From an uncultured bacterium (lineage in GTDB: Bacteria > Bacillota > Clostridia > Lachnospirales > Lachnospiraceae), in the NCBI GenBank assembly GCA_947177425.1, contig CAMWUN010000033.1, positions 1 through 37,548 on the forward strand: a stretch of DNA of 37,548 nt. The letters run 5' to 3'. Under the pieces are notes generated by a model, which worked only from the letters and a program-made list of their open reading frames with translations, searched no databases and was not told the DNA's origin. This document shows, one piece after another, positions 1 through 37,548 of the stretch. The first letter of the stretch is position 1; every line of letters begins with the position of its first letter. The translations under genes were made by a program, and so were the position numbers.

Positions 1-53
1 CGAACGGCATGTACGGTGGTGTGAGAGGGGAGAGGAAATCTCCCCTACTCGAT
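1..53 (+). mobile_element. 3' end of a group II intron (cut by window edge)
   Basis: The first 53 bases look like the last part of a bacterial group II intron. There is a domain V-like 3' strand with TACGGT followed by GTGTGAGAGG. Next comes a domain VI-like hairpin, GGGGAGA at 27-33 pairing with TCTCCCC at 39-45, and then the terminal string TACTCGAT. The intron-encoded protein and the 5' half of domain V would lie left of the window. A similar tail is present at 20736-20818. The assignment rests on motif recognition only; it could be a free-standing relic. Confidence 0.5.
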
Positions 54-54
54 T

Positions 55-124
55 ATAAGGACAGTTCGCAAAGCGTGTTGTCCGTTGCTTACAATAAGCT
101 GGTTCGCAAAGCTTGTCAGCGTTT
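55..124 (+). repeat. Two tandem small hairpin repeats
   Basis: Two adjacent units share the loop core TTCGCAAAGC. The first has stem GGACA (59-63) with TGTCC (79-83). The second has stem GCTG (98-101) with CAGC (117-120). The same pair recurs in the opposite order at 7119-7191, and a decayed single unit lies at 27600-27634. The array sits just past the 3' end of the minus-strand MFS gene. Function unknown; it may be a miniature repeat or a processing or termination hairpin. Confidence 0.6.
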
Positions 125-128
125 AAGT

Positions 129-1427
129 TTATTTATCCGATTTCTTACCTATCATGGTAAAGCTGATGACAGCGGCAATAATATAAAGCACAAGCGTGAC
201 ATAAAGCACCATCTGATAACCGGAAGGATTAATCATTTCCACAACGCCGTCGTGAGGAAATTCGATTTCTGTTCCAAAATTCTTCACGATAAAGGACGCC
301 ATCTGGTTTCCGGTGAGTCCGGCAAATGCCCATGCGGACAGAGTAATACCATGGATAGCGCTGATATTCTTCATGCCATAGTGGTCGGAAAGCAGGGTGG
401 GTACATTGCTGAAACCGCCGCCGTATCCGGCGTTTACCACGAACAGCAGAATAAGTACCAGTATCATAATCAATGTATTCTGTCCCATATTTGTAATGCC
501 CTGGGTGAGAATGACAAGCCCTGTGGCAACAATGGAAAGGACGAATATAATCTTATAAATGGTGTTCCTGTCCTTAAAAGTGTCTGCCCATGCGGAGAAA
601 CCAAGACGTCCTCCGGCATTGAAAACTGCAGTGACAGAGGAGAGCACGCCTACCATTCCTACAAGCCCGATACATTTGATAATCATTTTTTCCTGGGAAA
701 TCAGGGCAAGTCCACAGGTGATATTTAAGTAGAACATAATCCATATTCCGACGAAGGTGACAGGCTTTTCTTTGATAACATCAATGGCCCGTGCGCCTTT
801 TTCACTGGAGGAGGATTCGTGCCAGCCGGCGGGTTTCGCAAGAAGGAGATGTCCCACAAACATCATGGCGAAATATACCACTGCCAGAATCAGGAACATT
901 TTATAAATGCCGCCTTCCCCAAGGGAACTTAAAAGAGCCTGCATGATAGGACTGGCGATTGCCTTTGCAGCGCCGAAGCCTGCCACAGCAAGTCCGGTAG
1001 CCAGACCCTTCCGGTCTTCAAACCAGAGCATAAGGGTCTTGACGGGAGAAAGATAACCGGTGCCAAGGCCGACGCCCATGATGAAACCATAACATACATA
1101 AATACCAATCAGCGCAAGGATACTGCCAGGGTGGGAGCCGCCGTACCAGATAAATAACCCGGTGCCGGCCATACCGGATGCAAAGCAGATTGCGGCAATC
1201 AGGGACGACTTATGTATGTCCTTTTCCACGATATTGCCGAGGAATGCAGCGGACATGCCCAGGAAAAAGATGGCAAAACTGAACGCCCATTCTGTTGCGC
1301 CTTTGGAAAAACCAATGTAATCGGCAATCTCCTGACTGAAAATTGACCAGCAGTAAACCGTGCCGATGCTGCAATGAAGTAATAATGCGGGTATTGCAGC
1401 CCGTACCCATTTGTTTTGTGTTTTCAT
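129..1427 (-). CDS. MFS transporter, OxlT (oxalate/formate antiporter)-like
   Basis: A polytopic inner-membrane carrier of about 432 residues with some 12 hydrophobic segments. The N-terminal pattern KWVRAAIPALLLHCSIGTVYCWS and the loop WFEDRKGLATGLAVAGFG (between helices 4 and 5) are typical of the OxlT branch of the major facilitator superfamily, which exchanges small carboxylates. The substrate cannot be read from sequence. Start: an ATG at 1427 is chosen; a GTG at 1442 in the same frame would add five residues, and neither has a strong ribosome binding site. A TATAAT-like box on the minus strand at 1470-1475 could be its -10, but no good -35 is seen. It is transcribed away from the aspS operon and has no partner gene. 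Family is confident, substrate is not. Confidence 0.85.
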   Translation of the reverse strand: MKTQNKWVRAAIPALLLHCSIGTVYCWSIFSQEIADYIGFSKGATEWAFSFAIFFLGMSAAFLGNIVEKDIHKSSLIAAICFASGMAGTGLFIWYGGSHPGSILALIGIYVCYGFIMGVGLGTGYLSPVKTLMLWFEDRKGLATGLAVAGFGAAKAIASPIMQALLSSLGEGGIYKMFLILAVVYFAMMFVGHLLLAKPAGWHESSSSEKGARAIDVIKEKPVTFVGIWIMFYLNITCGLALISQEKMIIKCIGLVGMVGVLSSVTAVFNAGGRLGFSAWADTFKDRNTIYKIIFVLSIVATGLVILTQGITNMGQNTLIMILVLILLFVVNAGYGGGFSNVPTLLSDHYGMKNISAIHGITLSAWAFAGLTGNQMASFIVKNFGTEIEFPHDGVVEMINPSGYQMVLYVTLVLYIIAAVISFTMIGKKSDK

Positions 1428-1533
1428 TTTGTAGCAACTCACTTTCTCATCATAATGTATTTAAAACTTATTATACATGATAATACTAAATAATGAAAGA
1501 ATAAAAGTGTGAAAAGAGTCGCTATTCTTCCCA

Positions 1534-1562
1534 TTGACAAATCAAAAAATCTACTCTATGAT
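1534..1562 (+). promoter_or_regulatory. Promoter of the aspS operon
   Basis: A consensus -35 TTGACA (1534-1539) and a -10 TATGAT (1557-1562) are separated by 17 bp. Transcription would start near 1569, right at the 5' edge of the T-box leader. Confidence 0.8.
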
Positions 1563-1564
1563 AC

Positions 1565-1780
1565 AGTATATAAGCGAAGACGAAGACGAGTAGTAGGGAT
1601 TATCGCTTACAGAGAGCCGGGGCGGTGAGAAGCCGGCAGAATGAATCTCTATGAAAAACAGCTTTATCAGCTATAAAAGAAAATGCGTAAGTGACTGCGA
1701 AAGGCAGTAAGTCAGGTGGCACCGCGGATTTGTTTAGTTCGTCCTGAATTGATGTGTTATGTCAATTCGGGATTTTTTTG
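1565..1780 (+). promoter_or_regulatory. T-box riboswitch of aspS, probable Asn (AAC) specifier
   Basis: A T-box leader that senses uncharged tRNA. Visible parts: the GAGTAGTA S-turn motif near 1590, AGAGAGCC and the distal stem-I hairpin at about 1610-1636, the 14-nt T-box sequence AGGTGGCACCGCGG at 1714-1727, and an intrinsic terminator at 1743-1779. The specifier is best read as AAC (1657-1659), followed by the usual purine. It is aligned by comparison with the trpB2 T-box in this window, where TGG sits at the equivalent place. No GAC or GAT (Asp) codon occurs in that loop. An Asn specifier on an Asp-tRNA synthetase gene suggests response to tRNA-Asn. The T-box call is near certain; the codon assignment is moderate. 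Confidence 0.95.
1743..1779 (+). terminator. T-box intrinsic terminator (aspS leader)
   Basis: A 10-bp stem, CCTGAATTGA (1743-1752) with TCAATTCGGG (1762-1771), is followed by seven T residues (1773-1779). It is the alternative to the antiterminator formed with the T-box sequence. Confidence 0.9.
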
Positions 1781-1885
1781 TCGTACAGGAAAGTTTTCCT
1801 AACCTCCTTTATGACAAAACATTGCCGCACTGCGGCGGAGTGGGAAGAAATTTTTGTTTGCCCGTTGGGCGGAAATGGAGGAAAA

Positions 1886-3637
1886 ATGGAATTATCAACT
1901 TTATATCGTGAATGTACTTTGAACCAGATTTCCGAAAGTGATATCGGAAAGGAAATGAAGGTTGCGGGATGGGTGGAGAACATCCGCGACCACGGCGGCG
2001 TATCTTTTGTGGATTTGAGGGATATGTACGGCGTGCTGCAGATTGTTATGAGGGACACTTCCTTATTAAAAGGGATTAACAGGGAGGACTGTGTCAGCAT
2101 AAAGGGAGAAATCGAAAAACGTGATGAGGAAACCTATAATCCCAAAATCCCTACAGGGACAATTGAATTAGAAGCCCACAGTGTTGAAATGCTGGGTAAG
2201 GTATACAGGCAGCTTCCTTTTGAAGTGGCAGCATCCAAGGAAATACGGGAAGATTTGCGTCTGAAATACCGTTTCCTTGACCTGCGCAACCGCAAAGTGA
2301 TGGACAATATGATTTTCCGTTCCAATGTCATTCAGTTTTTGCGGGAAAAAATGACGCAGATGGGATTCATGGAAATCCAGACCCCGATTTTGTGCGCGTC
2401 CTCACCGGAAGGCGCCAGGGATTATATTGTGCCTTCCAGGCACTATAAAGGGAAATTTTATGCGCTTCCCCAGGCACCCCAGCAGTATAAGCAGCTCCTT
2501 ATGGTTTCCGGGGTGGATAAATATTTCCAGATTGCGCCCTGTTTCAGGGATGAGGATGCAAGGGCGGATCGTTCACCGGGAGAATTTTATCAGTTGGATT
2601 TTGAGATGAGTTTTGCCACCCAGGAGGATGTGTTCCGGGCAGGCGAGGAAGTGCTGACGGCGGCCTTTGAAAAGTTTGCGCCGGAAGGATATGAAGTGAC
2701 GAAAGTCCCTTATCCGGTTATCAGCTATAAACAGGCCATGCTGGAGTTCGGTACAGATAAGCCGGATTTGCGCAATCCCCTTCGGATAATAGATTTGTCC
2801 GAATTTTTCAACCGCTGTACCTTTAAACCTTTCCAGAATAAGACGGTGCGGGCTATCAGGATTCACGGGCACCAGTCCAAGGGCTTCCATGAAAAAATGC
2901 TGAAATTTGCTACGGGAATCGGCATGGGCGGTCTGGGATATCTGGAAGTGCAGGAGGATTTATCTTATAAAGGGCCTATTGACAAATTCATTCCCGATGA
3001 ACTGAAAGGCGAGATGAGGGAACTGGCCGGACTCGAAAAGGAGGACACCATTTTCTTCATTGCAGACAAAGAAGAGCGGGCGGCAGCCTTTGCAGGGCAG
3101 ATTCGCACGGAACTTGGAAACCGTCTGGATATCTGTGAGAAAAACGCTTACCGCTTCTGCTTCATCAACGATTTCCCCATGTTTGAGAGGGATGAGGAGA
3201 CAAAGAAAATTGGTTTTACCCACAATCCTTTCTCCATGCCACAGGGAGGTCTGGAAGCGCTCAATACCAAAGACCCGCTGGAAATTTTGGCTTACCAGTA
3301 CGACATTGTCTGCAACGGTGTAGAATTATCCTCCGGCGCAGTCCGGAACCACAATCTGGATATTATGGTCAAAGCCTTTGAAATTGCAGGATATGATGAA
3401 GAGGTGTTAAAACAGAAATTTGGCGCCCTTTACAATGCATTCCAGTTTGGCGCGCCTCCACATGCAGGCATGGCGCCCGGTGTGGACCGTATGATTATGC
3501 TGCTGCGCAATGAGGAGAATATCAGGGAAATCATTCCTTTCCCCATGAGCGGAACAGCCCAGGATTTAATGTGCGGCGCACCTAATGAGGTGACGGAACA
3601 GCAGTTAAGGGAAGTCCACATCAAAGTGAGACAGTAG
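1886..3637 (+). CDS. aspS: Aspartate--tRNA ligase
   Basis: Class II aminoacyl-tRNA synthetase that charges tRNA-Asp, and tRNA-Asn too if non-discriminating. The 583-residue length fits the bacterial type. An N-terminal OB-fold anticodon-binding domain (about 1-105, with GWVENIRDHGGVSFVDLRD) is followed by the class II core. Motif 2 is seen as CFRDEDARADR, a GAD insertion lies in the middle, and motif 3 as GMAPGVDRMIMLL near the C terminus. Start: ATG at 1886 with GGAGG just upstream; the open frame extends further up only into the T-box terminator. It is preceded by a T-box and followed after 63 bp by trkA with no clear terminator between, so trkA and trkH may share the transcript. Function is certain; the tRNA-Asn activity is inferred from the T-box specifier only. 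Confidence 0.98.
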   Translation: MELSTLYRECTLNQISESDIGKEMKVAGWVENIRDHGGVSFVDLRDMYGVLQIVMRDTSLLKGINREDCVSIKGEIEKRDEETYNPKIPTGTIELEAHSVEMLGKVYRQLPFEVAASKEIREDLRLKYRFLDLRNRKVMDNMIFRSNVIQFLREKMTQMGFMEIQTPILCASSPEGARDYIVPSRHYKGKFYALPQAPQQYKQLLMVSGVDKYFQIAPCFRDEDARADRSPGEFYQLDFEMSFATQEDVFRAGEEVLTAAFEKFAPEGYEVTKVPYPVISYKQAMLEFGTDKPDLRNPLRIIDLSEFFNRCTFKPFQNKTVRAIRIHGHQSKGFHEKMLKFATGIGMGGLGYLEVQEDLSYKGPIDKFIPDELKGEMRELAGLEKEDTIFFIADKEERAAAFAGQIRTELGNRLDICEKNAYRFCFINDFPMFERDEETKKIGFTHNPFSMPQGGLEALNTKDPLEILAYQYDIVCNGVELSSGAVRNHNLDIMVKAFEIAGYDEEVLKQKFGALYNAFQFGAPPHAGMAPGVDRMIMLLRNEENIREIIPFPMSGTAQDLMCGAPNEVTEQQLREVHIKVRQ

Positions 3638-3700
3638 GACTGCCTGCAAGACCGAAAGCAAAATTTCTAATGCCGTTAACTATAGAAAAGGGAAAGTGAA

Positions 3701-5095
3701 ATGGAAATTAAAATGAAGCACCGCAATGATATGAAAATATTTATTGTAGGCGGCGGGAAAATTGGCAGGGCTCTTACGGTACAACTGGCAAGGGACGGTT
3801 ACGTGCTTACAGTGATTGACCGGGAAGAAAGCGTAGTGGACAGCATGAGCAATACGGTGGATGTCATAAGCTTTCAGGGAAACGGGGCATCTTACGCCAC
3901 ACTGAAAGAGCTAAATGCAAATGAGGCTGATATTTTTATTGCAGTGACGGATTCCGATGAGTTGAATATCCTGAGCTGCATGACGGCCCATATGATGGGC
4001 GCCAAGCATACCATAGCCCGTATCAGGGACGTGGATTACTCCAGACAGAACCGTTTTTATAAGGATAAACTGGGGTTATCCATGAGTATTAACCCGGAAC
4101 TTGCCACGGCTATGGAAATATACCGCCTGCTCCGTTTTCCCCTTGCCACCAGAGTGGAGGTTTTTGCAAGGGGAAGGGCGGAACTGGTGGAAATGTCGGT
4201 AGGGGAGAATTCTCCCCTTGCCGGAAAATCCCTGATAGAAATCAACAGAAATATGGGTATCAATCTGCTGATATGCGCGGTAGTCCGGGAAGGGCAGGCA
4301 TTTGTTCCTAATGGCGATACGGTTTTACAGACAGGCGATATCCTGTACCTTACGGGAGCGGCGGAAGAGTTCAGAAAATCTTTCAAAAAGCTGAAAATGC
4401 CAATAAAACCTCTGCAGTCGGTTATGATTTCCGGAGGCGGGCGTATTTCTTATTATCTGGCGGAGGTTCTTATTAAGCAGGGGGCAAAGGTTACTTTGGT
4501 AGAAAAAAATCCAGAGCTTGCCAATGAGATTTCGGCGGCTATTCCCAAAGCGGTGGTGATGTGCGACGATACCCTTACGTATTTTGATTCTATGTCAGAA
4601 ACTGATATCGACCATACGGATGCCTTTATTGCCATGACGGAAAATGATGAGTATAATCTGATTGCGGCTATGTATGCAGAGTCCCAGGGAATCAACAAGG
4701 TGGTGTCCCGTATCAACGCAAAGTCAAGGCTTAAAGTGCTGCAGCCGGGAAGCCGTATCTGTACGATTTCACGTGAGGATGTGGCGGCGGACCGGATTCT
4801 TGGTTACAGCCGTTCCCTTCTGAATGCAGAGGATAATGACGCAGTGGAATCTCTTTACCGGCTTATGGACGGCAAAATTGAGTTTATAGAGTTTAAAATA
4901 GATGTAAATGACAAAAATCTTAATATTCCTTTAAAGGATTTGAAACTGAAAAGAAACATACTGCTTGGATGCATTATCAGGGATATGACAACCATTATCC
5001 CGAGAGGTGATGATATGCTGCGGCCGGGGGATACGGCCCTTGTGGCTACCATCAACAGGCAGATAGCGCGGCTGGAAGATATTTTTGCAGATTAA
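3701..5095 (+). CDS. trkA: Trk system potassium uptake protein TrkA
   Basis: Cytoplasmic NAD-binding regulator of the TrkH potassium channel. The 464-residue protein has the duplicated RCK layout: a Rossmann TrkA-N domain with the GGGKIG nucleotide loop near residues 16-21, a TrkA-C domain, then a second Rossmann domain (VMISGGGRISYYLAEVL at about 240) and a final TrkA-C. The start at 3701 has an AAAGGG-type binding site; a later ATG at 3731 fits the family's usual first residue but lacks a binding site. trkH follows after 20 bp, so the two are an operon. Both belong to the Ktr/Trk potassium uptake complex. Confidence 0.96.
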   Translation: MEIKMKHRNDMKIFIVGGGKIGRALTVQLARDGYVLTVIDREESVVDSMSNTVDVISFQGNGASYATLKELNANEADIFIAVTDSDELNILSCMTAHMMGAKHTIARIRDVDYSRQNRFYKDKLGLSMSINPELATAMEIYRLLRFPLATRVEVFARGRAELVEMSVGENSPLAGKSLIEINRNMGINLLICAVVREGQAFVPNGDTVLQTGDILYLTGAAEEFRKSFKKLKMPIKPLQSVMISGGGRISYYLAEVLIKQGAKVTLVEKNPELANEISAAIPKAVVMCDDTLTYFDSMSETDIDHTDAFIAMTENDEYNLIAAMYAESQGINKVVSRINAKSRLKVLQPGSRICTISREDVAADRILGYSRSLLNAEDNDAVESLYRLMDGKIEFIEFKIDVNDKNLNIPLKDLKLKRNILLGCIIRDMTTIIPRGDDMLRPGDTALVATINRQIARLEDIFAD

Positions 5096-5115
5096 GGGAA
5101 GTGTAAGAGAATGTC

Positions 5116-6555
5116 ATGAATAAGAGAATTATTATCAGTATCATTGGAAAAATCATATTGACAGAGGTTATCCTGATGATTCCATCTCTGGTGGTATCGC
5201 TGATTTATCAGGACGGGGATACAGCGGGATTTCTCATCACTATTGTATTTGCAGGATTATTAGGGTTTTTATTTACTTCGGTGAGACATTCGGGACAGAG
5301 GATGAGCAGCAGGGACGGCTACTTTATTGTGGCGTCGGCATGGATTATTGTAGCGCTGATTGGTGCGCTGCCCCTGTATATTGGGGGCGGTTTTCCCACT
5401 TACTGGAATGCTTTGTTTGAAATCGTCTCGGGATTTACGACGACAGGCGCTTCTGTTCTGGCGCGGCCGGAGGATTTGGGACACGGTGTGCTGTTCTGGC
5501 GCAGCTTCACCCACTGGATAGGCGGTATGGGGGTTCTGGTCTTTGTACTGATGGTGATGCCCATGGAGAACGATAATTCCATGCATCTTGTGAGGGCGGA
5601 AGTTCCGGGGCCCACGGCGGGAAAGCTGGTGCCAAGGATGCGCACTACGTCCATGATACTTTACGGTATCTATGGTTTTATGACCCTGGTGCTGGTTATT
5701 CTGCTTGCCCTGCTTGGGATGAATCCTTTTGACAGTTTCTGTATTGCGTTTGGAACCGCCGGAACCGGAGGCTTTGCAACTTCCAGCGCAGGCATTGCAG
5801 GGTATAACAGTCTGGCAATAGAGATAATCCTCAGCGTGTTTATGCTTTTGTTCGGTGTGAATTTCGGTGTATATCATTTGATTTTACTGCGGAAGTTCAG
5901 GGAGGCTTTTTCCATGGAGGAGGTAAAAGTTTATCTGGTTATTGTGGGAGCGGCTACCGTGGCAATCGCGGTTAATATTTTAAGCTTTGCGCAAGGTTTT
6001 GGAAAGGCTTTGCGGCAGTCTCTTTTTCAGGTGTCCAGTATTATTACCACTACCGGATTTGCCACAGTAGATTTTGAGTTCTGGCCGGAGTTTTCCAAAC
6101 ATACCCTGCTGCTTCTGATGGTTCTGGGAGCCTGTGCAGGCTCTACTGGAGGAGGCATGAAGATATCCAGGGTAATCATACTTGTCAAGTCTTTTGTGGC
6201 GGAAATCAGACAGATTATCAACCCAAAAGCCATAGTGACGGTGCGGCTTAACGGAAAGCCCGTGGACAAAAAGACCCTTGGATCCACCAGGATTTATGCT
6301 TCCGCCTATATGCTGCTGCTGTGTGCGTTTACCTTGATTATATCGCTGGACGGGCTGGACTTTACGACTAATTTTACGGCGGTGCTGTCCTGCTTCAACA
6401 ATATCGGGCCGGGTTTAAATATGGTAGGCCCTATGGCTAATTTCAGTGTGTATTCCGATTGGGCGCAGGTGGTTTTGTCTATCGTCATGCTGACAGGAAG
6501 GCTGGAGATTTTTCCCATGTTTTTGCTGCTGGCAAGATCTGCTCATGACAGATGA
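5116..6555 (+). CDS. trkH: Trk system potassium uptake protein TrkH
   Basis: Membrane pore subunit of Trk potassium uptake, 479 residues. The four P-loop repeats of the family are visible: SGFTTTGASVL, GTAGTGGFATSS, ITTTGFATVDF and a diverged fourth, NNIGPGLNMVGP. Each carries the filter glycine. The C-terminal segment MLTGRLEIFPMFLL is also typical. It begins 20 bp after trkA and is translationally close to it. Gating would be by TrkA and nucleotide. Ion choice (potassium or sodium-coupled) cannot be read from sequence alone. Confidence 0.96.
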   Translation: MNKRIIISIIGKIILTEVILMIPSLVVSLIYQDGDTAGFLITIVFAGLLGFLFTSVRHSGQRMSSRDGYFIVASAWIIVALIGALPLYIGGGFPTYWNALFEIVSGFTTTGASVLARPEDLGHGVLFWRSFTHWIGGMGVLVFVLMVMPMENDNSMHLVRAEVPGPTAGKLVPRMRTTSMILYGIYGFMTLVLVILLALLGMNPFDSFCIAFGTAGTGGFATSSAGIAGYNSLAIEIILSVFMLLFGVNFGVYHLILLRKFREAFSMEEVKVYLVIVGAATVAIAVNILSFAQGFGKALRQSLFQVSSIITTTGFATVDFEFWPEFSKHTLLLLMVLGACAGSTGGGMKISRVIILVKSFVAEIRQIINPKAIVTVRLNGKPVDKKTLGSTRIYASAYMLLLCAFTLIISLDGLDFTTNFTAVLSCFNNIGPGLNMVGPMANFSVYSDWAQVVLSIVMLTGRLEIFPMFLLLARSAHDR

Positions 6556-6564
6556 GAAAAATTT

Positions 6565-6573
6565 TGATATAAT
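6565..6573 (+). promoter_or_regulatory. Extended -10 promoter before PsiE-like gene
   Basis: TGATATAAT at 6565-6573 is a perfect extended -10 element just past the trkH stop codon. No clear -35 is needed for this class. It would give the downstream gene its own transcript. Confidence 0.45.
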
Positions 6574-6637
6574 ATTGTAAACAGCAAATACATTTATCGT
6601 TTATGATAGATTCATGTTTAACAGGAGGAGGCGGAAA

Positions 6638-7054
6638 ATGGAAGAGAGGGGCATTAGATTTAAAAAACACATCCAGCGCTGGTGCGGCGTACTGGAAATG
6701 ATTACGGCGGTGCTGATGCTGGTTGGGATTTTATTTTCCATATTCAGTCTCGTGAGAAATGTGGAAATTTTTCAGAAACTGCTGACGGACACTTCGGAAT
6801 TCAGACAATATCTGGATCAGATTTTCATGCTGGTGATTGGCATAGAGTTTCTTGTGATGCTTTGCCGCCCCAATTCGGAGAACGTTATTGATGTGCTGAT
6901 TTTTCTGGTGGCAAGGCATATGATTGTGGGCGATACCACGCCCTATCAGGATTTTGTATCGGTAATAAGCGTGGCTCTTTTGTGCGTTGTAAGAAGATAT
7001 CTGCGCAATGCCCAGGAAGACAGGGAAGAAAAAAAGACAGGCGCCGGTTCGTAA
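6638..7054 (+). CDS. PsiE-like small membrane protein
   Basis: A 138-residue protein with about four hydrophobic segments: ITAVLMLVGILFSIFSLV, FMLVIGIEFLVML, VIDVLIFLVARHMIV and a last one near VISVALLCVV. The arrangement, with an E/L-rich third region and an ARHMIV motif, resembles the phosphate-starvation-inducible PsiE family, whose molecular role is not known. Start: ATG at 6638, seven bases after a very strong AGGAGGAGG; an upstream in-frame ATG at 6614 precedes that binding site and is rejected. It lies downstream of trkH but probably has its own promoter, and ends before a strong terminator. Family assignment is moderate. Confidence 0.65.
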   Translation: MEERGIRFKKHIQRWCGVLEMITAVLMLVGILFSIFSLVRNVEIFQKLLTDTSEFRQYLDQIFMLVIGIEFLVMLCRPNSENVIDVLIFLVARHMIVGDTTPYQDFVSVISVALLCVVRRYLRNAQEDREEKKTGAGS

Positions 7055-7083
7055 ACAGGATTAGGAAAATACCAGGAATATAG

Positions 7084-7114
7084 AAAGGCTTCCGCTTTTA
7101 TTGCGGAAGCCTTT
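7084..7114. terminator. Hairpin terminator between convergent genes
   Basis: A perfect 12-bp stem, AAAGGCTTCCGC (7084-7095) with GCGGAAGCCTTT (7103-7114), separated by seven bases. It lies between the end of the plus-strand PsiE-like gene and the end of the minus-strand buk gene, so it may serve both. Confidence 0.8.
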
Positions 7115-7118
7115 ATTA

Positions 7119-7191
7119 CAATAAGCTGGCTCGCGAAGTGTGGCAGCGTTTGTTTAACATAAGGACAGTTTGCAAAACGTGCTGCCCGTTG
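7119..7191 (+). repeat. Two small hairpin repeats, reversed order
   Basis: The unit with stem GCTG (7125-7128)/CAGC (7144-7147) comes first and the unit with stem GGACAG (7163-7168)/CTGCCC (7182-7187) second, the reverse of the order at 55-124. The loops keep TCGCGAAG and TTGCAAAACG-like cores. The array lies just beyond the terminator and past the 3' end of buk. Confidence 0.6.
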
Positions 7192-7215
7192 TCTGGCACT
7201 TGCCGGAGAAAATGG

Positions 7216-8283
7216 TTAATATTCCATAGCTTTCTCTTCGCCGTTCATGACGCGCAGGGCACCCTGGGCCAATGCCAGAAGTTCGTCTTCACCGGGATAT
7301 ACGGTGATGGGAGCGATAAAACCTGCTCTTTCCTTTAATCCGCTTACAACCACCTTGTCATAAGCGATACCGCCGGTAATGACAATCTGATCTACCTGTC
7401 CTTTCAGGACACATGCCATGGAACCGATATTTTTCGCTACCTGCATGATGAAAGCTTCACGGGTCTCGGCTGCTTTTTCATTGCCTTCCTGAACCATCTT
7501 TTCCACATCACGCATGTCGTTGGTGCCTACATAAGCGTTAAAGCCGCCGTTGCCTACAATTTTTTTGTAAACTTCTTTTTCCGTATACTGGCCGGAGAAG
7601 CACATCTTAATCAGTGCGCCGGAAGGAACTGCGCCTGCCCGTTCGGGGGAGAAAGCGCCGTCGCCGTCTAAAGCGTTGAATACATCGATAACCTGTCCTT
7701 TTTCATGTGCTCCAACGGAAACGCCGCCGCCCATGTGGACAACAATCAGATTTAAGGTATCGTAAGCTTTGTTCTGCTCTTTGGCATAACGCTTTGCAAC
7801 AGCTTTCTGGTTTAATGCGTGGAATACGCTGGTACGGGGCAGTTCAGGAACGCCTGAATATCTGGAAATGGGCATCAGTTCGTCTACCACCACGGGGTCT
7901 ACAATATAAGAAGGAACTCCGATGGAGTCAGCGATTTCCCTTGCCAGGATGCCGCCTAAGTTGGAAGCATGCTGTCCCTGCACGCCTATTTTCAAATCAG
8001 CCAGAAGATCGTCGCTTACTGCGTAAGTGCCGCCGGGAATGGGTTTTAACATGCCGCCGCGTCCTACGATTACCTGTAAGGATTTTATGTCAAAGTCCTT
8101 TTTGGCAAGGAGATCAAGTATGATTTGCTTGCGGAAATCCTTCTGGTCTACAATAGAAGCATACTGTGCGATTTCCTCCGTAGAATGACGGAGTGTCTCT
8201 TCAAATAAGAGTGTTTCATCCTCAAAAACACCAATTTTGGTGGAGGTGGAACCGGGGTTGATGATTAAACTTTTAATTGCCAT
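7216..8283 (-). CDS. buk: Butyrate kinase
   Basis: Cytoplasmic kinase converting butyryl phosphate plus ADP to butyrate and ATP, the last step of the phosphotransbutyrylase route. The 355-residue length and the ASKHA acetokinase-type motifs fit: [13 protein letters not shown] at residues 8-20 (phosphate 1), VGRGG near 73-77, HMGGGVSVG near 183-191 and ITGGIAYD near 299-306. The ATG at 8283 has GGAGG eight bases upstream. It follows ptb after a 15-bp gap, so both form one transcript. Some members act on branched-chain or other acyl phosphates, which sequence does not settle. Confidence 0.97.
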
Positions 8284-8298
8284 TTGCTTTCCTCCAAT

Positions 8299-9222
8299 TT
8301 ATTCATTGTTTTTTGACATTGCTTCAGCTACAACAGCGCCTAAAGCAATGGAGTTTACTTTGGTTTCAAAGTCGTCAGAGCGGGAGGTCAAAATAACGGG
8401 CGCTTTTGTTCCGGTAAGAATATTCCCGTTAACCACTTTGGCGGTATGTACCAGACATTTGTAAACCAGGTTCCCTGCATGGATATCGGGGAACAGAAGG
8501 ATATCTGCATCGCCCTGGATAGCTCTTCCGGTAGCTCCTTTGTGCTTGGCTGCTTCCGCGTCAATGGCAAGATCCAGGGACAAAGGTCCGTCCACGATGC
8601 ATCCGGTGATTTCTCCCCGCTGGTTCATCTTTGTCAGTTCGTCGGCTTCCACAGTTGCAGGCATCTTGGGATTGACAACCTCAACAGCGGCTAAGGGCGC
8701 TACTTTGGGATTTTCAATGCCGCAGGCGCTGGTAATCTCTAATGTATTATGTATAATATTTACTTTATCTTCCAGTGTAGGATAAGGAATGAATGCCACG
8801 TCAGTTAAGAAGAGAAGATGGTCAATTCCCTCAATGTCGAATACGCATACATGGGACAGGGGTTTTCCGGTACGAAGCCCTACTTCTTTGTCAAGGACGC
8901 TCTTTAAAAAGCCTTTGGTGTCAATCAGGCCCTTCATGTACATATCGGCCTTTCCTTCATGCACCAGTTTCACTGCGGTAAGGGCTGCCTGGGTGGTATC
9001 TTCCACATGGATAATCTCGAAACCGCTCAGATCCATGTTCATAGATGCCGCGATTTCCTTAATCTTTGCTTCATCGCCAACCAGAATGGCATCGGCTATT
9101 TTCCTTTCCTTTGCAGCCTTGACAGCCTCAAGAACAGCGGAGTCCTGGGCCACGGCCACAGCTACTTTTTTGGTGCCGCATTCATTAACTTTGGCAATTA
9201 AATCAGCGAATGTCTTACTCAT
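8299..9222 (-). CDS. ptb: Phosphate butyryltransferase
   Basis: Converts butyryl-CoA and phosphate to butyryl phosphate and CoA, feeding butyrate kinase. The protein has 307 residues and the PTA/PTB fold pattern, with VAVAVAQDSAVLEAV near the N terminus, KGLIDTKGFLKSVLD in the first half, and GATGRAIQGDADILLFPDIHAGNLVYK in the second half. Start: ATG at 9222 preceded by GAGGAG; an earlier ATG at 9234 overlaps that binding site and is rejected. ptb-buk is transcribed from a promoter at 9375-9403 and reads away from lrgAB. This is an energy-conserving butyrate pathway rather than the butyryl-CoA:acetate CoA-transferase route, although both may exist in the genome. Confidence 0.97.
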   Translation of the reverse strand: MSKTFADLIAKVNECGTKKVAVAVAQDSAVLEAVKAAKERKIADAILVGDEAKIKEIAASMNMDLSGFEIIHVEDTTQAALTAVKLVHEGKADMYMKGLIDTKGFLKSVLDKEVGLRTGKPLSHVCVFDIEGIDHLLFLTDVAFIPYPTLEDKVNIIHNTLEITSACGIENPKVAPLAAVEVVNPKMPATVEADELTKMNQRGEITGCIVDGPLSLDLAIDAEAAKHKGATGRAIQGDADILLFPDIHAGNLVYKCLVHTAKVVNGNILTGTKAPVILTSRSDDFETKVNSIALGAVVAEAMSKNNE

Positions 9223-9374
9223 TTGTCTCCTCATTTCTGCACGGCTGCTTCATACATAAATTCAATAAGCCGGCCCCCAAAGCATGACGGCATTTGATGC
9301 TTCCTGAGCCTGCGGACGCCGTGCTGACGCAGACTCTTAAAAGGCGGCCATTCACGATTAAATACATCGTTAAA

Positions 9375-9403
9375 ATAATAACACTGTTCAGTCAAAAAAT
9401 CAA
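9375..9403 (-). promoter_or_regulatory. Promoter of ptb-buk
   Basis: Read on the minus strand, TTGATT (9403-9398) and TATTAT (9380-9375) are 17 bp apart. This leaves a leader of about 150 nt before the ptb start. The leader contains short inverted repeats around 9273-9310, but no recognised riboswitch. Confidence 0.55.
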
Positions 9404-9430
9404 TAACCTGTGAATGCAGATTACTTTTCT

Positions 9431-9459
9431 TTGACGGACTAAGGCAGGTATGGTACATT
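9431..9459 (+). promoter_or_regulatory. Promoter of lrgAB
   Basis: TTGACG (9431-9436) and TACATT (9454-9459) have a 17-bp spacer. Transcription would begin near 9466, about 24 bases before the lrgA start. It is back to back with the ptb promoter. Confidence 0.55.
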
Positions 9460-9489
9460 AGACTGGTAACGCCGATCATGGGAGGAGAG

Positions 9490-9864
9490 ATGGGGTTGAA
9501 ATATTTGAAACAGTTTGGAATTATATTGCTTTTGTCTTTTGTGGGAGAAATTCTACATATGCTTCTGCCGCTGCCGGTTCCGGCAAGTATATATGGTATT
9601 ATCCTTTTATTTCTGTGCCTGGAATGGAAAATTATTTCTGTATCAGCAGTGAAGGAAACCAGCAGTTTTCTGATAGAAATAATGCCGGTGATGTTCATAC
9701 CTGCCGCAGTGGGGCTGATGGACGCATGGGAAAACATAAAAACAGCATGGCTGTCTTATGCGGTGATTACCATGGTTTCTACGTTTGTGGTCATGGCTGT
9801 GTCAGGAAAAGCAGTGCAGTTTATCATGAACCGGAGAAAAAAGAGCGGACAGGAAGGAAAATAG
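9490..9864 (+). CDS. lrgA: CidA/LrgA family holin-like protein
   Basis: A small membrane protein of about 124 residues with four predicted transmembrane segments. The typical family string LLPLPVPASIYGIILLFLCLEWK lies at about 25-50 and MPVMFIPAAVGLMD follows. LrgA/CidA proteins act with LrgB/CidB in murein hydrolase control, and the LrgAB type also in pyruvate or small-acid transport. Start: ATG at 9490 with GGAGG very close; a TTG at 9496 gives the more usual N terminus KYLKQFGIILL and better spacing. Another ATG at 9478 lies upstream of the binding site. The next gene, lrgB, follows after 7 bp. Here the pair adjoins ptb-buk. Confidence 0.9.
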   Translation: MGLKYLKQFGIILLLSFVGEILHMLLPLPVPASIYGIILLFLCLEWKIISVSAVKETSSFLIEIMPVMFIPAAVGLMDAWENIKTAWLSYAVITMVSTFVVMAVSGKAVQFIMNRRKKSGQEGK

Positions 9865-9871
9865 GGAAAAC

Positions 9872-10564
9872 ATGAAAGAGTTTTTTGAAATTTCTGTATA
9901 TTTTGGCGTATTCATAAGCCTGGTTTCTTATGGGATGGGCGTTCTTCTGAAAAAACGGTTTAAACTGCCCGTTTTTAATCCCCTGCTGATTGCAATTGTC
10001 CTGACGATTCTGTTCCTGCGTCTTATTCATGTTGACTATTCTGCCTACAATGAGGGGGCGAAATATATCAGCTTTTTACTGACACCGGCCACGATCTGCC
10101 TTGCGGTTCCGCTGTACGAGCAGTTGGAACTTCTGAAGAAAAATTATAAGGCCGTGCTTGGCGGAATTCTTTCAGGGGTGCTTGCCAGCCTTTGCTGTAT
10201 CCTTGTACTGGCGGTACTGTTCCGGCTTGACCATGGGGCGTATGTGACATTACTGCCAAAGTCGATTACTACGGCAATCGGCATGGGTGTTTCGGAAGAA
10301 CTGGGGGGATATGTGCCCGTTACAGTGGCGGTTATTATTGTGACAGGCGTGATTGGGAATATGTTTGCGGAAACCATATGTAAAATATTTAAGATTCATG
10401 ACCCCATTGCAAAGGGAATTGCCATAGGCACTTCCTCCCACGCAATCGGAACAGCAAAAGCAATGGAAATGGGGGCTGTTGAGGGAGCCATGAGCAGTCT
10501 GTCAATTGTTGTTTCCGGCATATTAACAGTGATAGGCGCAAATATTTTTGCAGGATTTATGTGA
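9872..10564 (+). CDS. lrgB: LrgB family protein
   Basis: Membrane partner of LrgA, 230 residues, with about seven hydrophobic segments. Conserved family strings are FNPLLIAIVLTI near 35-46, FLLTPATICLAVPLYEQ near 68-84, LLPKSITTAIGMGVSEELGG near 126-145 and GIAIGTSSHAIGTAKAMEMG near 181-200. LrgB/YohK/CidB proteins form an operon with the small holin-like partner, as here. It starts 7 bp after lrgA. The downstream 129 bp before the MATE gene hold only a short open frame (see findings). Confidence 0.95.
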   Translation: MKEFFEISVYFGVFISLVSYGMGVLLKKRFKLPVFNPLLIAIVLTILFLRLIHVDYSAYNEGAKYISFLLTPATICLAVPLYEQLELLKKNYKAVLGGILSGVLASLCCILVLAVLFRLDHGAYVTLLPKSITTAIGMGVSEELGGYVPVTVAVIIVTGVIGNMFAETICKIFKIHDPIAKGIAIGTSSHAIGTAKAMEMGAVEGAMSSLSIVVSGILTVIGANIFAGFM

Positions 10565-10693
10565 CGATGCAAGTATTCGTTCCGCCTGTCTGAACCAATG
10601 CCGTTTCTTAACCTGATGACATTGTGGACGGAACTGATGCCTGTAAGAAAAACTGCCAGATATTTCTGGGAAAGGTATATGGAAATTTAATTT

Positions 10694-12055
10694 ATGAAAA
10701 GAAAATGGGCAAATGATGAATTTTACAGTCAGATATTTAAACTGCTTCTGCCGATTGTGCTCCAGAATCTGTTAAGCGCGGCGGTCAGTTCCGCAGACGT
10801 GGTCATGCTGAATTATGTAGGGCAGTCCGCTATTTCTGCAGTGTCCCTGGCTTCCCAGTATGCCAGTGTTTTGTTTATGGTCTTTTATGGCCTGGGCACC
10901 GGAGCCACCATGCTTTGCGCCCAGTATTTCGGAAAAGGGGATATGCATGCCATCCAGATTGTGGAGGGCATAGCCCTGCGCTTTTCCATATCGATTTCTG
11001 TTATTTTTGCAGGGATGGCAGTGCTTTTCCCGGAAGCAATGATGAAACTGTTTACCAATGATGCAGAGTTGATTGCCATCGGCGCATCTTATCTGCGGCT
11101 GGTGAGCGTCAGCTATCTCTGCTGGGGAATAACCGAAGTGTATCTTGCCATATTGCGGAGCGTGGGGCGGGTTGCCGTCAGCACGGCTTTAAATGCCCTT
11201 GCTTTTACATTAAATATTCTGCTGAACGGAGTGTTCATTTTCGGCCTGTTTGGGGCTCCAAGGATGGGCGCGCCGGGAGTGGCGCTGGCAACCTCCGCTT
11301 CCAGAGTGGTGGAGCTGGTCTGTTGTTTCATTGTGTCTGCCCATAGCAAAAATGTGAAGCTGAAGCTGTCAACGCTTTTCCTTAAAAACAAACTGCTTTT
11401 TTCAGATTTTGTCAGACTTTCCCTTCCTGCGCTGGGCAATGATATTGCATGGGGCGTTGCCTTTTCCATGTATTCTGTGATTATCGGACATTTAGGCACC
11501 GATGCAGTGGCGGCAAATTCTTTTGTGATAGTGGTGAGGAATTTCGGAACCATACTGTGCTTTGGAATTGCCAGTGCGGGAGGAATTTTGCTTGGGAAAA
11601 TCATTGGGGAAAACAGGCTGGAGGACGCCAGAAGCGATGCTGGCAAGCTGATGAAACTTACGGTAATCAGCGGCGCCATCGGGGGGCTTTTGATACTGGC
11701 AGCCATGCCTTTTGTACTTACCTATGCCGACCTTACCGATAAGGCCATGCATTATCTGAAAATTATGCTGCTGATTAATACCTATTATGTCATGGGGGCC
11801 GCTGTCAATACGACACTGATTGCCGGCGTGTTCCGGGCAGGGGGAGACAGCAGGTTTGGCTTTATATGTGATTTGATAGATATGTGGGTGTATGCAGTTC
11901 CCCTTGGCTTCCTTGCGGCTTTCGTCTTCAGACTTCCGGTGATGTGGGTGTATTTCCTGCTCTGTACGGATGAGTTTGTGAAGTGGCCCTGGGTCATTAA
12001 ACATTACCGCAGTGGGAAATGGCTGAATAATATTACAAGGGATAATCTGGAATGA
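10694..12055 (+). CDS. MATE family efflux transporter
   Basis: Cation-coupled multidrug exporter of the MATE/NorM-DinF-like class, 453 residues, 12 predicted membrane segments in two repeated halves. The N-terminal string LPIVLQNLLSAAVSSADVVMLNYVG and the mid-protein LNALAFTLNILLNGVFIFG are characteristic, and the second half begins at about SLPALGNDIAWGVAFSMYSVIIGHLG. Drug specificity is not readable. The start lacks a good binding site (GGAAA only), so translation may be weak. It could be read through from lrgB, since no terminator is seen between them. Confidence 0.92.
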   Translation: MKRKWANDEFYSQIFKLLLPIVLQNLLSAAVSSADVVMLNYVGQSAISAVSLASQYASVLFMVFYGLGTGATMLCAQYFGKGDMHAIQIVEGIALRFSISISVIFAGMAVLFPEAMMKLFTNDAELIAIGASYLRLVSVSYLCWGITEVYLAILRSVGRVAVSTALNALAFTLNILLNGVFIFGLFGAPRMGAPGVALATSASRVVELVCCFIVSAHSKNVKLKLSTLFLKNKLLFSDFVRLSLPALGNDIAWGVAFSMYSVIIGHLGTDAVAANSFVIVVRNFGTILCFGIASAGGILLGKIIGENRLEDARSDAGKLMKLTVISGAIGGLLILAAMPFVLTYADLTDKAMHYLKIMLLINTYYVMGAAVNTTLIAGVFRAGGDSRFGFICDLIDMWVYAVPLGFLAAFVFRLPVMWVYFLLCTDEFVKWPWVIKHYRSGKWLNNITRDNLE

Positions 12056-12157
12056 TTGAAAATATGGTTCTGTCCTGCCCTTTATATGTGCAGTTTCATT
12101 TTCCGTACAGGTGTAATGGGCATGCAAAAAATAGCAAATACAGTAAGAGGAATAAAT

Positions 12158-13144
12158 ATGCAAAAGCGGATAATGGAAGCATTAGCTGTGGTTATAGTAT
12201 CGGCTGGCATACTCTGGTGTTCCTTTTGGCCAACGCCAAAGATACAGGAAGCAGGGAAGATGTATCCGGCCTCCTTTCTCTTTACAAAAGAGACGAAGGG
12301 AGCGCCGGATTATATACAGGAACGTTTGAATGAAAAGATGCAGCCGTTCAATGAAAATAGGGAAAAGTTTTATAAAATAGGCAGAAATAACCGAATCCCG
12401 GACAGCGAACTTGAAGAATATTTTTGCAGGCTGTGGATGGACAACGTTTTTGGGGATGGAGAATTCCAGTTGGTTTCTTACGAGGCGGCTGACGTGGACC
12501 AGAACGGTCAAAAAGACCTGATTGTGATGGTTGCCGATGAATTTGGCCTGACTGGTAATGGATGTATTTATGTCTATTTTAACGATGGCGCCCCTTACTG
12601 TTTCCGGGGAGAAGTCACTTACGGGATAGGGTTTTATGATGAATGCCAGGCAGGGGACATTGATAATGACGGAAATCTGGAACTGATTATTGCAATCTAT
12701 AATGGCGGATGCGGGGGCGCAGGGGGAAGCGAGCATATCATTCTGAAATATAAGAACAATACCTTTGAAGAGATGGATTTGTCTGCAGATATGGGAGAAA
12801 AATACTACTGGGGACTGGATGTAGGAACTTATTTCGGAGATAAGGAAAACACTTATCAGGCATACTGCCCTTATTTTGATGAAACCATTGAATTTACTGC
12901 TGATAATGCATATTACAGGCCCTTTGAGAGCCGGTATGCCAATACCGGAGCGGGCGGCAACTGCCGGGGATTTTTCGGGTACAGATGCGTGGAATATGAA
13001 GGAAAAAATGCCCTCCAATGTTATGAATATCTGTATGGGGAGGGCGGCATTGCCCATAGCCTGGGAAATGCCTGCTTTCTTATCACATGGGACGGGGAAG
13101 GGAACAGCAGGGCAGTCAGGTGGTGGATTGATGCTGGACGATAG
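12158..13144 (+). CDS. Membrane-anchored protein with FG-GAP/integrin-like Ca-binding repeats
   Basis: A 328-residue exported protein of unknown function. Residues 6-24 form a hydrophobic anchor; the Cys at 21 (ILWC) lacks a proper lipobox. Two acidic repeats, DVDQNGQKDL (112-121) and GDIDNDGNLEL (166-176), match the DxDxxGxxDL calcium loop of FG-GAP/VCBS propeller repeats. A glycine-rich stretch YNGGCGGAGG follows. Several Cys and Trp residues occur outside. Start: ATG at 12158 with AAGAGGA upstream; the frame is open back to a TTG at 12056, next to the MATE stop, but this has no binding site. It may be co-transcribed with the MATE gene. Function not assigned. Confidence 0.7.
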   Translation: MQKRIMEALAVVIVSAGILWCSFWPTPKIQEAGKMYPASFLFTKETKGAPDYIQERLNEKMQPFNENREKFYKIGRNNRIPDSELEEYFCRLWMDNVFGDGEFQLVSYEAADVDQNGQKDLIVMVADEFGLTGNGCIYVYFNDGAPYCFRGEVTYGIGFYDECQAGDIDNDGNLELIIAIYNGGCGGAGGSEHIILKYKNNTFEEMDLSADMGEKYYWGLDVGTYFGDKENTYQAYCPYFDETIEFTADNAYYRPFESRYANTGAGGNCRGFFGYRCVEYEGKNALQCYEYLYGEGGIAHSLGNACFLITWDGEGNSRAVRWWIDAGR

Positions 13145-13204
13145 TTGCATAATGATAACTGTAAATGGATAGAATCCTGTCATGAAAAAGGAGGAAAAAG
13201 GTTT

Positions 13205-13792
13205 ATGCTGCCAACAAGAAAAGAGGCTGAGAAGCTTTTGACAGAAGCAGAAAAGTGTAATCAGGGAGCATGGGGAAATCACAGCCGTGTCGCGGCCCAT
13301 TGTGCTGAAAAAATTGCACAGGAATGTGGTGATTTGGATCCGGACAAGGCATATATATTGGGATTGTTACATGATATTGGCCGAAAATTTGGTGTAAGAC
13401 ATTTAGGACATGTATCAGATGGCTATTTGTATATGACATCACTGGGGTATGATGAGGCAGCCCAAATATGTCTGACGCATTCTTTTAATACCGGAACAAT
13501 TGATGCATATATAGGAACCTTTGACACTACTGCAGAAGAATTGAAAGTCATTCAGGACGCTTTAAAAACAGTTATCATGGACGAGTACGATAAACTGATT
13601 CAGCTATGTGATTCAATTGCCGGCCCGGCAGGTGTGCTGGAGATCGAAGAAAGAATGAGAGATGTAAAGGAACGTTACGGCTCTTATCCCCAGGAAAAAT
13701 GGGATAACAATTTAAAACTTAAAAAGCATTTTGAGGAAAAGATGGGAAAGGACATTTATATTGTAGTAGATAAAGACAATTTTAAACCATAA
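13205..13792 (+). CDS. HD-domain phosphohydrolase
   Basis: A 195-residue cytoplasmic protein of the HD superfamily of metal-dependent phosphohydrolases. Metal-binding positions visible are His26 (NHSRVAAH), His56-Asp57 (ILGLLHDIGR) and His92 (LTHSFN), with a later D in the CDSIAGPAG segment. This resembles small HDIG hydrolases acting on nucleotides or other phosphoesters; the substrate is unknown. Start: ATG at 13205 with AAGGAGG ten bases before; the open frame upstream is not used. It follows the FG-GAP-like gene by 60 bp and ends before a large convergent hairpin. Confidence 0.85.
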   Translation: MLPTRKEAEKLLTEAEKCNQGAWGNHSRVAAHCAEKIAQECGDLDPDKAYILGLLHDIGRKFGVRHLGHVSDGYLYMTSLGYDEAAQICLTHSFNTGTIDAYIGTFDTTAEELKVIQDALKTVIMDEYDKLIQLCDSIAGPAGVLEIEERMRDVKERYGSYPQEKWDNNLKLKKHFEEKMGKDIYIVVDKDNFKP

Positions 13793-13811
13793 AAATCTGA
13801 AGTTATGTTCT

Positions 13812-13869
13812 GCAGGCACAGCTTCATTGCTGTCGCCACTTCCATGTTGTGTGATGAAGCCCTGCCTGC
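13812..13869. terminator. Long convergent hairpin
   Basis: GCAGGC (13812-13817) and GCTTCAT (13821-13827) pair with ATGAAGC (13854-13860) and GCCTGC (13864-13869), leaving a symmetric 3 x 3 internal loop. It lies between the ends of the HD gene (+) and the unknown gene (-). No T-run follows on the plus strand, so termination is plausible but not certain. Confidence 0.6.
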
Positions 13870-13890
13870 TGTCATATTAAAAGCCTGGTA

Positions 13891-14556
13891 TTAGTCAGCC
13901 GTTGATGTTTCACGCTCTTTGATGAGCGCATCTAACTTATCTTTTACGGCCTGCCGGGCGATTTTGTCCATTTCTTCGACTGTTTTTGTTCCGCCAGATG
14001 ACGCTAACGCATAGGGATCGTTCAGTGCCACGTTGGAGCCCGTCAGCATTGCCCAAAGCTGATGATGCGTCCACTGCCGCTCCTGTTTCGGAATGCTGGA
14101 ATCAAAATAATCTGACCAATCGCACAAATATTTTCCAGAAATAAATGCCAGGCTGTTAATGGGGGCAGAAACAGCTTCTTTATAAGCGTCAGCATAGTAA
14201 CGCCTGATAGTGTCCTCCTGCTCTTTCAACTGCCCTAAGTAGGACTCAAAATAGGTCTTATTGGCGATGGAACCATCTGGATCAACTTTTCGGTAAGGAT
14301 CAACCTCTAACTGGGGCTGGTTTTCGTTCTGCCATTGCCTGAGCATATCCATGAACTCTTCTTTCGTCATAGCGCTGAGTTTATTTACAACTTTGTCAGC
14401 CAAAACTTCCAGACTATCACGTCCCTCCTGGGATATTGTTACCTGATCTCTGCCAGGGGCATGAGTTGCCGTTGTGTTTTTATCTTCTGCTGTTGCAAAA
14501 TGAACCGTTCTCATAGTAGAAAATCGGCAATTATCAGAATTTAGTTTTACATTCAT
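13891..14556 (-). CDS. Unknown conserved-looking protein
   Basis: A soluble 221-residue protein I do not recognise. The N-terminal 45 residues are polar and end in GRDQVTISQEGRDSL, a pattern like the VSIS-EGR stretches in FlgM-type and related Firmicute proteins. A charged helical middle follows, with KLSAMTKEEFMDMLRQWQ, then an aromatic stretch SGKYLCDWSDYFDSSIPKQERQWTHHQLWAMLTG and a lysine-rich C terminus. There is no signal peptide or membrane segment. Start: ATG at 14556 behind AGGAGG. The frame stays open for 48 more codons to 14700, and part of that extension recurs at the right edge of the window. It reads on its own on the minus strand. Confidence 0.65.
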   Translation of the reverse strand: MNVKLNSDNCRFSTMRTVHFATAEDKNTTATHAPGRDQVTISQEGRDSLEVLADKVVNKLSAMTKEEFMDMLRQWQNENQPQLEVDPYRKVDPDGSIANKTYFESYLGQLKEQEDTIRRYYADAYKEAVSAPINSLAFISGKYLCDWSDYFDSSIPKQERQWTHHQLWAMLTGSNVALNDPYALASSGGTKTVEEMDKIARQAVKDKLDALIKERETSTAD

Positions 14557-14631
14557 AAAAATCCTCCTATTTAAAGTTCCGCATCTGCCCTTCCAAGTGC
14601 CAACAAACAGCAGAAGAAATCCAGTCTGCTC

Positions 14632-14667
14632 CGCTGTCAGTATTTCCTCTGGGCTCTTGTATGGACA
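14632..14667 (-). repeat. Coding-like segment repeated at the window's right edge
   Basis: Twelve codons (CPYKSPEEILTA) in frame upstream of the unknown gene match CPNKYPEEILAA at 37513-37548. Most bases are identical, including 13 in a row (CAGAGGAAATACT). It may be the true N terminus of a 269-residue form, a small upstream gene, or part of a dispersed repeat. Confidence 0.6.
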
Positions 14668-14862
14668 GTTGCTGATCACCTTATTTTTTATATTTAGCAA
14701 GTATATCGGCAGATAGATACCTTACCTTGACCCACATTGCATTATATTTCAATTTGCATCACTCACATAGATGGATAGCTGCTTTTGCTATTGATGACAT
14801 TGCGTGCAAACAGAAACTGCATTCAAACTACTTGAAAATATTTAAAAATAAAAACTTGCACA

Positions 14863-14891
14863 TTGACATTTTCCCTGACATATGTTATAAA
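14863..14891 (+). promoter_or_regulatory. Promoter of trpB2
   Basis: A perfect TTGACA (14863-14868) and a TATAAA (14886-14891) are separated by 17 bp. Transcription would start near 14898, at the 5' end of the T-box. Confidence 0.85.
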
Positions 14892-14894
14892 AGA

Positions 14895-15168
14895 TAACAG
14901 AAACCGTTGAAGAAGAGTAAGTACTTTGGGTTATCTTTATCACAGAGAGCCGCGGCTGGTGGGAAGCGGCATAAAGAGCTTAGGGGAATGGACTTCCGAG
15001 GGCGAGTCGAAAGTTTTTAGTAGACGAGACGGAGAGGAGACTTCGTTAACAAATCAAGCATATGATAGTATGCGATGAGCGGATGCGTTAACTATGCATC
15101 AAGCCGGGTGGCACCGCAGGAGATGATACTCTTGTCCCAGCATTAGATTGGGATGGGAGTTTTTTTTA
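14895..15168 (+). promoter_or_regulatory. T-box riboswitch, Trp (TGG) specifier
   Basis: A T-box leader. It has the AAGAGTA S-turn motif near 14910, AGAGAGCC and the distal hairpin (14944-14970), and GGAA followed by specifier TGG at 14989-14991 and a closing ACTTC. The T-box core GGGTGGCACCGC is at 15106-15117 and the terminator at 15128-15167. The tryptophan codon fits the downstream tryptophan synthase beta gene, so the gene should be read when tRNA-Trp is uncharged. Confidence 0.95.
15128..15167 (+). terminator. T-box intrinsic terminator (trpB2 leader)
   Basis: ACTCTTGTCCCA (15128-15139) pairs over 12 bp, with some G-T pairs, with TGGGATGGGAGT (15149-15160), followed by a run of T residues to 15167. 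Confidence 0.9.
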
Positions 15169-15242
15169 TATTCAAAACATGTCTTAAAACTCCCCCAATC
15201 AGGAACAATAAAATGTTTAGAAATGCAGAAATGGAGGAGAAC

Positions 15243-16631
15243 ATGAGCAAAGAAACGAAAATCCCTTACAAAATTTATCTGGAAGAACACGAGATGCCGG
15301 ACAGTTGGTATAATGTGCGTGCAGACATGAAGAATAAGCCTGCGCCCCTGCTGAATCCAGGCACACTGCAGCCTTTGACCCTTGAGGAAATGAGCGGCAT
15401 TTTCTGTGAGGAACTGTGCAGACAGGAACTTGACGATACAACTGCTTATTTTGAAATCCCGGAGGATATCAGGAAATTTTATAAGATGTACCGTCCTTCA
15501 CCGCTGGTACGCGCCTATTGTCTGGAAGAGAAACTGCAGACTCCTGCAAAAATTTATTACAAATTTGAGGGAAATAACACCAGCGGCAGCCATAAATTAA
15601 ATTCCGCCATAGCGCAGGCTTATTATGCGAAGAAGCAGGGCCTTAAAGGCGTGACCACGGAAACCGGTGCAGGACAGTGGGGAACAGCCCTTTCCATGGC
15701 ATGTGCTTACCTTGGCCTTGACTGCCAGGTGTATATGGTGAAATGTTCCTATGAACAGAAGCCTTTCCGCAGGGAGGTCATGAGGACTTACGGGGCAAAT
15801 GTGACGCCCTCACCTTCCAATACCACTAATGTGGGACGGAAGATTTTAGAGGAGTTCCCGGGCACAACCGGAAGCCTTGGATGCGCCATTTCAGAAGCGG
15901 TGGAAGCGGCTACCAGCCAGGAAGGATATCGCTATGTATTAGGGTCCGTGCTGACACAGGTGCTTCTCCACCAGTCCGTGATTGGCCTTGAAACCAAGAC
16001 GGCCATGGATAAGTACGGCATCAAGCCCGACATTATTATCGGATGTGCCGGAGGCGGTTCCAACTTAGGCGGACTGATTTCACCCTTTATGGGAGAAAAA
16101 TTAAGAGGAGAGGCGGATTACAGGTTTATTGCAGTTGAGCCTGCTTCCTGCCCCAGTTTTACCAGAGGAAAATATGTGTATGACTTCTGCGATACTGGAA
16201 AAGTATGCCCTCTGGCCAAAATGTATACCTTAGGCAGTGGATTCATTCCGGCGGCTAACCATGCGGGAGGACTGCGCTATCACGGCATGAGCTCCGTATT
16301 GTCACAGTTATATGCGGACGGCTATCTGGATGCAGTGAGCGTGGAACAGACCTCTGTATTTAAGGCAGCAGAAGAATTTGCAAGAGTGGAAGGCATCCTG
16401 CCGGCACCGGAAAGTTCACATGCAATCAAGGTGGCAATGGATGAAGCTTTAAAATGCAAAGAGACAGGGGAAGAAAAGACTATCCTATTTGGCCTTACAG
16501 GAACAGGCTACTTTGACATGGTAGCTTACGAGCGGTACAACAATGGGGAAATGACCGACTATATCCCCTCCGACGAGGATTTGGCGAAAGGATTTGCAGG
16601 AGTTCCCAGATTTCCCGGAAATGAAATTTAA
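15243..16631 (+). CDS. trpB: TrpB-like pyridoxal-phosphate enzyme (TrpB2)
   Basis: Pyridoxal-phosphate enzyme that joins indole and serine to tryptophan. At 462 residues it is longer than ordinary TrpB (about 400) and fits the TrpB2 class, which also has an N-terminal extension. The catalytic lysine is Lys118 in the family string SGSHKLNSA; ETGAGQWG follows and the phosphate-binding loop GCAGGGSNLGG lies at about 235-245. Start: ATG at 15243 with GGAGG. No trpA or other trp gene is nearby; it is a single-gene unit behind a Trp T-box and before a strong terminator. This suggests indole salvage or a backup synthase. A role on other substrates is possible for TrpB2. Confidence 0.95.
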   Translation: MSKETKIPYKIYLEEHEMPDSWYNVRADMKNKPAPLLNPGTLQPLTLEEMSGIFCEELCRQELDDTTAYFEIPEDIRKFYKMYRPSPLVRAYCLEEKLQTPAKIYYKFEGNNTSGSHKLNSAIAQAYYAKKQGLKGVTTETGAGQWGTALSMACAYLGLDCQVYMVKCSYEQKPFRREVMRTYGANVTPSPSNTTNVGRKILEEFPGTTGSLGCAISEAVEAATSQEGYRYVLGSVLTQVLLHQSVIGLETKTAMDKYGIKPDIIIGCAGGGSNLGGLISPFMGEKLRGEADYRFIAVEPASCPSFTRGKYVYDFCDTGKVCPLAKMYTLGSGFIPAANHAGGLRYHGMSSVLSQLYADGYLDAVSVEQTSVFKAAEEFARVEGILPAPESSHAIKVAMDEALKCKETGEEKTILFGLTGTGYFDMVAYERYNNGEMTDYIPSDEDLAKGFAGVPRFPGNEI

Positions 16632-16729
16632 AAGTCAATAATCCCGCTACAGGCAAGCGGGGAATTAGGCCCCCGCGCAGTCGTCAAGGCCAGGCAAGCC
16701 TGATTTTGACCCGTTGCCTGCGGGAATAA
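16632..16729 (+). repeat. Structured intergenic repeat, copy A
   Basis: A folded element directly after the trpB2 stop codon. An outer stem pairs TCCCG (16642-16646) and CAGGCAA (16650-16656) with TTGCCTG (16714-16720) and CGGGA (16721-16725). It encloses hairpin 1, GCGGGG (16657-16662) with CCCCGC (16671-16676), and hairpin 2 (16683-16710) with GTCAA...TTGAC ends. The result is a three-way junction. It aligns end to end with 30066-30164 and partly with the reverse strand of 29535-29605. Confidence 0.8.
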
Positions 16730-16760
16730 ACAGAAACACTTTATAAAAAGCGTATGAAAG

Positions 16761-16805
16761 AAACTGCCGTCTGCGGAAATATATTTGCAGACGGCAGTTT
16801 TTTTA
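16761..16805 (+). terminator. Intrinsic terminator after trpB2
   Basis: A 14-bp perfect stem, AAACTGCCGTCTGC (16761-16774) with GCAGACGGCAGTTT (16787-16800), is followed by more T residues. Confidence 0.95.
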
Positions 16806-16841
16806 ATAATAGGAAATTATAAATTGATTGTATTTGTATAG

Positions 16842-16870
16842 TTGAATAAAAACTATAAATCTGATACAAT
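16842..16870 (+). promoter_or_regulatory. Promoter of secA
   Basis: TTGAAT (16842-16847) and TACAAT (16865-16870) with a 17-bp spacer. Start of transcription near 16877. Confidence 0.65.
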
Positions 16871-16941
16871 AAGGCTTAAAGTTTTTTACAATAATCCGAC
16901 CCGGAACAAAAAGTGACGGTTAAACAGTGAGAGGTAGGAAA

Positions 16942-19506
16942 ATGAATTTAGTCCAAAAAATATTTGGCACACATAGCGAAAGGGAATTAAAGCGCATTGA
17001 GGGGACGGTGCAGGCCATTGAAAATCTCCGCCCTTCCATGCAGGCACTTTCTGATGAAGAGTTAAGGGGCAAGACAGAGCAGTTCAAAAAAAGATTTGCC
17101 GATGGCGAAACGCTGGATGACCTGCTCCCCGAAGCTTTTGCAGCGGTGCGGGAAGCCGCCCGGCGTGTGCTTAATATGGAACACTACAGGGTGCAGCTGA
17201 TTGGCGGGATCATCCTTCATCAGGGCCGTATTGCGGAAATGAGGACAGGGGAAGGCAAGACACTGGTATCTACTCTTCCTGCCTATCTGAATGCGCTGGA
17301 AGGAAAAGGCGTCCATGTGGTGACAGTCAATGATTACCTTGCCAAGCGTGACGCGGAATGGATGGGAGAAATCCACAAATTCTTAGGACTCACCGTGGGC
17401 GTGGTATTAAACAGCATGAAGTCCGACGAGAGAAGGGAAGCTTATAACTGCGACATTACTTATGTAACCAATAATGAACTGGGATTTGACTACTTAAGGG
17501 ACAATATGGTCATCTATAAGGCACAGCTTGTACTGCGTGATTTGCACTATGCGATTATTGACGAGGTGGATTCAGTGCTGATTGACGAGGCCAGGACACC
17601 CCTTATTATATCCGGGCAGAGCGGCAAATCCACCAAACTTTACGAGGTCTGCGACGTACTTGCCAAGCAGATGAAGCGTGGCGAGGACATGCAGGATTTG
17701 ACTAAGATGGATGCCATCATGGGCGTGGAGCGGGAGGAAACCGGGGATTTTATCGTCAACGAAAAGGACAAGGTGGTTAACCTTACGGCCCAGGGCGTGG
17801 AGAAAGTGGAGAAATTTTTCCAGATAGATAACCTTGCAGACCCCGAAAATATTGAAATCCAGCATAACATTACCCTGGCCCTGCGGGCAAATAATCTGAT
17901 GTTCAGGGATCAGGACTATGTGGTCAAGGACGATCAGGTACTGATTGTGGACGAGTTCACCGGACGTATTATGCCGGGGCGCCGTTATTCTGACGGCCTT
18001 CATCAGGCAATTGAAGCGAAAGAGCACGTCAAAGTTAAAAGGGAGAGCAAGACCCTGGCCAATATCACTTTCCAGAACTTTTTTAATAAGTTTGAGAAGA
18101 AAGCGGGCATGACAGGTACCGCCCTCACAGAAGAAAGAGAGTTCCGTGACATATACGGCATGGATGTAATAGAGATACCCACCAATAAGCCTGTGGCCAG
18201 AGTGGATTTGCAGGATGCGGTTTATAAGACAAGAAAAGAAAAGCTTCACGCCATTGTGGAAGCGGTCAAAGAATCCCATGCAAAAGGACAGCCTGTGCTG
18301 GTGGGAACCATTACCATTGAAGCATCAGAGGAACTTTCACGGCTGCTTACCAGGCAGGGGATTGCCCACAAAGTGTTGAATGCAAAGTTCCACGAACTGG
18401 AAGCGGAGATTGTAGCGGATGCAGGTATCCACGGGGCAGTGACCATTGCCACCAATATGGCAGGCCGTGGTACCGACATTAAGCTGGACGATGCGGCCAG
18501 GGAGGCAGGCGGCCTTAAGATTATAGGCACAGAGCGTCATGAATCCAGACGTATTGACAATCAGCTCCGGGGACGTTCCGGCCGTCAGGGAGACCCCGGC
18601 GAATCCAAATTTTATATTTCGCTGGAAGATGATTTGATGCGTCTGTTTGGCTCCGAACGTCTGATTAATATGTTTAATGCGCTGGGCATCCCTGAAAATC
18701 AGGAAATCGAGCATAAGATGCTGAGCAACGCCATAGAATCTGCCCAGAAGAAGATAGAAAACAACAACTACGGAATCAGAAAGAACCTGCTGGAATACGA
18801 TCAGGTTATGAATGAGCAGAGGGAAATCATATACGAGGAAAGACGAAGAGTCCTGGACGGCGAGAGCATGAGGGACGCTATCTACAAGATGATTACCGAC
18901 ATCACGGAAAATGCAGTGGATATTGTAATCGGTGACGATACGGACTATGACGACTGGAATCTGGAAGAACTGAACACCCTGCTCCTTCCCACCATTCCTT
19001 TAAGAGTGATAAACAGAGGGCGCATCAATACGCCTAAGAAAAATGCATTAAAGCAGCAGTTGAAAGAAGAGGCTGTAAAGCTTTACGAGGCAAAAGAAGC
19101 GGAATTTCCGGAACCGGAAGCCATCCGTGAACTGGAGCGGGTTATCCTGCTGAAAGTCATTGACCGGAAATGGATGGATCACATTGACGATATGGACCAG
19201 CTACGGCAGGGAGTAGGCTTACAGGCTTACGGACAGAGGGATCCTCTGGTGGAATATAAACTCAGCGGATATGAGATGTTCGATGAAATGACCCAGAACA
19301 TCCGGGAGGAGACAGTAAGGGTACTGTTCCATGTAAGAGTAGAGCAGAAAGTGGAAAGAGAGCAGGTTGCCAAAGTGACAGGCACCAATAAAGACGATTC
19401 CCTTGCAAAGGCTCCTGTGAAGCGGGAAAACGCAAAAGTGTATCCCAATGATCCCTGTCCATGCGGCAGCGGAAAGAAATACAAACAATGCTGCGGCAGA
19501 AAATAA
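16942..19506 (+). CDS. secA: Protein translocase subunit SecA
   Basis: ATPase motor that pushes preproteins through SecYEG. The length of 854 residues and all landmarks fit: Walker A RTGEGKT at 101-107, Walker B/DEAD-like [15 protein letters not shown] near 205-219, the preprotein-binding domain, [10 protein letters not shown] and [10 protein letters not shown] in the second nucleotide-binding fold, and the C-terminal zinc-binding tail [13 protein letters not shown]. Start: ATG at 16942 with GAGGTAGG before it; a GTG five codons upstream precedes the binding site. It has its own promoter and is followed by prfB, a pairing common in Firmicutes. Confidence 0.99.
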
Positions 19507-19599
19507 AAACGTATAAAGTACGGATTATGTGTAAAAAAGGATGGCTCAAAGGCTGTTCTTTGATTAAATAAAATTTAATTTAGAAAGAGGTGACGCTGG

Positions 19600-20719
19600 G
19601 TGGTTGAATTAGACCAGATGAAGTCTGAACTGCAGGCTTACAAAAATCCTTTGGCGGAAGTGAGGGATTCACTTTGACTTAGCAAATAAGTCAAAGAAGA
19701 TTGAAGAACTGGAAAGGGAAATGGAGGCTCCCGGATTCTGGGACGACCCGGACATTTCCAACCAGAAGATGAAGGAACTAAAGAATTTAAAAGACACCGT
19801 GGAAACCATAGAAGGGCTTATGACCCAGTATGAGGATATTGAAACCCTGATTGAGATGGGGTATGAGGAAGAGGACGCAGAACTTGCGGCCGACATCCGC
19901 AAGGAACTGGATGAATTTACCGCTGTTTTCGAGGACATCCGCATCAGCACTCTTCTTGCTGACGAGTATGACGGCCACAATGCAATTCTGAAACTGAATG
20001 CAGGGGCGGGCGGCACGGAAAGCTGTGACTGGTGTTCCATGCTTTACCGGATGTACACAAGGTGGGCGGAGCGCAAAGGCTTTTCTGTGGAAGTGCTGGA
20101 CTATCTGGACGGCGACGAGGCAGGCATTAAGTCTGTAACTTTCCAGGTAAACGGAACCAATGCCTACGGCTATTTGAAATCGGAAAAAGGCGTCCACAGA
20201 CTGGTGCGCATTTCTCCCTTTAATGCCCAGGGCAAACGCCAGACCTCCTTTGTATCCCTGGATGTTATGCCGGATATTGAAGAGGACGTGGACGTGGAGA
20301 TCAACGATGATGATTTGCGCATTGATACCTACCGGAGCAGCGGCGCAGGAGGACAGCATATCAACAAGACTTCCTCGGCAATCCGTATTACCCACATTCC
20401 TACTGGAATTGTGGTACAGTGCCAGAATGAGCGTTCCCAGTTCCAGAATAAAGATAAGGCCATGCAGATGCTGAAAGCCAAGCTGTATATGCTCAAGAAA
20501 GAGGCAAATGCAGAGAAACTTTCAGATATCAGGGGCGAAGTGAAAGATATCGGATGGGGCAACCAGATACGTTCCTATGTTATGCAGCCCTACACCATGG
20601 TAAAAGACCATAGGACAAATGCAGAGACAGGCAATGTGGATTCTGTCATGGACGGAAGCATAGACCTGTTTGTCAACGCTTATTTAAAATGGATAAATAT
20701 AAAGGAGCCGTCAGTCTGA
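19600..20719 (+). CDS. prfB: Peptide chain release factor 2 (programmed +1 frameshift)
   Basis: Recognises UGA and UAA stop codons and releases the finished chain. The gene is split over two frames: 25 codons from a GTG start at 19600 (MVELDQMKSELQ...VRDSL) run into an in-frame TGA at 19675-19677 within CTTTGAC. A +1 slip there (skipping T19675) joins it to the main frame, giving DLANKSKKIEELE. The result is about 372 residues, like E. coli RF2. A GAGGGAT stretch just upstream can act as the stimulating internal Shine-Dalgarno. SPF (205-207), the RF2 codon-recognition motif, and GGQ (250-252), the catalytic motif, are present. The GTG start has AGAGGTG upstream. A terminator overlaps the stop codon. 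Confidence 0.97.
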
Positions 20720-20732
20720 CGGCTCTTTGTTT
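20705..20732 (+). terminator. Terminator overlapping the prfB stop codon
   Basis: GAGCCGTCA (20705-20713) pairs with TGACGGCTC (20717-20725), followed by TTTGTTT. The second arm begins with the prfB stop codon TGA itself. Confidence 0.85.
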
Positions 20733-20735
20733 ATG

Positions 20736-20818
20736 TGCAGGCCCGTGCAGTGGAAGTTTACCGCTAAAGCGGCGCACGGGCCGCGCGGCGAGCAGGGAGA
20801 AGATCCTTCCTACTCGAT
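20736..20818 (+). mobile_element. Group II intron 3'-end-like relic
   Basis: GGCCCGTGC (20740-20748) pairs with GCACGGGCC (20774-20782), resembling a domain V helix with a small internal hairpin CCGC/GCGG (20761-20772). A weak domain VI-like hairpin, AGGGAG (20794-20799) with CTTCCT (20806-20811), is followed by TACTCGAT. The ending matches the intron tail at 1-53. No reverse transcriptase is nearby, so it is a remnant, or else an ordinary hairpin that happens to look alike. Confidence 0.4.
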
Positions 20819-20825
20819 TACAGGA

Positions 20826-21587
20826 TTACTTTTGGGAAGCACTTTGTTTTCTGACCAGATCCAGATAGAAATTTGCATAGGTTGCCTCCATATAAGGGCA
20901 TAACCACAAAAAACCGATTCCACAGGACATGAGGCATAAAATCATCAAAGGCAGAAAACTCAATTCAATATAAAACAGCCTTCCCTTACTTCCTTTGATT
21001 AACTGCATACTCATTTTAAACAACTGGCTTTCAGAATACTCCGGGAAGTCGAACATCAGGTAATAAATCTGTGAGAACAGAAGAGTGAAGAATGTTTCCA
21101 CAGCCAACCCTGCCACCAGAAGGATTGCGTAAAACAAAAACAATGCCGCACTGAATGGGAACACATCAAAGGAAGGTTCCGCATTCAGAATGGATTTGGT
21201 CAGCGAATTTCCGATATAAGTGGAAGGCAGTGTACACAGGACTGAAATTGCCGCCAGGACACTCTGGATGCGAAGAACTTTCAGCGCTTTTGCAGAACCC
21301 TGCGTAAGACAACAGAAAAGGTCGTTTAAAAGGGGTCTCTGAGAGCAGGCAAGCTTTAAGTAAACGAAAGCTTCCCCGGCAATAAAAAAGCCGGACAAAA
21401 GACTGACGACATAGGAAGCGGCGCTGTAAAGCAGGGTACTGACGCCTGATAGGGGGGAAAGGGTGAATGTAACCGGAACAACACATAAGATATGCATAGC
21501 CAGAATACCTGTCAATATGCCGTACTTTCCCAATAACTGCCCTTTTGCCAGGGATTTAAGGCTGGCGGAAGATAAATACTGATTCAT
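20826..21587 (-). CDS. DUF975 family membrane protein
   Basis: A 253-residue integral membrane protein with about five to six hydrophobic segments. The ending, KGSKGRLFYIELSFLPLMILCLMSCGIGFLWLCPYMEATYANFYLDL, is diagnostic of the DUF975 family. The role of this family is not established. Start: ATG at 21587 with CAGGAG seven bases ahead; the longer open frame upstream overlaps a hairpin and has no binding site. It lies downstream of the SprA-related gene but a strong hairpin separates them. Confidence 0.85.
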   Translation of the reverse strand: MNQYLSSASLKSLAKGQLLGKYGILTGILAMHILCVVPVTFTLSPLSGVSTLLYSAASYVVSLLSGFFIAGEAFVYLKLACSQRPLLNDLFCCLTQGSAKALKVLRIQSVLAAISVLCTLPSTYIGNSLTKSILNAEPSFDVFPFSAALFLFYAILLVAGLAVETFFTLLFSQIYYLMFDFPEYSESQLFKMSMQLIKGSKGRLFYIELSFLPLMILCLMSCGIGFLWLCPYMEATYANFYLDLVRKQSASQK

Positions 21588-21624
21588 GTAAAAACTCCTG
21601 TAGTTTGCTGAATATATGAATGTC

Positions 21625-21678
21625 AGAACGTGCCTGAAAATCCATTCTTCTATAGAAAACAATTTTCAGACACGTTCT
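21625..21678. terminator. 17-bp inverted repeat, probable terminator hairpin
   Basis: The arms 21625-21641 and 21662-21678 pair over 17 positions with one mismatch (AGAACGTG at one end, CACGTTCT at the other). The loop contains a small palindrome TTCTATAGAA. It lies after the end of the SprA-related gene. No T-run follows on the minus strand, so it could instead be a processing or stability hairpin. Confidence 0.6.
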
Positions 21679-21690
21679 AAAAGAGAAAAC

Positions 21691-22206
21691 TTATGCGGCA
21701 TAATCCACATTATTCCCAATCAGGGAAGCGGCATCTATTGCCTTGCGGTTTTTCACATAAGGATTCTCCTCGTTGGAATACTGGATTTTGGTGGCTGTTT
21801 TCCCGCCTGCCACATAACTGCGTCCACATTCGGGACAGATGGCGGTTTTCAGAGTCACATTGGCTGCCAGTACCTTGCCGCCGCCTTTGGCCGCCTTAGT
21901 GAAAGCGTTGCTCACATGCTCCTGTTCGTGGGCACGGACTCTTGAGGCGGAAGCCTCGGGAGAAATATGCGCGGCTGACTTGAAAGAAACCATTTCGTCA
22001 GAACCATCCTGATATTTGCGGTTCTTGCAGGTTTCACATTCCGCGGGAGACGATTTGCGTCCCGGAGAAACTTCTTGTGACTCGCCGGGATTAACCACAG
22101 GTATGCCGGCTTTGGAAACTGCCTCGGACTGGCTGGTGCGCATATAACTTCCAGCATATCCGGTACTGTAAGGGCTCATGTAACTGCCGATACTCAGACT
22201 GCTCAT
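21691..22206 (-). CDS. SprA-related putative metalloprotease
   Basis: A 171-residue soluble protein of the SprA-related family. The conserved pattern is present: CETCKNRKYQDGSDE with two Cys at 57 and 60, SAAHISPEASASRVRAHEQEHV with the zinc-type motif HEQEH at 93-97, and ICPECGRSYVAGG with another Cys pair. The first 50 residues are Ser/Tyr-rich and low in complexity. Activity as a protease is presumed from HExxH only. Start: ATG at 22206 behind GGAGG. It is the second gene of an operon with the DUF4190-like gene (21-bp gap). Confidence 0.85.
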   Translation of the reverse strand: MSSLSIGSYMSPYSTGYAGSYMRTSQSEAVSKAGIPVVNPGESQEVSPGRKSSPAECETCKNRKYQDGSDEMVSFKSAAHISPEASASRVRAHEQEHVSNAFTKAAKGGGKVLAANVTLKTAICPECGRSYVAGGKTATKIQYSNEENPYVKNRKAIDAASLIGNNVDYAA

Positions 22207-22227
22207 AATAATCCTCCATTTCTTTTT

Positions 22228-22683
22228 TTACTTTCCCATCATTTCTGCATAATCCTTCATGATATCCTCATAGGACTGGCCGAATATATCTTCAAAACTC
22301 TGGCCGGTCTGGTGTTCAAACTGCTGATCCATCTGCCTGCCAAAATTGGTAAGGGAATCGCCGCTGCTGGAGAGGATTGTCGCCACAAGGGTTCCTACAA
22401 CAGCCGTGACCACCGCCATGCCGCCGATTCCAGTCCCAATGCCAATTTTGGCTGTTGCCAGCATCTTTTTACCATAGCCGGTAGAAAGGATGGCAAAGAG
22501 AATGGCAAGACTGCCGAAGACGAAAGGAATATAAACTGTCAGCATGGTAAAAATGCTTAAAACTCCCAACACCATGGAAACAGTAGCCATAGTCTGGCCG
22601 GGATTGCGGATATACTGCCCTGTCCCGTTTGAATAATCATGATTTTGCTGGACATAAGGATTGTTGCTGTTATTATAATCCAT
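22228..22683 (-). CDS. DUF4190-like small membrane protein
   Basis: A 151-residue protein with an Asn/Gln/Tyr-rich cytosolic N terminus (about 1-30) and two close hydrophobic hairpins (about 33-70 and 82-104), the layout of DUF4190-type proteins. The C-terminal 45 residues are polar and contain a repeated pattern, GQSFEDIFGQSYEDIM. Function unknown. It is the first gene of a two-gene operon with the SprA-related gene and is divergent from tex. Confidence 0.75.
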   Translation of the reverse strand: MDYNNSNNPYVQQNHDYSNGTGQYIRNPGQTMATVSMVLGVLSIFTMLTVYIPFVFGSLAILFAILSTGYGKKMLATAKIGIGTGIGGMAVVTAVVGTLVATILSSSGDSLTNFGRQMDQQFEHQTGQSFEDIFGQSYEDIMKDYAEMMGK

Positions 22684-22724
22684 AAATTTCTCTTTCTTAA
22701 AAATATAGATGTATTTACTTTTTT

Positions 22725-22753
22725 ATATTATCACTTTTGCGGCGAGAATACAA
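22725..22753 (-). promoter_or_regulatory. Promoter of the DUF4190-like/SprA operon
   Basis: On the minus strand, TTGTAT (22753-22748) and TAATAT (22730-22725) are 17 bp apart, about 40 bases ahead of the start codon. Confidence 0.5.
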
Positions 22754-22824
22754 ATCTTTCTTGACACAGAAAACAATTTTAAAAATACGCGGTTTAAAGC
22801 GTGTTTGTAAATTGATTTCCATGC

Positions 22825-22853
22825 TTGAAAAGAAGAAATCTATCCTCTATAAT
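22825..22853 (+). promoter_or_regulatory. Promoter of tex
   Basis: TTGAAA (22825-22830) and a perfect TATAAT (22848-22853) with a 17-bp spacer. Start of transcription near 22860, about 37 bases before tex. Confidence 0.75.
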
Positions 22854-22896
22854 TATGGGAGATGTTACAAAAGGAAATCGAGAGGTTTAGAAGAGT

Positions 22897-25290
22897 ATGG
22901 ATGTAATACTAAAGTTAAAAGAAGAACTTGGTGTGGAAAAGTGGCAGGTAGAAGCAGCGGTGAAGTTGATTGATGAGGGAAATACCATTCCCTTTATTTC
23001 TCGTTACCGTAAGGAAGCCACAGGGGCATTAAATGATGAAGTGCTGAGGAATCTTCACGAAAGGCTCAATTATCTCCGCAGCCTGGAGGAAAAGAAAGAG
23101 CAGGTTATCGGAAGTATAGAAGAACAGGGAAAGATGACCGAAGAACTGAAAGCCAAAATCCTTGCCGCAGAGACAATGGTGGTGGTGGAGGATTTGTATC
23201 GTCCTTACAGGCCCAAGCGAAAAACACGTGCAAGCGTGGCAAGGGAGAAGGGGCTGGATGGTCTGGCACAGTATATTTTAAGGCAGGATGCAGACCGGCC
23301 TCTTGAGGAGGAAGCGGCTAAATATATCAGTGAAGAAAAAGAAGTGAAGGACGCCAGAGAGGCTTTGCAGGGAGCGAAGGATATCATAGCAGAAATGATT
23401 TCCGACGAGGCCGATTACCGTATATATATCAGAAATATTACCATGGAAGAGGGGATTCTTACCAGCACGGCCAAGGATGAAAAGGCGCAGAGCGTTTACG
23501 AAATGTATTACGCATATGAGGAGCCTTTGAAAAAGACTGCCGGACACCGGGTGCTGGCTTTAAACAGGGGAGAAAATGAGAAGTTTTTGACTGTTAAAGT
23601 CAATGCCCCCGAAGAAAGGATATTCCAATATCTATGTAAAAAAGTAATTACAGGGGAAAATGAGTACACAATGCCCCTTCTGCAGGAAGTGATACAGGAT
23701 TCCTATGACAGGCTGATCGCGCCGGCCATTGAGCGGGAAATCAGGAATGAACTTACAGAAAAAGCCGAGGACGGCGCCATTTCCGTATTTGGAAAGAACT
23801 TACAGCAGCTCCTCATGCAGCCTCCCATTGCCGGAAAGGTAGTGCTGGGATGGGATCCGGCTTTCAGGACGGGATGTAAACTGGCGATTGTGGACGCTAC
23901 AGGGAAAGTGCTGGATACTAAGGTAATTTATCCTACCGCCCCCCAGAACAAGGTGGAGGAATCCAAAGCAGAATTAAAGAAGCTGATTAAAAAATACGGG
24001 GTTTCCCTTATCAGCGTGGGCAATGGAACCGCTTCAAGAGAGTCGGAGCAGGTTATTGTGGAACTGATCAAGGAACTTGATACCCCTGTCCAGTACGTGA
24101 TTGTAAATGAAGCGGGCGCCTCCGTTTATTCTGCAAGTAAGCTGGCGACAGAGGAATTCCCTAATTTTGATGTGGGGCAAAGGAGCGCAGCGTCCATTGC
24201 AAGGCGACTGCAGGATCCTCTGGCGGAACTTGTGAAAATAGACCCCAAATCCATCGGGGTAGGACAGTACCAGCATGACATGAACCAGAAAAAGCTTGGG
24301 GAGGCTCTCGGCGGCGTGGTGGAAGACTGCGTAAACAAAGTAGGTGTGGATTTGAACACTGCGTCCGCATCCCTTTTGGAATATATATCCGGCGTTTCTA
24401 AGTCAATCGCCAAAAATATAGTGGATTACAGGGAAAAGAACGGCCGTTTCTTAAACCGCGCCCAGCTTCTTAAGGTACCAAAGTTAGGGCCGAAAGCCTA
24501 TGAGCAGTGCGCAGGCTTCCTCAGAATCCCGGATGGGGATAACCCTCTTGACGCCACCAGCGTGCACCCGGAATCCTATGAGGCGGCCATGAAACTTCTT
24601 GAAAAATTAGGGCTTACTATGGAGGATGTGCGTCTTGCCCAGAAACAGGCGGCAAAGAACAAAGGCGGACTTAAAAAAGAAGCCCCCGCTCCTTCAAAAG
24701 AGCCAAAGAACAGACAGCAGAAGGTTGTGATACGCAACACCAGTACAGCCATGGGCAAAGCGCTGGCAGCCGCCATGGGTGGTATGACCATGCCCCTTAC
24801 AGAGGAAGCCAAAGGAAAAGGGGCAAAGAATGCCCAGGCCAAAGTTCCGGGCGGCACAGAACGGGAAAGCGCGGCAATCGGTATGCTTGAGAAGAAAATA
24901 AAGGATAAAAAGCTGATGGCACAGGAACTGGGCATCGGCGAAATCACCCTTACCGACATACTAAAAGAGTTGGAAAAACCCTCCAGGGATCCCCGGGAAA
25001 ACATGCCTGCGCCGATTCTTAGAAGTGACGTACTGGACATGAAAGATTTAAAACCGGGCATGATTTTAAAGGGAACTGTCCGCAACGTTATCGACTTCGG
25101 CGTGTTCGTGGATATCGGCGTGCACCAGGACGGTCTGGTTCATATCTCCCAGATTACCGACCGGTTTATCAAACATCCATTGGAAGCGGTGAGTGTGGGC
25201 GACATTGTAGATGTGCAGGTACTTACCGTGGATGTGTCCAAAAAGAGAATCGGGCTTACCATGCGGCTGAACCAGGAGAAGAAAAACTGA
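22897..25290 (+). CDS. tex: Tex-like RNA-binding transcription accessory protein
   Basis: A large cytoplasmic nucleic-acid-binding protein, 797 residues. Domains in order: helical Tex N region (PFISRYRKEATGALNDE at about 28-44), YqgF/RNase H-like fold (VVLGWDPAFRTGCKLAIVDATGKV near 318-340), helix-hairpin-helix region (LNTASASLLEYISGVSKSIAKNIVDYR), a basic low-complexity linker at about 590-670, and a C-terminal S1 domain (DFGVFVDIGVHQDGLVHIS) at about 711-785. The linker is an insertion relative to the usual Tex. It has its own promoter and terminator. A role in transcription and RNA turnover is known for the family but not sharply defined. Confidence 0.95.
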   Translation: MDVILKLKEELGVEKWQVEAAVKLIDEGNTIPFISRYRKEATGALNDEVLRNLHERLNYLRSLEEKKEQVIGSIEEQGKMTEELKAKILAAETMVVVEDLYRPYRPKRKTRASVAREKGLDGLAQYILRQDADRPLEEEAAKYISEEKEVKDAREALQGAKDIIAEMISDEADYRIYIRNITMEEGILTSTAKDEKAQSVYEMYYAYEEPLKKTAGHRVLALNRGENEKFLTVKVNAPEERIFQYLCKKVITGENEYTMPLLQEVIQDSYDRLIAPAIEREIRNELTEKAEDGAISVFGKNLQQLLMQPPIAGKVVLGWDPAFRTGCKLAIVDATGKVLDTKVIYPTAPQNKVEESKAELKKLIKKYGVSLISVGNGTASRESEQVIVELIKELDTPVQYVIVNEAGASVYSASKLATEEFPNFDVGQRSAASIARRLQDPLAELVKIDPKSIGVGQYQHDMNQKKLGEALGGVVEDCVNKVGVDLNTASASLLEYISGVSKSIAKNIVDYREKNGRFLNRAQLLKVPKLGPKAYEQCAGFLRIPDGDNPLDATSVHPESYEAAMKLLEKLGLTMEDVRLAQKQAAKNKGGLKKEAPAPSKEPKNRQQKVVIRNTSTAMGKALAAAMGGMTMPLTEEAKGKGAKNAQAKVPGGTERESAAIGMLEKKIKDKKLMAQELGIGEITLTDILKELEKPSRDPRENMPAPILRSDVLDMKDLKPGMILKGTVRNVIDFGVFVDIGVHQDGLVHISQITDRFIKHPLEAVSVGDIVDVQVLTVDVSKKRIGLTMRLNQEKKN

Positions 25291-25304
25291 CAGAAAATAT
25301 ATTT

Positions 25305-25332
25305 AAAGGCTTCGTATTTTGCGAAGCCTTTT
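25305..25332. terminator. Terminator after tex
   Basis: AAAGGCTTCG (25305-25314) pairs with CGAAGCCTTT, ending in TTTT. It lies between tex (+) and the XRE gene (-) and is similar to the terminator at 7084-7114. The bases just after it read CAATAAGCTG, the entry sequence of the small hairpin repeats. Confidence 0.85.
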
Positions 25333-25353
25333 GCTGCAATAAGCTGCCTTGCG

Positions 25354-25833
25354 CTATATTTTCCCGTCAACTGCCTGCAAATTTATCATAGCAATTATTT
25401 GGTTCTGCAAATCACAGACAGTTTCGATTCTAATCCTGCCAATATTGTTTCTTATCATTTCAAAATCTATATCGGGAAACATTTTTTCACAAAAACTATT
25501 TACTTCGGGAGATGCCCCCATTAAAGCTGTTACAAGCGAATTAGCGTCAAACTGCTTTAACACTTCTTTCAGTTCCTTTTCAGGGATTGTGGAAATCTGC
25601 TCAAAATCAGCTATCCTCTGTGGCTGTATCCTGGGCTCTAAAATGTCATTTATCGTGATGGCATATAATTTAGAAATTTTCAGTAAAACCTCTAAGTCGG
25701 GAATAGCCGTTCCTGTTTCCCATTTTGACACTGCCTGCCTTGATATATCTAATTTTTTTGCTAAATCATCTTGCGTGTAATTGTGGCTTTTGCGCAGAAA
25801 TTGTAAGTATTTCGATATTATATTTATATTCAT
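25354..25833 (-). CDS. XRE-family helix-turn-helix regulator
   Basis: A DNA-binding regulator of 159 residues. Residues 5-60 form a Cro/CI-type helix-turn-helix (YTQDDLAKKLDISRQAVSKWETGTAIPDLEVLLKISKLYAI). The rest is a small helical C-terminal region with no recognised ligand domain. Start: ATG at 25833 with GGAG ahead; an ATG four codons earlier overlaps that site. Base composition is more AT-rich than the neighbours, with Ile/Asn-rich codons, which may point to recent transfer. Target genes are unknown; it is next to the ribU leader. Confidence 0.85.
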   Translation of the reverse strand: MNINIISKYLQFLRKSHNYTQDDLAKKLDISRQAVSKWETGTAIPDLEVLLKISKLYAITINDILEPRIQPQRIADFEQISTIPEKELKEVLKQFDANSLVTALMGASPEVNSFCEKMFPDIDFEMIRNNIGRIRIETVCDLQNQIIAMINLQAVDGKI

Positions 25834-26012
25834 AAAAATCTCCATTCCGCCTTTGACGGCTCAAATAGTAATGAAAAACGCTGTCCTTATTGCCATTATA
25901 AGGTATACGGGAAAAAGAATAAAGCACTTGATAAGTGCTAAAAAGCAAATATCAGTTGCACTTAACTTGAAAATTTTCACCGGAAAATATTCTCAGTCAA
26001 ATAGTTGCCCCC

Positions 26013-26041
26013 TTGATTTCCCTTGATTTTCGTGGTATTCT
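26013..26041 (+). promoter_or_regulatory. Promoter of the ribU operon
   Basis: TTGATT (26013-26018) and TATTCT (26036-26041) with a 17-bp spacer. Transcription would start near 26048, just ahead of the riboswitch. Confidence 0.6.
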
Positions 26042-26061
26042 ATCTTACGTAAATAAAGAAA

Positions 26062-26201
26062 AGTTCTTCGGGGGTGGGTGCAATTCCCTACTGGCGGTAC
26101 AGTCCGCGACCCATGAATCCTGCTTAAGTCCATATGGCAGGGTGAAGTGGCTGATTTGGTGAAAGTCCAAAACCAACAGTAAAGTCTGGATGAAAGAAGA
26201 A
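26062..26201 (+). promoter_or_regulatory. FMN riboswitch (RFN element)
   Basis: All RFN landmarks are in order: TTCTTCGGGGG at the 5' side, GGGTGCAATTCCC, CTGGCGGTA, AGTCCGCGACCC, TGGTGAAAGTCCAAAACC, CAACAGTAAAGTC and the closing GATGAAAGAAGA. An intrinsic terminator follows at 26258-26288. Binding of FMN would favour termination and shut off ribU and remA. Confidence 0.97.
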
Positions 26202-26257
26202 AAAGGCCGTTTCCTGCTTTTGGCAGGCAAATGGTTATATGTGCAGTTATGAAGAAG

Positions 26258-26288
26258 CCCCGGATGTATAAGACATTTGGGGATTTTT
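26258..26288 (+). terminator. Riboswitch-controlled terminator
   Basis: CCCCGGATGT (26258-26267) pairs with ACATTTGGGG (26273-26282), followed by five T residues. Confidence 0.85.
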
Positions 26289-26410
26289 ATTTGGGGGAAG
26301 AGATTTCATAAATTGAAGTTTTCCCAGGACGGCGCAGTATGAAGAACCTTTCTGAAAATCTGGCACAGGCCAAATACCGCAGAGGCGGAAGATTTTAGGA
26401 GGAAAAAGAA

Positions 26411-27181
26411 ATGAACAATGGATTATGGACAAATGTGGTGGACAATGCAGTATTCGTGCTGGTATCGGTGGGCATAGCGGCAGCCTTATTTCTGGCGGCT
26501 TATGCGGCGGAGAAGTGGATTTTAAAGAAAAACAACGATAAAGAAAGGGTGCTGAATACCCGCAAGATTGCCATGATAGGCGTATTTTCCGCAATTGCGG
26601 CAGTGCTTATGCTGTTTGAATTTCCGGTGCCTTTTGCACCATTTTTCTATGAACTGGATTTCAGTGAAATACCGGCGCTGATAGGAGCGTTTGCTTTCGG
26701 GCCAGTGGCGGGCGTGATGATTGAATTCTGCAAGATTCTTTTAAAACTTTTTATGAAAGGAACCAGCACGGCCTTTGTGGGGGATTTGGCAAACTTTGTT
26801 ATCGGATGCAGCTTCATCCTTCCGGCGTCAGTCATTTACATGTTTAAGAAGACAAAAAAACATGCCATTCTGGCGTCTGCTGCAGGCACCATGATTATGA
26901 CGGTGTTCGGCACCATGTTCAATGCGGTTTATCTGCTGCCTACCTTTGCAACTCTTTTCGGGATGCCTTTAGAGGCGATTGTAGGCATAGGGACAGAAAT
27001 TAACAGCCATATTACGGATGTGACGACGCTTGTTATTTTTGCAGTGGCTCCGCTGAATTTGTTGAAAGGCGGCAGCGTATCGCTGGTGACGATGCTGGTA
27101 TATAAAAAGCTCAGCCCCATATTAAAGGAGGGGACTATCAGAAAGAAAGCGGGGGAATATGCTGGTGGAACAATTGATTAA
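26411..27181 (+). CDS. ribU: ECF transporter substrate-binding subunit for riboflavin
   Basis: S component of an energy-coupling-factor importer; it takes up riboflavin together with shared EcfA, EcfA' and EcfT subunits, which are not in this window. At 256 residues it has about six membrane segments. Typical RibU strings are IAMIGVFSAIAAVLMLFEFPVPFAPFFYELDFSEIPALIGAFAFGPVAG and KGTSTAFVGDLANFVIG. An extra N-terminal membrane segment (about 11-35) precedes the RibU core. Start: ATG at 26411 with TAGGAGG upstream. It is controlled by the FMN riboswitch. Its 3' end overlaps remA by 23 bases. Confidence 0.96.
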   Translation: MNNGLWTNVVDNAVFVLVSVGIAAALFLAAYAAEKWILKKNNDKERVLNTRKIAMIGVFSAIAAVLMLFEFPVPFAPFFYELDFSEIPALIGAFAFGPVAGVMIEFCKILLKLFMKGTSTAFVGDLANFVIGCSFILPASVIYMFKKTKKHAILASAAGTMIMTVFGTMFNAVYLLPTFATLFGMPLEAIVGIGTEINSHITDVTTLVIFAVAPLNLLKGGSVSLVTMLVYKKLSPILKEGTIRKKAGEYAGGTID

Positions 27182-27410
27182 CGTTGGATTTGGAAATTAT
27201 GTGAACAGGCATAAAATCATTGCGGTTATCAGCCCTGATTCTGCCCCTGCCAAACGTATGATTCAGAATGGAAAGGACCAGGGAACCGTCATTGATGCCA
27301 CCCAGGGAAGGCGTACCAGAGCCGTTATTGCCATGGAAAACGGCCATATTGTGCTGTCTGCGGTATTACCGGAAACCATAGCAGGGCGCTGCACGCAGCT
27401 ACAGTCCTGA
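27159..27410 (+). CDS. remA: RemA-like DNA-binding regulator (DUF370)
   Basis: A small regulator, 83 residues. The family hallmarks are present: LINVGFGNYVNRHKIIAVISPDSAPAKRMI and DATQGRRTRAVIAMENGHIVLSA. In Bacillus subtilis RemA activates biofilm matrix and osmoprotection genes. Start: ATG at 27159 with GGGGG just ahead; it overlaps ribU by 23 bases in a different frame, so the two are likely coupled. In many Firmicutes remA sits by gmk instead, so its place in an FMN-controlled unit is unusual. A second remA elsewhere in the genome cannot be excluded. Confidence 0.9.
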   Translation: MLVEQLINVGFGNYVNRHKIIAVISPDSAPAKRMIQNGKDQGTVIDATQGRRTRAVIAMENGHIVLSAVLPETIAGRCTQLQS

Positions 27411-27440
27411 AAACGATTTGTAAATTTAAACTAAAATAAA

Positions 27441-27582
27441 CCATAAAAAGGGAGTCCTCCCACGTATCTTTTATAGGAATAATTGCAAAAATCGTGCGAA
27501 TCCGTAACAGTCCGGCCGGACTGCTGCGTGAATCTTCCGAAGGCTTATGGCAAAGACAAAATTGTTTGACGTTTACCATAAG
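27441..27582 (+). promoter_or_regulatory. Structured leader candidate with two exclusive pairings
   Basis: TTATGG (27545-27550) can pair with CCATAA (27441-27446) to close a large domain, or as CTTATGG with CCATAAG (27576-27582) to form a long hairpin; the two cannot coexist. Inside lies a perfect palindrome CAGTCCGGCCGGACTG (27508-27523) and a small GGGA/TCCC hairpin at about 27450-27461. The strings GTGCGAATCCGTAACAG and CCGAAGGC faintly recall cobalamin riboswitches, but the usual CCGCCACTG core is not intact. It could regulate the VWA gene at 27703. Class unassigned. Confidence 0.4.
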
Positions 27583-27599
27583 TTGTGAGAATATTTAAT

Positions 27600-27634
27600 C
27601 AATAAGCTGGGTTCGCAAAAGATGACAACGTTTG
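27600..27634 (+). repeat. Decayed small hairpin repeat
   Basis: CAATAAGCTGGGTTCGCAAA matches the start and loop of the units at 93-124 and 7119-7152, ending in a diverged GACAACGTTT. The closing CAGC is lost. It lies 70 bases before the VWA gene. Confidence 0.5.
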
Positions 27635-27702
27635 ATAGCTGTGCCCGGTAAGTTTTCCGGTTTTGCAATTAGCCGATTATGAAAGCGTGGGAGGATTTGG
27701 TT

Positions 27703-29418
27703 ATGAAAAGGAGAAGTTTGGGAGCTGTGCTGGCACTGGCAGTTCTTGCCGCTGTGCTGGCAGGTTGCGGAAATGGGGTAAGTACGCAGGCGCCGAAGCA
27801 GAGTGGGGGAGCAGCAGAGACAAATACGGAGGAGGCCGCAGAAGGGGGATATGCGGAGTCGGAAGCTGTGGCAGAGGAGCCGGCAGGAGCTGTGGAAGGT
27901 TCTATTTATGCAAAAGAAGAAAACCGCCAGGAAGATAACGGGAGTTATGCCTGGTCCTGCTATGATTTTGACCCGGCACAGGAAAATACAGAGGAGTACA
28001 GCCAGTGGGAAGAGAAGGGATTTTCTTCTGTCATGAAAGAACCCCGTTCCACTTTTTCGGCGGACGTGGACACAGCTTCTTATGCAAATCTTCGGCGGCT
28101 GATTCAGGAAGGCTATACTCTTGATGAACTTCCGGAGGGAGCAGTAAGAATAGAGGAAATACTGAATTATTTTACATATGACTACAAAGAGCCTTCCGGA
28201 AGCGATCCCTTTGGCGTAACCACACAGATAAGTAAATGCCCATGGAATGAAGAAGCACAGCTGCTGATGATTGGACTGAAAACCCAGGATATTGATTACA
28301 GAAATGCGCCTCCGGCCAATCTTGTATTCCTTTTGGATGTGTCCGGGTCTATGGGGGATTATGACAAGCTGCCCCTTCTGCAGGAAGCCTTTGGCATGCT
28401 TGTTGAAAATCTCACGGAAAAGGACAGGATTTCCATTGTTACATATTCCAATAAGGATAAAATCGTACTGGAAGGCGTGTCCGGGGATAAGACCAGCATA
28501 ATTATGCGCGCCCTCAACAGCCTTCAGGCAGGCGGCGGAACCAATGGCAGCCGGGGAATCGAAACGGCTTACCGGATTGCAGAGGAGAACTTTATCGAGG
28601 GAGGAAATAACAGGGTTATTCTGGCTACCGACGGGGACTTGAATATCGGGATGACTACCGAGGAAGAACTGGAGGAGCTGATTGCAGAAAAGAAAGAGTC
28701 CGGCGTGTTTTTGTCTGTGCTTGGATTTGGAACTGGAAATATCAAGGACAACAAAATGGAAATTCTGGCGGACAAGGGGAACGGAAATTATTCCTACATT
28801 GACAGCCTGCGGGAGGCCAAAAAAGTTTTGTCGGATGAGATGACGGCGACTCTCCTTACTATCTGTAAAGATGTGAAATTCCAGGTGGAATTCAATCCGG
28901 CAGTGGTAACGCAGTACCGTCTGATTGGCTACGAAAATCGTGCCCTGGAGACGGAGGATTTTGCTGATGACACCAAAGACGCAGGGGAAATCGGGGCAGG
29001 ACACAGTGTCACAGCCATGTACGAGCTGATTCTGAAGGAACCCCTTATATCTGTGAGCGAAGAAGAAATATCAGAACTGAAATATGCAGATAACTATAAA
29101 GAGGAACTTAAGGAAATGGGAGTGGAGAGCCGTGCAGTGGAAGAGGAATGGCTGACTATCAGTATCCGCTACAAGAAGCCCGCAGAAGACGAAAGCAGTC
29201 TTCTCCAATATCCTGTCAGTTTCGACAGCTATACTACAGAACCCGGGGAAGATTTTCAATTTGCCGCGGCTGCGGCGGAGTTCGGCCTGCTGGCTTCCTA
29301 CAGCAGCTTCCCAGAAGACGCTTCTGTCGTCCATGTCCTTTCCCGGCTAAAAGAACTGGAGCTGGAAGATGAATATAAGGCGGAATTTGAAGAACTGGTG
29401 AAGATGGCGTCCAGATAA
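27703..29418 (+). CDS. VWA-domain lipoprotein, YfbK-like
   Basis: A surface lipoprotein of 571 residues. The signal peptide ends in a standard lipobox LAGC with Cys22. A disordered Glu/Ala/Gly-rich linker (about 25-90) follows, then the YfbK N-terminal region (PRSTFSADVDTASYANLRRLI near 114-134) and a von Willebrand A domain with MIDAS motif DVSGSM (from Asp212), a TNG loop and DGDLNIG. A C-terminal DUF3520-type region contains TKDAGEIGAGHSVTAMYEL. Role unknown: such proteins are usually cell-surface binding or assembly factors. Start: ATG at 27703 with GGGAGGA; an upstream ATG at 27679 precedes this site. Confidence 0.93.
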   Translation: MKRRSLGAVLALAVLAAVLAGCGNGVSTQAPKQSGGAAETNTEEAAEGGYAESEAVAEEPAGAVEGSIYAKEENRQEDNGSYAWSCYDFDPAQENTEEYSQWEEKGFSSVMKEPRSTFSADVDTASYANLRRLIQEGYTLDELPEGAVRIEEILNYFTYDYKEPSGSDPFGVTTQISKCPWNEEAQLLMIGLKTQDIDYRNAPPANLVFLLDVSGSMGDYDKLPLLQEAFGMLVENLTEKDRISIVTYSNKDKIVLEGVSGDKTSIIMRALNSLQAGGGTNGSRGIETAYRIAEENFIEGGNNRVILATDGDLNIGMTTEEELEELIAEKKESGVFLSVLGFGTGNIKDNKMEILADKGNGNYSYIDSLREAKKVLSDEMTATLLTICKDVKFQVEFNPAVVTQYRLIGYENRALETEDFADDTKDAGEIGAGHSVTAMYELILKEPLISVSEEEISELKYADNYKEELKEMGVESRAVEEEWLTISIRYKKPAEDESSLLQYPVSFDSYTTEPGEDFQFAAAAAEFGLLASYSSFPEDASVVHVLSRLKELELEDEYKAEFEELVKMASR

Positions 29419-29534
29419 GATTTATTCTGCAAACAGCCTTTGGTATTATCCGGACGCAAGGCAGAGCAGGGCCGAATTAATCTGCTGTTTACATATCATA
29501 TAAATACACAGGAAAAAGGTGCAGAGCCACTGAG

Positions 29535-29605
29535 TTATTCCCAAAAGCATCAAGCCAGAGTCAGACATGCCTGACTTTGATGACTGCCACAGGGGTGTTG
29601 ACTTA
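29535..29605 (-). repeat. Structured intergenic repeat, deleted copy C
   Basis: Read on the minus strand it starts AAGTCAACA and ends GGGAATAAC, as copies A and B do, and keeps hairpin 2 with changed but pairing bases (ATCAA/TTGAT and AGTCAG/CTGACT). Hairpin 1 and the 5' arm of the outer stem are missing. It lies in the 770-bp gap after the VWA gene. Confidence 0.7.
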
Positions 29606-29693
29606 TCAGAAATCTGCATCTTTTCTGCGTCCCGTCTTCTGAAAGAAATAACTTGACACGGGGGCGGAATTTCTGAACCAATTCTTTATTTCG

Positions 29694-29722
29694 TTGACGC
29701 ATTACAGCAATGGTTTTACAAT
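29694..29722 (+). promoter_or_regulatory. Orphan promoter in long intergenic gap
   Basis: TTGACG (29694-29699) and TACAAT (29717-29722) with a 17-bp spacer point into about 460 bp with no gene. The following DNA is very AT-rich to about 29860, then GC-rich with inverted repeats such as ACATAGG (29861-29867)/CCTATGT (29883-29889). It may start a small RNA or a long efflux-operon leader, or be inactive. Confidence 0.45.
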
Positions 29723-29956
29723 GTAACCGAAATGAGTTGTAAATTTATCCATGAAATCTCTATATATACCGCAACTGATAAATTATAGAAAAATATTTAG
29801 ATAAATTTAAGAAAATTTTATATATTCTTGTAATTTTTCTCTAATATAATTCGTTATAATACATAGGAACTGTTCGGCCATGCCTATGTTTGCACTGGGC
29901 AATATAACTGGCTGGCGGCCGGCTTGGCTGTGCCTGTCCGGCAGAAAAGACGGCCT

Positions 29957-29994
29957 TGTCAAATTTGACATTTCGTGCCGTAATTTTGACATTT
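29957..29994. promoter_or_regulatory. Probable operator ahead of the efflux operon
   Basis: A perfect palindrome TGTCAAATTTGACA (29957-29970) is followed 21 bp later by a second TTTGACATTT (29985-29994). A third TTGACA 22 bp further on is the promoter -35. The two-turn spacing suggests binding of a dimeric regulator on one face of the DNA. Confidence 0.5.
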
Positions 29995-30007
29995 AGGGAT
30001 TTGGGTA

Positions 30008-30035
30008 TTGACAAAATTTGTACTAGTTATATAAT
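30008..30035 (+). promoter_or_regulatory. Promoter of the efflux ABC operon
   Basis: Perfect TTGACA (30008-30013) and TATAAT (30030-30035) with a 16-bp spacer. The start near 30042 gives a leader of about 145 nt that contains structured repeat B. Confidence 0.85.
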
Positions 30036-30065
30036 ACAATAGTACAGGAGATGCTGCTTTAGGGG

Positions 30066-30164
30066 AAGTCAATAACCCTGCTGCAGGCAAGCGGGGCATT
30101 ATACCCTCGCGGCAGTCGTCAAGGTCAGGCGGGCTTGACTTTGGCTCGTTGCCCGTGGGAATAA
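30066..30164 (+). repeat. Structured intergenic repeat, copy B
   Basis: It aligns end to end with copy A (16632-16729). Hairpin 1 is GCG-GGG with CCC-CGC plus one bulged base (30091-30110). Hairpin 2 (30118-30145) forms a 13-bp helix of GTCAAGGTCAGGC with GCTTGACTTTGGC, differing from copy A at several positions while still pairing. The outer stem CAGGCAA/TTGCCCG has one mismatch. It lies inside the 5' leader of the ABC operon, ending 22 bases before the first start codon. Confidence 0.8.
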
Positions 30165-30186
30165 AATAAGGAGTGCTTAGGTTAAA

Positions 30187-30879
30187 ATGAGTGAACTAAT
30201 TGAGATTCGGGATATGTGTAAGATATATAATCCTGGTGAAAATGAGGTCCGCGCATTGGATCATGTGGATTTAAAGATTGATAAGAATGAATTTGTAGCC
30301 ATTATCGGCCAGTCCGGTTCGGGTAAGTCCACACTGATGAATATGCTGGGATGTCTGGATGTGCCCACCAGCGGTACATACATATTAAATGGACAGGATG
30401 TTTCCAATCTGACAGATGATGACCTTTCAGATATCAGGAACCGTGAAATTGGATTTATTTTTCAGGGATTTAATCTGATTGCGGGACTGACGGCACTGGA
30501 AAATGTGGAACTTCCCCTGATTTACCGGGGAGTGGGCAGGAAGGAGCGGCTGCAGCTTTCAGAGATAGCCCTGGAAAAGGTAGGATTAAAGAAGAGGATG
30601 GACCATAAGCCCTCAGAGATGAGCGGCGGCCAGCAGCAGAGAGTAGCCATAGCAAGGGCCATAGCCCAGGCGCCGCCTGTAATCCTGGCTGATGAGCCTA
30701 CCGGAAATCTGGATTCCAATTCCACAAAGGAAATTATGGAGATTTTAAAGGGGCTTCATGCTGAAGGCAGGACGGTTATACTGATAACACATGATAACGA
30801 TATTGCCGCCAGGGCAAGGCGGATTATCCGGATTATGGACGGCAGGATCGTGGATGATATTATGAATGAGCAGGTGTGA
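30187..30879 (+). CDS. ABC transporter ATP-binding protein (MacB/LolD type)
   Basis: Cytoplasmic ATPase of a MacB-like exporter, 230 residues. Walker [10 protein letters not shown] is at 41-49, Q-loop FIFQGFNL near 90-97, signature SGGQQ at 146-150, Walker [13 protein letters not shown] at 165-176 and the H-loop VILITHD near 196-202. The length and the LMNMLGCLD string fit the LolD/MacB/YknY subfamily. A possible AAGGAG lies upstream of the ATG. It is the first gene of a three-gene operon with the adaptor and the permease, which together should pump peptides or other toxic compounds out. Confidence 0.96.
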
Positions 30880-30953
30880 ATTCGTATGCTGGCCGCACGG
30901 CTGTTGCCGGCAGCGGACAGATGGATACATAATAAGTGTGGAGGAGAGAAAAA

Positions 30954-32504
30954 ATGTCTGACAGGAAAAATGATGAAGTAAAGGCGGAAAATATGGAAAA
31001 CAGCGGGAAAACCCAGGATGTTGCCATTATAACGCAGCCCCAGGAAACAGCCGGGGGCAAGAAGCCTAAGAAAGAAAAAAAGCCGAAAAAGGAGAAAAAA
31101 CCTCTGGATAAGGCGGCCAGGAAGAAACGTAAGAAGATTATTATCTTTAGTGTCCTTGGCGTGATGGTTGTCCTTTTTGTCCTTGGAAAGGTATTTGGCG
31201 GCGGAGAGGCGGCCCCCATGGTAGCCACCACAGGAGCAGTCACTGGTGAGATTGAGCAGACTATCAATACCAGCGGTACTGTCACCACGGAAATGACGAA
31301 GAGCTATTTCTCGGAGGTGGATGTGAAGATTGGGAGTATTCCCGTTGAAGCAGGGGATTCCGTGAAGCAGGGAGATGTGCTGATATCCTACGATGCAGAG
31401 GATCTTGCAAAGGAAAAGGAACTGGCACAGCTAAAGGCACAATCGGCAGAGGGAAGTTACAGGAATTCCATACAAAGCAACAACCAGAAATTAGGCGATT
31501 TAAATGAGGCCAATATCAATCTGGAAGTTCTTGACCAGCAGATTGCCGATACACAGGCGTACATAGACAACTTAAATAATAAAATTGAAAAGAAAAAGAG
31601 TGATCTGGCCTACGAAGGGGCACTGCTTCAGATTTCACTTTTGGACTGGCAGAACCAGCCGGACTCTGACGAATATATGAATCTTCAGAAGCTGGTACAG
31701 CTCAACAATTACGAACAGCAGAACAATGAGGAGATCAAGGGATGGCAGGATGAACTTGAAGTATATAACAAGATGCTTTCCGACTATAAGGAATACCGTT
31801 CGGAAATGAAGTCCCAGAAGACCTCCGCAGACTCCGGCAAGATGACCCAGGGAGCAAAGGAAGAACTGGAAGCTGAAAACCAGACCAAGGAAATTGAAGC
31901 CTCCAACTCGCTGGAAAGCCTGGCCGCAGTGGAAAACGGCGTGGTAGCAGAATTTGACGGCGTGGTGACAGAGATGAACGCAGTGGAGGGCGGCAGTGTT
32001 GCGGCAGGCTCCCAGCTTCTGAAACTTGAAAGCACCAAAGACGTTATGGTAAGGATAACCGTGACCAAATATGACCTCGACAAAATTGCCGTAGGACAGA
32101 AGGCCATTGTCACCATCGGAAGTAAAGAATATGAGGGCAAGGTTTCCAAAATCAACAAAATGGCTGAGAAGAACAACAGCGGCGCCGCCGTGGTGGGAAC
32201 CGAAATCAAGATTATCAATCCTGACAGCGATGTGATTCTGGGTGTGGAAGCAAAAGTAGTTATCACCACTGCCCAGGAGCCGAATGCAGTTCTGGTGCCC
32301 GTGACAGCCGTCAATGTGGATATGGAGGGAGAATTTGTCTACGCAGTGGAAGAATCCATTCTTGTGAAAAAGAAGATTATCACAGGCATATCCTCAGATA
32401 CTATGGTTCAGGTAACGGAAGGGCTTAAGGAAGGCGACCAGGTAGTAACAAATGTGTCTGCAAACCTTATGGAAGGCATGACGGTAATGGCATTACCCCA
32501 GTAA
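30954..32504 (+). CDS. HlyD/MacA-like efflux adaptor
   Basis: Membrane-fusion (periplasmic-adaptor type) protein of 516 residues that links the ABC permease to substrate outside the membrane, as YknX does in Gram-positives. A cytosolic N terminus holds a run of KKPKKEKKPKKEKKP-like repeats (about 38-60) before one membrane segment (about 64-82). Then come a biotinyl/lipoyl-like half (VKQGDVLISYD near 141-151), a coiled coil (about 155-300) and the second half with the beta-barrel (DKIAVGQKAIVTIGSKEYEGKVSKI) and a membrane-proximal domain. Start: ATG at 30954 behind GGAGGAGAG. It lies 74 bp after the ATPase gene. Confidence 0.92.
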   Translation: MSDRKNDEVKAENMENSGKTQDVAIITQPQETAGGKKPKKEKKPKKEKKPLDKAARKKRKKIIIFSVLGVMVVLFVLGKVFGGGEAAPMVATTGAVTGEIEQTINTSGTVTTEMTKSYFSEVDVKIGSIPVEAGDSVKQGDVLISYDAEDLAKEKELAQLKAQSAEGSYRNSIQSNNQKLGDLNEANINLEVLDQQIADTQAYIDNLNNKIEKKKSDLAYEGALLQISLLDWQNQPDSDEYMNLQKLVQLNNYEQQNNEEIKGWQDELEVYNKMLSDYKEYRSEMKSQKTSADSGKMTQGAKEELEAENQTKEIEASNSLESLAAVENGVVAEFDGVVTEMNAVEGGSVAAGSQLLKLESTKDVMVRITVTKYDLDKIAVGQKAIVTIGSKEYEGKVSKINKMAEKNNSGAAVVGTEIKIINPDSDVILGVEAKVVITTAQEPNAVLVPVTAVNVDMEGEFVYAVEESILVKKKIITGISSDTMVQVTEGLKEGDQVVTNVSANLMEGMTVMALPQ

Positions 32505-32577
32505 GGAGCATTGCCGCAGCAAAACAGCACAGGAAACATCATAAGGAAATCAATTATGACGTTTGTCAGAGAGTAAT

Positions 32578-32611
32578 ACTGCCCCAGGCGCAAGGAAAAC
32601 GCCGGGGCAGT
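32578..32611 (+). other. RNA hairpin between adaptor and permease genes
   Basis: ACTGCCCC (32578-32585) and GGCG (32587-32590) pair with CGCC (32600-32603) and GGGGCAGT (32604-32611), leaving one bulged base. No T-run follows; instead the permease ribosome binding site comes next. It may set mRNA stability or limit translation rather than terminate. Confidence 0.6.
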
Positions 32612-32625
32612 GGAAAGAGGTAAAA

Positions 32626-33843
32626 ATGGCACAGATATGGGAATACATAAAGATTGCCTTAATGAATATAAGAAGCAACAAAGGGCGTTCCATTCTCACC
32701 ATGCTGGGTATTATTATTGGTATTGCCTCCGTTATCATGGTCATCTCTATTGGTAACGGCGTAAGGGGACAGGTAAATTCAGAATTGGAAGGGCTGGCGG
32801 GAGGCCAGATCGTATTTTATGTGGACAGCACCCTCAAGGACGTTACCGTACACTTTGATGAGTCAGACTTTGACGCAATCAGCACCCAGATTGAACATGT
32901 AAAGGGGGTAACGCCCCAATACGGCCTGTGGGGAACCGCAGAAGGGCCCAAAGGAGATTACGAACTTCGGATAACAGGAGGAAATACCGGCTTACAGTAT
33001 CTTTCCTCAGAGGAAATTGTCAAAGGAAAGTATTTTTCAGGAAATGACTATGACAGCGGAGCCAATACCTGTATCATTTCAGAAAGCAGTGCGGTGGCGC
33101 TTTTCGGAACAACAGATGTGATTGGAATGAGTTTTGATGCCACAATCTGGGGCGTCACCCAGGAAGTCAGGATTGGGGGCATCCGGAAGGACAGCGCATC
33201 GTCCATTGTGAGCATGAACTACGGGCCGACTACCATACAGGCGGAAGCGCCCCTTACATTCCTGGCAAATAAGTTTGGCCTTTATATAGATGAGATTGAC
33301 CAGTTTTATGTGGTTGCAGAAGCCTCCCAGTACTGTACGGAAGTTGCCTCAAAGGCGCTTTCACTTTTGGAGAGCAGACATAATGTCCGGGGAGAAGGCC
33401 AGATTATGATGCAGAGTTTTACCGACGTGGCGGCGCAGTATGATACTATCTTAGGCTTTATCACGGTGTTCATCTCTTTCGTGGCGGCTATTTCCCTGCT
33501 GGTAGGAGGCATCGGCGTTATGAATATTATGCTTGTGTCTGTTACAGAGCGGACGCGGGAAATCGGCATCAGGAAAGCCCTTGGGGCAAGAACGGGTTCT
33601 GTGCTTCTGCAATTTCTGGCGGAAGCGGGTATTATTACCCTTTTGGGAGGTATTATTGGAATCATATTGGGAAGTCTGGGAGCTACGGGTGTCTGCTCCA
33701 TTATGGATATCACAGCCGAGATAAACGTGAGCACAATCCTTGCTGCTTCCATATTCTCCTGCGGTGTGGGTATCTTCTTTGGAATCTACCCGGCCCGCAA
33801 GGCGGCAAAGCTAAGCCCCATTGAAGCCCTGCGGCACGAATAA
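32626..33843 (+). CDS. ABC transporter permease (MacB/FtsX type)
   Basis: Membrane subunit of the exporter, 405 residues. One membrane segment near the N terminus (SILTMLGIIIGIASVIMVISIG, about 20-41) is followed by a large outside MacB-PCD domain (about 45-275) and three C-terminal segments with the FtsX signature. Strings seen are GGIGVMNIMLVSVTERTREIGIRKALGA and GIFFGIYPARKAAKLSPIEALRHE. Start: ATG at 32626 with AGAGG ahead; an upstream open frame crosses the hairpin and has no binding site. It completes the operon begun at 30187. Neither the substrate nor a two-component regulator is seen in the window. Confidence 0.95.
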   Translation: MAQIWEYIKIALMNIRSNKGRSILTMLGIIIGIASVIMVISIGNGVRGQVNSELEGLAGGQIVFYVDSTLKDVTVHFDESDFDAISTQIEHVKGVTPQYGLWGTAEGPKGDYELRITGGNTGLQYLSSEEIVKGKYFSGNDYDSGANTCIISESSAVALFGTTDVIGMSFDATIWGVTQEVRIGGIRKDSASSIVSMNYGPTTIQAEAPLTFLANKFGLYIDEIDQFYVVAEASQYCTEVASKALSLLESRHNVRGEGQIMMQSFTDVAAQYDTILGFITVFISFVAAISLLVGGIGVMNIMLVSVTERTREIGIRKALGARTGSVLLQFLAEAGIITLLGGIIGIILGSLGATGVCSIMDITAEINVSTILAASIFSCGVGIFFGIYPARKAAKLSPIEALRHE

Positions 33844-33883
33844 CGCTGGCTGGAAGGTTGTACTTCAAAAATAGATTTCCATG

Positions 33884-33911
33884 TTGCACTTTATGTGATT
33901 TTTAGTATAAT
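33884..33911 (+). promoter_or_regulatory. Promoter ahead of the YcxB-like gene
   Basis: TTGCAC (33884-33889) and a perfect TATAAT (33906-33911) with a 16-bp spacer. The start near 33918 lies just before the hairpin at 33924-33953, so the first thing transcribed is a terminator-like structure. Confidence 0.6.
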
Positions 33912-33923
33912 AGAAAAGAGTAG

Positions 33924-33953
33924 AGAGCGCCTGCCCGATGTAGGCGCTCTTTT
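33924..33953 (+). terminator. Terminator or leader attenuator
   Basis: AGAGCGCCT (33924-33932) pairs perfectly with AGGCGCTCT (33942-33950), followed by TTT. It can end the efflux operon transcript, but since it also follows the promoter at 33884-33911 it may attenuate the next gene. Confidence 0.75.
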
Positions 33954-33995
33954 ACGGAATGTAAACTGACGGTCAAAAAGAGACAGAGGATATGG

Positions 33996-34478
33996 ATGAT
34001 GGAAGTTGAATTTGATGTAAAGGTAACGCCGGGAGTTCTTTATGATTATATGCTTTACCACACCTACACAAGCCCTGCCGGGCTCATCGGGGCTGTGGCG
34101 GGCGCACTGCTTGTTGCGGCGTATTTTATGGGATACGGGGTGCTGTTTTTGATTATGGGGGTAGTCATACTCGCCTATCTGCCCTGGACACTGTTTGTGA
34201 AATCCAGACAGCAGTACCTTTCCAACCCGGCATTTAAGAATCCCCTCCACTACAGGATGACGGAAGAGGGAGTAGAGGTTTCCCAGGGAGAAGAGTCCCA
34301 GAGTCAGAAGTGGGAGGATATGTACCGGGCGGTTTCGACGCCTAAAAGTATTATTTTGTACACTTCACCGGTAAATGCTTCGATTTTTCCCAAGAAAGAT
34401 TTGGGGGACAAGGCCATGGGCGTGACACGGATTATATCTACTCACATGCCGCCGAAGAAAGTAAAAATCCGAAATTAG
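33996..34478 (+). CDS. YcxB-like membrane protein
   Basis: A 160-residue protein with two membrane segments near residues 30-67 (IGAVAGALLVAAYFMGYGVLFLIMGVVILAYLPW). A soluble C-terminal domain contains YRMTEEGVEVSQGEESQSQKWEDMYRAVSTPKSIILYTSPVNASIFPKKDL, the typical YcxB-like signature. Function unknown. The start has AGAGGA five bases upstream, with two adjacent ATG codons. It lies 18 bp before tsaE and probably heads that operon. Confidence 0.85.
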   Translation: MMEVEFDVKVTPGVLYDYMLYHTYTSPAGLIGAVAGALLVAAYFMGYGVLFLIMGVVILAYLPWTLFVKSRQQYLSNPAFKNPLHYRMTEEGVEVSQGEESQSQKWEDMYRAVSTPKSIILYTSPVNASIFPKKDLGDKAMGVTRIISTHMPPKKVKIRN

Positions 34479-34496
34479 AAGAAGATGAGGAAATAA

Positions 34497-34946
34497 ATGA
34501 AAGAGATGATCGTGGAAACTTTAAGCCCGGAAGAAACTTTTGAACTGGGAAAGAAAATCGGGCAGGAAGCCATGCCTGGCACGGTTTATACCCTGACAGG
34601 AGATTTGGGTGCAGGGAAGACAGTTTTTACCCAGGGAGTGGCTGCGGGGCTTGGCATTACGGAACCTGTGAACAGTCCTACCTTTACGATCGTACAGATA
34701 TATGAGGGGGGAAGATGCCCCTTTTATCATCTGGATGTATACCGGATTGGTGACATTTCGGAGATGGATGAAATAGGATATGAAGACTACTTTTACGGGG
34801 ACGGTGTGTGTCTCATTGAATGGGCGGATTTGATTGAAGAAATCCTGCCGGAACATCTGGTCAGGATACAGATTGCCAAAGATTTGGAAAAAGGCTTTGA
34901 TTATAGAAAAATCAGTTTGCAGGGAGAGGAAAATAAGCTAAAATGA
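34497..34946 (+). CDS. tsaE: tRNA threonylcarbamoyladenosine biosynthesis protein TsaE
   Basis: Small P-loop ATPase needed with TsaB and TsaD to place threonylcarbamoyl on A37 of ANN-decoding tRNAs. At 149 residues it has Walker A GDLGAGKT at 35-42, then VNSPTFTIVQIYEG, HLDVYRI and the Walker B-like VCLIEWADLI near 103-112. The start has GAGG. It overlaps tsaB by four bases (ATGA), showing translational coupling. Confidence 0.97.
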   Translation: MKEMIVETLSPEETFELGKKIGQEAMPGTVYTLTGDLGAGKTVFTQGVAAGLGITEPVNSPTFTIVQIYEGGRCPFYHLDVYRIGDISEMDEIGYEDYFYGDGVCLIEWADLIEEILPEHLVRIQIAKDLEKGFDYRKISLQGEENKLK

Positions 34947-35668
34947 AAGTAATAGCAATAGACAGTTCAGGACTTACTGCATCGGTGGCTATTGTGGAAG
35001 ACGATACCCTGGTTGCCGAATATAATGTCCAGTACAAAAAGACCCATTCCCAGACCCTGCTTCCCATGCTGGATGAACTGACAAAAATGGTGGAGCTGGA
35101 TTTGAAAACAGTGGACGCCATTGCGCTGGCGGCGGGGCCAGGCTCCTTTACAGGCCTGCGCATCGGGTCGGCAACTGCCAAGGGACTGGGGTTTGCAATG
35201 CAGGTGCCTTTAATTGAAATTCCCACTTTAGACGGGCTGGCGTGTAATCTGTACGGCACGGACAAGCTGGTGTGCCCCATTATGGATGCCAGACGCAGCC
35301 AGGTTTATACAGGACTGTATGAGTTTGCCAGGACAGAAGGCAGTCCTGTTGCATACCGGCTTTCCCCGGTAATGAACCAGCGCGCGGTGTCCATTGATGA
35401 GATTGTGGAAAGGTGCAGTATGCAGGGCCGCGAAGTCATCTTTTTAGGAGACGGGGTGCCTGTATTTGCGGCAAGGATTTCGGAACTTATCAAAGTTCCT
35501 TACAGTTTTGCACCCGCTCATATGAACAGGCAGAGGGCCGCAGCTTTTGCTCCGCTGGCAATCCAGTATTTCAGGGAAGGAAAATATGTTGCCCCGGAGG
35601 AACACAAGCCGGAATATCTGCGTCTGTCCCAGGCGGAGAGGGAGAAAAAGAATGCTGCTGATTCGTGA
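34943..35668 (+). CDS. tsaB: tRNA threonylcarbamoyladenosine biosynthesis protein TsaB
   Basis: ASKHA-fold partner of TsaD in the t6A complex, 241 residues. The start MKVIAIDSSGLTASVAIVEDD and AAGPGSFTGLRIGSATAKGL near 69-88 are diagnostic. It overlaps tsaE by four bases at its start and rimI by 17 bases at its end. tsaD, which often follows rimI in Firmicutes, is not in the window; the rest of the run is interrupted by the zinc-ribbon and RNase Z genes. Confidence 0.97.
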   Translation: MKVIAIDSSGLTASVAIVEDDTLVAEYNVQYKKTHSQTLLPMLDELTKMVELDLKTVDAIALAAGPGSFTGLRIGSATAKGLGFAMQVPLIEIPTLDGLACNLYGTDKLVCPIMDARRSQVYTGLYEFARTEGSPVAYRLSPVMNQRAVSIDEIVERCSMQGREVIFLGDGVPVFAARISELIKVPYSFAPAHMNRQRAAAFAPLAIQYFREGKYVAPEEHKPEYLRLSQAEREKKNAADS

Positions 35669-36086
35669 GATGGAAGCTGCCGATGTGGAGGCTGCCAGTA
35701 AAATTGAAAGCGAAGCCTTTTCCATGCCCTGGTCGGCCCAGGATTTTCTGGAAATGGTGGAAGCTGATTATGCCTATTATTACGTGGCGGTGGAGGACGG
35801 AAGCGTTGTGGGCTGCTGCGGAATCAGGAATATGGCAGGAGATGGCGAGATTACAAACGTGGTGGTAGCTGCCGATTACAGGAAAAAAGGAATTGGCAGG
35901 AAAATAATGGAATATATGTTAGAAAGAGCAAAGGAAAACGGTATGGGCGACTGCACTTTAGAGGTTCGGGTAAGCAATCAGCCGGCAATCAGGCTCTATG
36001 AAAGCCTTGGCTTTAAGGGGGAGGGGGTAAGGCCCGGCTTCTACGACAGGCCAAAGGAAGACGCCCTGATTATGTGGAAAAGATAG
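35652..36086 (+). CDS. rimI: Ribosomal protein S18 alanine N-acetyltransferase RimI
   Basis: GNAT-fold N-acetyltransferase, 144 residues. The acetyl-CoA loop is VAADYRKKGIGRKIMEYML near 74-92, and the EVRVSNQPAIRLYESLGF stretch near 103-120 is the RimI signature. The N-terminal SKIESEAFSMPWSAQDF is also typical. Start: ATG at 35652 with GGAGAGGGAG ahead, inside the end of tsaB. Target in other bacteria is ribosomal protein S18; here it may also act on other proteins. Confidence 0.93.
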   Translation: MLLIREMEAADVEAASKIESEAFSMPWSAQDFLEMVEADYAYYYVAVEDGSVVGCCGIRNMAGDGEITNVVVAADYRKKGIGRKIMEYMLERAKENGMGDCTLEVRVSNQPAIRLYESLGFKGEGVRPGFYDRPKEDALIMWKR

Positions 36087-36207
36087 GCAGACCATGGAAG
36101 AATTACCACTGTTCCTTATTTCTCTTTTATGTATAATGGTGTTATAGGCAAACACATCACTGCCATAATGACAGTGAAATTGCAAAATACCAGGGGAGGA
36201 TAAGAAC

Positions 36208-36456
36208 ATGCGCGTTTTTTTTGATGAAAATAAAAAGGAATTAAAGACTGTAATCTGCAATAAGTGCAAAAAAGAGTTAAAGGTCGAAAAGGGCATTTTA
36301 AAAGAAGGATGCTTTGGGGCAGACATCCTTTTTGGATATTTCAGCAATAAGGATGGAAGCAGACACTCTTTTGACTTATGCGAAGCGTGTTATGATGAAA
36401 TGATTGAAGGATTTGCCATTCCGGTAAATGAGGAGGAAGTAACGGAACTGCTTTAA
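36208..36456 (+). CDS. Small zinc-ribbon-like protein
   Basis: An 82-residue acidic protein with two CxxC pairs, CNKC at 17-20 and CEAC at 57-60, the layout of a one-zinc ribbon. Between them lies ILKEGCFGADILFGYFSNKDG. Small proteins of this sort are common and uncharacterised in Clostridia. The ATG has GGGGAGGA a few bases upstream. It lies 121 bp after rimI; the gap has a TATAAT at 36132-36137 without a good -35, so it may or may not start a new transcript. Confidence 0.8.
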   Translation: MRVFFDENKKELKTVICNKCKKELKVEKGILKEGCFGADILFGYFSNKDGSRHSFDLCEACYDEMIEGFAIPVNEEEVTELL

Positions 36457-36568
36457 GGCATTCACACCGCAGTAGGGAGTGCCTGGAAAATGTTTTCTGG
36501 CAGATGCCGGAAACGAAATTCCGGCAATACTCCGGGCCCCGGTATGGAAATTCTGGTTCGGAGGAATT

Positions 36569-37480
36569 ATGCTGGATATTTGTTTGCTGGGAACCGGCGG
36601 AATGATGCCGCTTCCATACAGATGGCTGACAGCCATGATGGCCAGATATAATGGACAAAGTATATTGATTGACTGTGGGGAAGGAACGCAGATTGCATTA
36701 AAGGAAAAGGGCTGGAGTCCGAAACCTGTTGATGTAATCTGTTTCACCCACTTTCATGCAGACCATATCAGCGGACTGCCGGGAATGCTTCTCACGATGG
36801 GGAATGCGGAACGGACAGAGCCGCTGCTTTTGGTGGGTCCCAAAGGGCTTTCAAAGGTAGTGATGTCCCTGCGGGTGATAGCCCCTGAACTTCCGTTTGC
36901 AGTGGACTGCATGGAACTGACAGAAGCGGAGCATATTCTCCATTTTGACGGTTTCCGTATAGAAGCTTTTAAAGTAAATCACAATGTGCCCTGCTACGGA
37001 TATAGTATAGTAATTGAGAGAACCGGAAAATTTCAGATGGACCGGGCACTGGAACTGGGTATTGACAAAAGATTCTGGAACCGCCTGCAAAAAGGGGAGA
37101 AAATTGATACAGGTGACAGAGTGCTGACTCCGGACATGGTGCTGGGGCCGCCCCGTAAAGGAATCAAAGTGACCTACTGCACAGACACAAGGCCCACGGA
37201 AGGGATTGTCAGACATGCTGCCGGGTCAGACTTATTTATCTGTGAGGGAATGTATGGAGAGCCGGACAAGAGGGCAAAGGCCAAAGAAAACAAACATATG
37301 ACCTTTTATGAAGCGGCGGAACTGGCCAGGCGGGCCGGAGTGCCCCGGTTGTGGCTGACCCATTACAGCCCCTCTCTGAACAGGCCGGAGGAGTACCTTT
37401 CTGCAGTTCGGAAAATATTCCCTGCTGCGGAAACCTGTAAGGATGGAAAAACAATAGAACTAATATTTGAAGACGACTGA
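36569..37480 (+). CDS. rnz: Ribonuclease Z
   Basis: Metallo-beta-lactamase-fold endonuclease that trims tRNA 3' ends, 303 residues. The metal-binding motif THFHADHISGLPG contains His61, His63, Asp65 and His66; LLGTGGMMPLPYRWLTAMM at the N terminus, NHNVPCYGYSI in the middle and LTHYSPSLNRPEEYL near the end are RNase Z/ElaC signatures. Start: ATG at 36569 with GGAGGA; the frame is open 30 codons further up without a binding site. A short exosite region is seen, so this is the short form. Confidence 0.95.
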   Translation: MLDICLLGTGGMMPLPYRWLTAMMARYNGQSILIDCGEGTQIALKEKGWSPKPVDVICFTHFHADHISGLPGMLLTMGNAERTEPLLLVGPKGLSKVVMSLRVIAPELPFAVDCMELTEAEHILHFDGFRIEAFKVNHNVPCYGYSIVIERTGKFQMDRALELGIDKRFWNRLQKGEKIDTGDRVLTPDMVLGPPRKGIKVTYCTDTRPTEGIVRHAAGSDLFICEGMYGEPDKRAKAKENKHMTFYEAAELARRAGVPRLWLTHYSPSLNRPEEYLSAVRKIFPAAETCKDGKTIELIFEDD

Positions 37481-37491
37481 CAAATGCATTT

Positions 37492-37548
37492 TTGGAACTG
37501 GAAAACAGCGTCTGCCCGAACAAGTACCCAGAGGAAATACTGGCAGCG
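37492..37548 (+). other. Start of a coding-like repeat cut by the window edge
   Basis: Nineteen open codons (LELENSVCPNKYPEEILAA) run to the window end. The last twelve match the segment upstream of the unknown gene at 13891-14556. A TTG at 37492 is the only start-like codon and has no binding site. It may be the beginning of a paralogue of the unknown gene or a copy of a dispersed repeat. Confidence 0.4.

Follow-up and report, generated by a model that had tools for sequence, protein, structure and literature searches.

The stretch of DNA analysed here (the window, 37,548 nt) comes from an uncultured bacterium of the Lachnospiraceae. It contains a gene for a TrpB-like PLP enzyme, trpB2 (15153..16631, + strand; NF009057 674.5 bits, cut-off 366; TIGR01415 585.9 bits, cut-off 518.85), which is preceded by a T-box leader (14898-15142; Rfam 98.2 bits). 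Two nucleotides past the trpB2 stop codon begins copy A of a short hairpin element (16634..16725, +), with hairpin 1 at about 16634-16670 and hairpin 2 at about 16672-16724. The strand on which copy A reads GTCAAT..GCGGGA, the + strand of the window, is called the reader's strand below. Copy A scores 81.3 bits with R1, a model which we built from 11 copies. The ATAAA which follows at 16726..16730 (+; TTTAT on the other strand) is probably a retained insertion target, to judge from the comparable empty site at locus L084 (discussed below). A preliminary description had let copy A end the trpB2 transcript, but a terminator-like hairpin with a T-run, recognised by eye, follows the copy at about 16761-16804.

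Copy B (30068..30160, +; R1 86.9 bits; hairpin 1 at about 30068-30104, hairpin 2 at about 30106-30159) lies upstream of a gene for an ABC transporter ATP-binding protein (30187..30879, +). The best NCBIfam match of this gene is MacB with 279.7 bits (cut-off 966), and all 25 NCBIfam matches shown score under their cut-offs. Here too an ATAAA follows (30161..30165, +), which we likewise read as a retained target; a relative (L189) has ACAAAATAAGGAG at the same place without the element. The ribosome-binding region AATAAGGAG overlaps this ATAAA and continues past it. Upstream of the copy we noticed by eye a promoter-like TTGACA-16-TATAAT (30008..30035, +), which is largely kept in the relatives' orthologous leaders without copy B. 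Copy B sits between this sequence and the ribosome-binding region of the transporter gene, in agreement with the earlier claim that it leads the efflux transcript.

Copies A (16634-16730) and B (30068-30165) align from end to end, as had been reported, with 83% identity; searched against the own genome, the match has an E value of 1.8e-22. Copy C (29539..29602, - strand) is, by alignment and by R1 (33.1 bits, E 3.4e-4 over 29534-29602), the reversed copy with one lost hairpin that had been described: it is truncated, most of hairpin 1 is gone and hairpin 2 is retained. The window also contains an FMN riboswitch (26060-26205; Rfam 107.1 bits).

The conserved fold consists of two successive hairpins. 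Hairpin 1 reads GTCAAATACCCCGC..GCGGGGTATTTGAC with the ends GTCAA..TTGAC, and hairpin 2 reads CTCGCGGCAG..TTGC(T)CGCGGG with the inner stem GCCAA..TTGGC, followed by AATAAA. Copy B and four other full copies that were folded (L008, L018, L019, L023) take this form, with folding z values of -9.5 for L019 and -9.8 for L023. The three-way junction which had been assigned to A and B alike is the minimum-energy fold of copy A alone and was rejected as the shared fold. At about 90-130 nt the element is too short for a transposase gene.

The observation that the hairpins change and yet still pair is borne out. In the two-hairpin layout 12 of the 38 pairs are changed on both sides among 11 hand-chosen copies, and 31 of 38 among 61 copies (the matches from 61 chosen loci, in an alignment fitted to R1 and hence leaning towards it); the changes are largely compensatory. 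The 61 copies show 213 cells with changes on both sides as compared with 71 in shuffles, none of 500 shuffles reaches the observed values on any measure, and slid versions collapse. The search with many copies that had been proposed as a check thus finds helix-supporting changes. Among the 122 pattern matches listed, some (L309, L310, L331) have a hairpin 1 of altered sequence that still pairs, and others (L253, L302, L323, L341) have lost hairpin 1, or have another sequence in its place, and retain hairpin 2. Hairpin 2 is the best conserved part of the element.

The element is widespread. In the own genome R1 gives 37 matches at E ≤ 0.001; at E ≤ 1 the number rises to 53, which includes some opposite-strand echoes of the palindromes. 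Counting the own genome, 26 of the 37 genomes of the genus have matches, and the genome G049 has 60. An exact pattern was found in at least 120 stretches of GTDB contigs; among the 80 listed, most carry titles at the level of the family Lachnospiraceae or of a genus (Blautia, Dorea, Hungatella, Eisenbergiella, Muricomes, Acetatifactor, Lacrimispora), and a few stand under broader or other labels. We take all these genera to belong to the Lachnospiraceae, which we confirmed for Muricomes only. No copies were found in plasmids, and the phage search gave a single partial match in an unannotated record. A description of the repeat family was not found in the open-licence literature (subscription papers were outside the search).

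At orthologous places the copies of the window are mostly missing. None of the 16 orthologous leaders examined, which are those taken as loci from 32 other genomes matching there, carries copy B. Similarly, 12 of the 13 trpB2 ends taken as loci from 28 other genomes with a match have no copy within the first 190 nt past the gene. The thirteenth (G019, L196) has a different copy further downstream, which we read as an independent insertion. Over the 29 orthologous loci R1 matches only this copy and one far from trpB2 (L192).

Evidence for recent movement comes from G049, which has 22 near-identical young copies in 20 fetched stretches. Their flanks are unrelated, save that L087 and L092 share the right flank; by eye, the young copies at L085, L086 and L091 adjoin older ones. 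That the element is not tied to one pathway, as proposed from copies A and B, agrees with these mostly unrelated places. The site at L084 is empty in the relatives G045 and G051, which read GAACTGTTAA-ATAAAG and GAACTGTTAA-ATAGAG where G049 has GAACTGATAA-element-ATAAAG. Compared with the two flanks of L084 joined up without the tail, the empty site is longer by four bases. Because of this empty site we assign the four tail bases (ATAA) to the target, without duplication, and the element is then GTC..CGCGGGA or, one A shifted, AGTC..CGCGGG. The boundary rests on this single empty site, at which G051 has ATAGA and not ATAAA. The base preceding GTC is A in 21 of the 22 copies.

The reading frames across the sites are a weaker test of the boundary. 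At L089 a long LysR-like frame is restored by a four-base tail (one or seven bases are equally good). Frames of at least 45 codons on each side span 7 of the 22 sites; two, both at L089, fit the boundary and five do not, and the gene-like frames at L090 and L100 are one base off, in either direction. The boundary is therefore approximate at the level of the single base; judging from the empty site, the AATAAA tail is probably at least partly insertion target. Copies are present inside gene-like frames; the genes are presumably of the LysR type at L089, for a restriction enzyme at L100 and for a membrane transporter at L101. Direct repeats of four bases across the insertion occur at 3 of the 22 sites (2.1 expected) and of five to six bases at one (0.1 expected). 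When 109 joined flank pairs were searched against the fetched loci, only L084 and copy B emerged as empty sites; the remainder were self matches, of which L271 and L086 adjoin older copies and L313 is spurious.

The element also shows a strand preference. Among the 122 pattern matches listed, several per genome, 80 have flanks with negative GC skew on the reader's strand and 42 have flanks with positive skew (P 0.0007); at 46 of the 122 the genes run mostly with the reader's strand (P 0.008). The G-rich strand is the element's TTTATT strand in 80 of these 122, a larger share than the 497 of 963 (497 vs 466) for unoccupied TTTATT sites (P 0.002). This moderate bias leans towards the lagging-strand template. 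The same lean is not significant within G049 (13/22) or the own genome (17/30), nor, taken alone, on the complete chromosome G428, where 16 of 23 copies agree in a hand count from which an opposite-strand echo and a copy close to the terminus were excluded. A preference for the lagging-strand template is named for IS608 and ISDra2 in the consulted part of PMC6006769.

A candidate parent is found on contig 66 of G049, a broken Y1 transposase gene with 81.7 bits to PF01797 (Y1_Tnp) and 89.8 bits to NF033573 (transpos_IS200, cut-off 55). The right end of this tnpA element is identical to the young copy L088 at 64 of 64 positions and the left end at 32 of 35. The stretch shared with L088 is present at both ends of the tnpA element, and a deletion of the core mediated by this repeat would therefore fuse the ends and lose the gene. 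Open kin of this TnpA occur in G023 (L165, 154 aa) and G319 (L367). A comparison of L165 and L367 places the left end after TTGAAT and the right end at GTTGATT; by analogy, the left ends of L164 and L368 are put after TTTAAT. The L165 TnpA matches eight solved sequences, all of them transposases and one from ISHp608. Close kin are rare, with matches at E ≤ 1e-30 in 3 of the 37 genus genomes (4 places) and at E ≤ 1e-15 in 2 of 392 genomes sampled from the order. A phmmer search with two TnpA queries over the loci L217-L366 (≤ 8 kb each) returned only the G049 element (L222). The own genome's only Y1_Tnp gene (L015) was considered as a partner and rejected, as R1 has no match there.

We suggest that the copies are a non-autonomous palindrome-associated transposable element (PATE), which would have arisen from an IS200/IS605-family element by loss of the transposase gene and would be moved in trans as single-stranded DNA. 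We give this reading, which is drawn from sequence comparison, a probability of about 0.8, and the repeat is most likely a new family of PATEs. On the strand opposite to the reader's strand the arrangement is TTTAT(T)/CCCGCG-hairpin 2-hairpin 1..GGTATTTGAC(T)/, slashes marking the ends, so written that TTTAT(T) would be the target and TTTGAC(T) the right-end sequence. A TnpA supplied in trans would bind both hairpins in single-stranded DNA and make two cuts, one after the target and the other after the right-end sequence. The ends of the element would then be joined into a single-stranded circle, which could be inserted 3' of another TTTAT(T), preferably on the lagging-strand template. Copies once landed would decay. 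In the case of copy B the insertion would add a folded leader to the mRNA of the ABC transporter, fortuitously and not by design.

PATEs are described from Haloquadratum walsbyi (PMC3119063, as far as the part consulted goes), and the consulted part of PMC7290912 reports one PATE-like sequence in Halanaerobium hydrogeniformans. The present element resembles them in four defining features. It has near-terminal palindromes, here the two hairpins, and no terminal inverted repeats, the ends of the TTTATT strand, CCCGCGAGC.. and ..GTATTTGACT, not being complementary. It makes no target duplication, judged by the empty L084 site in two relatives, and its length precludes a transposase. A terminal oligonucleotide equal to the target, a further PATE feature, agrees with L084 (ATAAA in G045, ATAGA in G051) and with the L089 frame, whereas L090 and L100 deviate by one base. 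Kinship with an IS605-type palindrome holds in copy L088 for hairpin 1 (64 of 64) and for the left half of hairpin 1 (32 of 35), and was not found for hairpin 2. A likely origin through repeat-mediated core deletion of an IS605-type element would also be shared, to judge from the parts of PMC3119063 and PMC7290912 consulted. Unlike the PATEs described, the element is hosted by Lachnospiraceae, has an additional long bulged left-end hairpin unseen on the tnpA-bearing relatives read, and consists almost wholly of two adjacent hairpins. With IS200/IS605 elements such as IS608 and ISDra2 it has in common the related Y1 TnpA proteins in G049 (broken), G023 and G319, the right end of the G049 tnpA element, the insertion 3' of a short fixed sequence and the lean towards the lagging-strand template. 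In contrast to them it encodes nothing; a Y1 TnpA gene is present, in broken form, in the G049 relative with the same right end. A classical MITE, named in the preliminary description as the case that would speak against its view, is not what is present, since neither terminal inverted repeats nor target duplications are found.

The weak point of this reading is hairpin 2, since it is missing from all four tnpA-bearing elements with a readable left end (L164, L165, L367, L368). Tentatively, hairpin 2 may be an acquired left end which retargeted the element from TTTAAT/TTGAAT to TTTAT(T) and allowed it to outlive the parent across the Lachnospiraceae; the element would now be moved by other resident Y1 enzymes or by an unknown enzyme. 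A rather unlikely alternative is a different mover for the same mobile hairpin element: a recombinase or another HUH protein would recognise hairpin 2, and hairpin 1 would match the Y1 element only through recombination or common descent. Beside the missing hairpin 2, this would suit the copies in genomes without a Y1_Tnp match (the presence of Y1_Tnp shows by eye no relation to copy number, and G001 has 22 copies and no Y1_Tnp) and the four matches named above in which hairpin 1 is gone or replaced and hairpin 2 retained. Against it, the right end identical at 64 of 64 positions and a duplication-free insertion beside a short fixed sequence are Y1 behaviour, as set out in the portion of PMC7290912 consulted.

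Much less probable is that the copies are structured RNAs, or cis-regulatory leaders, of one family which spread and was kept for its function. The strong covariation and the position of copy B in a leader are in line with it, and several other copies lie, by eye, just before ribosome-binding-like sequences. Moreover, in the 61 copies G-T wobbles on the reader's strand number 186 over all pairs as compared with 106 A-C (wobbles on the other strand). The excess is, however, confined to two pairs of hairpin 2 with G-T as the commonest state; excluding them the numbers are 94 and 106. Selection on an RNA from the reader's strand should favour the G-T kind at every pair, and the equal kinds at the other 36 pairs fit a neutral decay of DNA hairpins once inserted. 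The two pairs fixed as G-T could reflect pairing on the reader's strand. Also against an RNA family are the copies inside gene-like frames and the 16 of 16 orthologous leaders without copy B. Rfam at gathering score has no match over copies A, B and C, and in the window gives only the FMN and T-box entries; at E ≤ 1 nothing is found for 30000-30200. A long G049 copy has only sub-threshold Rfam matches, seven in number; most are to animal microRNA families, and microRNA families account for five of them. Selection for structure and mobility had been proposed with two outcomes, a noncoding mobile element or a structured RNA family. Such selection, mobility and the first outcome are supported by the young copies at mostly unrelated places, the empty site and the absence of a tie to one pathway; the Rfam results and the leaders speak against the second. 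On balance a mobile element is better supported than an RNA gene family, and strong covariation and a leader position do not alone prove a functional RNA.

Least probable of all are REP/REPIN-type repeats moved by a RAYT, which are likewise short imperfect palindromes tied to enzymes of the Y1 superfamily (PMC3733652 and PMC6006769, in the parts consulted), since at the foot of its hairpins the consensus lacks both the GTAG and the CGTC tag, and the TnpAs, above the transpos_IS200 cut-off, score only 19.5 and 27.3 bits with REP_Tyr_transpos (NF047646, cut-off 80).

The non-autonomous PATE would account for a widespread repeat of gut Lachnospiraceae that can be mistaken for an RNA family or a riboswitch. 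It provides this repeat with approximate boundaries, a candidate enzyme and a likely target. G049, with its burst of copies, could become a natural model of single-strand transposition in Clostridia.

Some further repeats were noted. In L302, L323, L341, L361 and L364 another GC-rich inverted repeat precedes hairpin 2 in place of hairpin 1, and ..GTGCCACCGGCACAC.. is common to L341, L361 and L364 before hairpin 2. These five matches suggest that different right ends can combine with hairpin 2. Over 30 Y1 loci R1 has four matches, with E values of 0.15-0.91; all are in G049, where L129 has three and L120 one. These two loci contain minimal derivatives of about 65 nt (L129 784-850; L120 339-400), in which the start of hairpin 2 is kept and an AACCAGC/GCTGGTT hairpin and TAGGTATTTGACT follow. 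Such derivatives occur at 29 places in G049 with at most three mismatches, and at one in the own genome, with three mismatches (C75:14000).

Beside the L102 insertion of G049 lies a stretch of about 55 nt (L139 1501-1556) with matches in 33 of the 37 genus genomes besides G049, at 81-100% identity where matched. It has no Rfam match at gathering score and is possibly an undescribed conserved RNA or a short gene. Finally, a second dispersed repeat of the type AATAAGC.GG.TCGC.AAGC.TG.CAGCGTTT, separate from the hairpin element, occurs in the window at 55-124, 7101-7191, 9260-9295, 20790-20820, 25319-25353 and 27610-27698, and by eye also beside copies of the element in L011, L195 and L204.
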